Positions 1 through 64,000 of a stretch of DNA of 64,000 bases are shown one piece after another (position 1 is the first letter of the stretch; each line of letters opens with the position of its first letter). The stretch is from Skermanella mucosa (lineage in GTDB: Bacteria; Pseudomonadota; Alphaproteobacteria; Azospirillales; Azospirillaceae). The notes beneath the pieces are model-generated. The model was not told where the DNA came from, searched no databases, and worked only from the letters and a program-made list of their open reading frames with translations. Both the position numbers and the translations under genes were made by a program. The DNA is taken from NCBI RefSeq assembly GCF_016765655.2, contig NZ_CP086106.1:4205001-4269000 (forward strand), read 5' to 3'.

Positions 1-57
1 GGTGATTGCCGTGGGGCGGAAGATTCCCGGGACGGACCGAAGCTCTCCCCCTTCATC

Positions 58-80
58 ATGACCGGACTTGATCCGGTCAT
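58..80. repeat. short dispersed hairpin, stem variant
   Basis: Perfect 9-bp stem ATGACCGGA / TCCGGTCAT around the loop CTTGA. The architecture (ATG..., five-base loop, ...CAT) is the same as the hairpins at 408, 467, 587 and 18782, but the inner stem bases differ compatibly on both arms. Such compensatory change suggests the folded structure, in RNA or DNA, is what has been kept. Confidence 0.7.
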
Positions 81-167
81 CCACGCGCGAACTCCATTGC
101 GTTGGTTTGCGTGCGGAAACGCGGACCATGCCCGATTTTGGGGAAAAAGCCGCGCCACATATCGCCC

Positions 168-247
168 GTAGGTCGGGGAGAGCGAAGCGGCACCAGACAT
201 AAGCTGGCACGTTGGTGTCGGGTGCCGCTTCGCTCTCCCGGACCTAC
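168..247. repeat. 80-bp long-armed palindrome, GTAGGTC family
   Basis: The left arm begins GTAGGTCGGGGAGAGCGAAG and the right arm is its reverse complement over 27 bases with one mismatch. About 26 bases separate the arms. The same element in near-identical size and arm sequence recurs at 47246-47324, and a diverged one lies at 5635-5730. It is an intergenic repeat of REP/BIME or MITE type, with no transposase in the window. Confidence 0.8.
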
Positions 248-407
248 ATTTTCCGGCAAACCAGCAGTTGCCTTTCACGCGGTCACGGGCAACCACCGGC
301 GGTAAGCCACCTTGGCGTAACGTCAGCAAGTGTCATCATCCGCCATGGTCGGCCCCCCCCGCCGGGGCGCGGGTGAGCTACTGGCGACAGGCTCCTCCTC
401 CTGCCGC

Positions 408-430
408 ATGCGCGGGCTCGACCCGCGCAT
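408..430. repeat. short dispersed hairpin copy
   Basis: Perfect stem ATGCGCGGG / CCCGCGCAT around loop CTCGA. It is identical to the copy at 18782-18804 and differs by one loop base from the copy at 587-609. The flanking bases after the hairpin (CCACGCGCAAACCGGCGTGA) are also shared with the 587 copy, so the repeated unit is longer than the hairpin. Confidence 0.75.
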
Positions 431-466
431 CCACGCGCAAACCGGCGTGATGGAGTTCGCACGTGG

Positions 467-489
467 ATGCGCGGATCAAGTCCGCGCAT
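467..489. repeat. short dispersed hairpin, inverted copy
   Basis: Stem ATGCGCGGA / TCCGCGCAT around loop TCAAG, the reverse complement of the CTTGA loop. This copy is therefore inserted in the opposite orientation to its neighbours at 408 and 587. Adjacent copies in alternating orientation are the arrangement seen in BIME-type clusters. Confidence 0.7.
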
Positions 490-586
490 GACGAAAAGGA
501 AGTGCCGTTGCCCGCCCGTATGGTTGACGCCAACCCCCGCCCGGGGTGCGGGTGGTCTTCCGGCGGCAGGCGCCTCCTTCCACCTC

Positions 587-609
587 ATGCGCGGGCTTGA
601 CCCGCGCAT
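587..609. repeat. short dispersed hairpin copy
   Basis: Stem ATGCGCGGG / CCCGCGCAT around loop CTTGA. It is followed by CCACGTGCAAACCGGCGTGA, nearly the same flank as the copy at 408-430. Two copies with shared flanks 180 bp apart point to local duplication. Confidence 0.75.
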
Positions 610-1011
610 CCACGTGCAAACCGGCGTGATGGAGTCCGCGCATGGTGAAAAGGGAGTGTTGCCACCGGTACTCGGCGCACTTGGGCAGGAGGCAATTACC
701 GCTCCGGACAGCCGTGCCCGTCGTCCGGCCGACAGCGGGTTGAGTTGAAGAGTTCGCCCCCCCCCCCGCCGGGGTGATGTAAACAAACGTCATGATCCGT
801 GGGTGCCGGCGCAGGGCCACCGCGACGGAACGGGACCGCCCCGGCTTGTTTCTTATTCACGCTTCAAAGATCCCGCTCGCGACGGCAAATCACGGCACCG
901 GCGCAGTATATAGGAATTTATGCTGAAATGCCAGCGAACAGGCGGGCGGAGCGGTTTCGGATCGGGCGGGCGCGGACCATCCCGGAGCGGTGCTGCCGAC
1001 CCGCCCGGGCC

Positions 1012-2561
1012 TCATCCGCCGCTTCCGCGGATCTCCTCCTGATGCTGCCGTATTGCCGCCACCCGGTTCTGCCGACCAAGTTTTTCGGCGGCTGCGGCTG
1101 CTTCATCAAGCACGGTCAGCGCGGCTTCGCGGTTGCCGGAGGCGGCAAGAAGTTGCCCGAAATAGAATCCGACTTCAGCCAGGAAGTTGGCCTGCCCAAG
1201 GTGACGGAAAATAGCAAAACTTTCCGCCAACTCGTCGGCAATGATCTTCCAATCTTCTTGATCGGATACTCCGCGCTTAATCCGAAGCATGGCGCACCGG
1301 TACAGTACGTATGCAACGCTGAGGATGTCTCCCATTGCCGATGGATCGGAAGAGCTTCCTTGATCCGGATGCGCAGCGCCTGCGGTCGAGGAATTCGGCG
1401 ATGCCGGCGTCGTTGTCGAACTCCCTCCGGCCGGCTTGCGGGTCGCACAGGGGGGCGCCGCCGTCCGGGCCGAGATATACCCGCGCCAGATGCCAGTGGC
1501 TGCCGGAGTTCGGGTCGGCGGCGTGGGCCTGGAGCAGGGAGCGGCGGGCCAGGGCGGCGGCCCCGGCGACGGTGTGGCCGGCCGACAGTTCGCCGTAGAA
1601 GGCGGCGGCGAAGCGGGGGCGTCGGTGTCGTAGACCGATCCGTCCCAGCCGAGCGCGTTGGGAATGCCGCCGACGACCATGCGCCGGATGAGGGAACCGG
1701 CGGCGCCGGCGTCCTCCGCCGTGCGGCAAGCGGACAGGACGAGCAGCCGGGGGCAGCGTTCCTCCGCACCGAGTGCGGCGCGCAGCTCGCCGACGCCGAC
1801 CGGGTTGAGGGTGCCGTCGGGGGCTTCCAGCGCCAGGAAGGGCTCGCCGTCCCGGATGTCGCCGTGGGCGGTGATGTGCAGCGCCTCCACCGCGCCGGCC
1901 TGCGCCAAGCGGTCATGGAAGCCGGCGACGCCGCCGCTTTCCTCCACCAGCAGGTTCAGGCGGTCGAGGCCGGCGGTCGCGTCGAGGATCGCGGCTTCCT
2001 CCCGCTCGTAGTCGAGGGAGTCTTGGCCTTCGACCTAGGCGGCCATGAACAGGAGGGTCAGGTCGCCGGGGGCGGGGGGCGTTTGTTGGGGGGTGTCGGG
2101 GGGCGGAGGGCCGATGCGGCGGGCGACTCGGAACAGCCGGGTGTCGTCGAGCGCCAGGAAATCGAGCAGGAGCGCGGGGCCGGTCCTGCCGGGGGATGTC
2201 AGCAGCTCCCACGGCACGTCGAGCAGGGCGGCGGCCAGGGCTTGCTCCTCCGGGTCGGGCGGGTCGGCGGGGACGCGGATTTCCAGCGCGATGTCGCCGG
2301 TGCTCTCGCGGAGGCAGGATTCCAGCCAGCCGTCGTCGTTCAGCAGGGCCGCGATGTCGCGCCCGATGGCGGGGAGGCTGGCCGGCTGGTCGGCGCGGAC
2401 GGCGCGGTCATAGTCGGCGGCCCAGCGGCGCAGGCGCTCCAGCCGGTCGGGCGGCAGGGGCTTGAGCGACTGCCGGGCGCCGGGGCAGCGGGTTCGAGGT
2501 CGGAGCATTTGAGGGCGGTGCCGGCGAGTTCTATGCGGGCATTCAGCATGGCGGGCGGCAC
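1012..2561 (-). pseudogene. decayed CHAT-domain (caspase-like) protein gene
   Basis: Pieces of one CHAT-domain protein can be read in order on the minus strand but not in one frame. The N-terminus (LNARIELAGTALKCSD, ATG near 2549) shifts frame near 2485 to a piece containing DVPWELLTSP and LALDDTRLFRVARRI, the usual region before a CHAT core. That frame reaches LTLLFMAA and then a TAG at 2037-2035. The same frame continues past the stop with VEGQDSLDYEREEAAILDAT and the core motifs HITAHGD and LLVLSACRTAEDAGA, which carry the His and Cys of the caspase-type dyad. The frame shifts near 1618 to FAAAFYGELSAG and again near 1340-1380 to a helical, TPR-like C-terminus ending at 1012. One nonsense codon plus at least three frameshifts mark a pseudogene. 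CHAT proteins are caspase-fold peptidases often linked to signalling or programmed death. If the breaks were sequencing errors the intact gene would encode about 510 residues. Confidence 0.8.
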
Positions 2562-2686
2562 CGGGGCGTGAGTGACGGACTATGCTGAAGGTGAGGGTGT
2601 TTTGGGCAGGACTCAACTACTGCGTTGGTTGGCGGGGTTTGATTTATGGTTCCGGGGGAAATGGTTGGGGGAATTGACGCTGAAGC

Positions 2687-2772
2687 GGGAAACCGGGGTC
2701 GGACCACCATTTCACCGGAAGGTCGGCTTCTGGGAGGCTTGGTGCGAAATGGTGGTCTGACCCCGGTTTCCC
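2687..2772. repeat. 86-bp long-armed inverted repeat
   Basis: The left arm begins GGGAAACCGGGGTCGGACCA and the right arm is its reverse complement over 27 bases with a single G/A mismatch. The spacer is 32 bases. It sits between the CHAT pseudogene and the SRPBCC gene. The size and arm/spacer proportions resemble the other long-armed palindromes here (168-247, 47246-47324), but the sequence is unrelated. It may also act as a transcription terminator structure for the minus-strand SRPBCC gene, although no clear T-run follows. Confidence 0.8.
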
Positions 2773-2792
2773 TTACGCTGCGCCGGGTGGGA

Positions 2793-3350
2793 TCAGGCGT
2801 AGATCGGCTCCAGTTCACCGAACAGCGTCCAGAAGGATGGCGGGGTGCGGCCGGAGAGCTTGTCGGCGAGGATCGCGAGATGGCTGTGCCAGCCGGCGCC
2901 GACATTGGTCAGGGACGGGGCGTCGGGGAGGCGGCGGTGGGTCAGGACGAGGCGGACACCCTCCCCTTCCTCGGCCAGTTCGAAGGTCACTTCGGACGGC
3001 TCCTCGGTTCCGCCGCCCCAGGTGATCGCCAGCAGGCGGGGCGGTTCGAAGCGGGTTATCTGGTGGGCGGTGGTTATTCCGGCATCGTAACGGCGGAACC
3101 TCTCGGGCGTGGGAATGCGTTGCGGCGACAGGCCGCTGTTGTCGAAATGGAGGGAGAAGGCGCTGCCGGCGCGGGGTTCCATCTCGCCGGAGGCCAGCCA
3201 TTGGGCGCGCTTGTCGGACTCTGTCAGGTAGGCCCAGACCCGCTCGATCGGGCCGGGCAGCAGGCGCTCGAACCGGATCGTTCCGGGCTCGACGATGGTC
3301 CCCATGCCGTCGGGGATCGTTTCGGGGGCGGTTTGTTCTGCGGCGGTCAT
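2793..3350 (-). CDS. SRPBCC/AHSA1-type ligand-binding protein
   Basis: A 185-residue protein of the START/Bet v1-like SRPBCC superfamily, AHSA1 branch. It has the characteristic opening around residues 23-50 (IRFERLLPGPIERVWAYLTE), a mid W-G-G-G loop and the C-terminal helix GWHSHLAILADKLSG. These proteins fold into a helix-grip cavity that holds hydrophobic ligands, but the ligand cannot be read from the sequence. Its ATG overlaps the stop of the upstream ArsR regulator by four bases, so the two are co-transcribed and translationally coupled. ArsR-SRPBCC pairs are a very common bacterial two-gene unit. The cytoplasmic location is inferred from the absence of a signal peptide. Confidence 0.9.
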   Translation of the reverse strand: MTAAEQTAPETIPDGMGTIVEPGTIRFERLLPGPIERVWAYLTESDKRAQWLASGEMEPRAGSAFSLHFDNSGLSPQRIPTPERFRRYDAGITTAHQITRFEPPRLLAITWGGGTEEPSEVTFELAEEGEGVRLVLTHRRLPDAPSLTNVGAGWHSHLAILADKLSGRTPPSFWTLFGELEPIYA

Positions 3351-3709
3351 TCGGTTCCTCCTCGGTCGGTGGTCTCTTCGGTGGGGCCGGACTTGAGCAG
3401 GGTTTCCAGGGCGTCGAGCCGGCCGGTCCAGAAGCGCTCGTAGAAGCGGATCCAGTCCTGCGCGGCGGCCAGCGGGGCCGGCTGGATGCGGCAGACATGC
3501 GCCCTGCCCTGTATCCGGCGGCGGACCAGCCCGGCGCGTTCCAGCACGCGGACATGCTTGGATGCCGCCTCCAGCGACATGGAGAAGGGCGCGGCCAGCT
3601 CGCCGATCCGGCGTTCGCCCGCCGCCAGATCGCGCAGCATCGCCCGCCGCGTGGGGTCGGCCAGGGCCTGGAACACGAGATCAAGGTTCGTCGTCTGTTG
3701 CTCAACCAT
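3347..3709 (-). CDS. ArsR-family HTH transcriptional regulator
   Basis: A 120-residue winged-helix repressor. The N-terminal FQALADPTRRAMLRDLAAGERRIGELA and the recognition helix segment SLEAASKHVRVLERAGLVRR are classic ArsR signatures. There are no Cys pairs for metal sensing, so this is a non-metal ArsR of the type paired with SRPBCC proteins. The last residues overlap the SRPBCC start (ATGA). A 10+8 palindrome covers its own start codon (3701-3718) and a second TCAACCA-containing palindrome lies at 3741-3758, which suggests direct autorepression. Confidence 0.9.
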   Translation of the reverse strand: MVEQQTTNLDLVFQALADPTRRAMLRDLAAGERRIGELAAPFSMSLEAASKHVRVLERAGLVRRRIQGRAHVCRIQPAPLAAAQDWIRFYERFWTGRLDALETLLKSGPTEETTDRGGTE

Positions 3710-3718
3710 GTGGTTGAG
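3701..3718. promoter_or_regulatory. palindrome over the arsR start codon, candidate operator
   Basis: CTCAACCA-TG-TGGTTGAG has perfect 8-bp arms and its central bases belong to the ATG of the ArsR gene. Together with the next palindrome (3741-3758), which shares the TCAACCA core, it is the natural candidate operator for autoregulation. Confidence 0.55.
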
Positions 3719-3740
3719 TTAAGACCGTCGGCGCCGGAAT

Positions 3741-3758
3741 GTCAACCAATTCGTTGAC
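3741..3758. promoter_or_regulatory. second TCAACCA palindrome, candidate operator
   Basis: GTCAAC-CAATTC-GTTGAC has 6-bp arms and lies 32 bp upstream of the ArsR start. It shares the TCAACCA core with the palindrome at 3701-3718. Its TTGAC could also serve as the -35 element of a promoter for the plus-strand receiver gene, so occupation could affect both directions. Confidence 0.45.
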
Positions 3759-3881
3759 TATGGCGGGGCACTAGGGGTTATTGCGTATTTATCGCCGGGG
3801 CGGTCGGGCTTATCTTGCCCCTACGAAGCGCGACGGCAGCCGATGAAGTCGCGATTCATCGTCCGACCGCAGGAGGCTGGG

Positions 3882-4268
3882 GTGAGTGCGCAATATAATC
3901 GGACGGTCTTCCTGGTCGATGATGACGAACCCGTGCGGGACTCCCTGAAGACCCTGCTGGAATCCTACTGCATGCCGGTCGAAGATTATCCTTCCTGCCC
4001 CGAATTCCTTGAGAACTTCAAGGGGGAGGATGGCGGATGCCTGGTGCTGGACCTGCATCTGCCTGTGATGAGCGGCCTGGAGTTCATGGAGACCTACGGG
4101 ACTCGGCTGAACGACATGCCGGTGATCCTGATCACCGGACGCGGCGACCCCGCCACCAAGGCGCGGGCGCTGGAGGCGGGGGTGCTGGCTTTCGTCGAGA
4201 AGCCGTTCGAGGACGAGATCCTGGTCGAGATGATCCGGACCGCGCTGGACCGGCCGGCCCATCCCTGA
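3882..4268 (+). CDS. single-domain response regulator (FixJ-like receiver)
   Basis: A stand-alone receiver domain with the acidic pair in VFLVDDDEPVRDSL, the phospho-acceptor Asp in CLVLDLHLPVMSGLEF, the Thr in ILITGRGD and the conserved Lys in AFVEKPFED. There is no output domain, so it should act by protein contact, as in CheY-like or phosphorelay proteins. The GTG at 3882 is preferred because AGGAGG at 3871-3876 sits five bases upstream, giving 128 residues. An in-frame ATG at 3843 would add 13 residues and lacks such a site. No histidine kinase is encoded nearby, so its partner is unknown. The closest receiver types are FixJ/NodW family N-termini. Confidence 0.88.
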   Translation: MSAQYNRTVFLVDDDEPVRDSLKTLLESYCMPVEDYPSCPEFLENFKGEDGGCLVLDLHLPVMSGLEFMETYGTRLNDMPVILITGRGDPATKARALEAGVLAFVEKPFEDEILVEMIRTALDRPAHP

Positions 4269-4292
4269 GGCCGGCCGGAAACGCTTCCCGGG

Positions 4293-5537
4293 TCAGAAGC
4301 GCAGCTTGAGCTTGCCCATGATCCGTTCGTAATCGTCGCCGAAGCCGTAGGACACGCCCAGCTCGACCCGGTCGAAGCGGAAGCGGCCGGCCGTCGCCGC
4401 CTTGGCGAGGCTGACGGTGACCTCGTCGAACGCCTCGACGAACAGGTCGTCGCCGAGATACCGGCTGTCCACGAAGGAAGCCGTCACGCTGAGCGGGGCC
4501 ACGCTGTCGGTCAGGTCCCGCGACACGGAGACCCCGTTGCGCAGGATGACATTGGTCAGGTCGTAATCGATGTCGTAGTCGCCGACCGACACGCCGGTCG
4601 CCCGGTAGACGCCCGCCATGTTGCCCAGGCCGAACCGCCAGCCGCCCCAGTCCCAGCGGAAGTCGCTGGTCAGCGATCCGGAATAGACCACCGCCGCGGC
4701 GCCCATGTCGATCGACCCGGCGACGCCGGCCCGGACCGCCGGGGTCAGCGACCAGGAGTCGGTCAGCGGCACCCGGACGCCGATGCCGAGCGATCCGGAC
4801 AGGGAGTCGGACTCGCCGGTCCGGATCCAGTTGACCGGCAGGTCGAACAGGACGGCGGTGTCGGACCCTTCGAAGTTCATGCGGTAGGACAGCGCGCCGG
4901 TCACCCGGTCCTGGTCATAGCCGCCCGGGGCCGTGCCCCGCCCGCCTTCGACCGTGAAGCCGAACAGGTCGGTACCGCCCTCGCTGCCGGAGTGGCCGAG
5001 CGCGTCGGTGCCCTGGGCGAAGTCGGCGGCACCCATCAGCGACATCAGGCTGTCCGGGTTGCCGGCCACCGGATCGATGGCGGTCTCCCGGACGGCGGCC
5101 TGGAGAATGCTGGTGACGTCGCTGGCCCCCTGCCCCTTGAAATAGTCGGACAGGGCGTCCTCCGCCTCGTCGCGGGTGGCGCCGGTGAAGGTCCGCTCGA
5201 TCCCTGCGGCGGGCACCTTCAGCACCAGGTCGGCCCCGGCGCCCGGATACTCGATCGTGGCGCCCAGGCCGCGCAGGTTGAAGACGGCGGTGGCGGGGGC
5301 GTTGTCGGTGTAGCTCGGCAGAAGGCTTCTCAGGCTGGTGCCCGAGACGCTGTCGATGGCATCCTCAATGCTTTCATAGCTGTAGGTCCTGCTCTCGCCG
5401 TTGGCGCTCAGCGTGGCGACGAAAGCATCCGCCGCCCGGGCGCTGGAGGCCGGCACCAGGGCCAGCGGCAGCAGCACCAGCGGCAGCAGCGCCGTCGAGA
5501 CGGCCGTCGAGGCCGCCAGATTACCTGACCTGTTCAC
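4293..5537 (-). CDS. outer-membrane beta-barrel protein of unknown function
   Basis: A protein of about 414 residues with a Sec signal peptide (hydrophobic run LLPLVLLPLALVP, cleavage near ASSARA-AD). A region of about 150 polar residues is followed by a C-terminal half of alternating hydrophobic and aromatic strands (WRFGLGNMAGVYRATG and similar), ending in KLKLRF. The terminal Phe and alternating pattern are the signal recognised by the BAM complex. The GTG at 5537 is chosen because GAGG precedes it at proper distance; a TTG at 5558 is the alternative. The N-terminal region contains no passenger motif I recognise, so I do not call it an autotransporter. It is single-gene, with a palindromic repeat in its upstream region (5635-5730). 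Confidence 0.75.
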   Translation of the reverse strand: MNRSGNLAASTAVSTALLPLVLLPLALVPASSARAADAFVATLSANGESRTYSYESIEDAIDSVSGTSLRSLLPSYTDNAPATAVFNLRGLGATIEYPGAGADLVLKVPAAGIERTFTGATRDEAEDALSDYFKGQGASDVTSILQAAVRETAIDPVAGNPDSLMSLMGAADFAQGTDALGHSGSEGGTDLFGFTVEGGRGTAPGGYDQDRVTGALSYRMNFEGSDTAVLFDLPVNWIRTGESDSLSGSLGIGVRVPLTDSWSLTPAVRAGVAGSIDMGAAAVVYSGSLTSDFRWDWGGWRFGLGNMAGVYRATGVSVGDYDIDYDLTNVILRNGVSVSRDLTDSVAPLSVTASFVDSRYLGDDLFVEAFDEVTVSLAKAATAGRFRFDRVELGVSYGFGDDYERIMGKLKLRF

Positions 5538-5634
5538 CCAAATCCTCGCGATCCACAATGGGCGGGTCGCCTGCCGCCCGCCGTGGCGAGGGAATAGGGT
5601 AAAGTGGTTAATTAGCCCTTAAGGTTAATAAGCC

Positions 5635-5730
5635 GTAGGTCGGCCTCGGCCGAAGGCCGACGCCGACAGCGTGGCCGGAGAGTCGAAGCGGGGTGTCGGC
5701 GTTCGCCCTGGCGGGCGAAGGCCGACCTAC
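5635..5730. repeat. 96-bp diverged GTAGGTC-family palindrome
   Basis: It starts GTAGGTCGGCC and ends GGCCGACCTAC, with a second complementary block CGCCGACA / TGTCGGCG inside the arms. The outer GTAGGTC ends match the palindromes at 168-247 and 47246-47324, while the inner arms differ. It lies between the outer-membrane protein gene and the M20 peptidase gene. Confidence 0.65.
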
Positions 5731-5775
5731 GGTAGAGCGACGCGGCGGATCGATGGAGAGTACCGTGCGGGAATT

Positions 5776-7050
5776 CTACTCGCTCTTCGACTGGGGGTTT
5801 TCCGAGAGCTCCATGATCAGGCTGGTGGTCAGGTAGAGCCTCGGGGCGATGCTGGACAGTTCGACATATTCCTCGGGCGAATGCAGGCCGGCGCCGACGA
5901 CGCCCATGGTCTCCAGCACGGCGGGCTTGGCGCTGTCGGGGAAATAGGCGTAGCCGGCGTCGGTGCCGAAGCGCATGGCGACAGGCTCGACGGTCTGACC
6001 GATCCGGCCGTAAAGCTGTTTCGCGAGGGCGGCCAGCTGTTCGGAGCCCGGGTTCCTCGCCAGCGGCGGGCGGCCCTTCTCGATGCGGAGCGACACCTCG
6101 GTGTCGGGGATCAGCTTGTCCGCGATGATCCGCTTGCCGTCGGCCAGGACGCGGTCGTACTCGGTCAGGTCGGAATAGCGCATGTCGGCTTCGGCCGAGG
6201 CGGCCGGGGGGATGATGTTCCGCTTCTCCCCGCCCTTGACGATGGTCCAGTTGACCGTGGTGCCCTTGGCCGGATCGCCCAGGTCCTTGAGTTGGACGAT
6301 CTGGTGGGCCAGCTCGGTGACGGCGTTGCGGCCCTCCTCGGGGGCCGAGCCGGCGTGGGACGCCCTGCCCTTCACGTCCAGATACACCGTGTTGATGCCG
6401 TTGGTGGCGGTCGTGACGGCGTCCTTGTCCGGCGGCTCGTAGGAGAAGACGTAGTCCTGCCCGCGCGCCAGGTCGGCGATCATCTTCTTCGAGCCGCCCG
6501 AGCCCATCTCCTCGTCCGGGTTGAACAGCACCGTGATCGAGCCGTAGCGGTCGAAGCCCTGGTCGCGCAGCAGCTTCAGCGAATGCAGGATCATGGCGAG
6601 GCCGCCCTTGGCATCGGCGACGCCCGGCCCGTAGGCCCGTTCGCCATCGACCCGGAAAGGCCGCTCCGCGGCGGTGCCGGGGCCGAATACCGTGTCGTAG
6701 TGGACCATCAGCAGGAACTTCGCCTCTCCCGTCCCCTTCAGGGTGCCGACGATGTTGCTGCCGGCGGACGGCTGCGCCGGGGTGACCTGGACCTCGGCGC
6801 CGAGGGCTTTCAGGCGCTCCACCAGGATGCCTTCGACCTTGGACAGGCCCTCCGCGTTGCCGGTGCCGGAATCGATGGCGACGAGCTCTTCCAGGGTCGT
6901 CAGGAACTCCGGCCGCTCGGACTCCGCGCGCTTCAGCAGGTCTTCGGCCGGCTTCTCCGCCGCCTGGCCGGCACCGGGGACTCCGAAGGACGAGACTCCG
7001 ATGGACGACAGGGCGATCGCCGCCGCGAAGGTTGCAGGCCGCATGAGCAT
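5776..7050 (-). CDS. M20-family zinc carboxypeptidase (glutamate carboxypeptidase type)
   Basis: A 424-residue secreted peptidase with a signal peptide (about residues 1-30, cleavage near GQA-AE). The co-catalytic two-zinc site is visible: LMVHYDTV (His ligand plus Asp), YGPGVADAKGG (bridging Asp), NPDEEMGS (catalytic Glu and ligand Glu), and a late His in GAGLHSPEEY. The dimerisation insert begins near GRASHAGSAPEEGRNA. The order matches carboxypeptidase G2 (CPG2), which removes C-terminal glutamate from folates and peptides, though substrate cannot be fixed from motifs. It is periplasmic and monocistronic. The ATG at 7050 has GAGGA upstream; the second ATG six bases on is also usable. Confidence 0.9.
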   Translation of the reverse strand: MLMRPATFAAAIALSSIGVSSFGVPGAGQAAEKPAEDLLKRAESERPEFLTTLEELVAIDSGTGNAEGLSKVEGILVERLKALGAEVQVTPAQPSAGSNIVGTLKGTGEAKFLLMVHYDTVFGPGTAAERPFRVDGERAYGPGVADAKGGLAMILHSLKLLRDQGFDRYGSITVLFNPDEEMGSGGSKKMIADLARGQDYVFSYEPPDKDAVTTATNGINTVYLDVKGRASHAGSAPEEGRNAVTELAHQIVQLKDLGDPAKGTTVNWTIVKGGEKRNIIPPAASAEADMRYSDLTEYDRVLADGKRIIADKLIPDTEVSLRIEKGRPPLARNPGSEQLAALAKQLYGRIGQTVEPVAMRFGTDAGYAYFPDSAKPAVLETMGVVGAGLHSPEEYVELSSIAPRLYLTTSLIMELSENPQSKSE

Positions 7051-7109
7051 GGGGGCGTTCCTCGACTGGATTGACCGTGTTTTCGTCCCCCTTCAACACC
7101 CGGCGGCGG

Positions 7110-8780
7110 TCAAGATCGCGTGGACAAAAGGGAGCCATCCTGCAGCCGCCGGACGATGTCGGCGCCGGTGGCCAAGGTCTCCCGGTGGGTGATCAGAAGC
7201 ACGGTTCGGCCGGCGAGGCGGGGCCGGAGCTCGCGCATCAGGGCGGCCTCGGTCGCGGCGTCCAGGCCCTCGGTCGGCTCGTCCAGGATCATCACCGGCG
7301 CGTCCTTCAGCAGGGCGCGGGCCAGCGCCAGCCGCCGGGCCTGGCCGCCGGACAGAAGCACGCCGTTCTCGCCGACCCAGGTCAGGATGCCGTCGGGGAG
7401 GGATTCGACGAAGTCGGCGAGCTGGACGACCTCCAGCGCCTCCCACAGCTCGGCGTTGGTGGCGCCGGGGCGGCCGATCAGCAGGTTGTCGCGGATGTCG
7501 GCGGCGAACAGGTGGGTGCCCTGGCTGACATAGGCCATGTGCCGGTGCAGGTCCTCCTGCCGCAGGTCGCGCAGATCGACGCCGCCCAGGGTGACGCGGC
7601 CGGCATCCGGATCGACCAGCCGGAGCGCCAGCTGGGCCAGCGTCGATTTGCCGGCCCCGCTCGGTCCCAGCAGCACCGACACGCGGCCGGCGGGTAGCTC
7701 CAGGGTGAGGTCCTTCAGCACCGGCTTGGCGCCGTGGGCGAAGCGGACCTGCTCGAAGCGCAGGGCGAAGTCCTCGGGCGGCGGCGCGGGCGTGTCGGGG
7801 TCGCGCACGCCGGGGCGCATCCCGGCGATCTCCAGCAGGCGGCGGGCGGCGGCGCGGGTGCGGCCGAGATACTGGTAGGCCAGCGGCAGCGGGGCCGTCG
7901 CCTCGAACACCGCCATCACGACGAAGACGGCCAGGGCCGCCGTCGGGCCATCCAGCCGGTCGCCCTCGACCTCCCCGACGACCAGCAGCAGGGCGATCCA
8001 GACGGCGAGCCCGGTCACCATCATGGTCAGGCCGGCGGACAGGCCGGTGATCGAGCTCATCCGGCGCTGCCGGGCGATCAGCAGGTCGGTATCCCGCGCC
8101 AGGGCTTCCAGATGCCGGCCGTCGGCGCCGAAGGCCCGCAGGTCGGCCAGCCCCTGGATGCCGTCCACCGCGCGGGTGCGGAGCCGCGCGCCGATCTCCA
8201 CCAGGTCGCGCCCGGCGCCGGCGCCCAGCCGTCCGGCCAGCGCGGGCACGCCGACGCCGGCGACCAGCATCAGCGCCGCCGTTGCCAGGGCCACGCCGGG
8301 ATCGACCCAGCCCAGCGGCGTCAGCACCGCGACCGCGGTCAGCAGCGCCACGGCGCTGGGGGCGACCACCCGCAGGTACAGGTTGTCGAGCGCGTCGATG
8401 TCGGCGGTCAGCCGGGTCAGCAGGTCGCCGCCGGTCAGGCGCGCCACCTGCCCGGCGTCCAGCGGCAGGGCGCGCTCGAACAGCCAGCGGCGCAGGTCGG
8501 CCAGCAGGCGGAAGGTCGCCTCGTGGTTCACCAGCCGCTCGGCATAGCGGCCCGCGGTCCGGACCAGGGCGGCGGCGCGGATGCCGGCGCTGGGCGTGAA
8601 GATGTTGAAACCCGCGACGCCCAGCCCCAGGCCGGCCAGCGCGCTGCCGGTGATGAACCAGCCGGACAGCCCGAGCAGGCCGATCCCGGCCAGCAGCGTC
8701 ACCAGCATCAGCAGCGCCCCCAGCGCCATCCGCCCGCCGTGCCGCCGGAACAGCTTCAGGAAAGGCCAGAGGTCACGCAT
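7110..8780 (-). CDS. cydC: thiol-reductant ABC exporter subunit CydC
   Basis: A 556-residue half-transporter with an N-terminal six-helix membrane domain (starting LFRRHGGRMALGALLMLVTL) and a C-terminal ATPase. Walker A is GPSGAGKST, the signature is LSGGQARRLALARAL and Walker B is MILDEPTEGLD. CydDC exports glutathione and cysteine to the periplasm and is needed to assemble cytochrome bd oxidase and c-type cytochromes. The start overlaps the cydD stop by eight bases, fixing the operon order cydD-cydC. No cydAB genes lie in the window. A Crp/Fnr regulator is divergently transcribed from the same intergenic region. Confidence 0.93.
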   Translation of the reverse strand: MRDLWPFLKLFRRHGGRMALGALLMLVTLLAGIGLLGLSGWFITGSALAGLGLGVAGFNIFTPSAGIRAAALVRTAGRYAERLVNHEATFRLLADLRRWLFERALPLDAGQVARLTGGDLLTRLTADIDALDNLYLRVVAPSAVALLTAVAVLTPLGWVDPGVALATAALMLVAGVGVPALAGRLGAGAGRDLVEIGARLRTRAVDGIQGLADLRAFGADGRHLEALARDTDLLIARQRRMSSITGLSAGLTMMVTGLAVWIALLLVVGEVEGDRLDGPTAALAVFVVMAVFEATAPLPLAYQYLGRTRAAARRLLEIAGMRPGVRDPDTPAPPPEDFALRFEQVRFAHGAKPVLKDLTLELPAGRVSVLLGPSGAGKSTLAQLALRLVDPDAGRVTLGGVDLRDLRQEDLHRHMAYVSQGTHLFAADIRDNLLIGRPGATNAELWEALEVVQLADFVESLPDGILTWVGENGVLLSGGQARRLALARALLKDAPVMILDEPTEGLDAATEAALMRELRPRLAGRTVLLITHRETLATGADIVRRLQDGSLLSTRS

Positions 8781-10461
8781 CGGCCACCGCCATCCTGCCG
8801 CCGCCGATCTCGACCCGGCGATCCGCCCAGCCGATGCCCGACAGGCTGTGGGTGGCGATCAGGACGGTCCGGCCCTGCGCCAGGGTGCCCAGCGCCTCCA
8901 GCACCAGCGCTTCGTTGGCGGGGTCGAGGCCGGCGGTCGGCTCGTCCAGCAGCAGGACGGGCGCATCCTTCAGGTAGGCCCGCGCCAGCGCCACCCGGCG
9001 CGCCTCGCCGCCGGAGATGCCGTGGCCGCGCTGGCCGATCAGGGTGTCCAGGCCGTCCGGCAGGCCGACCGCGAAATCGCTGACCCGTGCCGCGTCGGCG
9101 GCGGCCTCGACCGCCTCGTCGGAGGCGTCGGGCCTTGCCAGCCGGATATTGTCGCGCAGCGTGCCGTGGAACAGGTGCGGGTTCTGCCCGACCCAGGCGG
9201 TCACGTCGGCCGGGTCGATCCGCCCGACCTCCAGCCCGCCGATCCGGACCGAGCCGGCGGCGGGCCGCAGGAAGCCCAGGAACAGGCCGATCACGGTGGA
9301 TTTTCCGGAGCCGCTGGGGCCGACCAGGGCCACCCGCTCGCCGGCGGCGACGGTCAGGGAGAAGCCGCCGAGGACAGGGCGGGCGCCCTTGTCGGTGCCG
9401 TGGGCGAATTGGACTCCGGTCATCTCCAGCGCCATGGAACCGGCGCCGGCTGGCGGGCGGATGCCGGCGGGGGGATGAGCCGGCGTGTCGAGCACCGCCA
9501 GGATCTGCCCGGCCGCCCCGACCGCGGCGGCCCGATCATGGTAATGGGCGGCGAGCTGGCGGAGCGGCAGGAAGAACTCGGGCGCCAGCAGGAGCACGAA
9601 CATGCCGGTCGCCAGGGTGACCTCGCCGCTCGGGCCGAAGCGGACATAGCCCAGCAGGCTGAAGCCGACATAGACCGCGACCACGGCGACCGCCATGGCG
9701 CTGAACAGCTCCAGCACGGCGGAGGACAGGAAGGCGATGCGCAGGACCCCCATGGTGCGCTGCCGGTACTCGTCGGAGACCCGGCCGATCAGCTCCAGCT
9801 CCCGCCGGGCCTGGCCGAACAGCTTCAGGGTGGTCAGCCCCTGGAGGCGGTCCAGGAAATACCCGCCCATGCGGGCCAGCGCCTCGAACTGGCGGCGGCT
9901 CGCCGCGGCGGCTCCCATGCCGATCAGCGACATGAACAGCGGCACGAAGGGCGCCGCCCCCAGCAGCATGGCGCCGACCACCCAGTTGACCGGGAAGATC
10001 GCCGCCAGCAGGGTCAGCGGCACCAGCACCGAGAGCGCCATCTGGGGCAGAAACCGGGCGAAATAGCCGTCCAGCGCGTCGACCTGCTCGATCAGGACCG
10101 TGGAGAGGTCGCCGCTGTGCCGGCCGCCGGCATAGGCCGGGCCGAGCCGCGCGATGTGGCCGTACAATTCCCGGCGGAGCGCAGACCGCACGCGGGCCGC
10201 CGCCGCGAACCCGGCCACCTCCGCCCCCCAGGCGCAGGCCGCCCGCGCGCCGTAGACGGCGAGCAGCCCCCACAGGGCCGGCATCAGGTCGGCCCGCGGA
10301 ACGCCGTCGACGATCGCGGCGTGGAGCACATGGGCGATCAGGCCGGCCTGGACCAGCAGCAGGACCCCGCCGGCGAAACCGGCGCCGATCGCGAGACCGA
10401 TCCCCAGGCGGGCCTGCCGCGCCAGTCCGCCCAGCCATTTCGCCGCCTGCCGATCCGTCAC
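8773..10461 (-). CDS. cydD: thiol-reductant ABC exporter subunit CydD
   Basis: The partner half-transporter of CydC, about 562 residues from GTG at 10461, which has GAGAGGG just upstream. Longer in-frame extensions to 10659 run through the promoter region and look untranslated. The membrane domain begins near LARQARLGIGLAIGAGFAGG. The ATPase shows GPSGSGKST, ISGGEARRVALARAY and VLLLDEPTAGLD. With CydC it forms the heterodimeric cytoplasmic-membrane exporter of low-molecular-weight thiols. Regulation by the divergent FixK-like gene is plausible because cyd genes respond to oxygen, but no TTGAT-N4-ATCAA box is visible between them. Confidence 0.92.
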   Translation of the reverse strand: MTDRQAAKWLGGLARQARLGIGLAIGAGFAGGVLLLVQAGLIAHVLHAAIVDGVPRADLMPALWGLLAVYGARAACAWGAEVAGFAAAARVRSALRRELYGHIARLGPAYAGGRHSGDLSTVLIEQVDALDGYFARFLPQMALSVLVPLTLLAAIFPVNWVVGAMLLGAAPFVPLFMSLIGMGAAAASRRQFEALARMGGYFLDRLQGLTTLKLFGQARRELELIGRVSDEYRQRTMGVLRIAFLSSAVLELFSAMAVAVVAVYVGFSLLGYVRFGPSGEVTLATGMFVLLLAPEFFLPLRQLAAHYHDRAAAVGAAGQILAVLDTPAHPPAGIRPPAGAGSMALEMTGVQFAHGTDKGARPVLGGFSLTVAAGERVALVGPSGSGKSTVIGLFLGFLRPAAGSVRIGGLEVGRIDPADVTAWVGQNPHLFHGTLRDNIRLARPDASDEAVEAAADAARVSDFAVGLPDGLDTLIGQRGHGISGGEARRVALARAYLKDAPVLLLDEPTAGLDPANEALVLEALGTLAQGRTVLIATHSLSGIGWADRRVEIGGGRMAVADA

Positions 10462-10513
10462 CGATCCCTCTCGTCCATCCCGAGCTTCCCACGTGACATA
10501 TGCCCAGACCGCA

Positions 10514-10547
10514 TACGTAGAACCCCTTACGTACAAACCCTTACGTA
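10514..10547. repeat. three TACGTA sites at exact 14-bp spacing
   Basis: TACGTA occurs at 10514-10519, 10528-10533 and 10542-10547, with similar A/C-rich linkers (GAACCCCT, CAAACCCT, AAATACCG). The array lies in the cydD/fixK-like intergenic region, upstream of both genes. Regular iteration of a 6-bp palindrome in a divergent promoter suggests cooperative binding of a dimeric regulator, identity unknown. Confidence 0.6.
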
Positions 10548-10650
10548 AAATACCGAACTTAGCGGCGGCGCCGGCTGGCCCTATACCTCGGTGACGGACG
10601 ACGGAAAGTCCAAAGAATCCGATCAAGCGGAGCGGAGAGGTACAGAGATC

Positions 10651-11424
10651 ATGGTCCAAGCCCTTGCCATCGCCGACACGGCATCAGCCGCAGCAACCGT
10701 CACCATCGGGGGCATGGCCCATGGTCGCCGCCAGGCCGCCAACGTCTCTTCCCCTCCGCCGTCCTGGATGCAGGGCACCGCTTCCCGCTGGGCCATGCAG
10801 ACCTCCGATCCGCTCGACGCCATCGCCTCCGTCGCGACGGTGGACCGCGACTGCCCGCTGTTCCGCGAGGGCGACCATGCAGACAACGTGTTCGAGGTGA
10901 TGAGCGGCACCATCCGGGTGTTCAAATTGCTGCCCGACGGCCGCCGCCAGATCATCGGGTTCCTGGAAGCCGGGGATTTCCTGGGCCTGTCGTTCAACGA
11001 CACCTATCTCTACACGGCCGAAGCGGTGACCACGGCCGCCGTCCGCCGGTTGCCGCGCCGCCGGCTGGAAGCCCTGATCGACGAGAACCCCGTCGTCCGC
11101 CGCCGCCTGCTGGCGGTCACCGCCAACGAGCTGCTGACCGCGCAGGAGCAGATGGTCCTGCTGGGCCGCAAGTCCGCCAAGGAAAAGCTCTGCACCTTCC
11201 TGATGACCCTGTCCCGCAAGGCGGCCAAGCGCGGCCTGAGCGAAACGCGCGTGAGCATGCCGATGGGCAGGTCCGACATCGCCGACTATCTGGGCCTGAC
11301 CATCGAGACCGTCTCGCGCACCATCACCTGCCTGAAGACGGCCGGCCTGATCCGCCTCCTGGAAGGCCACAAGATCGAGCTGACCGACCCGGACGCCATC
11401 GCCGACCTGTCCGACGCCGCGTGA
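10651..11424 (+). CDS. FixK-like Crp/Fnr-family regulator
   Basis: A regulator of about 257 residues with an N-terminal extension, a cyclic-nucleotide-type beta-roll (LFREGDHADNVFEVMSGTIR through FLEAGDFLGLSF) and a C-terminal HTH (GRSDIADYLGLTIETVSRTI). The E..SR recognition helix is the FNR/FixK type that reads TTGAT half-sites. The N-terminal Cys cluster that holds the oxygen-sensing 4Fe-4S centre in FNR is absent; only one Cys precedes the roll. That makes it FixK-like, with its activity set by expression or by another signal. ATG 10651 begins MVQALAIADT; an upstream in-frame ATG at 10591 is less likely. It is divergent from cydDC, which is a sensible target. Confidence 0.85.
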   Translation: MVQALAIADTASAAATVTIGGMAHGRRQAANVSSPPPSWMQGTASRWAMQTSDPLDAIASVATVDRDCPLFREGDHADNVFEVMSGTIRVFKLLPDGRRQIIGFLEAGDFLGLSFNDTYLYTAEAVTTAAVRRLPRRRLEALIDENPVVRRRLLAVTANELLTAQEQMVLLGRKSAKEKLCTFLMTLSRKAAKRGLSETRVSMPMGRSDIADYLGLTIETVSRTITCLKTAGLIRLLEGHKIELTDPDAIADLSDAA

Positions 11425-11434
11425 CGCCCGCCGC

Positions 11435-11764
11435 TCAGTGCGGCAGGGACTTCGAGAAGACGTTGACGATGACGACGCCGGCCAGGATCAGGCCCAATCC
11501 CAGGACGGCCGGGGCGTCGAGCGCCTGCTTGAACCAGAAGAACCCGACCAGGGTGATCAGCACGATGCCGAGGCCGCTCCAGATCGCGTAGGCGATGCCG
11601 ACCGGCAGGGTCCGGAGCGCCAGCGACAGCAGGAAGAACGACGCCCCGTAGCAGACCAGCGTGACCACGACCGGCAACGGCTTGGTGAACTGCTCGGACA
11701 GCTTGAGGGCGGAGGTCCCGATGACCTCCAGCACGATGGCGGCGAACAGGATCGCATAGACCAC
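11435..11764 (-). CDS. SMR-family multidrug efflux protein (EmrE type)
   Basis: A 109-residue protein with four membrane helices. The key Glu is at residue 13 (IVLEVIGTSALK) and the helix-3 motif is GIAYAIWSGLGIVLITLVG. The W-S-G-x-G-I-V-L pattern is that of EmrE/QacE exporters of cationic compounds rather than of guanidinium (Gdx/SugE) exporters. It works as an antiparallel dimer driven by proton antiport. It lies 27 bp downstream of the TetR gene on the same strand, so both should be transcribed from the palindromic operator at 12359-12382 and be induced by substrate. Confidence 0.92.
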   Translation of the reverse strand: MVYAILFAAIVLEVIGTSALKLSEQFTKPLPVVVTLVCYGASFFLLSLALRTLPVGIAYAIWSGLGIVLITLVGFFWFKQALDAPAVLGLGLILAGVVIVNVFSKSLPH

Positions 11765-11791
11765 GGCGGCGTTTCCTCCACGCTCGAATTC

Positions 11792-12352
11792 TCAGGAACG
11801 GGTCAGCGCGACCAGCCGGTCGGCGACCAGCCGCCGCGTCTCGGCATCGATGTCGTACAACCCGCAGACATCGGCGAACCACAGCCCGTCGGCCGCCAGC
11901 CGGGCGACCAGGGCGCCGACCGGGTCCTCGCACTCCGCCTCATCGACGGCCCGGAAGCCCTTCAGGCGGTCGCGCCAGCCGTCCAGGAGCGACGGATCGG
12001 ACATGAAGGCGGCGCTGAGCGCCGCCCAGCGCCTGAGCTCCTCGTCCGGCTCGCTCACCGCCGTCCGCACATAGGCCCGGGCGCTGCGCCCGCGCAGGTC
12101 CGGATCCTGCGCCGCGATTCCGTCGGCGGTCCGCGCGAAGCGTTCGGCCATCGTCTCGACCATGGCCGCCAGGAGCGCCTGCTTACTGGGGAAATGATGC
12201 AGCAGCCCGCCCTTGCTGACCCCCGCCCGCTTCGCGACCGCCTCGATCGTCAGGGCCGCGACCCCCGCCTCCCCCACGAGTTCCCCCGCCACCTCCAGCA
12301 GGCGCTGCTGGGTGACTTCGGGCTGGCGTCGGCGGGTGCGGGTCTCGATCAT
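11792..12352 (-). CDS. TetR-family repressor
   Basis: A 186-residue repressor counted from ATG 12352 (MIETRTRRR). The N-terminal HTH reads EVTQQRLLEVAGELV...IEAVAKRAGVSKGGLLHHFPSKQALL, a standard TetR DNA-binding domain. The C-terminal part is a helical ligand-binding domain with the AefR/DUF-type segment DPSLLDGWRDRLKGF. Alternative in-frame starts upstream would place the perfect 24-bp palindrome inside the coding sequence, so 12352 is preferred. It almost certainly represses itself and the downstream SMR exporter gene. Confidence 0.9.
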   Translation of the reverse strand: MIETRTRRRQPEVTQQRLLEVAGELVGEAGVAALTIEAVAKRAGVSKGGLLHHFPSKQALLAAMVETMAERFARTADGIAAQDPDLRGRSARAYVRTAVSEPDEELRRWAALSAAFMSDPSLLDGWRDRLKGFRAVDEAECEDPVGALVARLAADGLWFADVCGLYDIDAETRRLVADRLVALTRS

Positions 12353-12358
12353 GCTCGT

Positions 12359-12382
12359 TACATACCGTCCGGACGGTATGTA
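12359..12382. promoter_or_regulatory. perfect 24-bp palindrome, TetR operator
   Basis: TACATACCGTCC followed immediately by its exact reverse complement, six bases upstream of the tetR start codon. Perfect unspaced palindromes of this length next to a TetR gene are its usual operators. The divergent nitrile hydratase operon starts 204 bp away on the other side, so this protein might also influence that operon. Confidence 0.85.
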
Positions 12383-12583
12383 GGGCAAGCGCGAAGATGG
12401 CCTGATCTCTATCGATCGCCGTCCATCTGCGGCAAAAACCTTTCAAACTGCCTCGTGAAAGGAGAGTTGGCGCGAAGCAGGAGTGGACATACCAGTTTAC
12501 CCGCGCGAAACTGTCCCGGCCCGGACGATCCGGGTGGAGAACAAGCAGACCGTGAACGAACGCGGTTCGCAGGGGGAGACTAA

Positions 12584-13324
<741 letters not shown>

Positions 13325-13352
13325 TCCCGTTCAGGAAAATGAGGTCCCAGAC

Positions 13353-14153
13353 ATGGCAGACGTGACCGTCGCCGACATCGAAGCCGCCCGCGGGGCGGCC
13401 CGCTACCCCAGCCTGGACGGCAGGGCCGTGCTGATCACCGGCGGAGCGTCGGGCATCGGCGCCTCCACCGTGGCGCATTACGCGGTGCAGGGCGCCAAGG
13501 TCGGCTTCATCGACCGCGACGAGGCCGCCGCGGAAGGCCTGCTCGCCACCCTGCGCGAGGCCGGGGTCGCCGCACCGCTCTTCGTCGCGTGCGACCTGAC
13601 CGACATCTCCGCCGCCAGGGACGCCGCCCGGCGGATCGAAGGCGAGCTCGGCCCGATCCGCGTCCTGGTCAACAATGCGGCGCGCGACGACCGGCACACC
13701 ATCGCCGAGGTCACCCCGGAATACTGGGACGACCGCTTCAACGTGAACCTGCGGCACCAGTTCTTCATGGCCCAGGCGGTGGCGCCCGGCATGGCGGAGG
13801 CGGGCGGCGGCTCGATCGTCAATCTCGGCTCGACCTCCTGGTATGTCTGCACCGACGACCTGGCGGTCTACCAGGCGGCCAAGGCCGGCGCCCTGGGGCT
13901 GACGCGGGCGCTCGCCCGCGACCTGGGGCCGTCGGGCATCCGGGTCAACCACGTGGCACCGGGCTGGATCATGACCGAGCGTCAGAAGTCCCTGTGGGTG
14001 ACGCCGGAGAAGCTGGAGGGCAACCTCGCCCGCCAGTGCCTGAAGGAGGAGCTCAAGCCGCACGACGTGGCGCGGATGGTCCTGTTCCTGGGCGCCGACG
14101 ACAGCCGCATGTGCTCGGCCCAGACCTTTATCGTGGACGCGGGCACCGTCTGA
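13353..14153 (+). CDS. SDR-family oxidoreductase, second gene of the nitrile hydratase operon
   Basis: A 266-residue classical SDR with a 22-residue N-terminal extension. It shows TGGASGIG at 29-36, NNAA at 107-110, the Ser site NLGSTS near 157-162, and Tyr173-x3-Lys177 in YQAAKAG. Strand 2 ends in GFIDRD, so NAD is the likely cofactor. The C-terminal region ends TFIVDAGTV. Its stop is only two bases before the nitrile hydratase alpha start, so the two are tightly coupled. The substrate is not deducible from sequence. Two different SDRs in one operon suggest two oxidations or a redox pair acting on the same carbon skeleton. Confidence 0.9.
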
Positions 14154-14155
14154 CC

Positions 14156-14818
14156 ATGGCGGGCCACCATCACGATCATGACCATGACCACGGCCAGGGG
14201 GAGGACGGGCATGCCCACGCGGCTCCGCCCTCCCCGCTGGCCCAGCGGGTCAAGGCGCTGGAGGCGCTGCTGGTCGCCAAGAAGCTGGTCGATCCGGCCT
14301 CGCTCGACGCGCTGATCGACACCTACGAGCACAAGGTCGGCCCGCGCAACGGCGCGCGGGTCGTGGCGCGCGCCTGGACCGATCCGGCCTACAAGGCGCG
14401 GCTGCTGGAAGACGCGACGGCGGCCATCGCCGAGTTCGGCTTCACCGGCCGCCAGGGCGAGGACATGGTGGTGGTCGAGAACACGCCCCGGGTCCACAAC
14501 CTGGTCGTCTGCACCCTGTGCTCCTGCTATCCCTGGCCGGTCCTCGGGCTGCCGCCGGTCTGGTACAAGTCCGCCCCGTACCGGTCGCGGGCGGTGCTCG
14601 ACCCGCGCGGCGTGCTGGCCGAGTTCGGCACCGAGGTTGCGGACGACGTCGAGGTGCGGGTGTGGGACAGCACGGCGGAGCTGCGCTACCTCGTGCTGCC
14701 CGAGCGCCCGCCCGGGACGGAAGCCATGGGCGAGGAGGAGCTGGCGGACCTGGTCACCCGCGATTCGATGATCGGCGTGACCCGCGCCAGGACCCCGGTC
14801 CGGGGCGAACCGGCATGA
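14156..14818 (+). CDS. nthA: nitrile hydratase alpha subunit, cobalt type
   Basis: The catalytic subunit of nitrile hydratase, 220 residues, which hydrates R-CN to the amide. The metal-claw motif is Cys119-Thr-Leu-Cys122-Ser-Cys124 ([12 protein letters not shown]). Thr in the second position is the signature of non-corrin cobalt enzymes; iron enzymes have Ser. Two of these Cys become oxidised to sulfinic and sulfenic acid in the mature enzyme. The N-terminus carries a His-rich stretch (HHHDHDHDH, then GHAHA) ahead of the usual start, possibly a metal-holding tail. The ATG lies two bases after the SDR stop, and its own end overlaps the beta start by four bases. No amidase gene follows, which is unusual. 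Confidence 0.95.
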
Positions 14819-15471
14819 ACGGCGCCCACGACATGGGCGGCATGCACGGCATGGGGCCGATCGATACCGATCCGGACGACCCGCTGTTCCATGCCGAGTG
14901 GGAGCGGCGGGCCTTCGCGGTCACGCTGGCCCTGGGCTTCCACGGGCGGTGGAACATCGACACCTCCCGCCACGCGCGGGAGAACCGTCCCCCGCCGGAG
15001 TATCTGGGCAGCAGCTATTACGAGCTGTGGTTCAAGGCGGCGGAGAAGCTGGCGCTGGACACCGGCCTGATCACCGCGGAGGAGTTGGCGACCGGCGTTC
15101 CGCGGACGGTTTCCGACACCCCGCCGCCCGACCCGGAGCGGGTCGCGGCGATCCTCCGGAAGGGCTCCAGCGCACGGCTGCCGGACACGGTGCCGCCCCG
15201 CTTCAAGGCGGGAGAGCGCGTGCTGGTCCGGGACATCACGACGCCCCGCCACACCCGCGTGCCGCGCTACTGTCGGGGAAGGGTCGGCACGATCGACCGC
15301 GACCACGGCGTCTACATCTTTCCCGACACCCACGCCCACGGCGAAGGGACGAAGCCGCAGCATTGCTATAGCGTGCGCTTCACCGGCCGGACCTTGTGGG
15401 GCGACGCGGCGCGGGAGAACGACGCCGTCCTGGTCGACCTGTGGGACGACTACCTGGAGCCGGCGCCATGA
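14815..15471 (+). CDS. nthB: nitrile hydratase beta subunit
   Basis: The 218-residue partner of the alpha subunit. The N-terminus [16 protein letters not shown] is the canonical beta start. It is followed by the helical segment [20 protein letters not shown], and the C-terminal SH3-like barrel reads [25 protein letters not shown] and [12 protein letters not shown]. The beta subunit completes the active site and supplies arginines that stabilise the oxidised cysteines. It overlaps the alpha stop by four bases (ATGA) and the accessory gene by four bases, so the three are translationally coupled in the order alpha-beta-accessory. That order is the reverse of many Rhodococcus cobalt operons. Confidence 0.95.
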
Positions 15472-15719
15472 TCGGACCCGGGGACGAGCAGCCTTTCCGG
15501 GAACCGTGGGAGGCCCACGCCTTCGCCATGACGGTCAAGCTCCACGAGGCCGGCCATTTCACCTGGCCCGAATGGGCCGCGACCCTGTCGGAGGAGATCG
15601 CGGCCGCGCAGGGCCGGGGCGATCCCGACGAGGGACAGACATACTACCATCACTGGCTGCGCGCGCTGGAGCGCATGGTCGTGAGCAAGGGCCTGATAAC
15701 GCCCGATGAGATGCCTTGA
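15468..15719 (+). CDS. nitrile hydratase accessory (activator) protein
   Basis: An 83-residue protein similar to the N-terminal helical half of nitrile hydratase beta: PFREPWEAHAFAMTVKLHEAGHFTWPEWAATL, then YYHHWLRALERMVVSKGLITPDEM. In cobalt nitrile hydratases such small proteins (P14K/NhlE type) form a complex with alpha and insert cobalt by self-subunit swapping. The start overlaps the beta stop. The arrangement also recalls three-subunit relatives such as thiocyanate hydrolase, but the beta subunit here is full length, so an activator role is preferred. Confidence 0.88.
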   Translation: MIGPGDEQPFREPWEAHAFAMTVKLHEAGHFTWPEWAATLSEEIAAAQGRGDPDEGQTYYHHWLRALERMVVSKGLITPDEMP

Positions 15720-15784
15720 GGATCCCCGGAGGGAACGCGGGATTGTCGAGGAGAGGATAACGAACAAAAAACGGGGGAAAGACA

Positions 15785-16777
15785 ATGAACAGAAGAACCT
15801 TCATCCGCACCTGCACCGCGGCCTTCGGCGCCCTGGTGACCGCCGGGATCGCGTTGGGGAGCGCACCGGCATTCGCGGCCTATCCGGAGCGCCCGATCAC
15901 CATGATCGTGCCCTGGGGAGCCGGTGGCGGCACCGACGCCACCGCGCGGATCATCAGCAGCCTGCTGGAGAAGTCGCTGGGCCAGCCGATCAACGTGGTC
16001 AACCGGACCGGCGGCAGCGGCGTCGTCGGCCACCAGGCGATCGCCAGCGCCACGCCCGACGGCTACACGCTGGGCATCGCCACGGTCGAGATCGGCATGA
16101 TGCACTGGCAGGGGCTGACCCAGCTGACATACGCCGACTACACGCCGCTGGCCCTGATGAACGAGGACCCGGCCGGCCTCCAGGTGGCGCAGGACAGCGA
16201 GTACGGCTCGGCCCGCGACCTGCTCGAAGCGATCCGCGCCAACCCGGGCGACATGAAGGCGTCGGGCACCGGCCAGGGCGGCATCTGGCACCTGGCGATC
16301 GCCGGCATGCTCGACGAGGCCGGCATCGACCCGCAGGCGGTTCCGTGGGTGCCGAGCCAGGGCGCGGCACCGGGACTCCAGGACCTCGTCGCCGGCGGCG
16401 TCGAGATCGTCCCCTGCTCCCTGCCGGAGGCGCGCTCCCTGATCGACGCCGGGCGGGTCAAGAGCCTCGCCATCATGGCGGACAAGCGCAATCCGCTGTT
16501 CCCCGACATCCCGACGCTCAAGGAGCAGACCGGCATCGACTGGACCATGGCCGCCTGGCGCGGCATCGTCGGCCCGAAGGGCCTGCCGGATGACGTTTCG
16601 GCGAAGCTGACGCAGGCGCTGAAAGATGTCTATGACAGCTCCGAGTTCAAGGACTTCATGAACCAGCGCGGCTTCGGGATGATCTACGCCTCGGGCGAGC
16701 AGTTCGGCAGCTTCATGGCCGAGAGCAACGACAGCCTCGGCAAGGTGATGAAGGCGGTCGGCATCGCGAAGCAGTAA
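15785..16777 (+). CDS. TctC-type (Bug family) tripartite tricarboxylate transporter binding protein
   Basis: A 330-residue periplasmic binding protein. The signal peptide begins MNRRTFIRT, with a twin-arginine-like RR, and is cleaved near PAFA-AYP. The mature start YPERPITMIVPWGAGGGTDATAR is the Bug-family hallmark: the P-W-x-x-G-G-G-T-D loop binds a ligand carboxylate through main-chain contacts and water. It captures organic acids for the TctAB permease encoded immediately downstream. It follows the nitrile hydratase accessory gene by 65 bp and is read as part of the same operon. The ligand is unknown; a cyano- or hydroxy-substituted carboxylate would make sense of the neighbours. Confidence 0.93.
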   Translation: MNRRTFIRTCTAAFGALVTAGIALGSAPAFAAYPERPITMIVPWGAGGGTDATARIISSLLEKSLGQPINVVNRTGGSGVVGHQAIASATPDGYTLGIATVEIGMMHWQGLTQLTYADYTPLALMNEDPAGLQVAQDSEYGSARDLLEAIRANPGDMKASGTGQGGIWHLAIAGMLDEAGIDPQAVPWVPSQGAAPGLQDLVAGGVEIVPCSLPEARSLIDAGRVKSLAIMADKRNPLFPDIPTLKEQTGIDWTMAAWRGIVGPKGLPDDVSAKLTQALKDVYDSSEFKDFMNQRGFGMIYASGEQFGSFMAESNDSLGKVMKAVGIAKQ

Positions 16778-16792
16778 GACAAGCTTTCAGCG

Positions 16793-17266
16793 ATGCGAAT
16801 CAACGACGCCATCCTGGGCGCCGTGCTGCTGGCTTTCGCACTCGCGATCGGCCTCTACGCACGCACCCTTCCGGCGATCCCCGGTCAGGAATACGGCGCC
16901 GCCGTGTTCCCGACCTGGATCGCCTTCGCCATCGGCGCCTGCTCGCTGGTCCTGATCGCCGGGGGACTCCGGCGCTGGGCCGAGACGGGCGCCGTCACCC
17001 TCGCCTCCTGGGCCCGCTCGGGACACCATCTGCGCGCGCTGGCGATCACCGTGGCGCTGGTGGTCTTCTACATACTGGTGTCGACCCCGCTCGGCTTCAT
17101 CCCCACCGCCTTCATCACGCTGACGGCCCTGTTCGCCGTGCTCGGCGTGAGGCTGGCGTTGGCGCCCGTCCTCGCCGCCGTGCTGACCATGGTGGTCCAT
17201 TACGGCTTCTACAGCCTGCTTCGGGTGCCGCTGCCGTGGGGCGTCCTGACCCCCTGGGCGTGGTGA
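16793..17266 (+). CDS. TctB-type small membrane subunit of TTT transporter
   Basis: A 157-residue protein with four predicted membrane helices, starting MRINDAILGAVLLAFALAIG and ending near the TctA start. The TctB family signature, a long first helix then a cytoplasmic loop before a helical hairpin, is evident (ITVALVVFYILVSTPLGFIPTAF). It partners TctA in the cytoplasmic membrane. It lies 15 bp after tctC and 6 bp before tctA. Sequence conservation in this family is low, so the call rests on topology plus context. Confidence 0.9.
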   Translation: MRINDAILGAVLLAFALAIGLYARTLPAIPGQEYGAAVFPTWIAFAIGACSLVLIAGGLRRWAETGAVTLASWARSGHHLRALAITVALVVFYILVSTPLGFIPTAFITLTALFAVLGVRLALAPVLAAVLTMVVHYGFYSLLRVPLPWGVLTPWAW

Positions 17267-17272
17267 CGCCGC

Positions 17273-18757
17273 ATGGACGCGATCCTTCTTGCCTCCCAGA
17301 TGGTGTTCCAGCCGCAGGTGCTGCTCACCATCGTCATGGCGGCGCTGTTCGGCCTGTTCGTCGGTGCGGTCCCCGGACTGACCGCGACCATGGCGACGGC
17401 GCTGCTGGTCCCGATCACCTTCTTCATGGAACCAGTCCCCGCGATCGGCGCCATCGTGACCTGCTCGGCCATGGCGATCTTCGCCGGCGACATCCCGGGA
17501 ACGCTGCTGCGCATCCCCGGGACCCCGGCATCGGCCGCCTATACCGACGAAGCCTACGCAATGACCCGCAAGGGCCAGGGCGAGCTGGCGCTGGGCGCGA
17601 ACCTGCTGTTCTCGGCGCTTGGCGGCCTGTTCGGCACCGCCATCCTGATCGTCGCCGCCCCGTCGCTGGCGGAAGTGGCGCTCCGGTTCAGCTCGTTCGA
17701 GTATTTCTGGCTGGCCTGCCTGGGGCTGACCTGCGCCACGGTGGTCGGCACCGGCTCGACGGTGAAGGGGCTGGTCAGCCTGCTGATCGGCCTGTTCGTC
17801 GCCACCATCGGCCTGAACAACCCGGCGGGCGTGCCGCGCTTCACCTTCGGCAACGTGGACCTGTTGGGCGGGATCGACTTCATCCCGGCCATGATCGGGT
17901 TGTTCGCGGTGTCGGAGATCTTCCGCTACGTGCTGGGCATGGCGCCCGACCTGGACGGCGCGCAGACCAAGGTCGGCAACCTGTTCACCGGCTGGGGACG
18001 GCTGATGAAGCAGTACTGGCGCCAGTCGATCCGCGGCAACGTGATCGGCATCTCGATCGGCGCCCTGCCCGGGGCCGGCGCCGACATCGCGTCGTGGGTC
18101 AGCTACGCCGTCAGCAAGCGGTTCTCGCGCACGCCGGAGAAGTTCGGCACCGGCCATGTCGAAGGCATCATCGAGAGCACCTCGTCCAACAACGCGGCGC
18201 TGGGCGGGGCCTGGGTGCCTGCCCTGGTGTTCGGCATCCCCGGCGACAGCATCACCGCGATCGTGATCGGCGTGCTGTACCTGAAGGGGATGAATCCCGG
18301 CCCGACGATCTTCATCAATAATCCCCAGGACATCTACGCGGTCTTCCTGATCTTCATCCTGGCCAACATCTTCATGATCCCGGCCGGCTGGGCCGCGATC
18401 AAGTCGGCCCGGGTGCTGATGCGGGTGCCGCGGAACGTCCTGATGCCGACGATCCTGATGTTCTGCGTCGTGGGATCGTTCGCCATCAACAACTCGGCGT
18501 TCGGCATCACGGTGATGCTGGTCTTCGGGCTGCTGGGCTTCGTGATGGAGGAGAACGGCTTTCCGATCGCGCCGACCATCCTGGGGATCGTGCTCGGCCC
18601 CATGCTGGAGGAGAACTTCGTCACCTCGATGATCAAGTCCGGCGGCAGCTTCGCGGGATTCTTCGAGCGGCCGATCTCGGGGACCCTGGGCGTGATCACC
18701 CTGGCGATCTGGATCGTTCCGCTGGCCCTGTTCGTCTGGCGGAAGGCCAGGAGCTGA
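17273..18757 (+). CDS. TctA-type large permease subunit of TTT transporter
   Basis: A 494-residue protein with about 11-12 membrane helices. Conserved TctA patterns are visible: FGLFVGAVPGLTATMATALLVP near residues 22-45, GDIPGTLLRIPGTPASAAYT near 70-90, and the repeat-related ISIGALPGAGADIASWVSY with the G-x-P-G-x-x-x-D motif. A second such loop reads GAWVPALVFGIPGDSITAIV. The family couples organic-acid uptake to an ion gradient. It is the last gene of the eight-gene operon; a short dispersed hairpin (18782-18804) lies just after the stop. Confidence 0.94.
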   Translation: MDAILLASQMVFQPQVLLTIVMAALFGLFVGAVPGLTATMATALLVPITFFMEPVPAIGAIVTCSAMAIFAGDIPGTLLRIPGTPASAAYTDEAYAMTRKGQGELALGANLLFSALGGLFGTAILIVAAPSLAEVALRFSSFEYFWLACLGLTCATVVGTGSTVKGLVSLLIGLFVATIGLNNPAGVPRFTFGNVDLLGGIDFIPAMIGLFAVSEIFRYVLGMAPDLDGAQTKVGNLFTGWGRLMKQYWRQSIRGNVIGISIGALPGAGADIASWVSYAVSKRFSRTPEKFGTGHVEGIIESTSSNNAALGGAWVPALVFGIPGDSITAIVIGVLYLKGMNPGPTIFINNPQDIYAVFLIFILANIFMIPAGWAAIKSARVLMRVPRNVLMPTILMFCVVGSFAINNSAFGITVMLVFGLLGFVMEENGFPIAPTILGIVLGPMLEENFVTSMIKSGGSFAGFFERPISGTLGVITLAIWIVPLALFVWRKARS

Positions 18758-18781
18758 GCCACGGCACTGTTCTTCTTCTTC

Positions 18782-18804
18782 ATGCGCGGGCTCGACCCGC
18801 GCAT
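18782..18804. repeat. short dispersed hairpin copy after tctA
   Basis: Stem ATGCGCGGG / CCCGCGCAT around CTCGA, identical to the copy at 408-430, 18.4 kb away. It lies 25 bp after the tctA stop. It could attenuate or end transcription of the operon, although no T-run follows it. Confidence 0.75.
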
Positions 18805-18930
18805 GACGATGAGGGGATGTGAGCGCCGGCAGCGACGCTGATCCCGCCGCGAATGTGGGTTTACCGTCCATTAAGCTTAATGGTCGATAACCAATGGCAT
18901 CACAGGCTCGAACCGTGCGGAGCTTAGCCG

Positions 18931-19617
18931 ATGTCATTGAATTTCCTGGTTCGGGGCAAGGTGGACAACCTGCCCCAATCCCAGAAGGATGGTGAGACGC
19001 GGGCGCTGCCCGCGATCTCACCCCCCAAGCCCCAGCGCGAACGTCTGTCGGGCGTGCCCTCCTCCGCCGAACCGAAGATGACCGACGACCTCCACGCGAT
19101 CGCGACGCTGATCGGCCAGCTGAGCGACGAGCCTCCCGGGCGCGGCGTCCCGCGGCCGAAGTTCGAGGAGGCGGCGGACCGGGACGACAACGAGGAGGAG
19201 GAGGACGGAGTCCTCGAACTTTCCGCAGACAACAGCGCGCACGAGGATCCCTTGTTCGACGAATGCCAAGCTACGCTCGCCCGCCTGGACGCGGCCAAGA
19301 ACAGCGGCGAGTCCCTGCTGTCCCAGATCGAGGCCTTCTCCGGCACGCTGGAGCGCCAGGCCGCCGAGCTTTCGATGGCCCGGGCTTCCATGGCGAAGCT
19401 GGCTTCGGACAATAGCCGGCTGGTCAACGAGAACGACCGGCTGCGCGTGATGCTGCGGTCCCTGCTGGACGCCATCGACGCCGACGCCCGGCGCAACAAC
19501 GAGAGCATCGCCGCCGCCGAGCGCCGGCTGCGCGACCTGCACCGCCCCGCGGGCGACCGCCAGGGTTCGGAACGGTCCAAGCAGCCCCCCGCCCGCGGGC
19601 TCGTCGCCGAGGGCTAG
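18931..19617 (+). CDS. hypothetical coiled-coil protein
   Basis: A 228-residue cytoplasmic protein that I do not recognise. Residues 1-80 are polar and probably disordered, with a strongly acidic patch (DRDDNEEEEDG) near 83-93. Residues about 105-205 form a long amphipathic coiled coil (ATLARLDAAKNSGESLLSQI, AAELSMARASMAKLASDNSR, LVNENDRLRVMLRSLLDAID). The tail is basic and disordered. There is no signal peptide or enzymatic motif. It is transcribed alone between the TTT operon and the convergent nsrR gene. Coiled-coil scaffold proteins of this shape are common in Azospirillum-like genomes, without known function. Confidence 0.7.
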   Translation: MSLNFLVRGKVDNLPQSQKDGETRALPAISPPKPQRERLSGVPSSAEPKMTDDLHAIATLIGQLSDEPPGRGVPRPKFEEAADRDDNEEEEDGVLELSADNSAHEDPLFDECQATLARLDAAKNSGESLLSQIEAFSGTLERQAAELSMARASMAKLASDNSRLVNENDRLRVMLRSLLDAIDADARRNNESIAAAERRLRDLHRPAGDRQGSERSKQPPARGLVAEG

Positions 19618-19764
19618 TTTTCCGGCCGGAACGGGGAATCTCCCGCTTCATGTTTTGCAAGGCGTTGGGCCACAGCCCAATCCATCGGTCCGGCTGCCCC
19701 AGGGCGGATCGACCTGGTCGGGCACCGCTCCAGCGGGGGCAAGGCAAGCGTTATCAGGATTCTT

Positions 19765-19832
19765 GCCACAGATTACGGCGATGGACAAAGATACGGACCG
19801 AATCATCTGAGGCTATCGCCGTAATCTGTGGC
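19765..19832. repeat. 68-bp inverted repeat with 18-bp perfect arms
   Basis: GCCACAGATTACGGCGAT at 19765-19782 is repeated exactly inverted at 19815-19832, with a 32-base spacer. It occupies the convergent gap between the coiled-coil gene and nsrR. The right arm is followed by GGATTTTC, so it could stop rightward transcription; it also has the size of the other dispersed palindromes. Confidence 0.75.
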
Positions 19833-19903
19833 GGATTTTCTTCATTACATGCCGGCTTCGAACAAGGCGGGCCGGATGCGGACCGACCTGATCGGGTACC
19901 GCT

Positions 19904-20356
19904 CTAGGCCCCGGCGGCCCGGTCGAGCTGGAGCAGTTCCGCGAGGCGTTCCCTGGGCTCGACGAGCTGGGCCAGCGTGTATTGGTCCAGCACGTCGAGG
20001 AACGCCTGGAGCGCCCGGCCCAGCGCCCCTTTCAGGACGCAGGCGGAGACGATCCGGCATCCGGCGGCACCGTCCGCGTCGAAGCACTGCACCAACGCCA
20101 TGTCCTGTTCCATCTTGCGCACCACCTCGCCGATCACGATCTGAGCCGCAGGCCGGGCGAGCCGCAGGCCGCCGTTGCGGCCGCGGACGGTTTCGACGAA
20201 GCCCATCAGGCCGAGCTGGTGGACCACCTTCAGCAGGTGGTTGTTGGATATGCCGTAGTGGTCGGAAATCTGCTTGATGGTGACCAGCTCATCCTTCCGA
20301 ACCCCCAGATAGATCAGGACCCTGAGGGAATAGTCGGTATAGGTGGTCAGGCGCAT
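19904..20356 (-). CDS. nsrR: NsrR-type Rrf2 transcriptional regulator
   Basis: A 150-residue Rrf2-family repressor. The winged helix opens MRLTTYTDYSLRVLIYLGV and includes IKQISDHYGISNNHLLKVVHQL and the wing RGRNGGLRLARP. Three cysteines at 91, 100 and 106 (QCFDADGAAGCRIVSAC) fit the cluster-binding pattern of NsrR, which holds an Fe-S cluster destroyed by nitric oxide. R-L-T-T-Y-T-D-Y-S-L-R is closer to NsrR than to IscR. The adjacent hemerythrin gene is a typical NsrR target (YtfE/DnrN-like). An AT-rich element just upstream (20379-20402) may be its own site. Confidence 0.88.
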   Translation of the reverse strand: MRLTTYTDYSLRVLIYLGVRKDELVTIKQISDHYGISNNHLLKVVHQLGLMGFVETVRGRNGGLRLARPAAQIVIGEVVRKMEQDMALVQCFDADGAAGCRIVSACVLKGALGRALQAFLDVLDQYTLAQLVEPRERLAELLQLDRAAGA

Positions 20357-20378
20357 GGCGAACTCCGAGCCGGCCGGA

Positions 20379-20402
20379 TTAATGATGCACCCGATATATA
20401 AG
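20379..20402. promoter_or_regulatory. possible NsrR site upstream of nsrR
   Basis: An AT-rich patch in GC-rich surroundings, TTAATGATGCACCCGATATATAAG, 23 bp upstream of the nsrR start. GATGCA and the inverted ATATAT parts resemble the two halves of NsrR-type boxes, but the match is imperfect. It would allow autoregulation. Confidence 0.3.
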
Positions 20403-20471
20403 TTTTCCCGTGCGGCGGAGTAGCCCCCTTAAGGAGCCCCTCGAGGGAGACGACCCCGCGCCCGGAAAGTT

Positions 20472-21014
20472 TCAAGCCTCGTTGAGGAGCAATTCCCCCA
20501 ACTTCTGGTAGTGGGCCTTGCCGCTGGTCAGCGGATCTTCCTGCCGGCCGATCGTGCCTTCCAGCTCCGCCCAGTCTTCGGCGGTCAGGATGCGCGCGGC
20601 GGCGGGCAGCACGTCGCCCACCTCCCGCATCATATGGGACCGCTGGAAATCGACGTAGTCCATTGCCGCCTTGACGAAGACGTCGCGCGGCATGGTAGCG
20701 TCCTCGATCAGCTGCTCGACCAGCGTGGCGAACTTGGCCGAGACCTGGGGCATCCGGGCATGGTCTTCGAGCAGCGCGTCCACCGCGTCGGCGAAGGCCG
20801 GCTCCCGCTCCTTGAGCTTCAGGAAGACCGCGTTCTCCTTGGGATGATGGTAGAGGTCGGGGTACGCCTGGGTATAGTCCATGATCAGGTGCAGCAGATC
20901 CAGGTCGGGCGTCTCGGAGTCGTTGAACAGCGTCACCTGTCGATCGATCAGGTGAAGCAATTTCGCTATCGTCCGATGCTCGTCATTGATCGCCGTGATG
21001 ATTGCAGGCGTCAT
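20472..21014 (-). CDS. hemerythrin-domain protein, probably nitrosative-stress related
   Basis: A 180-residue four-helix HHE-domain protein. Candidate di-iron ligands are visible: His13 in INDEHRTIAKLLHLID, His56/His57 and Glu60 in DLYHHPKENAVFLKL, His85 in LLEDHARMP, and His130 in DFQRSHMMREVGDVLP. Hemerythrin-type proteins bind oxygen or NO, or help repair iron centres. It lies 115 bp upstream of nsrR on the same strand and may be read into it. The length fits stand-alone bacterial hemerythrin cation-binding proteins; it is not a full YtfE, since the N-terminal ScdA domain is missing. Confidence 0.87.
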   Translation of the reverse strand: MTPAIITAINDEHRTIAKLLHLIDRQVTLFNDSETPDLDLLHLIMDYTQAYPDLYHHPKENAVFLKLKEREPAFADAVDALLEDHARMPQVSAKFATLVEQLIEDATMPRDVFVKAAMDYVDFQRSHMMREVGDVLPAAARILTAEDWAELEGTIGRQEDPLTSGKAHYQKLGELLLNEA

Positions 21015-21150
21015 CGCAAGTCTCCTTCCTGTCTGTGACAGGACGATCTGGCAGTGTCCGGACCCTGCGCGGGTCGTCCGTTGTTTTTTGTGCCAGCCGG
21101 GAGTCTATGCCCGCGACGCGCCTGCTGCGATGCGACAAACCGCGCCGATG

Positions 21151-21252
21151 CTACCGCATGAGGGTGAACAGGATGACCAGCAGCACCAGGGCGCCGCCGA
21201 TGATCAGGTAAAGCGGATCGATGCCGGTACGCCGCTTCTTCGCGTGCTTCAT
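21151..21252 (-). CDS. 33-residue single-helix membrane protein
   Basis: A very short gene: a basic head MKHAKKRRTGID, then PLYLIIGGALVLLVILFTLMR and a TAG stop. The positive head followed by a roughly 20-residue hydrophobic helix predicts a single membrane span with the N-terminus in the cytoplasm. AGGAGG sits eight bases before the ATG, a near-consensus ribosome binding site, which is the main argument that it is real. It lies upstream of the hemerythrin gene on the same strand. Family unknown; it may be a small membrane stress peptide. Confidence 0.65.
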   Translation of the reverse strand: MKHAKKRRTGIDPLYLIIGGALVLLVILFTLMR

Positions 21253-21435
21253 TGGTTCGTCCTCCTCGGGCCGGGGATGGCGGCTCCTCCGATAATCCTC
21301 CCGGACGGGGACCGAATCCAGTGCCATTCAACTCCGGCGGTATTTGCCGAAGACGGCGGGACCATCCCCACGCCGCCCTGTTTCCATCGATGCGGCCTCC
21401 AGCCGACCGTACCCTTCTTGACCCAGGAGACCACC

Positions 21436-21765
21436 ATGGACCTCGACCGCATCAGACAGCGCGCCTACGAGATATGGCAGCAGGAGGGGCAGCCCGAAGG
21501 CAAGCAGCAGGAACACTGGGAACAGGCCATGCGCGAGGCCGGCGGCGGCCAGGGCCAGGCCGGCGGGGACATACAGTCCGGCGAAGGACTGCAGTCGGGC
21601 GCCGACGACGACAAGGCGATGGGCAGCATATCCGATGCCGCGGGCGCCATGCGCGAAGCCTCCGGCGGTCCGGAGGTCGGTGCTGCCGAGGGCACCGATG
21701 CCGACCAGTTCGGCAAGGAGGCGGTCGAGCCCGGCGTCCAGGACGAAAGGGGCGGCGGCGCCTGA
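21436..21765 (+). CDS. DUF2934-type small acidic protein
   Basis: A 109-residue hydrophilic protein. The first 35 residues (MDLDRIRQRAYEIWQQEGQPEG...HWEQAMRE) match the short DUF2934 motif R-x-x-A-Y-x-I-W-x-x-x-G-x-P-x-G. The rest is Gly/Asp/Glu/Ala-rich and probably disordered. DUF2934 proteins are widespread in Rhodospirillales and Rhizobiales and are of unknown function, often stress-associated. AGGAGA is five bases before the ATG. There is no signal peptide. It stands alone, divergent from the 33-residue membrane protein gene. Confidence 0.82.
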   Translation: MDLDRIRQRAYEIWQQEGQPEGKQQEHWEQAMREAGGGQGQAGGDIQSGEGLQSGADDDKAMGSISDAAGAMREASGGPEVGAAEGTDADQFGKEAVEPGVQDERGGGA

Positions 21766-21869
21766 ACGTACCCGCCGCGCGGCGCAGCGGCGGGAAAAGC
21801 GTCACACGAAAGTGGTAGCCTCGCGGCCGGTGCATGCCGGTATGCACCTTGCCGCGGGGCGAAACCATC

Positions 21870-22664
21870 ATGACGACACGATTCTTCGCGGCACTCGCCG
21901 CGTTCTGCCTGGGCTTGGCTGCCGCCCTGTCCCCGACCTCCTCCCGGGCGGACACCATCACGATGAGCGCCGACTTCTGGTGTCCGTTCAACTGCCTGCC
22001 CGGGTCCGACCGCCCGGGCTACATGGTCGAAATCGCCCGGGAGATCTTCGAGGCGGCGGGCCATCGGGTGGAGTACACGATCGTGCCCTGGTCGCGCACC
22101 CTGGTGGAGGTCATGGCCGGCCGGACCACCGCGGCGATCGGAGCGAGCCCGTCGGAATCGCGCAATCTGCTGTTTCCGTCGGAAGCCCTCGGCATGTCGG
22201 CCAACGGCTTCGCGATGCGGAAGGGCACCGGGTTCAAATTCACGGGGCCGGAGTCGCTCTCGCCCTGGCGTCTGGGCGGAATCCTGGATTATGGCTACGA
22301 CGACGGCGGTCCGCTCGACGCCTATATCCAGGAGAAAAAGACCACAGACAAAGTCCAGTTGATCAGCGGCGACGAAGGCGTCAGCCAGAACTTGCGCAAG
22401 CTGATGGGCGACCGTGTCGATCTGGTGATCGACGAAACGCAGGTGCTGGCCCACGCCGTCGCGGAACTGGATCTTGGCGACCACGTGACGATCCTGGAAC
22501 CGGACAAGGCGACCCCGATCTATCTGGCGTTCAGCGCGGCGGTTCCCAAGTCCAAGGAATATATGGCGCTGCTCGATGACGGCGTGCGGCGTATGCGCGC
22601 CTCCGGCCGGCTGGCGGAAATCCTCGCGCGTTATGGCGTCAAGGACTGGGCGGCAAAGCGCTGA
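21870..22664 (+). CDS. periplasmic solute-binding protein (SBP_bac_3 type)
   Basis: A 264-residue exported protein from ATG 21870 with signal peptide MTTRFFAALAAFCLGLAAALS, cleaved near SSRA-DT. The mature part reads ITMSADFWCPFNCLPGS, then YMVEIAREIFEAAGHRVEYTIVPWSRTLVEV and AAIGASPSESRNLLFP, which is the order of the amino-acid-binding SBP_bac_3 fold. Two Cys in WCPFNC may form a disulfide. No permease or ATPase genes are adjacent, so it is an orphan. It could serve a distant ABC transporter or act as a sensor-type binding protein. Confidence 0.85.
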   Translation: MTTRFFAALAAFCLGLAAALSPTSSRADTITMSADFWCPFNCLPGSDRPGYMVEIAREIFEAAGHRVEYTIVPWSRTLVEVMAGRTTAAIGASPSESRNLLFPSEALGMSANGFAMRKGTGFKFTGPESLSPWRLGGILDYGYDDGGPLDAYIQEKKTTDKVQLISGDEGVSQNLRKLMGDRVDLVIDETQVLAHAVAELDLGDHVTILEPDKATPIYLAFSAAVPKSKEYMALLDDGVRRMRASGRLAEILARYGVKDWAAKR

Positions 22665-22791
22665 CCGGTCCAGGGGGAACGGTCGGCCCTCCCCGCCCGG
22701 TCGACGCGATGCGCCGGGCCTCGGCCCAACCTACGGGTTGGCGCGGAGCAATGGCGATGCGGGCCGTCGGGCGTATTGCCCCGACACTTCG

Positions 22792-22821
22792 ATCCTGCTG
22801 TCCCGGCCTGGACAGCAGGAT
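22792..22821. terminator. strong hairpin between convergent genes
   Basis: A perfect 12-bp stem, ATCCTGCTGTCC / GGACAGCAGGAT, with the 6-base loop CGGCCT, between the convergent solute-binding protein and spoVR genes. There is no T-run on either side, so it may slow polymerase or protect mRNA 3' ends rather than act as a classical terminator. Confidence 0.45.
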
Positions 22822-22856
22822 GGAAGTCCGTCCGACCTGAAGCGCCGCCGACGTCG

Positions 22857-24413
22857 TCAGCTCAGCAGCAGCGAACTGGCCGAGACGGTGTGTTCCTTCA
22901 GGACCGCTTCGGTCGTGGCGTCCACCTCCACCAGCATCACTTCGTAGCCCCAGAGATTGGCGATGTGGCGGAGCACCGCCCGGGCGTCGCTCTCGTCGAG
23001 CAGCACCCGGTTGATCACCCGGTGCTGGAGGATCAGCTTGCGGTCGCCTGCCAAGTCCACGTCGAGGATCTGGATGTCGGGTTCCAGGTAGCCGATGTCG
23101 TACTGGCGGGCCAGCGCCTTGCGGACCTTGCGGTAGCCGCGCTCGTTGTGGATCGCCTCGACCAGCATCTCGGGCTCGGACGCGTCGTTCCGCACCTCGA
23201 ACATGCGCATCTTGCGCATCAGCGCGGGGCTGAGATACTGGAGCACGAAGCTCTCGTCGCGGAAGTTGGCCCAGGCCTCGCGCAGCGTCCCCATGGCGTC
23301 GCCGTTGCCGGCATAGTCGGGGAACCACTCCCGATCCTCGTCCGTCGGGTTGGTCGCGATCCGCTCGATATCCTGCATCATCGCGAAGCCGATGGCGTAG
23401 GGGTTGATGCCGCTGAACCGGGGATCGTCGAAGTTCGGCTGGAACACCACGCTGGTATGGGAATGCAGGAACTCCAGCAGCGCCCCGTCCGACATCAGCC
23501 CCTTCTGGTGCAGCCGGTTCATGATGTAGTAGTGGGTGTAGGTGGCGCACCCCTCGTTCATCAGCTTGGTCTGCTTCTGAGGATAGAAATACTGGGCGAC
23601 CCGCCGGACGATGCGCAGGATCTCGCGCTGCCACTGGTGCAGGCGCGGCGCCTTCTTTTCCAGGAAGTAGAGGATGTTCTCCTCGGGCAGGGCCAGCAGC
23701 GCCTTGCGGCTCTCGACCGCCGAGACCGACTCCTTGACGCCAGGCTTGGTCGGGACCGTCCGCCAGAGGTCGTTGTACATCTTGCGGTTATATTCCTGCC
23801 GCTCGTCCTCGCGGCGCTGCTCTTCCCGCAGGTCGAGCGGCTGCTTTCGCGGATAGCGGTGGACGCCGTGACTCATCAGCGCGTGGGCGGCGTCGAGGGT
23901 CCGCTCGACGGCTTGATGGCCGTAGCGCTCCTCGCACTTCAGGATGAAGGTCTTGGCGAATTCCAGATAGTCCAGGATGCCCTTGGCATCGGTCCACTGG
24001 CGAAACAGGTTGTTGTTCTTGAAGAAGTGGTTATGGCCGAACGCGGCGTGGGCGATCACCAACGTCTGCATGGTCATGGAGTTCTCCTCCATGATGTAGC
24101 TGATGCAGGGGCTGGAATTGATCACGATCTCGTAGGCCAGCCCGCGCAGGCCCTTGCGGTACAGGGTCTCGTCCTGCGCGAAATGCTTGCCGAACGACCA
24201 GTGCTTGTACATCAGCGGCATGCCGATGGACGAATAGGCGTCCAGCATCTGCTCGGCCGTGATCACCTCTATCTGGTTCGGATAGATGTCCAGACCCATC
24301 TCGTCGAACGCGATCCGCTCGATCGCGTCATAGGCGCGCTTGATCTTGTCGTAATCCCAGTCCGCGCCTTCGAAGATCAACTGGTTGCCGTCGTCGAGCA
24401 TCTGCATGGACAT
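22857..24413 (-). CDS. SpoVR-family protein
   Basis: A 518-residue cytoplasmic protein of the SpoVR/YcgB family. Characteristic segments are SPCISYIMEENSMTMQTLVIAHAAFGHNHFFKNN, LMNEGCATYTHYYIMNRLH and GINPYAIGFAMMQDIERI. The H-x-x-x-G-H and E-G-x-A-x-x-x-H patterns look like a metal-binding site, though no activity is established. It is the last gene of the prkA-yeaH-spoVR set, 67 bp after yeaH. In enterobacteria these three respond to nitrogen starvation and stationary phase, and in Bacillus SpoVR affects the spore cortex. Length is normal for the family. Confidence 0.94.
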   Translation of the reverse strand: MSMQMLDDGNQLIFEGADWDYDKIKRAYDAIERIAFDEMGLDIYPNQIEVITAEQMLDAYSSIGMPLMYKHWSFGKHFAQDETLYRKGLRGLAYEIVINSSPCISYIMEENSMTMQTLVIAHAAFGHNHFFKNNNLFRQWTDAKGILDYLEFAKTFILKCEERYGHQAVERTLDAAHALMSHGVHRYPRKQPLDLREEQRREDERQEYNRKMYNDLWRTVPTKPGVKESVSAVESRKALLALPEENILYFLEKKAPRLHQWQREILRIVRRVAQYFYPQKQTKLMNEGCATYTHYYIMNRLHQKGLMSDGALLEFLHSHTSVVFQPNFDDPRFSGINPYAIGFAMMQDIERIATNPTDEDREWFPDYAGNGDAMGTLREAWANFRDESFVLQYLSPALMRKMRMFEVRNDASEPEMLVEAIHNERGYRKVRKALARQYDIGYLEPDIQILDVDLAGDRKLILQHRVINRVLLDESDARAVLRHIANLWGYEVMLVEVDATTEAVLKEHTVSASSLLLS

Positions 24414-24480
24414 CTGTCGTTCCTTCGGCCCGCCGATGGGGCCCGCTACCTAGGTGTGGCCGCTTGCCTGTAGCCGCTTC

Positions 24481-25788
24481 TCAGGCCGTCGCGTTCTCCC
24501 GCGAGAACAGGTCGCGGAACACCGGGAAGATCTCCCGGCGGGTACGGACCTTGCGCATGGCGATCGGCGCTCCCGGTTTCGCCACCAGCTTGTAGGTCCG
24601 CCAGAGATCGGTCTCGCGTCCCAGCGTGGAGCCGAGCGCCCCGCCCAGGCCGCCCTCGTAATCCTGGCTGACCTCGATATAGGCGAAGTACTGGCACATG
24701 GGCAGGATCACGTTCTCCAGCAGGGCCGCCGACTTGGCGTTGTCGTTCGACATGTTGTCGCCGTCCGACGCCTGCGCCGCGTAGATGTTCCACTCCGCCT
24801 CGGGATAGCGGTCGGCGATGATCCGGCGCATCTCCTCCAAGGCGGTCGAGACGACGGTGCCGCCCGTCTCGGCGCTGTAGAAGAAGGTCTCCTCGTCGAC
24901 TTCCTTGGCCTCGTGGGTGTGCCGGATGAAGACGATGTCGACATGGCGGTAGCGCCGCTTCAGGAACAGGTAGAGCAGGATGAAGAACCGCTTGGCGAGG
25001 TCCTTCATGTGCTCCGTCATGGACCCGGAAACGTCCATCAGGCAGAACATCACCGCCTGGGCGACCGGACGGGGCACCCGCTCGAAGCGGTTGTAGCGGA
25101 CGTCCACCGGGTCGAGGTAAGGGATCACCTTGCTGCGCCGGAGCTGGCGCTCCAGCTCGCCGCGCAGCTCCAGCAGCCGCGCGTCGTCGGTGCCGCCGGC
25201 TTCAAGCTCGGCGATCTCCTGCTCCAGGCGCTCGATCTCCTCCGGCTTGGGCCGGCGGAGCGCTATGCGCCGCGACAGGCTGTTGCGCATGGTGCGCACC
25301 AGGTTGAGGTTCGACGGCGACCCGCTGGAACTATAGCCGGCGCGATGCAGCGAGTAGTTCTCCGTCTGCTTGATCTTCTGCTTGACCAGGTCGGGCAGTT
25401 CCAGGTCTTCCATGAAGATGTCGAGGAACTCCTCCCGGCTCAGCACGAAGCGGAAATCGTCCTCGCCGTCGCCGTCGGGGCTGCCCTCCGAGCCGCCCCG
25501 CCCGCCGCCGCCTTCCGGCCGCGGGATGGTGTCACCTTCCACGAACTCCTTGTTGCCCGGCACCACGTGCTCGCGCAGTCCACCGCTCGCCGAGCGGTGG
25601 AAGGACGGCTCGCGCACGCCTCCGGTGGATATCGAGATCTTGTCGCCGTTCTCGATGTCCTGGATGCTGCGCTTGCCCGAGCTGTCGCGCACCGCCTTGA
25701 CGATCTGTTCCTTGGCGCGGCGCAGGAAGCGCTGGCGGTTTGCCAGGCTTTTGCCCTTGGGATTGAGGCGCCGGTCAATGATGTTCAT
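24481..25788 (-). CDS. YeaH/YhbH-family protein (UPF0229, DUF444)
   Basis: A 435-residue protein from ATG 25788 (MNIIDRRLNPKGKSLANRQRFLRR), which aligns with the start of E. coli YeaH; an upstream in-frame ATG would overlap the prkA end. The N-terminal arginine-rich part is followed by a Gly-rich linker near residues 95-115. A VWA-like C-terminal half has QAVMFCLMDVSGSMTEHMKDLAKR (MIDAS D-x-S-x-S), FIRHTHEAKEVDEE and ETGGTVVSTALEEM. VWA domains bind metal and partner proteins; in this family the partner is thought to be the PrkA kinase/AAA protein encoded 20 bp upstream. Confidence 0.93.
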   Translation of the reverse strand: MNIIDRRLNPKGKSLANRQRFLRRAKEQIVKAVRDSSGKRSIQDIENGDKISISTGGVREPSFHRSASGGLREHVVPGNKEFVEGDTIPRPEGGGGRGGSEGSPDGDGEDDFRFVLSREEFLDIFMEDLELPDLVKQKIKQTENYSLHRAGYSSSGSPSNLNLVRTMRNSLSRRIALRRPKPEEIERLEQEIAELEAGGTDDARLLELRGELERQLRRSKVIPYLDPVDVRYNRFERVPRPVAQAVMFCLMDVSGSMTEHMKDLAKRFFILLYLFLKRRYRHVDIVFIRHTHEAKEVDEETFFYSAETGGTVVSTALEEMRRIIADRYPEAEWNIYAAQASDGDNMSNDNAKSAALLENVILPMCQYFAYIEVSQDYEGGLGGALGSTLGRETDLWRTYKLVAKPGAPIAMRKVRTRREIFPVFRDLFSRENATA

Positions 25789-25808
25789 TTCAGTGAACTT
25801 CCCTTCCC

Positions 25809-27755
25809 TCAGCCGGCCTGCTTCACTCGCATGTACCACTCGACCAGCCGGCGGACCTGCCGTTCAGTGTAACCCCGATCCATCATACGCTCGACGAAGT
25901 CGGAATGCTTCTTCTCGGTCTCGCTGTCCTTCTTGCTGCCGAAACTGATCACGGGCAGCAGATCCTCCACCTGGCTGAACATGCGCCGCTCGATGACCTC
26001 CCGGATCTTCTCGTAGGAGGTCCATGAGGGGTTCCGGCCGGCGTTGTTGGCCCGGGCCCGCAGCGCGAACTTGACGACCTCGTTGCGGAAGTCCTTGGGG
26101 TTGGCGATGCCCGCGGGCTTCTCGATCTTGGTCAGCTCCTGGTTCAGCAGGTCGCGGTTCATCAGCTGGCCGGTGTCGGGATCCTTGAAGTCCTGGTCCT
26201 CGATCCAGGCATCGGCATAATCGACATAGCGGTCGAACAGGTTCTGACCATAGTCGTGGTAGGATTCCAGGTAGGCTTTCTGGATCTCGTTGCCGATGAA
26301 TTCCGCATAGCGCGGCGCCAGCTCGCCCTTGATGAACTCCAGGTAACGCTTCTCGGTGTCCTCCGGGAACTGCTCGCGCTTGATCGACTGTTCGAGCACA
26401 TACATCAGGTGGACCGGATCGGCCGAGATTTCGGTGTTGTCGTAGTTGAAGGTCGCCGCCAGCACCTTGAAGGCGAAGCGGGTCGAGATGCCCTCCATGC
26501 CCTCGTCGACGCCGGCCGCGTCGCGGTATTCCTGCATCGACCGGGCCTTGGGGTCGGTCTCCTTCAGGGTCTCGCCGTCATAGATCCGCATCTTGGAATA
26601 GATGCTGGAGTTCTCGTGCTCGCGCAGGCGCGACAGGACCGAGAAGCGGGCCATCATCTGAAGCGTCGCCGGCGCGCAGGGGGCGGCCGACAGGTCGCTG
26701 CCCTGGATCAGCTTGTGATAGATGCTCTGCTCCTCGGTCACCCGCAGGCAGTACGGCACCTTGATCACGCAGATGCGATCGATGAAGGCTTCGTTGTTCT
26801 TGTTGTTCTTGAAGCTCTGCCACTCCGCCTCGTTGGAGTGGGCCAGGATGATGCCCTGGAACGGCATGGCGCCGATATTCTCGGTGCCGACATAGTTGCC
26901 TTCCTGGGTCGCCGTCAGCAGCGGGTGCAGCATCTTGATCGGCGCCTTGAACATCTCGACGAATTCCAGGATGCCCTGGGTCGCGCGGTTCAGGCCGCCG
27001 GAGAAGCTGTAGGCGTCCGGGTCGTTCTGGCTGAACATCTCCAGCTTGCGGATATCGACCTTGCCGACCAGGCTGGAAATGTCCTGGTTGTTCTCGTCAC
27101 CCGGCTCGGTCTTGGACACGCCGACCTGGCGGAGCTTGGACGGCATCAGCCGGACGACGCGGAACTTGGAGATGTCGCCGCCGAACTCGTCGAGCCGCTT
27201 GACCGCCCAGGGGCTCATCAGGCCGGTCAGGCGCCGGCGGGGAATGCCGAACTTGTCCTCCAGCACGGGACCCATCTGGTCGGGGTCGAACAGGCCCAGC
27301 GGGCTTTCGAACAGCGGGCTGACCTCCTTGCCGGCCTTCAGGGCATAGATCGGCTGGTGCTCCATCAGCGACTTCAGTCGCTCCGCGAGGGAGGACTTGC
27401 CGCCGCCGACCGGGCCAAGCAGGTAGAGGATCTGCTTGCGTTCCTCCAACCCCTGCGCGGCATGCCGGAAGAAGCCGACGATCCGCTCGATCGTCTCCTC
27501 CATGCCGTAGAAGTCGCTGAAGGCGGGATAGACCTTGATCGTGCGGTTCATGAAGATACGGCCCAGGCGCGGGTCCTTGGCAGTATCCACGACCTCCGCC
27601 TCCCCGATGGCCGCGAGGATGCGCTCCGCGGCGGTGGAGTAGATCAGAGGATCGCTCTTGCACGCTTCAAGGTACTCGACGAGGGTCATCTCGACTTCTT
27701 TGCGACCCTCGTAGTTCTGTGCGTAGCGTGAAAACAGGTCGTCGGCCGGGAACAT
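25809..27755 (-). CDS. prkA: PrkA/YeaG AAA+ serine kinase
   Basis: A 648-residue protein. The N-terminal AAA+ domain has Walker A GPVGGGKS at 114-121 and the segment PFQGIILAHSNEAEWQSF typical of the family. The C-terminal PrkA kinase-like part is followed by a coiled region ending DRGYTERQVRRLVEWYMRVKQ. PrkA homologues act in nitrogen-starvation, sporulation and stress signalling; Bacillus PrkA has been reported with kinase and protease activity. It is the first gene of the operon. GAGGAG lies eight bases before the ATG. The 1-kb leader upstream is gene-free and AT-richer than the coding DNA around it, so promoter control there may be complex. Confidence 0.95.
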   Translation of the reverse strand: MFPADDLFSRYAQNYEGRKEVEMTLVEYLEACKSDPLIYSTAAERILAAIGEAEVVDTAKDPRLGRIFMNRTIKVYPAFSDFYGMEETIERIVGFFRHAAQGLEERKQILYLLGPVGGGKSSLAERLKSLMEHQPIYALKAGKEVSPLFESPLGLFDPDQMGPVLEDKFGIPRRRLTGLMSPWAVKRLDEFGGDISKFRVVRLMPSKLRQVGVSKTEPGDENNQDISSLVGKVDIRKLEMFSQNDPDAYSFSGGLNRATQGILEFVEMFKAPIKMLHPLLTATQEGNYVGTENIGAMPFQGIILAHSNEAEWQSFKNNKNNEAFIDRICVIKVPYCLRVTEEQSIYHKLIQGSDLSAAPCAPATLQMMARFSVLSRLREHENSSIYSKMRIYDGETLKETDPKARSMQEYRDAAGVDEGMEGISTRFAFKVLAATFNYDNTEISADPVHLMYVLEQSIKREQFPEDTEKRYLEFIKGELAPRYAEFIGNEIQKAYLESYHDYGQNLFDRYVDYADAWIEDQDFKDPDTGQLMNRDLLNQELTKIEKPAGIANPKDFRNEVVKFALRARANNAGRNPSWTSYEKIREVIERRMFSQVEDLLPVISFGSKKDSETEKKHSDFVERMMDRGYTERQVRRLVEWYMRVKQAG

Positions 27756-28767
27756 CGGTCACTCCTCTGTGAAAGGGTCTCCATTGATCCTGCAGCGCTC
27801 GACTGGCTTCATACGTCTACTTCTCCGCCAGGGCTGCCGCAGGCAACGAAAGTCGTTACTCCTCCCCGCCGATCCCTGAGGCTGTTCTTTTCTGTATCGT
27901 TACTTCTCCGGACAAGAAAGTTCCCGGCATCATAACGAATTAGCCTAGACCACGGACGGTTCGCGTTCATCGAATCTATATAGCTAGTCTCAAAGAGATT
28001 TCTAACGCGTTGCCATAATTGCACGCGCCGGCTTGGCGCAGCGGTTCGAAAGCCGGTTTTTGGAAAGAATGATGCGTCAGCCACTCTGCCCCAAACATCT
28101 CCGCATGTTTGCCCCGGAATTGGACTATTCGATGGCAAGACGGAGTATACCGCAGTGCGGTAACTTGAAGCAGCCTTATCGACTGCCCGATCAAGGGCGT
28201 TCCATCGGAAGGTGTACGTGTCGGGCGAAACTGGCCGTGGCCGGAACGGCGAACCCTCGGCGCGGCAATCGGACGAAATCGCCCGGCTGATGCTGTGACG
28301 GTCTGCGGTTCGTTGCTTCAAGCCGTTCCCCTTCCAGACACCCTGATGGTTAACCGTTACGTTAAGTGGCGTTTCGTTAACAAGGAGTTTCAAACACAAG
28401 CGGGCACTGGGGCAAGAGCGGATATGAGCGCACCGTTCCCACCTTGCGGAATATGGGCCGGCCCACGAACACGCACGGTTTCCCGAATGCGTCCGTACTC
28501 CAGCCTCCCCCCGTCATTTTCAGCCGATCGGCGCGGGAGCGGCACCACTTCGCGGGTGCCTTCGACCAGTATCTCCGCATGCGCTGTGATTTATCAAACA
28601 CACCCACGGCGTACTCGTTCCGCCTTGCGCGGCATCCGAAACCGCCGTTAAAGACGAATCTTGCAGTTCGGTGACACCGACTCGATAGACCGGTCGGGTG
28701 ACACCTTTTGGAACCTTGCAACCCGGCCGCCACGCCCCTGTTGCAGGAATAAAACAGGAGGATGGAA
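27756..28767. other. 1-kb gene-free leader upstream of prkA
   Basis: No credible gene is seen on either strand. Open frames here translate to irregular Arg/Ser/Cys-rich sequence without family resemblance. The stretch is visibly richer in A and T than its surroundings, notably 27895-27990 and 28330-28400, where TTAAC-type motifs recur (GGTTAACCGTTACGTTAAG, TTTCGTTAACAAGG). It divides the minus-strand prkA operon from the plus-strand small gene at 28768, so it should hold promoters for both. A GGAAC at 28710 lacks a partner -10 at EcfG spacing. Confidence 0.5.
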
Positions 28768-28941
28768 ATGGCCGATCCGATACCGAAGCCGGCGCAGGAA
28801 CACGAGGATACGCCCGATGCCGGCGGCGACGAACAGCCGGACGAGCAGGAACAGACCGGCATCATACCGGGCAAGGTACCGGGTTCGCCCGCCGACCCGC
28901 GGGATCCCCGGTTCCCCGGCAGTCAGCCCGACCTCGCCTGA
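28768..28941 (+). CDS. 57-residue acidic proline-rich protein
   Basis: A short gene with AGGAGG at 28756-28761, six bases before the ATG at 28768. The ATG at 28762 is too close to that site. The product begins MADPIPKPAQEHEDTPDAGG, continues with a Glu/Gln/Asp run and ends in a Pro/Asp/Arg-rich tail (PGSPADPRDPRFPGSQPDLA). It is highly hydrophilic and probably disordered, with no signal peptide or helix. Codon use is like neighbouring genes. It ends 19 bp before the convergent GH13 gene. Function unknown. Confidence 0.65.
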   Translation: MADPIPKPAQEHEDTPDAGGDEQPDEQEQTGIIPGKVPGSPADPRDPRFPGSQPDLA

Positions 28942-28960
28942 GCAGGGTCCGCCTTAGCCG

Positions 28961-30565
<1,605 letters not shown>

Positions 30566-30658
30566 GGCGGAATACCCTTTCCGATACCTGCGGTTCCCTG
30601 GGGAAACGCGCGTATCCGGCAAACGGCTCCAACCGTTCCGTCTCCAGCCGTTCCGTCC

Positions 30659-31171
30659 CTAGTGGATCATGATGCCGTCCGGAAAGGCCGAGCCTGTCGG
30701 CATGTCGCGGCGAGGCAGCATCAGGCCCCGTACGGCGAAGGCTTCGGCGAACCGCATCGCCCCTTCCAGCAGGCCGTCGGGATGGGCGACGCCGGACAGC
30801 GTCTGCGCCGCGGTCCGGGCCAGCGGCCCGTCTCCCTGCTGGCAGGCGCCGAGGAGGACCAGCAGCAGGGCCTCGTCGTCGCCGACGCAGCGGCAGCAGG
30901 GCTGGTGATGGGTGACGGTCCGCCGCGCGGTCCGGCGCAGCGCCTCGATCATCTCGGCCAGCGCCACCGCCGCCTCGCGCGCGACCGGGTCGCCGCAGCG
31001 GCGCCGCAGGCCGCGCAGGACCATCTCCCACTGATCCGGCGCCTGATGGCGCACACCCATCACCCAGCGGCGGAACGCCCACACGACCAGGGATTCGGCA
31101 TCTTCCTGCTCCGGGATGAAATCGAGATCCGGCATGCCGGCGGTGGATCGATCGAGCATCTGGTGCGCCAT
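30659..31171 (-). CDS. hypothetical protein behind a Fur-like box
   Basis: A 170-residue soluble protein that I do not recognise, starting [20 protein letters not shown], with AGAGGGG before the ATG. A tryptophan-containing helix ([15 protein letters not shown]) is followed by alpha-helical stretches and a Cys/His cluster THHQPCCRC near residue 88, then a C-terminal loop. The Cys/His cluster could bind metal. A palindrome-like iron box (31189-31207) lies 18 bp before the start, which suggests iron or redox control. It lies 93 bp upstream of the GH13 gene on the same strand, possibly in one transcript. Confidence 0.72.
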
Positions 31172-31188
31172 GGGGCCCCTCTGAAAGT

Positions 31189-31207
31189 GATAATCACTCG
31201 CATTATT
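31189..31207. promoter_or_regulatory. Fur-box-like element
   Basis: GATAATCACTCGCATTATT matches about 13 of 19 positions of the Fur consensus GATAATGATAATCATTATC, with both conserved GATAAT and CATTAT ends. It includes the smaller palindrome AGTGATAATCACT. It lies just upstream of the minus-strand hypothetical gene, 180 bp from the chemoreceptor start on the other strand. Confidence 0.55.
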
Positions 31208-31386
31208 CCCTATGCATACTCTTGTTGAGAGTCGTTCGCAACATATCCGGAGGGCATAGGCGCGACAGAGTGGCGCAGCCTCCGCCCCGAACCGCGACGT
31301 CGCCCGAGGGATTAACCTTAAATTCGCGAAGATGCGCGAGACTCGCGGGAACAAGGAAAAACCAATACTGCGCCAGGGGTGCAACC

Positions 31387-33141
31387 ATGTTCTCCGGAAT
31401 GAGCATAAGGCGAAAGATCCTCCTGATCGTCGGTGTTGGCCTGGTCGGATTGCTGACGGTCGCCGCCGCCGCCCTGGGCACCCTGAGGAGTCAGATGTTC
31501 GCGGACCGGCAGGTCCAGACGCGCCAGCTGGTGGAGGTCGCCGTCGCGCAGATCGACCATCATGCCAAGCTCGCCGCCGCCGGGTCCATGACGCAGGATG
31601 CCGCCAAGGCGGCGGCCCTGGCCGGCATCAGCGCCCTGCGCTATGCGGACGGGGAGTATTTCTTCGTCCTCGACCCCTCCGGCACCGTCCTCGCGCACGG
31701 CACCAGCCCCCAGCTGGTCGGCAGGAACCTGCGGGACACCAAGGACGCCAACGGGTTCGCTTTCGTCGGCGAGATGACCCGGCGCGCCATCGCCGAGGGG
31801 TCGGCCACCGTCCGCTATGTCTGGCCGAAGGCGGGATCGACGGAGCCGCAGCCGAAGATCGGCTATGCCGGCCACTACAAGCCCTGGGGCTGGGTCGTCG
31901 GCTCGGGCCTCTACGTGGACGACGCCGAGGCCGCCTTCCTCCGGATCGGCCTTGAACTGGGAGCGGTCTGCCTCGCCGTCCTGGTCGTCCAGGGACTGAT
32001 CGCGGCGGCCCTCGCCCGCGCCATCGTGCGCCCGATCCCGGTCATGCAGAACTCGATCGCCGCGGCGAGGACCGGCGACCTGTCACGGGCGGTCGGCATC
32101 GACTCCGGCGACGAGATCGGCGCCATGGCCCAGGACTTCAACCACCTGCTGGACAGCCTGAAGGACAGCTTGGGGCAGGTCAGCGAGGCCAGCGGCTCCG
32201 TCTCCGCGGCATCGGTGGAGCTCACCGCCTCAGCCGAGGAGATGAGCCGGAACGCGGAGACCATGAACGGCCACGCCGACCAGATCAACAGCGCCGTGGT
32301 CGGCGTGGTCGGCGCCGTCGGCGACCTGACCTCGATCGCCGAGGAACTGGCGACCAGCGCCGACGGCGTGGCGAGCGCGTCGGAGGAGATGACGGCGTCG
32401 ATCCGGGAGGTGGCGCGCCATGCCGCCGCCAGCTCCGACGTCGCCCACAAGGCCTCTTCCGCAGCGGACCAGGCGCGCGAGACGTTGCGGGGCGCCGAGC
32501 AGGCGATCCGGTCGGCGGTCGACAATATCCGCCAGCTCTCCCAGAACAGCACGGAGATCGGCGAGGTGATCCAGGTGATCTCCGACATCGCCGAGCAGAC
32601 CAACCTGCTGGCGCTGAACGCCACGATCGAGGCGGCGCGGGCCGGCGAGGCCGGAAAGGGTTTCGCCGTCGTCGCGACCGAGGTCAAGAACCTGGCGACC
32701 CAGAGCGCCCGGGCCGCCGAGCAGATCGCCCACCGGATCACCGCGACCCAGGAACAGACCGAGCGGTCTGTCACGTCCATCGACCAGGTCGCCGACGCCA
32801 TGGCGAAGGTTTCCGGAGCGATCGGCGCGATCCACGACGTGATTTCCCAGATCGACCGGATCGCCGGCTCGATCGCGGCCGAGGTGGATCAGCAGAGCGC
32901 CACCACCAGCGAGATCGGGCGCAATGTCGGGCAGGTCGCGACCTCGGCCAAGGCGGTCGCCGCCGACACCAGCCAGACGGCGATGGAAGCCCAGCTGGTC
33001 AGCGAGGCGGTCCGCACGATGGTCTCCATCGCGCAGGGCACCGCGGCCGGCGCCACCGAGACGTCGAGCGCCGCCGCGGAACTCAGCCGGCTGGCGCACC
33101 AGCTCGACCAGCTCGTCGGGCGCTACAAGCTGAGCGCCTGA
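31387..33141 (+). CDS. methyl-accepting chemotaxis protein with Cache sensor
   Basis: A 584-residue chemoreceptor from ATG 31387. Its first membrane helix ([20 protein letters not shown]) is followed by a periplasmic single-Cache domain with [16 protein letters not shown] and [20 protein letters not shown]. The second helix near residues 190-212 leads to a HAMP linker ([15 protein letters not shown]). The cytoplasmic signalling hairpin tip is [32 protein letters not shown], and the flanking helices carry methylation-type Glu/Gln. It reports ligand binding to CheA/CheW. The Cache_2-type ligand is often a small organic acid. The gene is monocistronic. Confidence 0.92.
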
Positions 33142-33231
33142 TCCCTTCCGGATCCTCGGCGCTGGCCCGCGGCGGATTGTCCCGCTATGGTCCTCCCTTC
33201 CGACACAACGACACGGAAAGGGAAGAGAACC

Positions 33232-33699
33232 ATGGCGGGAACCATCGCGGCGCGCCTGAAGGAGCTGGGCATCGACCTGCCGAAAGTGGCGGCTCCGGCG
33301 GGGGCCTACGTGCCCTATACTCTGTCCGGCAAGATCCTGTTCGTCTCCGGCCAGATCCCCATGCGCGACGGCGCGCTGACCCACAAGGGCAAGGTCGGCA
33401 CCGACCTGTCCGTCGAGGACGGCCATGCCTGCGCCCGGGTCTGCGCGCTCAACATCCTGGCCCAGGTGGATGCCGCCTGCGGTGGCGACCTCGACAAGGT
33501 GGCGCGGTGCCTCAAGCTGGGCGGCTTCGTCAATTGCGGCCCCGATTTCAACGACCACCCCAAGGTGATCAACGGCGCGTCGGAGCTGATGCTGGAGGTC
33601 TTCGGCGAGGCGGGAAAGCACGCCCGGTTCGCGGTCGGCGCCCCGTCGCTGCCGCTGGGATGCTCGGTCGAGGTGGAGGCGGTCTTCGAACTGAAGTGA
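33232..33699 (+). CDS. RidA-family protein
   Basis: A 155-residue protein of the YjgF/YER057c/UK114 (RidA) superfamily, starting MAGTIAARLKELGIDLPK. It shows YTLSGKILFVSGQIPMRDG, ALNILAQVDAACGGDLDKV and the C-terminal signature LPLGCSVEVEAVFEL. True RidA deaminates reactive enamines from PLP enzymes through a conserved Arg. Here the C-terminal P-x-G-x-x-V-E-V-E-A part is present, but the long N-terminus places it in the larger Rid2/Rid7-like group, so imine-deaminase activity is not certain. A 24-bp tandem repeat begins at its stop codon. Confidence 0.88.
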   Translation: MAGTIAARLKELGIDLPKVAAPAGAYVPYTLSGKILFVSGQIPMRDGALTHKGKVGTDLSVEDGHACARVCALNILAQVDAACGGDLDKVARCLKLGGFVNCGPDFNDHPKVINGASELMLEVFGEAGKHARFAVGAPSLPLGCSVEVEAVFELK

Positions 33700-33766
33700 G
33701 CGTCTTGCGCCGCAGCGCAGTGAGCGTCTTGCGCCGCAGCGCAGTGAGCGTCTTGCGCCGCAGCGC
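33695..33766. repeat. three perfect tandem copies of a 24-bp unit
   Basis: Three identical 24-bp units, beginning AGTGAGCGTCTTGCGC, at 33695-33718, 33719-33742 and 33743-33766. The first copy overlaps the last codon and stop of the RidA-like gene, and the array ends 21 bp before the acyltransferase start. Being a multiple of three with no stop in two forward frames, it would encode repeated SVLRRSAV if read through. Copy number may vary by slippage. Confidence 0.9.
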
Positions 33767-33787
33767 GAAACGTCTAATTCTCTGGTC

Positions 33788-34954
33788 ATGCCAGACGGAA
33801 ATGACAGCATCACGGTCAAGGTGATACCGGGTATCGGCGCGGTCGACGCCGCCGCCTGGGATGCCTGTGCCGGCGCGGAGAACCCGTTCCTCAGCCACGC
33901 CTTCCTCGGGGCGCTCGAAGACAGCGGGTCCTGCCGCGCCGCGACCGGCTGGCAGCCCCAGCATCTGGTGCTGAAAAGCCCGGAAGGCGGGATCTGGGGA
34001 GCGGTCCCGCTCTACCTGAAAAGCCACTCCTACGGCGAATACGTGTTCGACCATGCCTGGGCGAACGCCTACGAGCGGGCGGGCGGCAGCTATTATCCCA
34101 AGCTCCAGGCCGCCGTCCCCTTCACGCCGGTGACCGGACCGCGCCTGCTGGTCCACCCGGAGGCCCCCGCCGGGGTGGCCCCGGCCTTGATCTCCACCAT
34201 GGAGCAGCTGGGCCTCCGTCACGCGGTCTCCTCGATCCACGTCACCTTCCCGACCGAATCGGACTGGAACCGCTTCGGCGAGGCCGGCTGGCTCCAGCGG
34301 ATCGGGCAGCAATACCATTGGGAGAACCGAGGCTACGGCAGCTTCGACGATTTCCTGGGCGAGCTGAATTCCCGCAAGCGCAAGTCGATCCGCAAGGAGC
34401 GGCGGGAAGTGGCCGAGACCGGCGTGAAGATCCACACCCTGACCGGCCCCGACCTGCGTCCGGAGCACTGGGATGTCTTCTACAAGTTCTACATGGACAC
34501 CAGCGACCGGAAGTGGGGCAGCGCCTACCTGAACCGGAAGTTCTTCCGCCAGCTCGGCGAGACCATGGCCGACCGGGTCGTGCTGATCCTGGTCGAGGAC
34601 GATGGCGACTGGGTCGCGGGCGCCCTGAACCTGCTTGGCAGCGACACGCTCTATGGCCGCAACTGGGGCTGCCTCGCCACGTACAAGCACCTGCATTTCG
34701 AGGCCTGCTACTACCGCGCCATCGATTTCGCGATCGAGCGGGGGCTCAAGCGGGTGGAGGCCGGCGCCCAGGGCCAGCACAAGATCCAGCGCGGTTACCT
34801 GCCCACCCCGACCTACAGCGCCCACTGGATCCGCGACCCGGGCTTCCGCGCCGCGATCGCCGACTATCTCAGGCGCGAGCGGCCCGCCGTGGAGAGCGAG
34901 ATCGAGATCCTGATGCAGGACAGCCCGTTCCGGCAGGAGAACGGCTGCGGCTGA
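33788..34954 (+). CDS. COG3146-type GNAT acyltransferase
   Basis: A 388-residue soluble protein of the COG3146 / peptidogalycan-biosynthesis-like family. It has a tandem GNAT-like fold with NPFLSHAFLGALEDSGS near residue 31, the variable middle GYGSFDDFLGELNSRKRKSIRKERREV, and a late core FEACYYRAIDFAIERGLKRVEAGAQGQHKIQRGYLP. The last part is the strongly conserved family signature. Related FemAB-like proteins add amino acids to peptides, but the acceptor for this family is not known. It follows the RidA-like gene across the tandem repeat and converges on the CoA-transferase gene. Confidence 0.87.
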   Translation: MPDGNDSITVKVIPGIGAVDAAAWDACAGAENPFLSHAFLGALEDSGSCRAATGWQPQHLVLKSPEGGIWGAVPLYLKSHSYGEYVFDHAWANAYERAGGSYYPKLQAAVPFTPVTGPRLLVHPEAPAGVAPALISTMEQLGLRHAVSSIHVTFPTESDWNRFGEAGWLQRIGQQYHWENRGYGSFDDFLGELNSRKRKSIRKERREVAETGVKIHTLTGPDLRPEHWDVFYKFYMDTSDRKWGSAYLNRKFFRQLGETMADRVVLILVEDDGDWVAGALNLLGSDTLYGRNWGCLATYKHLHFEACYYRAIDFAIERGLKRVEAGAQGQHKIQRGYLPTPTYSAHWIRDPGFRAAIADYLRRERPAVESEIEILMQDSPFRQENGCG

Positions 34955-34960
34955 CCCGCG

Positions 34961-36079
34961 TCAGGCGGCTTTCCAGCGATCGAGAACGGCATTCGCGTCG
35001 GCCTGCTTCAGCACCGGCCGGGCCGGCGGCGGCTCGCCGTCCACCCGCAGCCCGAACAGGGTTTCGACCAGGGGCTCGGCGTCTCCCGACAGCCTCACCT
35101 GCCCGCGCGCGGCGACGTGGGGATGCCCGGGCACGTCGGCCAGCTCGGCCACCGTCTCGAAGCAGCAGTCCACCTCGGCGAACCGCGCCTCCCAATGGGC
35201 CAGCGGCTCGGCCGCGACGGCGGCGGCCACTTCGCGGATCAGGTCCCGCTGGGGCATCGGCTCGAACTGGCGCGGGGTCCAGTCGGGCCGGCCCAGGGTG
35301 GCGCAGAATGCGGCCCAAAACTTCTCCTCGATGGCGCCCAGGGTAACGAAGCGGCCGTCCGCCGTCGTGTAGATCTGGTAACAGGCCGCCCCTCCCGTCA
35401 GTAGGTCGCCCGCCGGCCGGGGAGATGCTCTGCGCCGGGCCAGGGTGAGCGGCCAGGACTGCCACCCCAGCACCGTCTCCATCAGGCTGACGTCCAGGAA
35501 AGCCCCCTGCCCCGTCCTGCTCCGCCGGAACAGGGCGGCCGACACCGCGGCGACCGTCTGGATGGCGGCGGCATGGTCGGCCACCGGCGGATGGGCCATC
35601 GCCGGCATGCCCGCCATCCCCGAAGAGGCCAGGCCGCCGCCCAGCGCCATGTAGTTGATGTCGTGGCCGGCGCGCAGCCGGTAGGGGCCGTCCTGCCCCC
35701 AGCCGGACAGCGCGGCATGGACGAGGCCGGGGTTCAGGTCCCCGAGCCGAGCGCGCGACAGCCCGAGCCGGTCGAGGGTGCCCGGCCGGTAGCTCTCGAC
35801 CAGCACGTCGGCGGCCCGCACCAGGGACTCGAACGACGCCCTATCCCCGGCCTGCTTCAGGTCCAGCAGGACCACGGTCTTGCCGGCATTGACCAGCTTG
35901 TAGGCGGGAGCCAGCCCGTCCGAGTCGGTCCCGCCGAGCCGCCGCATCGGATCGCCCGACGGCGGTTCCACCTTGACCACGTCGGCACCCATGTCCGCCA
36001 GCATCTGGGCAGCGAACGGACCCGGCAGGTATTGGCTGAGATCAAGGACGCGGATGCCGTCGAGAAGCCCGCCGGTCAT
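34961..36079 (-). CDS. CaiB/BaiF family III CoA-transferase or methylacyl-CoA racemase
   Basis: A 372-residue protein from ATG 36079. The family opening is GIRVLDLSQYLPGPFAAQMLADMGADVVKVEPP, followed by KTVVLLDLK and ADVLVESYRPGTLDRLGLS. The segment LRAGHDINYMALGGGLASSG contains the His and nearby Asp arrangement of alpha-methylacyl-CoA racemases rather than the formyl-CoA transferase pattern. Racemases of this group interconvert the 2R and 2S methylacyl-CoA forms in branched-chain acyl-CoA breakdown. The N-terminal ATG overlaps the stop of the preceding gene by four bases, so they are coupled. Substrate not determined. Confidence 0.88.
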   Translation of the reverse strand: MTGGLLDGIRVLDLSQYLPGPFAAQMLADMGADVVKVEPPSGDPMRRLGGTDSDGLAPAYKLVNAGKTVVLLDLKQAGDRASFESLVRAADVLVESYRPGTLDRLGLSRARLGDLNPGLVHAALSGWGQDGPYRLRAGHDINYMALGGGLASSGMAGMPAMAHPPVADHAAAIQTVAAVSAALFRRSRTGQGAFLDVSLMETVLGWQSWPLTLARRRASPRPAGDLLTGGAACYQIYTTADGRFVTLGAIEEKFWAAFCATLGRPDWTPRQFEPMPQRDLIREVAAAVAAEPLAHWEARFAEVDCCFETVAELADVPGHPHVAARGQVRLSGDAEPLVETLFGLRVDGEPPPARPVLKQADANAVLDRWKAA

Positions 36080-36594
36080 ACCGCGCCGGTCCCGAACTTC
36101 AGCAGTCCGGGCGCCTTGTCGATGATCTCTTCCAGGATCGCCTCCGCCGTGTCGAGGTCGTTGGCCAAGCCCGTGCTCAGCCGGTTGACGTAATCGGGCC
36201 GCCGCAGCTTCTCGCGCGCCTCGTACAGGCTGTGCAATTCGGCGATGAAGATCTCGCGGGCGCCCAGGGGCAGGATGGTGTTGGCCGACAGGACGAAGAA
36301 GAAGCGCATGCTGGCCTTGATCAGCAGGCCAAGCATCAGGATGTCCATCCGCTCGAACTCGGTCTTCAGGTCGTCGACACGGCCGTCGGCCACATGCTTC
36401 AGGCGTCCCTCGATCAGGATGCAGAGAGCCTTGAACTCTCCGACCTTTTCCCGGAAATGGCGGTACGCGACGAAGCTGTTGTTGGCCGCCTCGCGCTGCG
36501 CCTCGGTGGCGAGCTTCGCGGCTTCGCGGGCCTGCCGTTCGAGCGCATGCAGCAGGCCTTCCACTTCGCTGCGCTTGTAGGTGCGTTGAACCAA
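36076..36594 (-). CDS. hypothetical helical protein
   Basis: A protein of about 172 residues that I do not recognise. It is helical, with YKRSEVEGLLHALERQAREA, then FKALCILIEGRLKHVADGRV and a hydrophobic pair MDILMLGLLIKASMRFFFVL followed by LPLGAREIFIAELHSLYEAR. The start is uncertain. The open frame reaches an ATG at 36654, but that codon lies inside the clpA terminator hairpin (36638-36671), so a later start, perhaps TTG 36594, is more likely. No good ribosome binding site precedes it. It overlaps the CoA-transferase gene by four bases. Confidence 0.65.
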   Translation of the reverse strand: MVQRTYKRSEVEGLLHALERQAREAAKLATEAQREAANNSFVAYRHFREKVGEFKALCILIEGRLKHVADGRVDDLKTEFERMDILMLGLLIKASMRFFFVLSANTILPLGAREIFIAELHSLYEAREKLRRPDYVNRLSTGLANDLDTAEAILEEIIDKAPGLLKFGTGAV

Positions 36595-36637
36595 GGGAAG
36601 ACATCCAAACGATAGCGTTGGCTTCCTAATAGCACGC

Positions 36638-36671
36638 AAAAAAAAGGGCGTCATGCATGATGACGCCCTTT
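36638..36671 (-). terminator. Rho-independent terminator of clpA
   Basis: A perfect 12-bp stem AAAGGGCGTCAT / ATGACGCCCTTT with a 5-base loop (36643-36671). On the minus strand it is followed by a run of eight T (36645-36638). It lies 63 bp after the clpA stop and ends transcription of clpS-clpA. Confidence 0.92.
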
Positions 36672-36733
36672 CGATTACCGCTGGCCAGCGGAGCGGGGCT
36701 CCTGAAAGTCCCGCTCCATCAGGCGATGGAGTA

Positions 36734-39034
36734 TCAGTCCACCATCTCCGGGACTTTCTCCTCCTCGCTGTCCGTCGGCGGCGGATCGGGATAGGTGAAG
36801 GTCAGCTTGTCGTCCACCACCGTCACCTTGACGGTGCCGCCCTTGGCCAGCTTGCCGAACAGCAGTTCCTCGGCCAGCGGCTTCTTGATGTTCTCCTGGA
36901 TCACGCGGCCGAGCGGCCGGGCGCCGTAGAGAGGATCGTAGCCCTTCCGGCCGAGCCACTCCCGGGCCTCGTCGGTCAGTTCGATCGTCACGCCGCGATC
37001 CGTGAGCTGGGCTTCCAGCTGGATGACGAACTTGTCGACGACCTGGCCGATGATCTCCTGCGAGAGCGCGGAGAACGGGATGATGGCGTCCAGACGGTTG
37101 CGGAACTCCGGCGTGAACATGCGGTTGATCGCCTCCATGTCCTCGCCGACCCGCGCCGCCCGCTCGAACCCGATCGCCGGCTTCGCCATGTCGGAGGCGC
37201 CCGCGTTCGTGGTCATGATCAGGATCACGTTGCGGAAATCGACCGTCTTGCCGTTGTGGTCGGTCAGCTTGCCGTGGTCCATCACCTGCAACAGGATGTT
37301 GAACAGATCCGGATGGGCCTTCTCGATCTCGTCGAGCAGCAGGACCGCGTGCGGGTGCTGGTCGATCGCGTCGGTCAGCAGGCCACCCTGGTCGAACCCG
37401 ACATAGCCCGGAGGCGCACCGATCAGGCGCGACACGGTATGCCGCTCCATGTACTCGGACATGTCGAAGCGGATCAGCTCGATCCCCAGCGTCATGCTGA
37501 GCTGGCGCGCCGCCTCGGTCTTGCCGACGCCGGTCGGGCCGCTGAACAGGTAGTTGCCGATCGGCTTCTCCGGATCCCGCAGGCCGGCGCGGGCCAGCTT
37601 GATCGCCGAGGACAGGGCCTCGATCGCCTTGTCCTGGCCGAACACCATGGTGCGCAGGTCGCGATCCAGGTTCAGCAGCACCTCGCGGTCGTCGCGCGAC
37701 ACGCTCTTGGGCGGGATCCGGGCGATCTTGGCGACCACCGCCTCCACGTCCTTGACCGAGATGGTCTTCTTGCGCCGCGACTCCGGCACCAGCATCTGGG
37801 CGGCACCGACCTCGTCGATGATGTCGATGGCCTTGTCCGGCAGCTTGCGGTCGCCGATGTAGCGCGCCGACAGCTCGACCGCCGAGCGGATCGCCTCGTT
37901 GGTGTAGCGGATCCGGTGGTACTTCTCGTAGTACGGCTTCAGGCCCCGCAGGATCTTGACCGCATCCTCGATCGACGGCTCGTTGACGTCGATCTTCTGG
38001 AAGCGCCGGACCAGCGCCCGGTCCTTCTCGAAGTAGTTGCGGTATTCCTTGTAGGTCGTCGAACCGACGCACCGGAGCGCGCCGCTGGCGAGCGCCGGCT
38101 TCAGCAGGTTGGACGCGTCCATCGCACCGCCCGAGGTCGCACCGGCGCCGATCACCGTGTGGATCTCGTCGATGAAGAGGATGGCGCCTTCCATCGCTTC
38201 CAGTTCGGACAGGACCGCCTTCAGCCGCTCCTCGAAGTCGCCGCGGTACCGGGTGCCGGCCAGCAGCGATCCCATGTCGAGCGAGAAGATGGTCGCGTTC
38301 TCCAGGACGTCCGGAACCTCGCCGTGGACGATCCGGCGGGCCAGGCCCTCGGCGATGGCGGTCTTGCCGACGCCGGGATCACCCACGTAGAGCGGGTTGT
38401 TCTTGGAACGGCGGCACAGGATCTGGATGGTCCGCTCGACCTCCTGCTCCCGCCCGATCAGCGGATCGATCTTCCCGCTGGCCGCCTTCTTGTTAAGGTT
38501 GACACAATATGCCTCGAGAGCTTCAGTGCCTTTCTTCACGACCTTCTCCGCCGCAGCGTCGTCGTCAGCTCCTGATACCCGCTTCGTTTCGTTGCGGCCC
38601 GGCGCCTTCGCGATCCCGTGAGAAATATAGTTCACCGCGTCGAACCGGGTCATTTCCTGCTCCTGCAGGTAATAGACCGCATGGCTCTCGCGTTCAGAGA
38701 ACAGCGCAACCAGCACATTCGCTCCCGTCACTTCTTCGCGGCCGGAACTTTGTACGTGGATCGCCGCCCGCTGCAGCACCCGCTGGAAGCCGGCAGTCGG
38801 CTTCGCGTCCTCGGGACGGTTGGTGATCAGGTTCGAAAGCTCGTTGTCGAGGTATTCGCCAAGCTCCGAGCGCAGCTTGTCGAGGTTCACGCCGCACGCC
38901 CGCAGGACGGCTACCGCATCCTGATCTTCCGTGAGCGCGAGCAGGAGATGCTCAAGCGTGGCGTATTCGTGACGGCGCTCGTTGGCGTAGGCTAAGGCTC
39001 GGTGCAGCGATTGCTCGAGATTACGCGAGAGCAT
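36734..39034 (-). CDS. clpA: ClpA, ATPase subunit of the ClpAP protease
   Basis: A 766-residue AAA+ unfoldase. The N-domain (residues 1-145, [15 protein letters not shown]) is followed by the first ATPase with Walker A GDPGVGKT at 218-225 and Walker [15 protein letters not shown]. The second ATPase has GPTGVGKTE near residue 500 and [16 protein letters not shown]. An IGL-type loop for ClpP contact is expected between the D2 motifs; the segment [16 protein letters not shown] near residue 630 occupies that region in ClpA. ClpA feeds substrates, including N-end-rule proteins delivered by ClpS, into ClpP. It lies six bp after clpS and a strong terminator follows it. ClpP is not in the window. Confidence 0.97.
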
Positions 39035-39040
39035 GCCGGG

Positions 39041-39367
39041 CTAATCCTTCTCCAGGGTGCATTGCAAAGGATGCTGGTGTTGGCGGGCAAAGTCCATCAC
39101 CTGGGTAACCTTCGTTTCGGCTACCTCGTAGGTGAAAACTCCGCAGATGCCGACGCCACGCCGATGCACGTGCAACATGATGCGCGTGGCTTCCTCGCGG
39201 TTCTTGTTGAAGAATCGCTCCAACACCAGAACGACGAACTCCATCGGAGTATAGTCGTCGTTCAGCATTAGAACTTTGTACATAGAGGGTTTCTTCGTCT
39301 TGGGCTTGGCCTTGACGACCACTCCCGTCACGGTTCCCTCGTCCCCGTGCTTGTCGCTGTCGGCCAT
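39041..39367 (-). CDS. clpS: ClpS adaptor protein
   Basis: A 108-residue adaptor from ATG 39367 (MADSDKHG); an ATG 15 bases upstream is possible. The hallmark is [24 protein letters not shown], where N-D-D binds the amino group of N-degrons, followed by [24 protein letters not shown]. The H-V-H-R-x-G-x-G motif contacts the ClpA N-domain. It directs proteins with bulky N-terminal residues (Leu, Phe, Trp, Tyr) to ClpAP. The clpA ATG follows six bases after its stop, so the order clpS-clpA is standard. Confidence 0.97.
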
Positions 39368-39562
39368 GGGCAAATTTAGCAATCATCGCGATGGACATCC
39401 TCCGACAATCATATGAGATTTCCGGACGCGCTTGGAAGAGGCGTCTTGCGCCAAATCCACATCGGGGAGAAGGATTCCTGAGAATTGTTCCCGAGCACCC
39501 GACCTCGCGCAATAATCGAGATGCCCCGGCCGCCAAAAAAGGTCCGGCGGATCGACGGTTAG

Positions 39563-39609
39563 AAAAACGAAACGGCCCGGCGGTCACTCTGGACCGCCGG
39601 GCCGTTTCG
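39563..39609 (-). terminator. Rho-independent terminator after the phasin gene
   Basis: An 18-bp perfect stem CGAAACGGCCCGGCGGTC (39568-39585) and its complement (39592-39609) around a 6-base loop. On the minus strand it is followed by TTTTT (39567-39563). It ends the phasin transcript and isolates it from clpS. A second hairpin lies between it and the gene (39628-39658). Confidence 0.93.
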
Positions 39610-39627
39610 CGTTTCGGCTCTGAGGGA

Positions 39628-39658
39628 CGGGACGGCGCCGAAGCGCGGCGCCGTCCCG
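39628..39658. repeat. second hairpin between phasin stop and terminator
   Basis: A stem of 13 bp, CGGGACGGCGCCG with its complement, and a five-base loop AAGCG, just downstream of the phasin stop codon. Two consecutive stable hairpins after an abundant-product gene may protect the 3' end of its mRNA. Confidence 0.75.
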
Positions 39659-39672
39659 GAACCTTTCCCGAG

Positions 39673-40101
39673 TTACGCCGCCAGCGGCTTGCTCAGCTTC
39701 TCGATGGTGGCGTTGAGGCGCGCGTTGATCGGCTGGAACGCCTCGTTGGCGACCTTGACCGACAGCTCCGACAGCTTGGCGCTTTCGGCCAGCGCGGTGT
39801 CGAGGGTGGACTTGGTGTAGCTGGACTGCAGGTCGACCAGGTCACGGACGGTCTTGACGCCCATCGCGGCCTTGCCGGCGGCGGCGCCGCTCTCCAGCGA
39901 GGACTGGGAATAGGCCAGCGTGCGCTTGCTCAACTCCTCGAAGCCCTTCGCGAGGACGTTGCCGGCCTGGATCAGGGCATCGACGTTCGCCTTGCTGAAG
40001 GTGGCGTATTCCTCGTAGCCCTTGGCGATCTGGGCGGCCGCCTTCTCGAACTGCTCCTTGGAAACGGTCGCGAACTGCTGATAGGTCGGGGTCGTGGCCA
40101 T
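39673..40101 (-). CDS. phasin (PHA granule-associated protein)
   Basis: A 142-residue amphipathic helical protein starting MATTPTYQQFATVSKEQFEK. The Phasin_2 pattern is clear: AKGYEEYATFSKANVDALIQAGNVLAKGFEELSKRTLAYSQSSLE. It coats polyhydroxyalkanoate granules in the cytoplasm. ATG 40101 is preferred to an upstream in-frame start at 40200 because the extension is not phasin-like and would cross the CTGC-ACT-GCAG operator site at 40195-40205. It is flanked downstream by two hairpins. The regulatory sites upstream fit repression by PhaR. Confidence 0.93.
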   Translation of the reverse strand: MATTPTYQQFATVSKEQFEKAAAQIAKGYEEYATFSKANVDALIQAGNVLAKGFEELSKRTLAYSQSSLESGAAAGKAAMGVKTVRDLVDLQSSYTKSTLDTALAESAKLSELSVKVANEAFQPINARLNATIEKLSKPLAA

Positions 40102-40194
40102 TTGACTTCCTTTCGGTTGGTCGCCGCCACCAACTCCGTCGGAGGGTCGCGGCAGGTTTCGTATATGCTTGCGCCAGGCCTCTGAACTTTCATG

Positions 40195-40205
40195 CTGCAC
40201 TGCAG
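40195..40205. promoter_or_regulatory. PhaR-type operator site upstream of the phasin gene
   Basis: CTGC-ACT-GCAG fits the CTGC-N3/4-GCAG consensus reported for PhaR repressors of phasin genes in alphaproteobacteria such as Rhodobacter. It lies 94 bp upstream of the phasin ATG. It and the TGCA palindrome at 40250 form a pair in a gap of 306 bp. Confidence 0.6.
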
Positions 40206-40249
40206 CAATGCGGTTACTATAGGCATTTTCCGGGTGCCGTCAATGATTT

Positions 40250-40264
40250 TTGTGCACTGCACAA
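40250..40264. promoter_or_regulatory. TGCA palindrome, second candidate PhaR site
   Basis: TTGTGCA-C-TGCACAA has 7-bp arms around one base. PhaR proteins bind TGC-rich palindromes, so this may be a second operator 45 bp from the first. It also lies 144 bp upstream of the plus-strand Anbu gene. Confidence 0.5.
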
Positions 40265-40407
40265 TAAGCCTCGGAAAGTCGCCCCGCCCCATTAACAGAG
40301 TGTTCACCAACTCCCGGCATGGTCGGTCGCCGGACGGGAACCGCGCTTGTGGCAGAACCTCCGGCGTGACAGGATGCGTCGCCTTTTCGCCTTTGGATTT
40401 ACCGGAA

Positions 40408-41175
40408 ATGACCTATTGCCTCGGCATCAAGACCCGCGATGGCCTGATCGGCCTGTCCGATGGCCGCATCACCAGCGGTTCCCAGCTATCGGCGGCCCGC
40501 AAGGTCACGATCATGGGGTCGGGGGGGCATCGCTTCTTCATCATGAATTCGGGCCTGCGCAGCGTCCGCGACAAGACGCTGGCGTATCTGCGCCGCGACA
40601 TGTCCAAGCGCCCGACCGAGACCTTCTCCAGCATGCTCGACGCGGTCGGCGCCTTCACCACCTGCCTGCGGCAAGTCGCCGCGGAGGACAAGGAGGCGCT
40701 GGAAGCCAGCAAGCTGCACTTCAACCTCCACGCCATCATCGGCGGCCGGCTGTCCGACGACCGGGAGCCGACCATGTTCCTGGTCTATCCCGAGGGCAAC
40801 TGGATCGAGGTTGACGAGCGCACGCCCTATCTGTCCATCGGGGCCACCGCCTACGGCAAGCCGATCCTGGACCGGGCGCTGCGGTACGACACGTCCATGC
40901 AGACGGCTCTGAAGCTGGCCTACCTGTCCTTCGACTCGACCCGTTTCAGCTCGGCCGACGTCGGGTTCCCGATCGACATGGTGACGATGACCAACAGCGA
41001 CGGCAACTGGCGCCAGACCCAGTTCGACTACGACGACCTGGTCGACCAGCGCCAGTGGTGGAACCGCAACCTGACTGATTTGGCCCAGCGCATGCCGGAC
41101 GGCCCCTGGATCGAAACGCTGATGCCCGCCGCCCAGCCGACGCTGGCGGTGGTCGGCGGCGAGGACCGCGAATAG
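40408..41175 (+). CDS. Anbu-type proteasome-like peptidase
   Basis: A 255-residue Ntn-hydrolase of the Anbu (ancestral beta subunit) family. It starts MTYCLGIKTRDGLIGLSDGRITSGSQLSAARK, so Thr2 becomes the N-terminal nucleophile once Met is removed. The Gly-Ser-Asp-type beta-sheet core and segment RPTETFSSMLDAVGAF, GGRLSDDREP and SSADVGFPIDMV are characteristic. Anbu forms helical or ring-like oligomers. In many proteobacteria it lies with genes for an ATP-grasp protein, an alpha-E protein and a transglutaminase-like protein, but none of those adjoins it here. The ATG 40408 is chosen because the Thr must be residue 2. Confidence 0.9.
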   Translation: MTYCLGIKTRDGLIGLSDGRITSGSQLSAARKVTIMGSGGHRFFIMNSGLRSVRDKTLAYLRRDMSKRPTETFSSMLDAVGAFTTCLRQVAAEDKEALEASKLHFNLHAIIGGRLSDDREPTMFLVYPEGNWIEVDERTPYLSIGATAYGKPILDRALRYDTSMQTALKLAYLSFDSTRFSSADVGFPIDMVTMTNSDGNWRQTQFDYDDLVDQRQWWNRNLTDLAQRMPDGPWIETLMPAAQPTLAVVGGEDRE

Positions 41176-41241
41176 GAAACGGGCGTCCGGGCCGCGCGGG
41201 ACTCCGCCACGCCGGGCAGTCCGGCTCCCCCTCGGCCGCCT

Positions 41242-42003
41242 TCAGATCAGGCCCTTCAGCCTTTTGCCGGGGGCGCTTCCCGGGTCGTCATGCGCGCGGT
41301 CAAGGTGAAGGTAGTTCGGATTGAACCTGGCGGCCTTCCTGAGCCCGGCCGGATCGAGCACGGCCCAGAACTTCCCCTCGGTCGCGATCAGCCCTTCCTC
41401 GCGCAGCCTTTGCAGGACCCGGTTGACGTACACGGGCGTCAGGCCGGTCGCATCGGCGAGGTCCGACTGGGTCAGCGGCCACTCGAACCGTTCGTCGCGC
41501 ATCACCCCGACCGCCCTCAGGCGGAGGAGCATCTCGTATATGAGGAACGCGATCCTGCCATAGGCGTCCCGACGGCCGTGATCGATGATCCGCTCGCGCA
41601 GGATGGATTCGTCCTGCAGGGTGCCCCACCAGAGGGCCAGGGCCACGCCGGGCCGATTGAGCAGCAGTTCGCGCATGGTGTCGCCCGGCACCGCGGCGAT
41701 CCGGCTCGGGGCGAGGGTGCCGATATGGTGATCCATCTCCTTCAGGATGAAGATCTCGGCATCGCAGAGATCGCCCGCCACGAGGAATGCCAGGATCTGC
41801 CGCCTGCCGTCCTCCAGGATCTTGTAGCGGCAGGCCAGGCCGGAAATAACCAGATGGTTGTCCGGAGAATGCTCCCCCTCGCGCAGGATATCCTCGTTCG
41901 CCCCATAGGTCTGGACATTCCGAAACGTGAGTCGATCCAGCAATTCCCTGTCTTCATCGGAGAAGGGGGTGAACTGCTCCATCTTCATGATCCAGGGGTT
42001 GGC
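41242..42003 (-). CDS. Crp/Fnr-family transcriptional regulator
   Basis: A 253-residue regulator from ATG 42003 (MANPWIMKMEQFTPFSDED). The cyclic-nucleotide-type roll has REGEHSPDNHLVISGLACRYKILEDGRRQILAFLVAGDLCD, and the HTH reads WPLTQSDLADATGLTPVYVNRVLQRLREEGLI. V-Y-V-N-R replaces the usual V-S-R recognition, a subgroup found widely in Rhizobiales and Rhodospirillales as redox or nitrogen-related regulators. No FNR-type Cys cluster is seen. Neighbouring genes give no direct clue to its targets. Confidence 0.87.
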   Translation of the reverse strand, partial: ANPWIMKMEQFTPFSDEDRELLDRLTFRNVQTYGANEDILREGEHSPDNHLVISGLACRYKILEDGRRQILAFLVAGDLCDAEIFILKEMDHHIGTLAPSRIAAVPGDTMRELLLNRPGVALALWWGTLQDESILRERIIDHGRRDAYGRIAFLIYEMLLRLRAVGVMRDERFEWPLTQSDLADATGLTPVYVNRVLQRLREEGLIATEGKFWAVLDPAGLRKAARFNPNYLHLDRAHDDPGSAPGKRLKGLI

Positions 42004-42102
42004 CATACCGCCATAGCTCCTTCCGCGATCCCGAGACCAGCCGGTCATCCTGGAATAACGGCGGACAGGGGATTCGGTCCCATCCCCGGAGGCGACACCC
42101 GT

Positions 42103-42369
42103 TCAATCGCGTGACACCGGACCTGCCACGGCCGACAAGAGCCCGCCGGTCCGCTCCCCCGGAACTTCGCGACGGGCTGTCGACAAGGCCATGACGGCCT
42201 CGCTGCGCTCGATGCTCTCCCGGGTTCCGGCCCGCAGCCTTTCGCAATCGGCGCGGCGATCGGCCGAGACGGCTCGGAACCGCTCCACCGCCGCGCGGCA
42301 CCGGACGACCGCCTGCTGGGCCCTGAGAACGGCCATTCGTGCCTGCTCGATCGCGTTCGGCTTTCCCAT
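42103..42369 (-). CDS. small helical protein of unknown function
   Basis: An 88-residue protein starting MGKPNAIEQARMAVLRAQQAVVRCRAAVERFRAV, with GGGGGAAC before the ATG. Residues 8-65 are predicted as one long amphipathic, Arg- and Ala-rich helix. Similar Arg-rich helical small proteins are found near Crp-type regulators in Azospirillum-like genomes, but no function is known. Support comes only from a plausible ribosome binding site, typical codon use and a gap with no other gene, so confidence is moderate. Confidence 0.5.
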   Translation of the reverse strand: MGKPNAIEQARMAVLRAQQAVVRCRAAVERFRAVSADRRADCERLRAGTRESIERSEAVMALSTARREVPGERTGGLLSAVAGPVSRD

Positions 42370-42504
42370 GCTGGTTCCCCCGGTGGCTGCATCGTCCCTG
42401 GCGCCCGGCGTCTCCCCGCCGGGATCGATGCAGCCATGTTTAGGGGCAAGAAGCCGACGCCGCCCTATACTGGTTTAGTCTCCGGCGCTTTTCCGCCGGC
42501 CGGT

Positions 42505-43104
42505 TCACCGGGGCGGTCCGGACGGCGCTCCCGCTGCCGTCCGGCCGTCGATGATTTCCAGCCTCTCGGCGGGATTGGAGAAGGCGGTCAGGAAATAGGC
42601 GCCGTCGTGGCAGCCGCTGGCCAGCCAGAGCACCCCGCCCGGCTTGGTCCGGAACCCCCGCAGCGGCGTGTCGAACACGCCGCTGTCTGCAAGGCTGCCG
42701 GTCAGCCAGTCGAACTGCTCGGGCGACAGCCTGATGCGGGCCATCGCGATTCCACCGTTGCCCAAGGCTTCCTCGGGCTGGCGCCGCGACAGGTCGGCGG
42801 CGGGGATCTCGCGCGCCTCCACCACGGCTCCGCCGCGCTGGCCGGAGCGCATGTCGTCGCCCTCCCCATGCACCTCGTAGGTCCTGAGCTGCGCGCCGGC
42901 CTGGGCGTTGTAGATCAGGCGGTAGCGATCCGGAGCTTCGGCGGAGCATTGAGCCCGGAGATCCTCCCCGTTCACGTAGCTGAACCAGGTGAGCTTTCGC
43001 GCGCCGTCATCCCCGGCCGGGCCGAGCGAGGCGCATCCGGTCAGGGCATGACCGAACAGGACGAGGGCCGCCGCGGCGGCCGGACCAGACGGGGGCAGGC
43101 GCAT
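42505..43104 (-). CDS. hypothetical lipoprotein
   Basis: A 199-residue protein from ATG 43104 (MRLPPSGPAAAAALVLFGHALTGCASLG). The hydrophobic N-terminus ends in the lipobox LTGC, so the Cys is lipid-modified and the mature protein is anchored in a membrane, facing the periplasm. The mature sequence is beta-rich (KLTWFSYVNGEDLRAQC, YRLIYNAQAGAQLRTYEVHG) without a recognised domain. It is divergent from the D,D-carboxypeptidase gene. Two Cys outside the lipobox may pair. Confidence 0.75.
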   Translation of the reverse strand: MRLPPSGPAAAAALVLFGHALTGCASLGPAGDDGARKLTWFSYVNGEDLRAQCSAEAPDRYRLIYNAQAGAQLRTYEVHGEGDDMRSGQRGGAVVEAREIPAADLSRRQPEEALGNGGIAMARIRLSPEQFDWLTGSLADSGVFDTPLRGFRTKPGGVLWLASGCHDGAYFLTAFSNPAERLEIIDGRTAAGAPSGPPR

Positions 43105-43306
43105 ACCTGATAATATACCACCGCCTGCGGGTGTGGACGATACCGGCACCCGGCGATCTTCCGGTGCGTCCCTGCCTCATACTTTAGGTATGAAGCCCGG
43201 GATACCGCCGACGCGCTTCTGTAACGAAAGGACGGTAGACATTGATTCAGCACGAACTTACCATCGTGCGAAAGATTTGTTCAGAAGGTGTATCGGGGGC
43301 TCCGCC

Positions 43307-44566
43307 GTGTCAATTCCGTCCCGCCGACCGGGCTTTCTCATCCTGCTCGTGTTGGCCCTGTCGTTTCTCACCGGCCCCCTGGCGGACCCGGCGCTGGCGC
43401 AATCGAAATACGCCTCCATCGTGATCGATACCGGCAACGGGGAGGTCCTGTACCGGGCCAATGCCGACGATCCCAAATACCCGGCGTCGCTGACCAAGAT
43501 GATGACCCTCTACCTGACCTTCGAGGCGCTGGAGAAGAAGCGCATCAAGCTCGGGCAGACCCTGACGGTGTCCCGCAAGGCGGCGTCTCAGCCGCCGACC
43601 AAGCTGGGTCTCCGGGCGGGCCAGCGGATCAAGGTCGAGCATGCGATCCTGGCGCTGGTGACCAAGTCGGCGAACGACGCCTCGATGGTCCTGGCCGAGG
43701 GGATCGGCGGTTCCGAAAGCCGCTTCGCCACAATGATGACCCGGAAGGCGCGCCGGCTCGGCATGTCGCGGACAACTTTCCGCAACCCGCACGGCTTGCC
43801 GGACGCGCGGCAGGTCTCGACCGCGCGCGACCTTGCCACCCTGGCCTCGGCGCTGATCCGCGACTATCCGAAATACTACCCCTATTTCAGCCGGGCCAGC
43901 TTCACCTACCGCGGCGTGGAACACCCCAACCATAACCGCCTGATGGGCGCCTACCAGGGCATGGACGGGCTGAAGACCGGCTATATCCGGGCGTCCGGCT
44001 TCAATCTCGCCGCATCGGCGGTGCGCCAGGGCCGGCGCCTGATCGCGGTGGTGATGGGGGGCGACACGCCGGCATGGCGCGACGCCCATCTGGCCGAGCT
44101 GCTCGACCAGGGCTTCGCCACGCCGCGCACGCCGCCGCCGCTGGTGGCCTCGCTCCGCGCGCCCGCAACGCCGGACCGCAAGCCGGACATCGCCGGCGGC
44201 GACGTGAAGGTCGCCAGTCTGGAGGAGATCGTCGAAAGTTCCGACCTCGCGACCCTGGCCGCCACCTTGAGCCCGCCGCTCGGCGCGGCCGGCAGCGCGG
44301 TCGCGGCGGAGACCGCCGTCTGGGGCGTGCAGGTCGGCGCCTTCAGCGATGCCGGTGCGGGCCGCAAGGCGCTCGACACGGTGAGCCGCCGCCTGCCCTC
44401 GCTGCTCGCCCAGGCCTATCCGCAGATGATCCAGGTGACGACGGGCAACGGCCGGCTGTTCCGCGCCCGCCTGATGGGCCTGGACGAAACCACCGCGCGG
44501 AACGTCTGCGCCAGCCTGGAGCGGGCCGGCGACGACTGCATCATGGTGGCGCCCCAGGGGCTGTGA
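43307..44566 (+). CDS. D-alanyl-D-alanine carboxypeptidase with C-terminal SPOR domain
   Basis: A 419-residue low-molecular-weight penicillin-binding protein. A signal sequence (FLILLVLALSFLTGPLADPALA) is followed by the serine-active-site motifs Ser-x-x-Lys in YPASLTKMM, Ser-x-Asn in VTKSANDASM, and Lys-Thr-Gly in GLKTGYIRAS. The last 75 residues (WGVQVGAFSDAGAGRKALDT...RARLMGLDETTARNVCASLE) form a SPOR peptidoglycan-binding domain, which targets proteins to the division site. The enzyme trims terminal D-Ala from pentapeptides. The start is taken as GTG 43307, since upstream in-frame codons would put about 58 polar residues before the signal peptide. Confidence 0.92.
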   Translation: MSIPSRRPGFLILLVLALSFLTGPLADPALAQSKYASIVIDTGNGEVLYRANADDPKYPASLTKMMTLYLTFEALEKKRIKLGQTLTVSRKAASQPPTKLGLRAGQRIKVEHAILALVTKSANDASMVLAEGIGGSESRFATMMTRKARRLGMSRTTFRNPHGLPDARQVSTARDLATLASALIRDYPKYYPYFSRASFTYRGVEHPNHNRLMGAYQGMDGLKTGYIRASGFNLAASAVRQGRRLIAVVMGGDTPAWRDAHLAELLDQGFATPRTPPPLVASLRAPATPDRKPDIAGGDVKVASLEEIVESSDLATLAATLSPPLGAAGSAVAAETAVWGVQVGAFSDAGAGRKALDTVSRRLPSLLAQAYPQMIQVTTGNGRLFRARLMGLDETTARNVCASLERAGDDCIMVAPQGL

Positions 44567-44719
44567 GCGCCTCCCGGGGCGCCTGTCCGCCGACGGTGCC
44601 GTGCGCTGGATCCGAAACCCCATGCCGTCGCTTCGGCATTGCCGGGCGGCGTCATGATCCGGACCTGACGCAATCCGCTACGGGATGCGTCAGCCGCGCG
44701 CTCGCTCTTCCGCGCTTGG

Positions 44720-45373
44720 TCAGCCCGCGTTGCTTGGCACCGGCGTGTTGAGCAGTTGCTGTTCCCACAGGAAAGCGATGCCGCTTCCGGCGGCATGCTG
44801 CACGAGCACCTCCGAAAGCTCGGCGGCATGCTCCGTGCGGGCCCAGTCACGCTGCCATTCCGAAGCCACCGCCAGCCAGGTCATCATGTTCGCGCCGGCC
44901 GCGATCATGCGTCGGATCGCGACCTCGTGGGCTTCGACCGAAACACCTCCGGATGCATCGGTGACGACCGTCACGTCCCAACCCTCGCCAAGAGCCTGGA
45001 TCGCCGGCATCGCGACGCAGATCTCGGTCCAGAGGCCGGCGATGATAAGTTGCTTGCGGCCGGTAGCCCTGACCGCGTCCACGACTTTCCTGTCCTCCCA
45101 GGTGTTGATGAACGTCCGATCGATCACCTCCTGGCCGGGGAACACGTCAGTGATCTGAGGGAAGATCAGGCCGCCCCTTTCGGCGATCACGCTTGTCAGG
45201 ATCGTGGGTACGCCGAAGGCTTTGGCGGCCTTCGCCAGCGCCGTCGTATTGTTGACCACCATCTGCGGCTCGTGGCTGTTCACGTTTGCAAGCTGGTAGG
45301 GCTGGTGGTCGATCAGAACGAGGACCGAGTCTTCGGGACGAAGAAGCGACCCAAGGCCATTTCGAAAAGTCAT
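44720..45373 (-). CDS. YcaC-like isochorismatase-family hydrolase
   Basis: A 217-residue cysteine-hydrolase-fold protein, closest in motif order to E. coli YcaC. Asp22 lies in VLVLIDHQPYQL, INTWED follows, and the nucleophile is Cys119 in IAGLWTEICVAMPAI. MMTWLAVASEWQRDW is characteristic of the YcaC subgroup. YcaC has no proven physiological substrate. It is divergent from a LysR gene 149 bp away, so that regulator probably controls it. GGAAAGGA lies before the ATG. Confidence 0.9.
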   Translation of the reverse strand: MTFRNGLGSLLRPEDSVLVLIDHQPYQLANVNSHEPQMVVNNTTALAKAAKAFGVPTILTSVIAERGGLIFPQITDVFPGQEVIDRTFINTWEDRKVVDAVRATGRKQLIIAGLWTEICVAMPAIQALGEGWDVTVVTDASGGVSVEAHEVAIRRMIAAGANMMTWLAVASEWQRDWARTEHAAELSEVLVQHAAGSGIAFLWEQQLLNTPVPSNAG

Positions 45374-45522
45374 TGCGACGTCCTTTCCTGCCGATCGAAC
45401 GGCATCGGGTTTGCGGGAGACATCCGCCTGGAGCGACTGCCCGCCCGCAATTAGCCGTTCCCTCCGGCGATGCGATAGTGCCATGGTCGGGGAAGCTGTG
45501 TCGCGATACGGGGAACGCCGAA

Positions 45523-46416
45523 GTGGACTTCGAAGATCTGCAGACATTCGTTGCCGTCGCCGATGCCGGCGGGGTATCCGCCGCCGCGCGCCGGCTCGGA
45601 GTTTCCAAATCGGTCGTGAGTCGGCGGCTCTTTCGGATAGAAGCAGAACTCGGCATCCAGCTTCTCGCACGGACGACCCGCGGTGCCGCCCTGACGGAAG
45701 CCGGCGTCACGTTTCGGGACCATGCGGCCCGGGCCAGCGCCGAGATGGACACGGCAAGAGAGGCGATTCTTCCCGATGGCGATCTGCGCGGCCGCCTGCG
45801 CATCGCCATGCCGTTTTCCTTCGGGCCGACCCATTTCGCACCCGTGGTCGCGGAAATGGCAAAACGCCATCCGCGGCTGCACATCCATTCATCCTACAGC
45901 GACCGGTTCGTCGATCTCATCGCGGAGGGCTTCGATTGCGCCATCCGGGTCGGCTATCTTCAGGACTCCAACCTGATCGCGAAGCGCGTCGGGCCGATCT
46001 TCGGAAAGCTTCTGGCAAGCCCGGCTTACATCAAGTTGCACGGCGCTCCTGAGACACCCGAACAAGTGCTCAACCACCCGGCGCTCATGCAGGAGACCGA
46101 AACCTGGCAATTCACGGATGGCGACAGGATCATCACGGTTCAGCCGCAGGGCAGCTTCAAAGCGGACAACGCGACTGCGCTTGCCGCCGCCGCCGTTGCG
46201 GGGCTGGGGATCGCCTGGCTTCCCGATTGCATCACGTACGACCACGTCGCCTCGGGCGCACTCGTGCCGATCATGACGGGCTATCCACCACCCCCGGCGG
46301 CCGCCTATGTCGTCCGTCCTCCGGGCCAGCACCCCGCCCGGAAAATACGGGTGCTCACCGACATGATGACCGAGTATTTCAAACGAAACCCGGACCTTTG
46401 GGGTCTCGACACCTGA
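45523..46416 (+). CDS. LysR-family transcriptional regulator
   Basis: A 297-residue LysR protein from GTG 45523. The HTH is DFEDLQTFVAVADAGGVSAAARRLGVSKSVVSRRLFRIE, followed by the linker helix and a periplasmic-binding-protein-like effector domain (RLRIAMPFSFGPTHFAPVV, SDRFVDLIAEGFDCAIRVG). It lies divergent from the YcaC-like hydrolase gene, the standard arrangement for a LysR regulator and its target. GGGGAA precedes the GTG. The inducer is unknown. Confidence 0.92.
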   Translation: MDFEDLQTFVAVADAGGVSAAARRLGVSKSVVSRRLFRIEAELGIQLLARTTRGAALTEAGVTFRDHAARASAEMDTAREAILPDGDLRGRLRIAMPFSFGPTHFAPVVAEMAKRHPRLHIHSSYSDRFVDLIAEGFDCAIRVGYLQDSNLIAKRVGPIFGKLLASPAYIKLHGAPETPEQVLNHPALMQETETWQFTDGDRIITVQPQGSFKADNATALAAAAVAGLGIAWLPDCITYDHVASGALVPIMTGYPPPPAAAYVVRPPGQHPARKIRVLTDMMTEYFKRNPDLWGLDT

Positions 46417-46514
46417 ACCGGGAACGGCGCGCAGCAGGCGGGTTCGACGAGGCTGGCTCAGCATTCCCTTTGCCGCGACACAGCCCGACCGGCCACACAC
46501 GCTCCGAACCGAAC

Positions 46515-47225
46515 CTAGGCCAGCTCACCCGCAAGCACGGCGCCGCGCGAGGCCATGGCGTACAGGCCCATATGGTGGGTTTCGGCCTGGGGATGGGCCG
46601 CCGTGTCGGGCAGGCCCAGGTCCCGGGCGACGGCCAGGGGAAGGTCGTAGGTGGCGCATCCGGGCTCGTAGACCACGATGTCCTCCAGGTCACCGGCCAT
46701 GCCGTGGTTCCGCGCCGACAGCAGGGTGAGCACGAAATCCATCACGCAGATGTCGGTGCAGATGCCGACCGCCAGCACCGCCTTCAGCCGGTTGCCCGTG
46801 ATCCAGTCCAGCAGGCGGTTGCGGCCGTCCTGCTCGATCGCGCCGACGAACCCATTGATGCAGTCCTTCCGGATCAGCGTGGCGGTGGGCGAATCGACAA
46901 GCCATTCCAGCTCGCCCACAAGGTTCTCCTGGCCGGTACCGATCTCGCAATGCGGCGGATAGGGCGGCTCGGGCTTGCCCGGGATGTGGGTGTCGAGGAA
47001 GGCCAGGGTCGGCCAACCCTCCGACTCGAACCGGCGTGCCAGCCCGACGGTCTCGGCCACCATCCGGGCGACCTGGGCATTGGGGGCGGCCGGAGCGAGC
47101 GGGCCGCACCCGACCGTGCAGAACCCGTGGACCTCGTCGACGATGACCAGGCCGGTGGGCTTGGAGGCCGGGTCGAACCGGTTAAGCGCTATGGGAAGGG
47201 TCCGGCTGAAGAGGGTGTCCGGCAT
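46515..47225 (-). CDS. nicotinamidase-like cysteine hydrolase
   Basis: A 236-residue isochorismatase-superfamily protein. The catalytic triad can be read: Asp in GLVIVDEVHGFC, Lys in LIRKDCINGFVG and Cys in VGICTDICVMDFVLTLL. Its overall form is that of plant-type nicotinamidases (NIC), which deamidate nicotinamide to nicotinate for NAD salvage. Alternative roles in amide or pyrazinamide hydrolysis are possible. In the context of a nitrile hydratase elsewhere in the window it is worth noting as an amide hydrolase, but the distance (31 kb) argues against a direct link. Confidence 0.85.
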   Translation of the reverse strand: MPDTLFSRTLPIALNRFDPASKPTGLVIVDEVHGFCTVGCGPLAPAAPNAQVARMVAETVGLARRFESEGWPTLAFLDTHIPGKPEPPYPPHCEIGTGQENLVGELEWLVDSPTATLIRKDCINGFVGAIEQDGRNRLLDWITGNRLKAVLAVGICTDICVMDFVLTLLSARNHGMAGDLEDIVVYEPGCATYDLPLAVARDLGLPDTAAHPQAETHHMGLYAMASRGAVLAGELA

Positions 47226-47245
47226 GGCGATGGTCCTTGATCACC

Positions 47246-47324
47246 GTAGGTCGGATAGAGCGAAGCGGCATCCGACAAAGCCGGTGCGTTGATGTCGGGT
47301 GCCGCTTCGCTCTACCCGACCTAC
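47246..47324. repeat. 79-bp long-armed palindrome, GTAGGTC family
   Basis: Arms begin GTAGGTCGGATAGAGCGAAG and end in the inverted TTCGCTCTACCCGACCTAC. The arms, about 30 bases, match each other with few differences. It is the closest relative of the element at 168-247. It lies between the nicotinamidase-like gene and the phosphohexomutase gene. Confidence 0.8.
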
Positions 47325-47347
47325 AGGATACGGCAAACTTCGGAAGA

Positions 47348-48733
47348 TCAGAAGTCCGCGGGCGCCGAGATGCCGCTGGCGCCGAGTTGCTCGACCAGCA
47401 GGGCCTTGAGGCGCTCCAGCCCCTCGGGGCTGAAGGCTTCGCAGCGGGCGACCAGCACGTCCTGGGTGTTGGACGCCCGCAGCAGCCACCAGCCGTCCTC
47501 GGTGTTGACCCGGACGCCGTCGATGTCGTTGACCGTCGCCCCGCTCGCCGCAAGTCGCGCCTTGACCTCCTTCACGACGGCGAACTTGCGCTCCTCGTCG
47601 GTCTGGAAGCGGACTTCCGGCGTGTTGAAAACCTCCGGCAGCACGTCCCGGAGCTCGGCCAGCGTCTTATCCGACTTGGCGACCAGAGCGACCAAGCGGA
47701 TGCCGCAATAGAGCGCGTCGTCGAAGCCATACCATTTGTCGGCGAAGAAGATATGCCCGCTCATCTCGCCGGCCAGCGGCGAGCCCGTCTCGGCCATCTT
47801 GGCCTTGAGCAGGGAATGGCCGGTCTTCCACATCAGCGGCTTGCCGCCCAGCCGCTCGATCTCGTCGAACAGGGTCTGGCTGGCCTTGACGTCGGCGATG
47901 ATGGTGCCGCCGGGATGGGTCTTCAGCACCTCGGACGCGTAGATCGCGACGAGCTGGTCGCCCCAGACGATCCGGCCGCCGGCATCGACCGCGCCGATCC
48001 GGTCGCCGTCGCCGTCGAAGGCGATGCCCAGGTCGCACTTGTGCTGCGCCACCGCCTGCTGGAGGTCCACCAGGTTCTCCGGCATGGTCGGGTCCGGGTG
48101 GTGGTTCGGGAAGTTGCCGTCGATGTCCTCGAACAGCAGGATGTGCTTGCCCGGCAGCTTGGCCGTGAGCCGCTTCAGGATCTCGCCGGCGGCGCCGTTG
48201 CCGGCATCCCAGGCGACGGTCAGGTCGCGGGCGCCGTCATAGTCCTTCAGCAGGCGCTCGACATAGGCGTCGCGGACGTCGATCTTCTCCGCCCTGCCCT
48301 CGCCCACGGCATAGTCGCCCTTGGCCGCGATCTCACCCAGCTCCAGGATGGCCTGGCCGTAGACCGGGGCCTTGCCCATCATCATCTTGAAGCCGTTGTA
48401 ATCAGGCGGATTGTGCGACCCGGTGATCATCACGCCGGCCGAGGCCTCGCGGTCGCGGACCGCGAAATAGAGCATCGGGGTCGGGCCGAGGCCGATCCGC
48501 TCGACATGCAGGCCGGTCGAGACCAGCCCCTCGACCAGGGCCGCCTCCAGTTCCACGGAGCTGAGCCGGCCGTCATAGCCGACGCAGACCCGGTCGCCGC
48601 CGCCCCTGACCACCACGGTGCCGAAGCTGCGCCCGATCGCGCGGGCATCGGCGGCGGTCAGGGTCTTGCCGACGATACCGCGGATATCGTACTCGCGCAG
48701 GACGGTACCGTGGAACTTGTGCGTTTCACTCAT
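47348..48733 (-). CDS. phosphomannomutase/phosphoglucomutase
   Basis: A 461-residue alpha-D-phosphohexomutase. Four domains are evident: the phosphoserine loop [17 protein letters not shown] (Ser106), the magnesium loop [12 protein letters not shown], the sugar-binding GEMSGHIFF and the C-terminal phosphate-binding [16 protein letters not shown]. It interconverts hexose-1-phosphate and hexose-6-phosphate for mannose and glucose. The start ATG overlaps the ugd stop by four bases. With GalU and Ugd it supplies precursors of exopolysaccharide and lipopolysaccharide. Confidence 0.94.
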
Positions 48734-50085
48734 GACTCGAGGACCTTCTCGCGCAGTTCGCGATTGTTGATGCGGAAACGCGAGGGGCGCCCGACGCAGG
48801 TATAGGCGAACCCGGCCATTTCCATGTCATCCGGATTGTAGACATTGCGAAGGTCCACCATAACCGGAGTTTTCATCAACTCCCGCACGCGCTTCAGGTC
48901 TAGCACGCGGAACTCGTTCCACTCCGTGAGGAGTGCCACGGCCGAAGCCCCCTCCAGGGTCTCGTAAGCGTCGCCGCACCATTGGACGCCGGGCAGCAGC
49001 TTCTCGGCCTCGTGCCGGCCGGCCGGATCGAAGGCCCGGATCACGGCGCCCTTCTCCTGCAGGGCCGGGACGATGTCCAGCGACGGGCTGTCGCGCATGT
49101 CGTCGGTGTTCGGCTTGAAGGTGACGCCGAGCACCGCGATGGTCTTGCCGTCCACGTCGCCGCCGCAGGCCTCGACGATCCGGTCGGCCATGGATTGCTT
49201 GCGCTTGGTGTTGATGTCCACCACCGTCTCGACGATCCGCAGCGGCGAGCCGTAGTCCTGGGCGGTGCGGACCAGGGCCAGGGTGTCCTTCGGGAAGCAT
49301 GAGCCGCCGTAACCGGGGCCGGGGTGCAGAAACTTCTTGCCGATCCTGCCGTCCAGCCCGATGCCCTTGGCGACGTCGTGGACGTCGGCCCCGACCTTCT
49401 CGCACAGGTCGGCGATCTCGTTGATGAAGGTGATCTTGGTCGCCAGGAAGGTGTTCGCCGCGTACTTGATCAGCTCGGCGGTCTCCAGGCTGGTCATGAC
49501 GATCGGCGTCTCGATCAGGTAGAGCGGCCGATACAGGGCGCGCATCACCGCGCGGGCGCGGTCGCTGTCGGTCCCGATGACGACCCGGTCCGGGCGCAGG
49601 AAGTCGCCGATGGCGGATCCTTCCCGCAGGAACTCGGGGTTGGAAGCCACTCCGAAATCGACGTCGGGACGGGTCTTGCGGATGATGCGCGCGACCTCGC
49701 GGCCGGTGCCGACCGGCACGGTCGACTTGGTCACGATCACCGTGTAGTCGTTGATGCCGCGGGCGATCTCCTCGGCGGCGGCATAGACGTAGCTGAGGTC
49801 GGCGTGGCCGTCGCCCCGGCGGGACGGCGTCCCGACGGCGATGAACACCGCGTCGGCATCGGCGACCGAACCCGCCAGGTCCAGGCTGAAGGACAGGCGT
49901 CCGGCCTTGACGTTCTTCGCGACCAGATCGTCGAGGCCCGGTTCGTAGATCGGAATTTCGCCGCGGTTCAGCCGGTCGATCTTGCCAGCGTCCTTGTCGA
50001 CGCACACGACGTTGACGCCGAACTCGGAAAAACAGGCGCCCGAAACCAAGCCGACATAGCCGGTTCCGATCATTGCGATACGCAT
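48730..50085 (-). CDS. ugd: UDP-glucose 6-dehydrogenase
   Basis: A 451-residue enzyme oxidising UDP-glucose to UDP-glucuronate with two NAD. The nucleotide site is [13 protein letters not shown] at residues 7-19, the catalytic Cys lies in [12 protein letters not shown], and the C-terminal domain has [19 protein letters not shown]. The cytoplasmic enzyme feeds acidic exopolysaccharide synthesis. Its gene lies upstream of the phosphohexomutase gene (four-base overlap) and 96 bp after galU on the same strand. Confidence 0.95.
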
Positions 50086-50181
50086 GGGCCGTGCCCTCTA
50101 TCTCAATATTTCAACGTGAATGCCGGGTGAATGCCGGCCGCGGAGCGGCCGGATCACCTGGGTGACCGGGTATATACCGGA

Positions 50182-51051
50182 TCAGATCAGCTTGGCGATG
50201 GCTTCGCGGACCAGGTGCCCGATGTCGGGACGCTCCAGCGCGAACGCCAGGTTGGCCTCCAGGAAGCCGACGCGGTCGCCGCAATCGTACCGGGTGCCCT
50301 CGAACCGCAGGCCGTGGAACGGCTGGTTCCCGATCAGGCGCGCCATGCTGTCGGTGAGCTGGATTTCGTTGCCGGCGCCGCGCTCCTGGCGGTCCAGATG
50401 GCCGAAGACTTCCGGCTGGAGGATGTAGCGGCCGATGATCGACAGGGTGGAGGGCGCGACGTCGGGCTTCGGCTTCTCGACAAGGCCCTTCACCGCGGCC
50501 AGCCGGCCGTCGTCGGACGCCACGTCCAGGATGCCGTAGCGGTTCGTATGTTCGCGCGGCACGTCCACGACGGCGACGATGTTGCCGCCGACGTCGTCAT
50601 AGGCCTCGACCATCTGCTTGAGGCAGGGGGTGCCGGCCAGCACGACGTCGTCGGGGAGCAGGACCGCGAAGGGTTCGTCGCCGACCAGCTTGCGCGCGCA
50701 CCAGACCGCATGGCCCAGGCCGAGCGGCTGCTGCTGGCGGGTATAGAAAAGCTTGCCGGAGCCGATCTCGGTCGACCGGACGGCGTCGAGCGCATCGAGC
50801 TTGCCGCGGGTCTCGAGGACCTTGTTCAGGTCGCCGTTGATGTCGAAATGGTCTTCGATCGCCGATTTGCCCTGGCTGGTCACGAAGATGATGTCTTCGA
50901 TGCCGGCGGCGCGAGCTTCCTCGACGGCGTGCTGGATCAGCGGCTTGTCGACCAGGGGCAGCATCTCCTTGGGGATGGCCTTGGTCGCCGGCAGGAACCG
51001 GGTGCCCAGTCCGGCAACCGGGAAAACCGCTTTACGCACTGCTTTACGCAT
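50182..51051 (-). CDS. galU: UTP-glucose-1-phosphate uridylyltransferase
   Basis: A 289-residue nucleotidyltransferase making UDP-glucose from UTP and glucose-1-phosphate. The GalU start AVFPVAGLGTRFLPATKAIPKEMLPLVDKPLI binds nucleotide, and VLLPDDVVLAGTPC and GLVEKPKPDVAPS are standard. The product is the substrate of Ugd, encoded next, so the order galU-ugd-phosphohexomutase forms a short UDP-sugar operon. The repeated MRKAVRKAVF start leaves two possible initiation codons. Confidence 0.94.
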   Translation of the reverse strand: MRKAVRKAVFPVAGLGTRFLPATKAIPKEMLPLVDKPLIQHAVEEARAAGIEDIIFVTSQGKSAIEDHFDINGDLNKVLETRGKLDALDAVRSTEIGSGKLFYTRQQQPLGLGHAVWCARKLVGDEPFAVLLPDDVVLAGTPCLKQMVEAYDDVGGNIVAVVDVPREHTNRYGILDVASDDGRLAAVKGLVEKPKPDVAPSTLSIIGRYILQPEVFGHLDRQERGAGNEIQLTDSMARLIGNQPFHGLRFEGTRYDCGDRVGFLEANLAFALERPDIGHLVREAIAKLI

Positions 51052-51155
51052 GGGTGTCTCTTTTCGCTACGCGTGGAATGATGGGAAGAACCCGAAGCGG
51101 CACTTTACGACTTGAATTTTCTGCCACAAGCGTGTGCTGCGGCGCAACCCACGCT

Positions 51156-51878
51156 TTACGAGCGTAAGAGCAGATCTTTGGCCTGATTGATCTTGGCCGC
51201 GAGATATGTCGACCCGCCCTGATCGGGGTGCATCTTCAGCATAAGTCTTCTGTGGGCATCCTTTATTTCGCCCTCGCTTGCGCCGGGCTGAAGGCCTAAT
51301 ACCTCATAGGCTTCCTCGCGCGTCATCGCGCCGCCAGTGCTGCGTGAACCCGCAGACCCGCCTCCGTGTTCCCCGGCGCCTGAAGCGTCGGCACGCCAGT
51401 CCTCTTCCCTCGTCCTGTCGAGATAGGCTTCGAGGATCGCTGCGGACTGCGAGTCGCCGTCCCGGCATTCCCGGAGCAGGTCCAGCAGTTCGGCCAGCCC
51501 GAGGTCGTCAAGAGCCCTGCCCTGGAACCGGCCGCGCAGCACCTCCCCGTTCATCCGGCCGCTGTCATGGTCGAGCCGCATCCGCAGGAACGAGGTTTCG
51601 ATGGTGGAGCTCTGCCCCTCGCTGGGACCGGCCGCGGCCTTCACGCGGTTCACCAGGGCGCGCCAGCGAAGCACCATCGGCAGGACGAAGGCGGCAACCG
51701 CCATCGCGGTGCCGAGCCGCCCGGTGATCGCCAGGAAGACCACCACGACCAACGTGACGCCGATCGTGGTGTATTTCACGCCCCGGGCGAGACTCTTCGG
51801 GTCCGCGTTCACGAAGGCCTGCGCCAGCAGGTAGAAGCCCACGAGAAGTGCTATGCCGAGCAGGAACAGCGGGAACAT
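51156..51878 (-). CDS. membrane-anchored DnaJ-domain protein
   Basis: A 240-residue protein. N-terminal hydrophobic helices ([21 protein letters not shown] and [15 protein letters not shown]-like segment, residues 2-75) anchor it. A polar middle is followed by a C-terminal J domain at 185-240 with [38 protein letters not shown] is the Hsp70-activating triad. J-domain at the C-terminus behind a membrane anchor is the TIM14/Pam18-like (type III) layout. It lies 15 bp after the VWA gene on the same strand. Confidence 0.9.
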
Positions 51879-51893
51879 CGGGGCTTCGCGTCC

Positions 51894-52610
51894 CTACCTG
51901 TTGCCGACCTGATGGGAAAGCAGGCGCACCATCTCCCCCTTGCCCCGGCTGTAGTCGGCCAGCGCCGGCCGGCCGCCGGCGGCGAATACCGCCACCGCGC
52001 TGAGCAGTTCCTTGAGCTGCTGGGCGCTGGAGGCGTCGAACGGGCAATAGGCGCCGCCGCTGAGCCGGGCGATCTGCTCGAAGGCGCGCCGGGCGATCGG
52101 TTCGCCGCCCTCATGGAACATGAAGACCGGAACGCCCAGCAGCCCCAGCTCGCCGGCATGGTGGCAGAGCTTGTCGACATCCTCCTCCATGCAGTCGCCG
52201 ACGAACACGACGGCGTCCACCTTCTCGCGCCGGCTCTCCTTCAGGGCGTGGTTCAGCACGCGGTCGATCTGGGTCTGGCCGCCCAGGCAGGTGACCGACG
52301 TCATCCGCTTCAGCAGGTCCTTGGCGTTGCCGACCCAGGGGCTCGCCTGGCACTGGCGAAAGCCGCGGTAGAACACGAGCTGCACGTCCAGGCCGCCGAG
52401 CGCCGCCGTCGCCTCGAACATCTCGGCCTGGATCTGGCATGCCCTGTCCCAGGACGGCTGCCGGCTGGCGGTCGCATCCATGGCGAACATCAGGCGGCCG
52501 CGCCGGCCGGCCTGCTTGAGGTTCGGCGTCGCCGCCACCTTTCGCAGGAAGGCATCCACGTCGGACTGGGTGGACTTGGTGGTCGGCAGTGTCTTGTCGT
52601 CGTCTGCCAT
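51894..52610 (-). CDS. VWA-domain protein
   Basis: A 238-residue protein from ATG 52610. The VWA domain reads LMFAMDATASRQPSW, giving D-x-T-x-S at the MIDAS site, then VQLVFYRGFRQC and VDAVVFVGDCMEEDVDKL. It most resembles a family of metal-dependent adhesion-like cytoplasmic proteins found in Alphaproteobacteria, with no known substrate. It lies upstream of the DnaJ-domain gene with a 15-bp gap, so the two are probably co-transcribed, and the pairing of a VWA with a J-domain protein suggests a chaperone assembly. Confidence 0.85.
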   Translation of the reverse strand: MADDDKTLPTTKSTQSDVDAFLRKVAATPNLKQAGRRGRLMFAMDATASRQPSWDRACQIQAEMFEATAALGGLDVQLVFYRGFRQCQASPWVGNAKDLLKRMTSVTCLGGQTQIDRVLNHALKESRREKVDAVVFVGDCMEEDVDKLCHHAGELGLLGVPVFMFHEGGEPIARRAFEQIARLSGGAYCPFDASSAQQLKELLSAVAVFAAGGRPALADYSRGKGEMVRLLSHQVGNR

Positions 52611-52738
52611 GGCGGCCCGTATCTCCTGTCGATGGGAAACCGAGGGCGTGCATTCCATCAACTGAGATGGAACCGGATTCGTCCTCTTTCCAGAGCCCAC
52701 TTTTTCGGTGGAGCGGGTGGAGATCCGGGCCTGGACGG

Positions 52739-54793
52739 TCACCCCGCCCGCAGCCAGACCGCCGTGTCGTGGAATACCGCCCCGCCGAGCGGCCGTCCCG
52801 GATCGGCGCCGGTCAGCACGTTGATTCCCCTGCCCTCCACGAAGCAGTCGTTCGGCCAGATCCCCTCGACCACGACCACCCCGGCCTGGAGCCCGTCGAA
52901 CGGCCTGACATGGACCAGCACGCTGCCGCGCCGGTTGCCGATCCGGACCAGCCCGCCGTCGGCCAGCCCCAGCCTGGCGCAGTCCTCCGGATGGACCAGG
53001 GCGGTCGGCCGACCCTCGCGCTTCCTGGCGCTCGGCGTCTCGGTGAAGCTGCTGTTCAGGAACTGGCGGGCCGGCGGGGCGACCAGCCGGTAGGGATGCT
53101 CGTCCGTCGCGGACTCGATCACGTCGAAATGGTCGGGCAGCGCCGGCATGTCGGCGTGGTTCGGCCCGACGCGCGACCAGTCCGGCTTGAAATGGAACCG
53201 CCGGTCCGGCGTGCCGAACCCCTGGGAGAAGTGGCTGTCGGTCTCGGCGATGCAGTCGTGCCAGCGCTTGTCGCGCAACGTCGCGGCGTCGGGCCAGCCG
53301 GACGCCTTCAGGGTGGCGTCGACCAGTTCCCACGCGCTCATCCCGAAGCCGGGATGCTCCGCCCCCAGCCGCCTGGCGAGGCCGCGGATGACCTCGTGGT
53401 TCTCCCGGCACTCGCCGGGCGGATCGATCTGCCTGGTCCCGACCTGGAGATGCATCTGGCCGCCCGCGGTATAGAGGTCGTCGTGCTCCAGCATCATGGT
53501 GGCCGGCAGGACGATGTCCGCCAGCCGGGCCGTGTCGGTCATGAACTGCTCGTGGACGCAGACGAACAGGTCATCGCGCAGCAGCCCGGCCCGCACCTTC
53601 TCGCTTTCGGGCGCCACCGTCGCGGGGTTGGTGTTCTGGATCAGCATCGCGTGGACCTGCGGCCCGGCGCCCAGCGCGTCCCGTTCCCCGACCAGCACCG
53701 GCCCGATCCTCGACATGTCGAGCACGCGGACCTTGGGGTCCAGGCGGTCGCGCCCCTCGATCAGCGTCTTGTCCAGGCGGTAGATCGCCGAATTGCTGTA
53801 GAGCGCCCCGCCGCCCTCGTGGGCCCAGGCGCCGGTGACGACCGGCAGGCAGCTCACCGCGTGCATCTGGGCGGAGCCGTTGCGGCTGCGCGAGAAGCCG
53901 TAGCCGAGCCGCAGGAAGCTTCGCCTGGTCGAGCCGTAGAGCCGCGCGAACCCGACGATCGCCTCCTCGTCCAGCCCGGTGATCCCGGCCGCCCAGGCCG
54001 GCGTACGGGTCGCCAGATGCCGCTCCAGCTCGTCCGGCACGTCGGCGTAGCGCGCCATGTAGTCCCGGTCGGCGTATCCTTCCCTGAACAGCACGTGCAT
54101 GACCGCGCAGGCGAGCGCGCCGTCGGTGCCGGGGCGCGGCGCCAAGTGCAGGTCGGCGCGCTCCGCCGTCCCGGTCCGGTAGGGATCGACGACGACCAGC
54201 TTGGCGCCGCGCTCCTTCCGGGCGCGCGAGATCCAGCTCATGACGTTGACCTGGGTCGCCACGGGATTGCCGCCCCAGACCACGATCAGGTCGGACAGGG
54301 CCATCTCGCGCGGGTCGGCGCCGCGTTTCACCCCGTTGCCGGCCAGCCAGCCGGCGTCGGCCAGCGCCGTGCAGATCGTCGTCGCCTGGCGCGAATAGCC
54401 CATGACGTTGCGCAACCGCTCGATGCCGTCGCGCTGAACATGGCCCATGGTGCCGGCGTAATAGTAGGGCCAGACGGCTTCGGGGCCGTGCTCGCGGGCG
54501 ACGCCCGCGAACCGCTCCGCCACGATGTCGAGCGCCGCGTCGAACGGGATCTCCCGCCACTTCCCTTCGCCCTTGGCACCCACCCGCTGGAGCGGCCTGG
54601 TCAGGCGGTCGGGATGGTGGACCCGCTCGGCATAGCGGGAGACCTTGGCGCAGATGACGCCGTCCGTATAGCTGTTGTCCGGAGCGCCGCGCACCCGCCC
54701 GATGCGGTTCGGGGCGACCCGCTCCACTTCCAGCGCGCAGGTGCTGGGGCAGTCATGTGGACAGACGGAGGGGACGAACGTCGAATCAGGCAA
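52739..54793 (-). CDS. molybdopterin-dependent oxidoreductase (DMSO reductase family)
   Basis: A 684-residue protein of the Mo-bisMGD family. The N-terminal iron-sulfur site has Cys11, Cys15, Cys19 (CPHDCPSTC) and Cys48 (DGVICAK). Further segments are SDLIVVWGGNPVATQ, LGYGFSRSRNGS, LIQNTNPATVAPESE and the C-terminal ADGGLVRIGNRRGSVLV. No Tat signal precedes it, so it is cytoplasmic. It resembles formate dehydrogenase-like and BisC-like enzymes, but no partner subunits are adjacent. Substrate unknown. It lies upstream of the VWA-DnaJ pair on the same strand, with a 128-bp gap. Confidence 0.9.
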   Translation of the reverse strand: MPDSTFVPSVCPHDCPSTCALEVERVAPNRIGRVRGAPDNSYTDGVICAKVSRYAERVHHPDRLTRPLQRVGAKGEGKWREIPFDAALDIVAERFAGVAREHGPEAVWPYYYAGTMGHVQRDGIERLRNVMGYSRQATTICTALADAGWLAGNGVKRGADPREMALSDLIVVWGGNPVATQVNVMSWISRARKERGAKLVVVDPYRTGTAERADLHLAPRPGTDGALACAVMHVLFREGYADRDYMARYADVPDELERHLATRTPAWAAGITGLDEEAIVGFARLYGSTRRSFLRLGYGFSRSRNGSAQMHAVSCLPVVTGAWAHEGGGALYSNSAIYRLDKTLIEGRDRLDPKVRVLDMSRIGPVLVGERDALGAGPQVHAMLIQNTNPATVAPESEKVRAGLLRDDLFVCVHEQFMTDTARLADIVLPATMMLEHDDLYTAGGQMHLQVGTRQIDPPGECRENHEVIRGLARRLGAEHPGFGMSAWELVDATLKASGWPDAATLRDKRWHDCIAETDSHFSQGFGTPDRRFHFKPDWSRVGPNHADMPALPDHFDVIESATDEHPYRLVAPPARQFLNSSFTETPSARKREGRPTALVHPEDCARLGLADGGLVRIGNRRGSVLVHVRPFDGLQAGVVVVEGIWPNDCFVEGRGINVLTGADPGRPLGGAVFHDTAVWLRAG

Positions 54794-54946
54794 CGGTTGA
54801 ACTTTCGATAGACGCGCCGCGGAGCGGTCGGGGCATATAGGCGCGGATCAAATCTAGCCACATCCGGAGGTTCCGGCAATCGGCCTTACCTGACGCTCCT
54901 TCCGCTGTGTTAACGTCCCGCAGCGAAATTTCAAACCGAGGAGTTC

Positions 54947-56260
54947 ATGTTCGCCTGGGAACTGATCGTGGTCGTTCTGCTGATCCTGCTGAACGGCTTC
55001 TTCGCCATGTCCGAATTGGCCGTGGTATCCGCCCGGCGGGCAAGACTTCAGCAGATGGCCGAGGACGGCAACCGGGGAGCCCGGGCGGCGATGCGCCTGG
55101 TGGACGATCCGGCCAAGTTCCTGTCCACGGTCCAGGTCGGCATCACCCTGATCGGCATCCTCGCGGGCGCCTATGGCGGCGCCACCCTGGCGGAATACCT
55201 GGCGGTGGAGCTGCGCCGCATCCCGGCGGTCGAGCCCTATGCGGACGGCGTCTCGTTCGCCGTGGTGGTCGCCTTCATCACGTACCTGTCGCTGATCATC
55301 GGCGAACTGGTGCCCAAGCGCATAGCGCTGGTCAACGCCGAGCGGATCGCCGCCCTGGTTGCCCGGCCCATGGGCTTCATCGCGACGCTCGGGGCGCCGC
55401 TGGTCTGGCTGCTCGGCGTCTCGACCAACCTGGTTCTCCGCCTGCTCCGCCTCAACCAGGTGAAGCAGTCGGAGGTGACCGAGGAGGAGGTCAAGTCGAT
55501 GATCGCCGAGGGTGCCCGCACCGGCGTGTTCGACCCGGCCGAGCGCGAGATGATCGAGGGCGTGCTGCGGCTGGCCGACCGGAGCGTACGGACGATCATG
55601 ACGCCGCGCCCCGACGTCCACTGGCTCGACATCGACGACGATCCCGAGACGATCCGGCGGGAGATCGCCGAGAGCGGCCGGTCTCGGTTCCCCGTCAGCC
55701 GCGGCGACCTGGACGAGATCGTCGGCATCGTCAACACCAAGGACCTGCTCGACCAGATCCTGACCGGCCGGCCGCTCGACCTCCAGGCCACCTTGAACAA
55801 GCCCCTGATCATCCACGACGGCACCCAGGTGCTGCGGGTGCTGGAGCTGTTCAAGCAGACCGGCCTGCACATGGCGATCGTGGTCGACGAGTACGGTTCG
55901 GTCGAGGGCATCGCCACCGCCACCGACATCCTGGAAACCATCGCCGGCGAGTTCCCCGAGGCGGGCGAGGGCGACGCCGGGGTGGTACGCCGGGAGGACG
56001 GGACCTGGCTGGTGGACGGCATGCTGCCGATCGACGAGGTCGAGCACCGGCTGGGCCTGCGCGGCCTGCGCGGCGACCGCGATTTCCACACGCTGGCCGG
56101 GTTCGTCATGGCCGAACTGGGGCACGTGCCCAGCGCCGGCGAGCATTTCGCCTGGCGCGGCAGCCGGTTCGAGGTGGTCGACATGGACGGCCGCCGGGTC
56201 GACAAGGTCCTGGTCGCGATCCCCCCGGCGGATGAGGAAGGCGAGGGTTCGTCGATCTGA
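54947..56260 (+). CDS. CNNM/CorC-type hemolysin-family membrane protein
   Basis: A 437-residue protein with an N-terminal DUF21 (CNNM) transmembrane domain (LIVVVLLILLNGFFAMSELAVVSA, VAFITYLSLIIGELVPKRIAL), followed by a pair of CBS motifs (VRTIMTPRPDVHWLD and IVVDEYGSVEGIATATDI) and a C-terminal CorC_HlyC transporter-associated domain (VDGMLPIDEVEHRLGL). The family is linked to magnesium and cobalt export or homeostasis; the cobalt aspect is of interest next to a cobalt nitrile hydratase elsewhere, but no proof. It ends 10 bp before a convergent small gene. Confidence 0.92.
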   Translation: MFAWELIVVVLLILLNGFFAMSELAVVSARRARLQQMAEDGNRGARAAMRLVDDPAKFLSTVQVGITLIGILAGAYGGATLAEYLAVELRRIPAVEPYADGVSFAVVVAFITYLSLIIGELVPKRIALVNAERIAALVARPMGFIATLGAPLVWLLGVSTNLVLRLLRLNQVKQSEVTEEEVKSMIAEGARTGVFDPAEREMIEGVLRLADRSVRTIMTPRPDVHWLDIDDDPETIRREIAESGRSRFPVSRGDLDEIVGIVNTKDLLDQILTGRPLDLQATLNKPLIIHDGTQVLRVLELFKQTGLHMAIVVDEYGSVEGIATATDILETIAGEFPEAGEGDAGVVRREDGTWLVDGMLPIDEVEHRLGLRGLRGDRDFHTLAGFVMAELGHVPSAGEHFAWRGSRFEVVDMDGRRVDKVLVAIPPADEEGEGSSI

Positions 56261-56270
56261 CCGCTTCGGA

Positions 56271-56492
56271 TCAGCCGCCCGCCCACCAGGAGCGGCCGGC
56301 ATCCACCGCATCGCGCACGGGCTTGACGATCCGTTCGACCTCCGCCGCGGCCCGGTCTTCGGGCACGCCGGGAAACAGGTCGTCATAGCACTGGCGCGCC
56401 AGTTCGGTGGCGGTCGCGTCATCGGCCCTGAGGCTTCGCGCATTGGCGTAAGCCTCCGCCACCGCCGCCTCGTCGTCGATACCGCGCGCCAT
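56271..56492 (-). CDS. 73-residue hypothetical protein
   Basis: A short acidic helical protein (MARGIDDEAAVAEAYANARSLR, then DDATATELARQCYDDLFPGV and EDRAAAEVERIVKPVRDAV). It has GGAGGAG eight bases before ATG, which supports it, but that site is buried in a hairpin (56502-56520). No family recognised. The upstream 60 bp are strikingly AT-rich for this genome. It follows the flavoprotein gene on the same strand after 127 bp. Confidence 0.6.
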   Translation of the reverse strand: MARGIDDEAAVAEAYANARSLRADDATATELARQCYDDLFPGVPEDRAAAEVERIVKPVRDAVDAGRSWWAGG

Positions 56493-56501
56493 CGAACCCG
56501 C

Positions 56502-56520
56502 TCCTCCAATCGATGGAGGA
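56502..56520 (-). promoter_or_regulatory. hairpin sequestering the ribosome binding site of a small gene
   Basis: On the minus strand TCCTCCA-TCGAT-TGGAGGA forms a 7-bp stem. The 3' arm holds the GGAGGAG ribosome binding site of the gene starting at 56492. Translation would need opening of the stem, as with an RNA thermometer or a bound factor. An AT-rich leader precedes it. Confidence 0.5.
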
Positions 56521-56619
56521 AACAGTACAGTGGAAACGTTTTGATATTAAACTAAATTTAGATATATATTTCGGTTTAGGACATTGGAACAGGATGCGGA
56601 GCGATCGATACCGCGGCCG

Positions 56620-57969
56620 CTAGACCATGGAACTGACGTCGGACCCGCCGGTGGGGTACGCGAAGGGCGTCTCCGCCAGCCGGTCGGCGGCGATCCCGTG
56701 GCGGATCGCCAGCGCGAACAGATTGATCACCTCGTCGGCGTGGGGGCCGACCAGATGGGCGCCCAGGATCCTGCCGCTGTCCTCCTCGATCAGGACCTTG
56801 TGGCCCGAGCATGGCTCGTTCAGCCGGCGCGAGCTGAACCAGCCGCCGGTGACGGCGTGGTTGACCCGGAAACGCAGCCCCCGGCGCGCCGCCTCCTCCT
56901 CCTGCAGGCCGACCGACGCCAGCGGCGGCAGGGAGAAGACGACGCTCGGCATCCCGTCGTAGTTCACCGAAGTGGCGTCCCGGCCGGTCAGGTTGGCGAC
57001 CACCACCCCGGCATCGTGGCTGGCCTTGGGTGTCAGCGGCATGCCGGTCGGCGCCGCATCGCCCGCCGCGAAGACGCGCGGGTTGGTCGTGCTGCGCAGA
57101 TGGCCGTCGACCTCCACCCCGCGCTTGCCCGCGGCGACGTTCCCGGCCTCCAGGTCCAGCCCGTCCAGGTTCGGCACCCGTCCCGCGGCGTGGACGACCA
57201 GGTCGGCATCGAACCGGAGGGTCCGCCCTTCCTGGTCCGCGTGGACGCGGTAACCGTCGCCGGTCCGCTCCACCGCCGTGACGGCGGTCCCGACGCGGAT
57301 GTCCACCGGCAGGTCGTGGGTGCGTTCGACCAGAAGGTCCACGAGGTCGGGATCGAATCCGGCCAGCAACCGCTCGCCCCGCTGGAGGATCGTGACCTCC
57401 GCGCCGGCCCGCATGGCGAGATGGGCGAACTCCATCGCGATGTAGCCGCCGCCGACCAGGACGATGCGGCGGGGCAGCCGTTCCAGATCCAGGAACCCGT
57501 CGCTGTGGAGCAGCAGGCCGGCACCCTCGATCGGCAGGTCGGCCGGCTTCGAGCCCGCCGCCAGCACGAAGTGGCCCGCCCTCAGCACGGTGTCGCCGAC
57601 CGCCATGGCGTCGGGAGCGACGAAGCGCGCGGTGCCGTGCAGCCTGGCGATGCCGGCATCCCCCAGCGAGGCTTCCTTGGACGGCGTGACGGGATCGGTG
57701 AAGCGCCGCTTGAACGCCATCATCGCATGCCAGTCCGGCACCGCCGGCGCGCCGAAGATGCCGACATCGGCGAGCTGCGCCATGGCCGCCACGGGCTCGG
57801 CCGCCGCGCGCAGCACCTTCTTGGGGTCGCAGCCCCGGAGCTGGCATGTTCCGCCATAGGGAAGTTCGTCGACGATCGCGACGTCGAGACCCGCCGCCCT
57901 GCACCCCTTCGCGACGGCCGTCCCGGCGACGCCGGTTCCCACGACGACGACGTCATAGCTTTGGGTCAT
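56620..57969 (-). CDS. pyridine nucleotide-disulfide oxidoreductase, mercuric/glutathione reductase-like
   Basis: A 449-residue flavoprotein from ATG 57969, with GGGAGGAC before it. FAD site GTGVAG (11-16), redox-active Cys42 and Cys47 in GGTCQLRGCDPKK, NAD(P) site IVLVGGGYIAMEFAH, and FAD-binding VFAAGDAAPTG. The C-terminal dimer-domain sequence that carries the catalytic His-Glu dyad in glutathione and dihydrolipoamide reductases (HPTxxE) is replaced by FAYPTGGSDVSS, with no His. So it may not be a standard disulfide reductase. No Hg-binding motif is present. Likely a variant of the broad family whose substrate is unknown. Confidence 0.88.
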   Translation of the reverse strand: MTQSYDVVVVGTGVAGTAVAKGCRAAGLDVAIVDELPYGGTCQLRGCDPKKVLRAAAEPVAAMAQLADVGIFGAPAVPDWHAMMAFKRRFTDPVTPSKEASLGDAGIARLHGTARFVAPDAMAVGDTVLRAGHFVLAAGSKPADLPIEGAGLLLHSDGFLDLERLPRRIVLVGGGYIAMEFAHLAMRAGAEVTILQRGERLLAGFDPDLVDLLVERTHDLPVDIRVGTAVTAVERTGDGYRVHADQEGRTLRFDADLVVHAAGRVPNLDGLDLEAGNVAAGKRGVEVDGHLRSTTNPRVFAAGDAAPTGMPLTPKASHDAGVVVANLTGRDATSVNYDGMPSVVFSLPPLASVGLQEEEAARRGLRFRVNHAVTGGWFSSRRLNEPCSGHKVLIEEDSGRILGAHLVGPHADEVINLFALAIRHGIAADRLAETPFAYPTGGSDVSSMV

Positions 57970-58078
57970 ATCGGTCCTCCCCAGGGCCGAGCGCCCCTCG
58001 ATCAAAGAATGATGCCGTTCCGCGTCCAGCAACAACATGCCGGACGCAAACATGTCATCATGCCACCCGCGTGGGATA

Positions 58079-58906
58079 TCAGGCGACCTGCTCCGTCCAG
58101 ACAAGGAAACTCTTGAGGATATGGGGTCCGAAGGTCGTAATCATCGCGACATCCGCCGCGTCCCGGCCCTTCGCGATCGGGATGCGGCCGATCCGCGGTT
58201 CGTTGTGGCGGGCGTCGAACATGTGCCAGCCTCCATCCAGGTAGACCTCGAACCAGGCGTTGAAATCCATCGGGAACGGCAGCGCCTCGATCCCGATGTC
58301 GCCCAGGTAGCCGTTGACGAACCGGGCCGGGATGTTGAGCGCGCGGCACAGCGCGATGGACAGGTGGGCGAAGTCGCGGCACACGCCCTTCCGCTCGTCG
58401 AAGGTCTCCAGCGCGGTCCGGGTGTTGCGAGCGTGCCGGTAGCCGAACTCGACCGCGCCGCTCACCCAGTCGCAGACCGCCTGCACCCGGTCCCACCCCT
58501 CGGGCACGGCGCCGAACAGGTCCCAGGCGGCGCCGGACAGCAGGTCGGTCTCGCAGTAGCGGCTGCCGAACAGGAAGGGCAGCACCTCGGGCGGCAGGTG
58601 GTCGATGCCGTGCTGGCGCGCGCCGACGTGCCTCAGGTCCGGCAGGCCGGTGTCCCGCACCAGGCCGATGGAGCGGAAGGTGGTGACGCCGGGCTGGACC
58701 ACGGAGCGGGTGCAGCGGTTGCCGTAGCCGTCGCGGAACTCCTCCACCGGGGCCGCCGGAAAGGTCTCGACCACGTCGCGCTTCAGCAGGCTGCGTTCGC
58801 GGTCGGGGTGGACGTTCAGCAGGAGCAGGACCGTGGTCGGCCGGGCCACCTCGATGGAAAACTCATAACCGACCTTGATGACGATTCCGGGGTCGGTTTG
58901 TCCCAT
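58079..58906 (-). CDS. transglutaminase-like cysteine protease-fold protein
   Basis: A 275-residue protein with the transglutaminase core. The nucleophile Cys lies in ERKGVCRDFAHLS, and the His and Asp lie in GGWHMFDARHNEPR. An N-terminal beta domain reads IKVGYEFSIEVARPTTVLLLLNVHP. Microbial members cleave or link peptides; many are proteases. The ATG at 58906 is taken as start; a GTG 27 bases upstream is possible. It is divergent from ctaG. In other genomes this fold accompanies Anbu, but here it is 17 kb away. Confidence 0.88.
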   Translation of the reverse strand: MGQTDPGIVIKVGYEFSIEVARPTTVLLLLNVHPDRERSLLKRDVVETFPAAPVEEFRDGYGNRCTRSVVQPGVTTFRSIGLVRDTGLPDLRHVGARQHGIDHLPPEVLPFLFGSRYCETDLLSGAAWDLFGAVPEGWDRVQAVCDWVSGAVEFGYRHARNTRTALETFDERKGVCRDFAHLSIALCRALNIPARFVNGYLGDIGIEALPFPMDFNAWFEVYLDGGWHMFDARHNEPRIGRIPIAKGRDAADVAMITTFGPHILKSFLVWTEQVA

Positions 58907-59113
58907 CCGAAATGGTGCAATGATGATCGACACGCGCCTTGATACTCCAAGCCAAGTTTCGAAAGTTCTAATGCTGTCCGTCCCGGTGGTCAAATGCACC
59001 CGCCGAATGGCAGGCAACGGAATTCCACTTATATTGACTGGAAAATTTGCATCGAACGGTCGTTCCATTCGTTTACCGCCGAGGTGATCAGAATAGGGAA
59101 ATCCGACATTTCG

Positions 59114-60022
59114 ATGCCGATCCATTTGCCCCTGCTTATCGCCCTTCTTTTGCTGCCGGAGCCGGCCGTAGCCCACGGGCTGACCGTGATACCGCCGGAG
59201 GGGATCTGGTATGCTTGGTCGATCGATCCCCTGGTGCTGGTCCCGCTCGCGCTGACGCACTGGCTGTATGGGCGGGGAGTGACGCGGATGTGGACCCGCG
59301 CCGGAGCCGGACGCGGAGTTGCGCGCTGGCGCGCGGCCTGTTTCCTCGCGGGGGAAGTCACGCTGGTCCTGGCGCTGGTGTGGCCGTTCGACGCGGTGGG
59401 CGGCACCCTGTTCTCGGCCCACATGGTCCAGCACATGCTGCTGATGGTGGTCGCGGCACCGCTGCTGGTGCTGGGCGCCCCGCTCGCCCCGATGATGCGG
59501 GCGCTGCCGGAACGGTGGCGGCCGGGTGCCGCGGCGGCGGTGCGGCGGCTTCGGCCGGGGCGGTTCCTGACCAGGCCTTCGGTGGCGGCGGTGATCCAGG
59601 GTGTCGCCCTGTGGGCCTGGCACGCGCCGGCGCCGTTCCAGGCGGCGCTGCTGGACGACGCGGTCCACACGGCCGAGCACGTCACCTTCATGGCGAGCGC
59701 CGTGCTGTTCTGGTGGAGCGTGCTGCATGCCGGGCGGGACGGCCCGAACGGCTACGGCGCCGCTGCGGCCTGGACCCTGGTGACCGTGCTCCACGGCGGC
59801 ATGCTGGGAGCCCTGTTGACCTTCGCGCGTGTTCCGCTCTACCCCGCCTACGGCGATTCCGCGTCGCTCTGGGGGTTGACCGCGCTGGAGGACCAGCAGC
59901 TGGCCGGGCTGATCATGTGGGTCCCGACCGGCATCATCCATCTGGGCGCCGGGCTGTGGCTGATCGGCGCCTGGCTTTCCGCCGTCTCGCGCCGCAACGC
60001 AAACGTCACGGAACCGACCTGA
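59114..60022 (+). CDS. ctaG: cytochrome oxidase assembly protein CtaG (caa3 type)
   Basis: A 302-residue multi-spanning membrane protein. MPIHLPLLIALLLLPEPAVAHG is the signal or first helix; the CtaG_caa3 pattern continues with WYAWSIDPLVLVPLALTHWLY, SAHMVQHMLLMVVAAPLLVLG and MWVPTGIIHLGAGLWLIG. Conserved His residues in H-M-V-Q-H and H-x-x-H arrangements suggest copper handling. The family is needed for caa3-type terminal oxidases. No oxidase genes adjoin it. Its 3' end overlaps the promoter of the next gene. Confidence 0.88.
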   Translation: MPIHLPLLIALLLLPEPAVAHGLTVIPPEGIWYAWSIDPLVLVPLALTHWLYGRGVTRMWTRAGAGRGVARWRAACFLAGEVTLVLALVWPFDAVGGTLFSAHMVQHMLLMVVAAPLLVLGAPLAPMMRALPERWRPGAAAAVRRLRPGRFLTRPSVAAVIQGVALWAWHAPAPFQAALLDDAVHTAEHVTFMASAVLFWWSVLHAGRDGPNGYGAAAAWTLVTVLHGGMLGALLTFARVPLYPAYGDSASLWGLTALEDQQLAGLIMWVPTGIIHLGAGLWLIGAWLSAVSRRNANVTEPT

Positions 60023-60034
60023 GACTGCGCTGTT
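60010..60034 (+). promoter_or_regulatory. EcfG-type general stress promoter of the DUF892 gene
   Basis: GGAAC at 60010-60014 and TGTT at 60031-60034, 16 bases apart. This fits the alphaproteobacterial EcfG consensus GGAAC-N16/17-CGTT apart from one base. It lies 71 bp upstream of the DUF892 ATG, partly inside the ctaG coding end. DUF892 genes are common members of the general stress regulon. Confidence 0.6.
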
Positions 60035-60104
60035 GGGGACGGACGATCGCGAGGAGAGAGCCCTCGACACGCGAGACGAGTTCAACCCGGCAAAGGAGCA
60101 CACC

Positions 60105-60605
60105 ATGGCTGTCAAGACGATGCAGGACCTGATGATCGAGGAACTGCGCGACATCTATCATGCGGAAAAGCAGCTGACCCGCGCGCTCCCGAAGATGGCT
60201 CGGGCCGCGTCGAACGAACAGCTCAAGCAGGCGTTCACCCAGCATCTCGAGGAGACCCGCGGCCAGATCGAGCGCCTGGAGCAGGTCTTCGAGAAGCTGG
60301 ACACCCGGACCCGCGGCAAGCATTGCCACGCGATGGAAGGCCTGATTGAGGAAGCCAAGGAAGTCATGGAAATGGGCCTCGCGCCCGAGCTGCTCGACGT
60401 GGCCCTGATCGCCGCCGCCCAGAAGGTGGAGCATTACGAGATCGCCGGTTACGGCACGCTGCATGCCCTGGCCTCGGCTTCCGGCATGAAGGAGGTCGCC
60501 CAGCTCCTCGAAGAGACCCTCAACGAGGAAAAGAAGACCGACGAGCTGCTGAACAAGCTGGCGGTCGGCGACGTCAACAAGAAGGCCATGCAGGCCGCCG
60601 CCTGA
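60105..60605 (+). CDS. DUF892 (YciE/YciF) ferritin-like stress protein
   Basis: A 166-residue four-helix protein starting MAVKTMQDLMIEELRDIYHAEKQL. It carries metal ligand-type Glu and His: EELRDIYHAEKQ, HLEETRGQIERLEQ, AAQKVEHYEIAGYG and LEETLNEEKKTDELL. The fold is ferritin-like with a di-metal centre, and the family is induced by stress and stationary phase. AAAGGAG lies seven bases before the ATG. An EcfG-like promoter at 60010-60034 and a strong terminator after the stop make it a single-gene unit. Confidence 0.93.
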   Translation: MAVKTMQDLMIEELRDIYHAEKQLTRALPKMARAASNEQLKQAFTQHLEETRGQIERLEQVFEKLDTRTRGKHCHAMEGLIEEAKEVMEMGLAPELLDVALIAAAQKVEHYEIAGYGTLHALASASGMKEVAQLLEETLNEEKKTDELLNKLAVGDVNKKAMQAAA

Positions 60606-60628
60606 CCTTCCGGCGCACCTGATTACCG

Positions 60629-60656
60629 CCCCGCCCCCTCCCGGGGGCGGGGTTTT
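60629..60656 (+). terminator. Rho-independent terminator of the DUF892 gene
   Basis: A 10-bp GC-only stem CCCCGCCCCC / GGGGGCGGGG with loop TCCC, then TTTT. It lies 23 bp after the stop. It also lies just downstream of the convergent ligase gene, which may use it weakly in the other direction. Confidence 0.9.
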
Positions 60657-60666
60657 CGCTGCCCGC

Positions 60667-62235
60667 CTACTCCACGATGAGCTTCTCCAGGGTCTCCAGC
60701 CGGTCCGCCTCGGCCGGCGGCTTGTCCCAGCGGATGCGGGCGACGCGCGGAAAGCGCATGGCGACGCCGCTCTTGTGCCGCGTCGAGCGGTGGACGCTGT
60801 CGAACGCCACCTCCAGCACCAGCCCTTGCTCGACCTCGCGCACCGGGCCGTAGCGCCGGGTGGTGTGGTTGCGCACCCAGCGGTCCAGCATTCCCAGCTC
60901 CTCGTCGGTGAAGCCGGAATAGGCCTTGCCGACCGGCACCAGCTCGTCGCCCTTCCAGGCCCCGAAAGTGTAGTCCGAATAGAAGGATGACCGCTTGCCG
61001 TGGCCGCGCTGGGCGTACATCAGCACGGTGTCCAGCGTCAGCGGCCCGCGCTTCCACTTGAACCACGGCCCCTTCGGCCGGCCGGCGACATAGGCGCTGT
61101 CGAACCGCTTCAGCATCAGCCCCTCGATGGAGCTCTCCCGTGCGCCGTTGCGCAGCTCCGCCAGTTCGCCCCAGGTCGAGAAGGGCAGCAGGGGCGACAG
61201 GTCCATCCGGCGCGGCCCGGTCCGGGCGAACCAGTCCTCCAGCCGGCGGCGCCGCTCCTCGAAACCGAGCTGCCGCAGATCCTCCGGCCCTTCGAACAGG
61301 ATGTCGTAGAGCCGGACATGGGCCGGGAAGTCGAGCAGCATCCTGGCGGTCACCGTCTTGCGGTTCAGGCGCTGCTGAAGGTCGTTGAACGGTGCCACGG
61401 CGCCGTCGCGCAGCACCAGAAGTTCGCCGTCCAGGACGGCGTCGAACTCCATCGCCTCCAGCATGTCGGGGAAGGCCGGGCCGATGTCGTCGCCGGTCCG
61501 CGAATAGATCCGGCACTCGCCGCCCTTGGCGACGAGCTGCACCCGGATGCCGTCCCACTTCCATTCCGCCCGGTAGATGTCGGCGTCCAGCGCCGCGATG
61601 TCCTCGTCCTCCAGCGGGTTCGCCAGCATCAGCGGGCGGAAGCCCGCCCCCTCGCCGACGGCGGGCCGCTCCTCCCGCCCCTCCAGCCAGGCGAACAGCG
61701 GCAGGTAGGGCGGCGTCAGGCCGTGCCACACTTCCTCGATGTCGTCGACATTCTGCCCGCCCCATTCGGCCAGCGCCGTCTTGGCCAGCCGGGCCGAGAC
61801 GCCGATACGCATCGAGCCGGTGATCAGCTTGATCAGGGCGTAGCGGCCCTGGGCGTCCAGCGCGTCGAGCCAGCGCTCGACCAGCCGGGGCACGTCGGCG
61901 CGCTTGGTCTCGGCCAGCGTCTCGACCACCTCCGCCAGGGTCGGCTCGTGGTTGGCTCCCGGCCGCTGCGGCCAGATCAGGGAGATGGTCTCGGCGGTGT
62001 CGCCGACGAAATCGTAGGACCAGCCGTACAGCACCGGATCGACCCGCGTCATGACGAGGTTGCGCAGAGCCGCCGGTTTGGCGTCGGTGAAGGTCAGGCC
62101 GCCGGTCAGCGCCGCCAGCGCGATGCCCCGCTCGGGATCGGGCGTATGGGTGAAATAGTCGCCCATCAGCCGGATCTTGCCGTTGCGCGACGGGGTGAAG
62201 ACCAGGGCGTCGATCAGTTCGGCGAACCGCTTCAC
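60667..62235 (-). CDS. ATP-dependent DNA ligase
   Basis: A 522-residue ligase from GTG 62235, overlapping the exonuclease stop by four bases. The adenylated lysine is Lys226 in EWKWDGIRVQ. An N-terminal DNA-binding domain (residues 1-190), nucleotidyltransferase motifs (DAVLDGELLVL, GLMLKRFDS, WFKWKR) and an OB domain (VEVAFDSVHRS-like) follow in normal order. It seals nicks using ATP and belongs to the bacterial ligase group found with an MBL-fold exonuclease and a Lhr-like helicase. No such helicase is in the window. Confidence 0.94.
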   Translation of the reverse strand: MKRFAELIDALVFTPSRNGKIRLMGDYFTHTPDPERGIALAALTGGLTFTDAKPAALRNLVMTRVDPVLYGWSYDFVGDTAETISLIWPQRPGANHEPTLAEVVETLAETKRADVPRLVERWLDALDAQGRYALIKLITGSMRIGVSARLAKTALAEWGGQNVDDIEEVWHGLTPPYLPLFAWLEGREERPAVGEGAGFRPLMLANPLEDEDIAALDADIYRAEWKWDGIRVQLVAKGGECRIYSRTGDDIGPAFPDMLEAMEFDAVLDGELLVLRDGAVAPFNDLQQRLNRKTVTARMLLDFPAHVRLYDILFEGPEDLRQLGFEERRRRLEDWFARTGPRRMDLSPLLPFSTWGELAELRNGARESSIEGLMLKRFDSAYVAGRPKGPWFKWKRGPLTLDTVLMYAQRGHGKRSSFYSDYTFGAWKGDELVPVGKAYSGFTDEELGMLDRWVRNHTTRRYGPVREVEQGLVLEVAFDSVHRSTRHKSGVAMRFPRVARIRWDKPPAEADRLETLEKLIVE

Positions 62236-63332
62236 AGCAGCGCCCCCTGGGCCGGTGCCGCCCTTGCCGCCGGCGGCTGCTCCAGGTCCGGAAGCTCTCC
62301 CTGCCCCTCCTCGTCGAAGCCGACCAGCGCCAGGGCGCGGGCGCGGATGCCCCGGCCGGTGGCGTAATGGACCAGCGCCTCCTCCCGCCCGTGGGTGACC
62401 CAGACCTCGGGGGCGCCGACCTCCTCGATCGTCATGCACAGCTCGTCCCAGTCGGCATGGTCGGAGATGACCAGCGGCAGCTCGACGCCGCGCTGCCGGG
62501 CGCGCTGGCGCACCGTCATCCAGCCCGACGCCATGGCGACCACGGGATCGGGCAGCCGGCGCGCCCAGCGGTCCGCCACCGCCGAGGGCGGCGCCATCAC
62601 GATATGGCCGACGAAGGCGTCCTTCTTCAGCCCGGTCGCCGGCACCAGTTCCCCCAGGTCCACGCCCAACTCCTTGTACAGGTTGCACAGGGGAATATGC
62701 GCGCCGTGCAGGAAGATCGGCTTGTCGTAGCCGGCCTTGCGGATCAGGGCGATCACCCGCTGGCATTTGCCGAGCGCGTAGGCGCCGACCACGTGGCTGC
62801 GCTCCGGGAACAGCTCGACCGAGTGGAGCAGCCGGGCGATCTCGCCGCCGTCCGGCGGGTGGCGGAACACCGGCAGGCCGAAGGTCGCCTCGGTCACGAA
62901 CACGTCGCAGGGCACCGGCTCGAACGGCGCGCAGGTCGGATCGGCCCGGCGCTTGTAGTCGCCCGAGACGACGATCCGGCAGCCCCGGTACTCCATCACC
63001 GCCTGGGCGCTGCCCAGCACGTGGCCGGCCGGGACGAACCGGACGTCCACCTCGCCGATGCGCACCGTCTCCCCATAGGGCAGCGGCTGGAGCGACCCGC
63101 CGGCGGATTCGCCGTAGCGGGCGCGCATGATCGCCAGCGTATCGGGAGTCGCGAGTACCCGCGCGTTGTTCGGCCGGGCGTGGTCGGCGTGGCCGTGGGT
63201 GATCACGGCGCGTTCGGCCGGGCGGACCGGATCGACGAAGAAGTCGCCGGGTTCGACATAGAGCCCCTGGGGCAGGACCTTGATCCAGGATTCGGGAGGC
63301 CAAGCGTCGGGAAGGGAAATCGGAGCGGTCAT
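62232..63332 (-). CDS. ligase-associated MBL-fold DNA exonuclease
   Basis: A 366-residue metallo-beta-lactamase-fold nuclease from ATG 63332. The H-x-H-x-D-H zinc site is in AVITHGHADHARPNN; further ligands lie in PAGHVLGSAQ, IVVSGDYKRR and LVISDHADWDEL. It matches the ligase-associated DNA-damage-response exonuclease family. Its end overlaps the ligase start by four bases, so the two are made together, acting in DNA end processing and sealing. The upstream gene is divergent, so this is the first gene of the operon. Confidence 0.93.
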   Translation of the reverse strand: MTAPISLPDAWPPESWIKVLPQGLYVEPGDFFVDPVRPAERAVITHGHADHARPNNARVLATPDTLAIMRARYGESAGGSLQPLPYGETVRIGEVDVRFVPAGHVLGSAQAVMEYRGCRIVVSGDYKRRADPTCAPFEPVPCDVFVTEATFGLPVFRHPPDGGEIARLLHSVELFPERSHVVGAYALGKCQRVIALIRKAGYDKPIFLHGAHIPLCNLYKELGVDLGELVPATGLKKDAFVGHIVMAPPSAVADRWARRLPDPVVAMASGWMTVRQRARQRGVELPLVISDHADWDELCMTIEEVGAPEVWVTHGREEALVHYATGRGIRARALALVGFDEEGQGELPDLEQPPAARAAPAQGALL

Positions 63333-63456
63333 GTCGGATATATGGGCAACAGGACGGGAAAAAGCCAAACCCGCCGTCATCCCGGCTCTTGCGGTGTCAC
63401 CCGTTCTAAGTTCATCCTGTTCTTTAGAAGGATTCCACGAAGGAGAGGCTTACCCC

Positions 63457-64000
63457 ATGGAGCCCACCGTCGCCTGCATCGGTGCAGCCCATATCGATCG
63501 CAAGGCCACCGCTGCCGGCCCGGTCGTCCCGGGAAGCTCCAATCCCGTCACCCTGCGGGCGGGAACGGGCGGGGTCGCCCGCAACGTGGCGGAGAACCTC
63601 GCCCGCCTCGGGCTTTCGGTCGCGATGGTGAGCCGGGTCGGCGCCGACCGGGAGGGCGACGCGGTGCTCCAGGGCTTGGCCGACGCCGGCATCGGCGTGG
63701 AGGACTGCACGCGCTCCGCCACCTCGCCGACCGCCTCCTACACCGCCCTGCTGGACCGCGGGGGCGAGCTGGTGATCGGGCTGGCCGACATGGGGATCTA
63801 CGACGAGCTGACGGTGGAGCTGATCGAGCCGCTGCTGCCCAGGCTGGAGCGCATCCCGGTCTGGTTCATCGACTGCAACCTGCCGGCCGAATCGCTCCGC
63901 CTGCTGCTGCGCCGGAAGCCGGAGGGCTGCACGGTCTATGTGGATTGCGTCTCGGTCGCCAAGGCCGCCCGGCTCCAGGGCATCCTGCGCGGGATCGACA
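63457..64000 (+). CDS. psuK: PfkB-family kinase, probably pseudouridine kinase, cut by window edge
   Basis: The first 181 residues of a PfkB-type sugar kinase. MEPTVACIGAAHIDRKAT is the strand-1 region, AGTGGVARNVAENLARLG the conserved Gly-rich sugar-binding loop, and TASYTALLDRGGELVIGLADMGIYDELT and WFIDCNLPAESL match E. coli PsuK/YeiC segment by segment. Pseudouridine kinase phosphorylates pseudouridine from RNA turnover, normally followed by PsuG. The catalytic Asp in the C-terminal half is outside the window. AGGAGAGG lies upstream of the ATG. Confident on family, fair on substrate. Confidence 0.83.
   Translation, partial: MEPTVACIGAAHIDRKATAAGPVVPGSSNPVTLRAGTGGVARNVAENLARLGLSVAMVSRVGADREGDAVLQGLADAGIGVEDCTRSATSPTASYTALLDRGGELVIGLADMGIYDELTVELIEPLLPRLERIPVWFIDCNLPAESLRLLLRRKPEGCTVYVDCVSVAKAARLQGILRGID

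Follow-up and report, generated by a model that had tools for sequence, protein, structure and literature searches.

The palindrome at positions 19765-19832 of the window (the whole stretch of DNA that was analysed, 64,000 nt) belongs to a dispersed family, hereafter IR-A, and is probably a gene-less, non-autonomous derivative of an element carrying a GxxExxY gene; judged from its sequence, it would have spread by some mechanism in which the nuclease may act in trans. Of the two readings put forward in an earlier note on this region, that of a mobile palindrome is supported by 22 dispersed copies in the host genome, by a sister species (G002) in which the site of the surrounding mosaic is empty and by arms built like those of GxxExxY elements, whereas that of a bidirectional terminator is weak. 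The wider pattern detected round GxxExxY and PF05635 genes (see below) is a more interesting result than the palindrome itself.

In the window, IR-A is composed of two 18-bp arms (GCCACAGATTACGGCGAT) that pair with zero mismatches and are separated by a 32-base spacer, 68 bp overall, which confirms the arms and spacing originally described. A pattern search tolerating up to 3 mismatches returned these two arms and no third match in the 64-kb window, against a mean of 0.05 matches in 100 shuffles, none of which reached 2. RNA folding of 96 nt round the palindrome gave -43.3 kcal/mol (z -8.5) for the + strand and -37.7 kcal/mol (z -6.9) for the - strand, with 0 of 200 shuffles folding equally well on either strand. 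Each arm is further organized as three C...GAT units with spacings of 9 and 10, the third unit extending beyond the exact repeat, and no such triple arose when the left arm was shuffled (200000 mononucleotide shuffles). Elsewhere in the window there is one C...GAT triple, at 32569, where the sequence looks coding to the eye. The arms, units and flanking genes are as follows:

19765-19782, + strand, left arm of IR-A, exact, 18 bp
19767-19773, + strand, left-arm unit 1, CACAGAT
19776-19782, + strand, left-arm unit 2, CGGCGAT, 9 bp from unit 1
19786-19792, + strand, left-arm unit 3, CAAAGAT, 10 bp from unit 2 and beyond the exact 18-bp arm
19805-19811, - strand, right-arm unit 3, CTCAGAT, matching the left arm in unit type and spacing but with other letters
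19815-19821, - strand, right-arm unit 2, CGGCGAT
19824-19830, - strand, right-arm unit 1, CACAGAT
19815-19832, - strand, right arm of IR-A, exact, 18 bp
18931-19617, + strand, convergent flanking gene called "coiled-coil" in the earlier note, no NCBIfam match
19904-20356, - strand, convergent flanking gene for an Rrf2-family regulator, NsrR-like by NCBIfam

The two neighbours are thus convergent, as had been reported. For the second one, previously labelled nsrR, the assignment to the Rrf2 family stands but that to NsrR specifically is less secure: the Rrf2 superfamily is the sole model above its cut-off, the top-scoring model being NsrR (148.5 bits, under a cut-off of 182) followed by RirA (142.7, cut-off 193). 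NsrR nevertheless remains the likely name. Comparison with Rfam gave nothing at gathering score for positions 19500-20000 of the window, where three sub-threshold matches were seen, and no match for the IR-A place L009.

The gap had been described as having no other feature, which proved wrong since it also contains a mosaic of dispersed repeats and a duplicated CTAG:

19614-19617, no strand, left copy of CTAG, containing the stop codon of the + strand gene
19618-19903, no strand, inserted mosaic of 286 bp that holds the palindrome, absent in G002
19662-19736, no strand, separate dispersed repeat of the same gap, many matches in G000, G002 and G003
19733-19764, no strand, left flank found in many IR-A copies, with at least 15 of the 22 aligning
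19833-19872, no strand, right flank common to 11-16 of the 22 copies past its first bases, with ATTTTCTTC adjoining the stem
19904-19907, no strand, right copy of CTAG, containing the stop codon (CTA) of the - strand gene

In the sister species G002, the site is empty and the stop codons of the convergent pair overlap in a single CTAG, read as TAG forward and as CTA in reverse. Because this empty site spans the 286 bp, it is the mosaic and not the palindrome alone that is missing there; the CTAG duplication sits at the ends of the mosaic and not at those of the palindrome. Since CTAG was duplicated, each convergent gene has retained its stop, and the insertion was probably harmless to both. 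Besides the palindrome with its flanks, the mosaic includes the repeat at 19662-19736 and an end formed by ACCGCTCTA. The insertion is also present in G003, in which it is longer (470 bp).

The host genome (G000, 7.84 Mb), within which the window lies, was searched for copies of the arms as the earlier note had suggested, and 22 clear dispersed copies were found. Its genus is very likely Skermanella, since in G004, a genome of the same genus, locus L139 agrees with L150 of Skermanella stibiiresistens at every base over 3339 bp. With up to 3 mismatches allowed, the arm alone matched 52 times (27 + 25) and its reversed-pattern control twice, and an 86-base query gave 48 matches corresponding to 22 clear places (L009-L030) and 6 weaker ones. 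Many of the clear places match twice, the second time on the opposite strand, and all family figures given here rest on these 22, the 6 weaker ones being left out. They agree with MITEs in being dispersed copies that have terminal inverted repeats and no gene. Outside of the palindrome, four copies (L025-L028) have little or nothing in common with the others, L028 having been aligned over 24 bp beyond the right arm. A second palindrome occurs shortly downstream in L015, L022 and L023 as well as in L021, where it is represented by its first arm, and L029 and L030 have retained a single arm. One copy, L024 (C1:493210-493521), is interrupted by an insert of ca. 240 bp that has inverted ends of its own.

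The connection of IR-A with GxxExxY genes runs through a second type of palindrome, IR-B. G000 has two PF13366 genes, both of which belong to TIGR04256 and have inverted arrays of units on either side. A degenerate pattern of the IR-B arm matched 30 places of this genome (17 + 13) and its reversed control none on either strand (0 + 0). The PF13366 gene at C1:5794537 has on its left an arm (C1:5794484, CACAGATGAACGCAGATGGACACAGAT) that matches, letter for letter, those found at C1:579693, C1:2121467 and C1:5827117, where the corresponding palindromes (L064, L065 and L067) are too short to hold a gene. Two further palindromes are hybrids: that of C1:4898253/4898309 has one IR-B arm and one IR-A arm, and that of C1:5821456 combines an IR-B left arm with a right arm that by eye is IR-A-like. 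The chain formed by GxxExxY arms identical to IR-B arms, by the IR-B/IR-A hybrids and by IR-A would tie the window copy to the GxxExxY class, if indirectly, the link being indirect because unit 2 (CGGCGAT in IR-A, CGCAGAT in GxxExxY arms) and one spacing (9 versus 10) differ. When the window copy is compared with this class, it has inverted arrays of ca. 10-bp units as ends, it lacks a gene between the arms, which enclose the 32-base spacer, and its continuity with the arms of a real gene in the same genome passes through IR-B and the hybrids.

A transcription terminator or RNA-processing hairpin, selected for between convergent genes, is an unlikely explanation of IR-A, even though several observations point in that direction. 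The hairpin is highly stable on both strands, ATTTTCTTC follows the stem on the + strand, and a simple scan of a 601-bp region predicted a terminator site at 19816-19834 on the + strand (2 sites in the region for 0.2 in shuffles). Moreover, a simple gene caller, built on a codon model and trained on the window, placed 16 of the 22 IR-A copies between convergent genes, 5 between tandem and 1 between divergent genes, for 10 convergent pairs among the 58 of the window, the gap of the palindrome itself being counted (p 5e-6). The 20 IR-B places gave 11 convergent, 7 tandem and 1 divergent pairs with 1 not callable, but these places are not independent, four lying in gaps that also have an IR-A copy, some being the two ends of one element, and L066 being an arm of a GxxExxY element. 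A convergent preference need not mean termination, since a similar orientation bias is reported for REPs, which are placed mostly at 3' ends, in convergent or unidirectional gaps, in the portion of PMC3733652 available. The predicted site at 19816-19834 corresponds to a small hairpin of 8 pairs inside the right arm and not to the 18-bp stem, and the - strand has no terminator-like site in the 601-bp region, so the stem with a T tract on each strand that defines a two-way intrinsic terminator is not found. Among the four copies L025-L028, tails are A-rich in L025 and L026 and consist of no more than mixed pyrimidines in L027 and L028, and the sister species G002 lacks the palindrome.

Arm pairing argues in the same direction. 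It was tried for 19 copies (all but L024, L029 and L030), of which L028 failed and 18 were parsed: 6 are wholly Watson-Crick, 2 depart from it by just a G-T pair and 10 are mismatched, including L027 in which a one-base insertion shifts the register. The commonest departure from Watson-Crick pairing affects position 10, between units 1 and 2, in 10 of the 18 copies; Watson-Crick compensation occurs there in L026 only, L025 and L027 having a G-T pair with both sides changed. The letters of the units seem better kept than the pairing, which in this small number of copies would fit binding sites more than an RNA stem, and the uncompensated mismatches, together with the variable tails and the absence of a - strand site, leave the earlier proposal of a bidirectional terminator weak.

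Another explanation would have the palindrome carried passively within a larger, MITE-like mosaic that has AGAGCGGT...ACCGCTCT as its ends and inserts at CTAG, the arms themselves being functionless. This is rather improbable but accounts for several features: the window insertion is bounded by CTAG twice and has ACCGCTCTA at its right end, TAGAGCGGT or ACCGCTCTA is found within 260 bp of 6 of the 22 IR-A copies for 0 of 44 controls, and the flanks beyond the arms are common to many copies. Such a mosaic does not explain the 16 copies without those ends, nor L025-L028, in which little or nothing but the palindrome is common, and the IR-A/IR-B hybrids show that arms recombine as units. MITEs and the alphaproteobacterial intergenic mosaic elements (RIME-like) do resemble the present case by their inverted ends, their lack of a gene and the CTAG duplication round the mosaic; here, however, the duplication is at the ends of the mosaic rather than of the palindrome, and no parent IS was identified. 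An element of the REP/REPIN type moved by a RAYT transposase is very improbable. IR-A is a short, dispersed palindrome with a preference in gene orientation and lies mainly 3' of genes, as described for published REPs, but the CGTC families have stems of 8-9, loops of 4-5 and a terminal CGTC tag (PMC3733652, in part), in contrast to the 68 bp, 18-bp stem and 32-base spacer of IR-A. The candidate partner also differs, being a PD-(D/E)XK protein here and a tyrosine transposase for REPs.

The derivation of IR-A from a GxxExxY element, which we favour, draws on the arrays that surround such genes in general. Among 31 PF13366 loci from the order and the host genome, many of which are one locus in related species, inverted flanks reach a score of 30 or more in 23, for 1 of 93 shifted controls. 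A multi-phylum sample was then taken as the best 80 of at least 549 confirmed loci, hence not at random, of which 75 were usable: inverted flanks scored at least 30 in 53 and at least 40 in 41 of these. At the same thresholds, 1 and 0 of 316 shifted controls qualified, as did 20 and 7 of 300 pairs made up of left and right ends from different loci, the mismatched pairs reaching 20 because motifs are common to loci. For the 53 of 75 loci, Fisher tests returned 2e-46 against shifted and 4e-30 against mismatched controls, values for which several non-independent controls were used per locus. A period of 10 bp was found in 48% of 155 arms for 1% of 432 controls, and one of 9 bp in 25% of arms for 4% of controls. 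The letters of the units vary by element (CACAGAT, CACGGAT, CACGAAT, AACGGAT, CACGAAA and others), at least 2 C.CDGAT units per arm being present in 33 of the 53 loci. GxxExxY genes (TIGR04256/PF13366) thus often have inverted arrays of units ca. 10 bp apart, many of the C.C.GAT type, as in the window copy, which differs from them in being gene-less and in unit 2 and one spacing. The occurrence of inverted periodic arrays round most of the sampled GxxExxY genes suggests that these form the core of a small mobile element. In six loci (L165, L175, L179, L201, L210 and L220), the predicted N-termini of GxxExxY proteins (MNTD, MDTD, MDTN etc.) fall by eye within the array, an arm of which may in some elements provide the start codon.

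The distribution of arrays and genes was compared across 82 genomes of the order with one unit pattern, which matched in 32 of them and for which the reversed control was 0 in every genome. PF13366 was detected in 11 of the 12 genomes with at least 8 array matches versus 28 of the 70 others (p 0.001), and in 14 of the 15 with at least 2 matches versus 25 of the remaining 67 (p 8e-5), these p values being rough given related genomes and overlapping matches. One genome, G081, is an exception with 24 array matches and no PF13366 match. Among the matches listed for G007, the starts of at least 7 inward-facing pairs are separated by 82-134 bp, and the PF13366 gene is enclosed by one pair whose starts are 429 bp from each other. 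At L143, a GxxExxY element precedes a stretch that shares its arms but has no gene and, overall, gene-less copies with the same arms outnumber GxxExxY genes in the genomes examined.

Many of the GxxExxY genes of the order occupy one locus in related species, a situation that reflects presence or absence and not recent jumping. In a related genus, 7 of 45 genomes have the L124 element at its site; at the same site in 11 other genomes, some have no array and L268 has a half site, the flanks being too diverged for the ends to be placed. In L124 (G006) and L125 (G012), which correspond to the same site with flanks 94-96% identical, the GxxExxY arms are ACAAAGA-like in one and CACAGAG-like in the other, as if one element had replaced another.

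The GxxExxY protein itself is predicted to adopt a PD-(D/E)XK nuclease fold, an assignment that is well supported. In 58 sequences from the 80 loci, D69, K81 and E30 are invariant and E79 is nearly so. The model has a mean pLDDT of 95.6 and its four Foldseek matches at E <=0.001 are all chains of 4ic1 (SSO0001), a Cas4 nuclease. Holliday-junction resolvases, an alkaline exonuclease and another Cas4 come next with weaker E values. When the PDB was searched by sequence, just two matches were obtained, with E values of 0.43 and 0.53. No nuclease homologue with a known role in transposition was found, and no function for GxxExxY turned up; the genes span many phyla. Within the portions available of the literature found, GxxExxY receives a passing mention only, PF13366 also figures in PMC9756366, and no description of a link between GxxExxY and repeats was found in open-licence PMC literature, which is weak evidence of absence.

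As to how IR-A may have arisen, full-length members of the class would carry the GxxExxY gene between inverted unit arrays and short palindromes would result from the loss of this gene. The units, spaced by about one helical turn, would be putative sites for the nuclease or for a partner. The nuclease might cut or process paired arms in the form of a DNA cruciform or hairpin, a processing by which copies could move or be copied, possibly in trans. The event seen in the window may have moved either the palindrome on its own or the larger mosaic carrying it.

More tentatively, GxxExxY proteins may be the nucleases that serve a hitherto undescribed class of minimal mobile elements present in many phyla, in which the inverted arrays of ca. 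10-bp units would be read by the protein, gene-less palindromes would be the more numerous, non-autonomous derivatives, and four-helix-bundle (IVS-type) genes with 7-bp arrays would be a parallel case. If true, many unnamed intergenic palindromes of the CACAGAT type would be explained. For the parallel case, 30 of 80 genomes were chosen, 23 of which carry PF05635, for a total of 30 loci (L280-L309). Inverted flanks scored at least 30 in 23 of the 30 loci, for none of 120 shifted controls and 1 of 120 mismatched ones, and a period of 7 was found in 62% of the 60 arms for 2% of 180 controls. These arrays agree with the IVS of C. burnetii, for which the available part of PMC4990558 describes tandem heptamers ahead of the S23p ORF and complementary ends cleaved by RNase III, and the 7-bp PF05635 arrays would link rRNA intervening sequences to the same plan. 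The 23S rRNA IVS (S23p/PF05635) is, in that partial account, likewise a small selfish element with complementary ends round a small ORF; it differs by a period of 7 instead of 10, by its protein and by its location in rRNA genes, whereas the window palindrome sits between protein genes. PF05635 was also considered as a parent of IR-A in the host and set aside as it had no match in G000, an absence that is not proven since the control genomes also gave no matches.

Finally, group II introns (Rfam RF00029/RF02005) were detected in or beside IR-B palindromes at 4 of 6 loci, with none in L088 and L009:

L021, 1669-1743, group II intron match (Rfam)
L076, 1560-1780, group II intron match (Rfam)
L083, 1612-1686, group II intron match (Rfam)
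L232 (G002), 2371-2445, group II intron match (Rfam)

The last of these loci lies in a region of G002 (C1:5410767-5436261; L232 and L235) in which, relative to G000, the two flanks of a GxxExxY element are found ca. 24 kb apart and on opposite strands. The break of this rearrangement is inside the right arm, and a group II intron domain adjoins one side.
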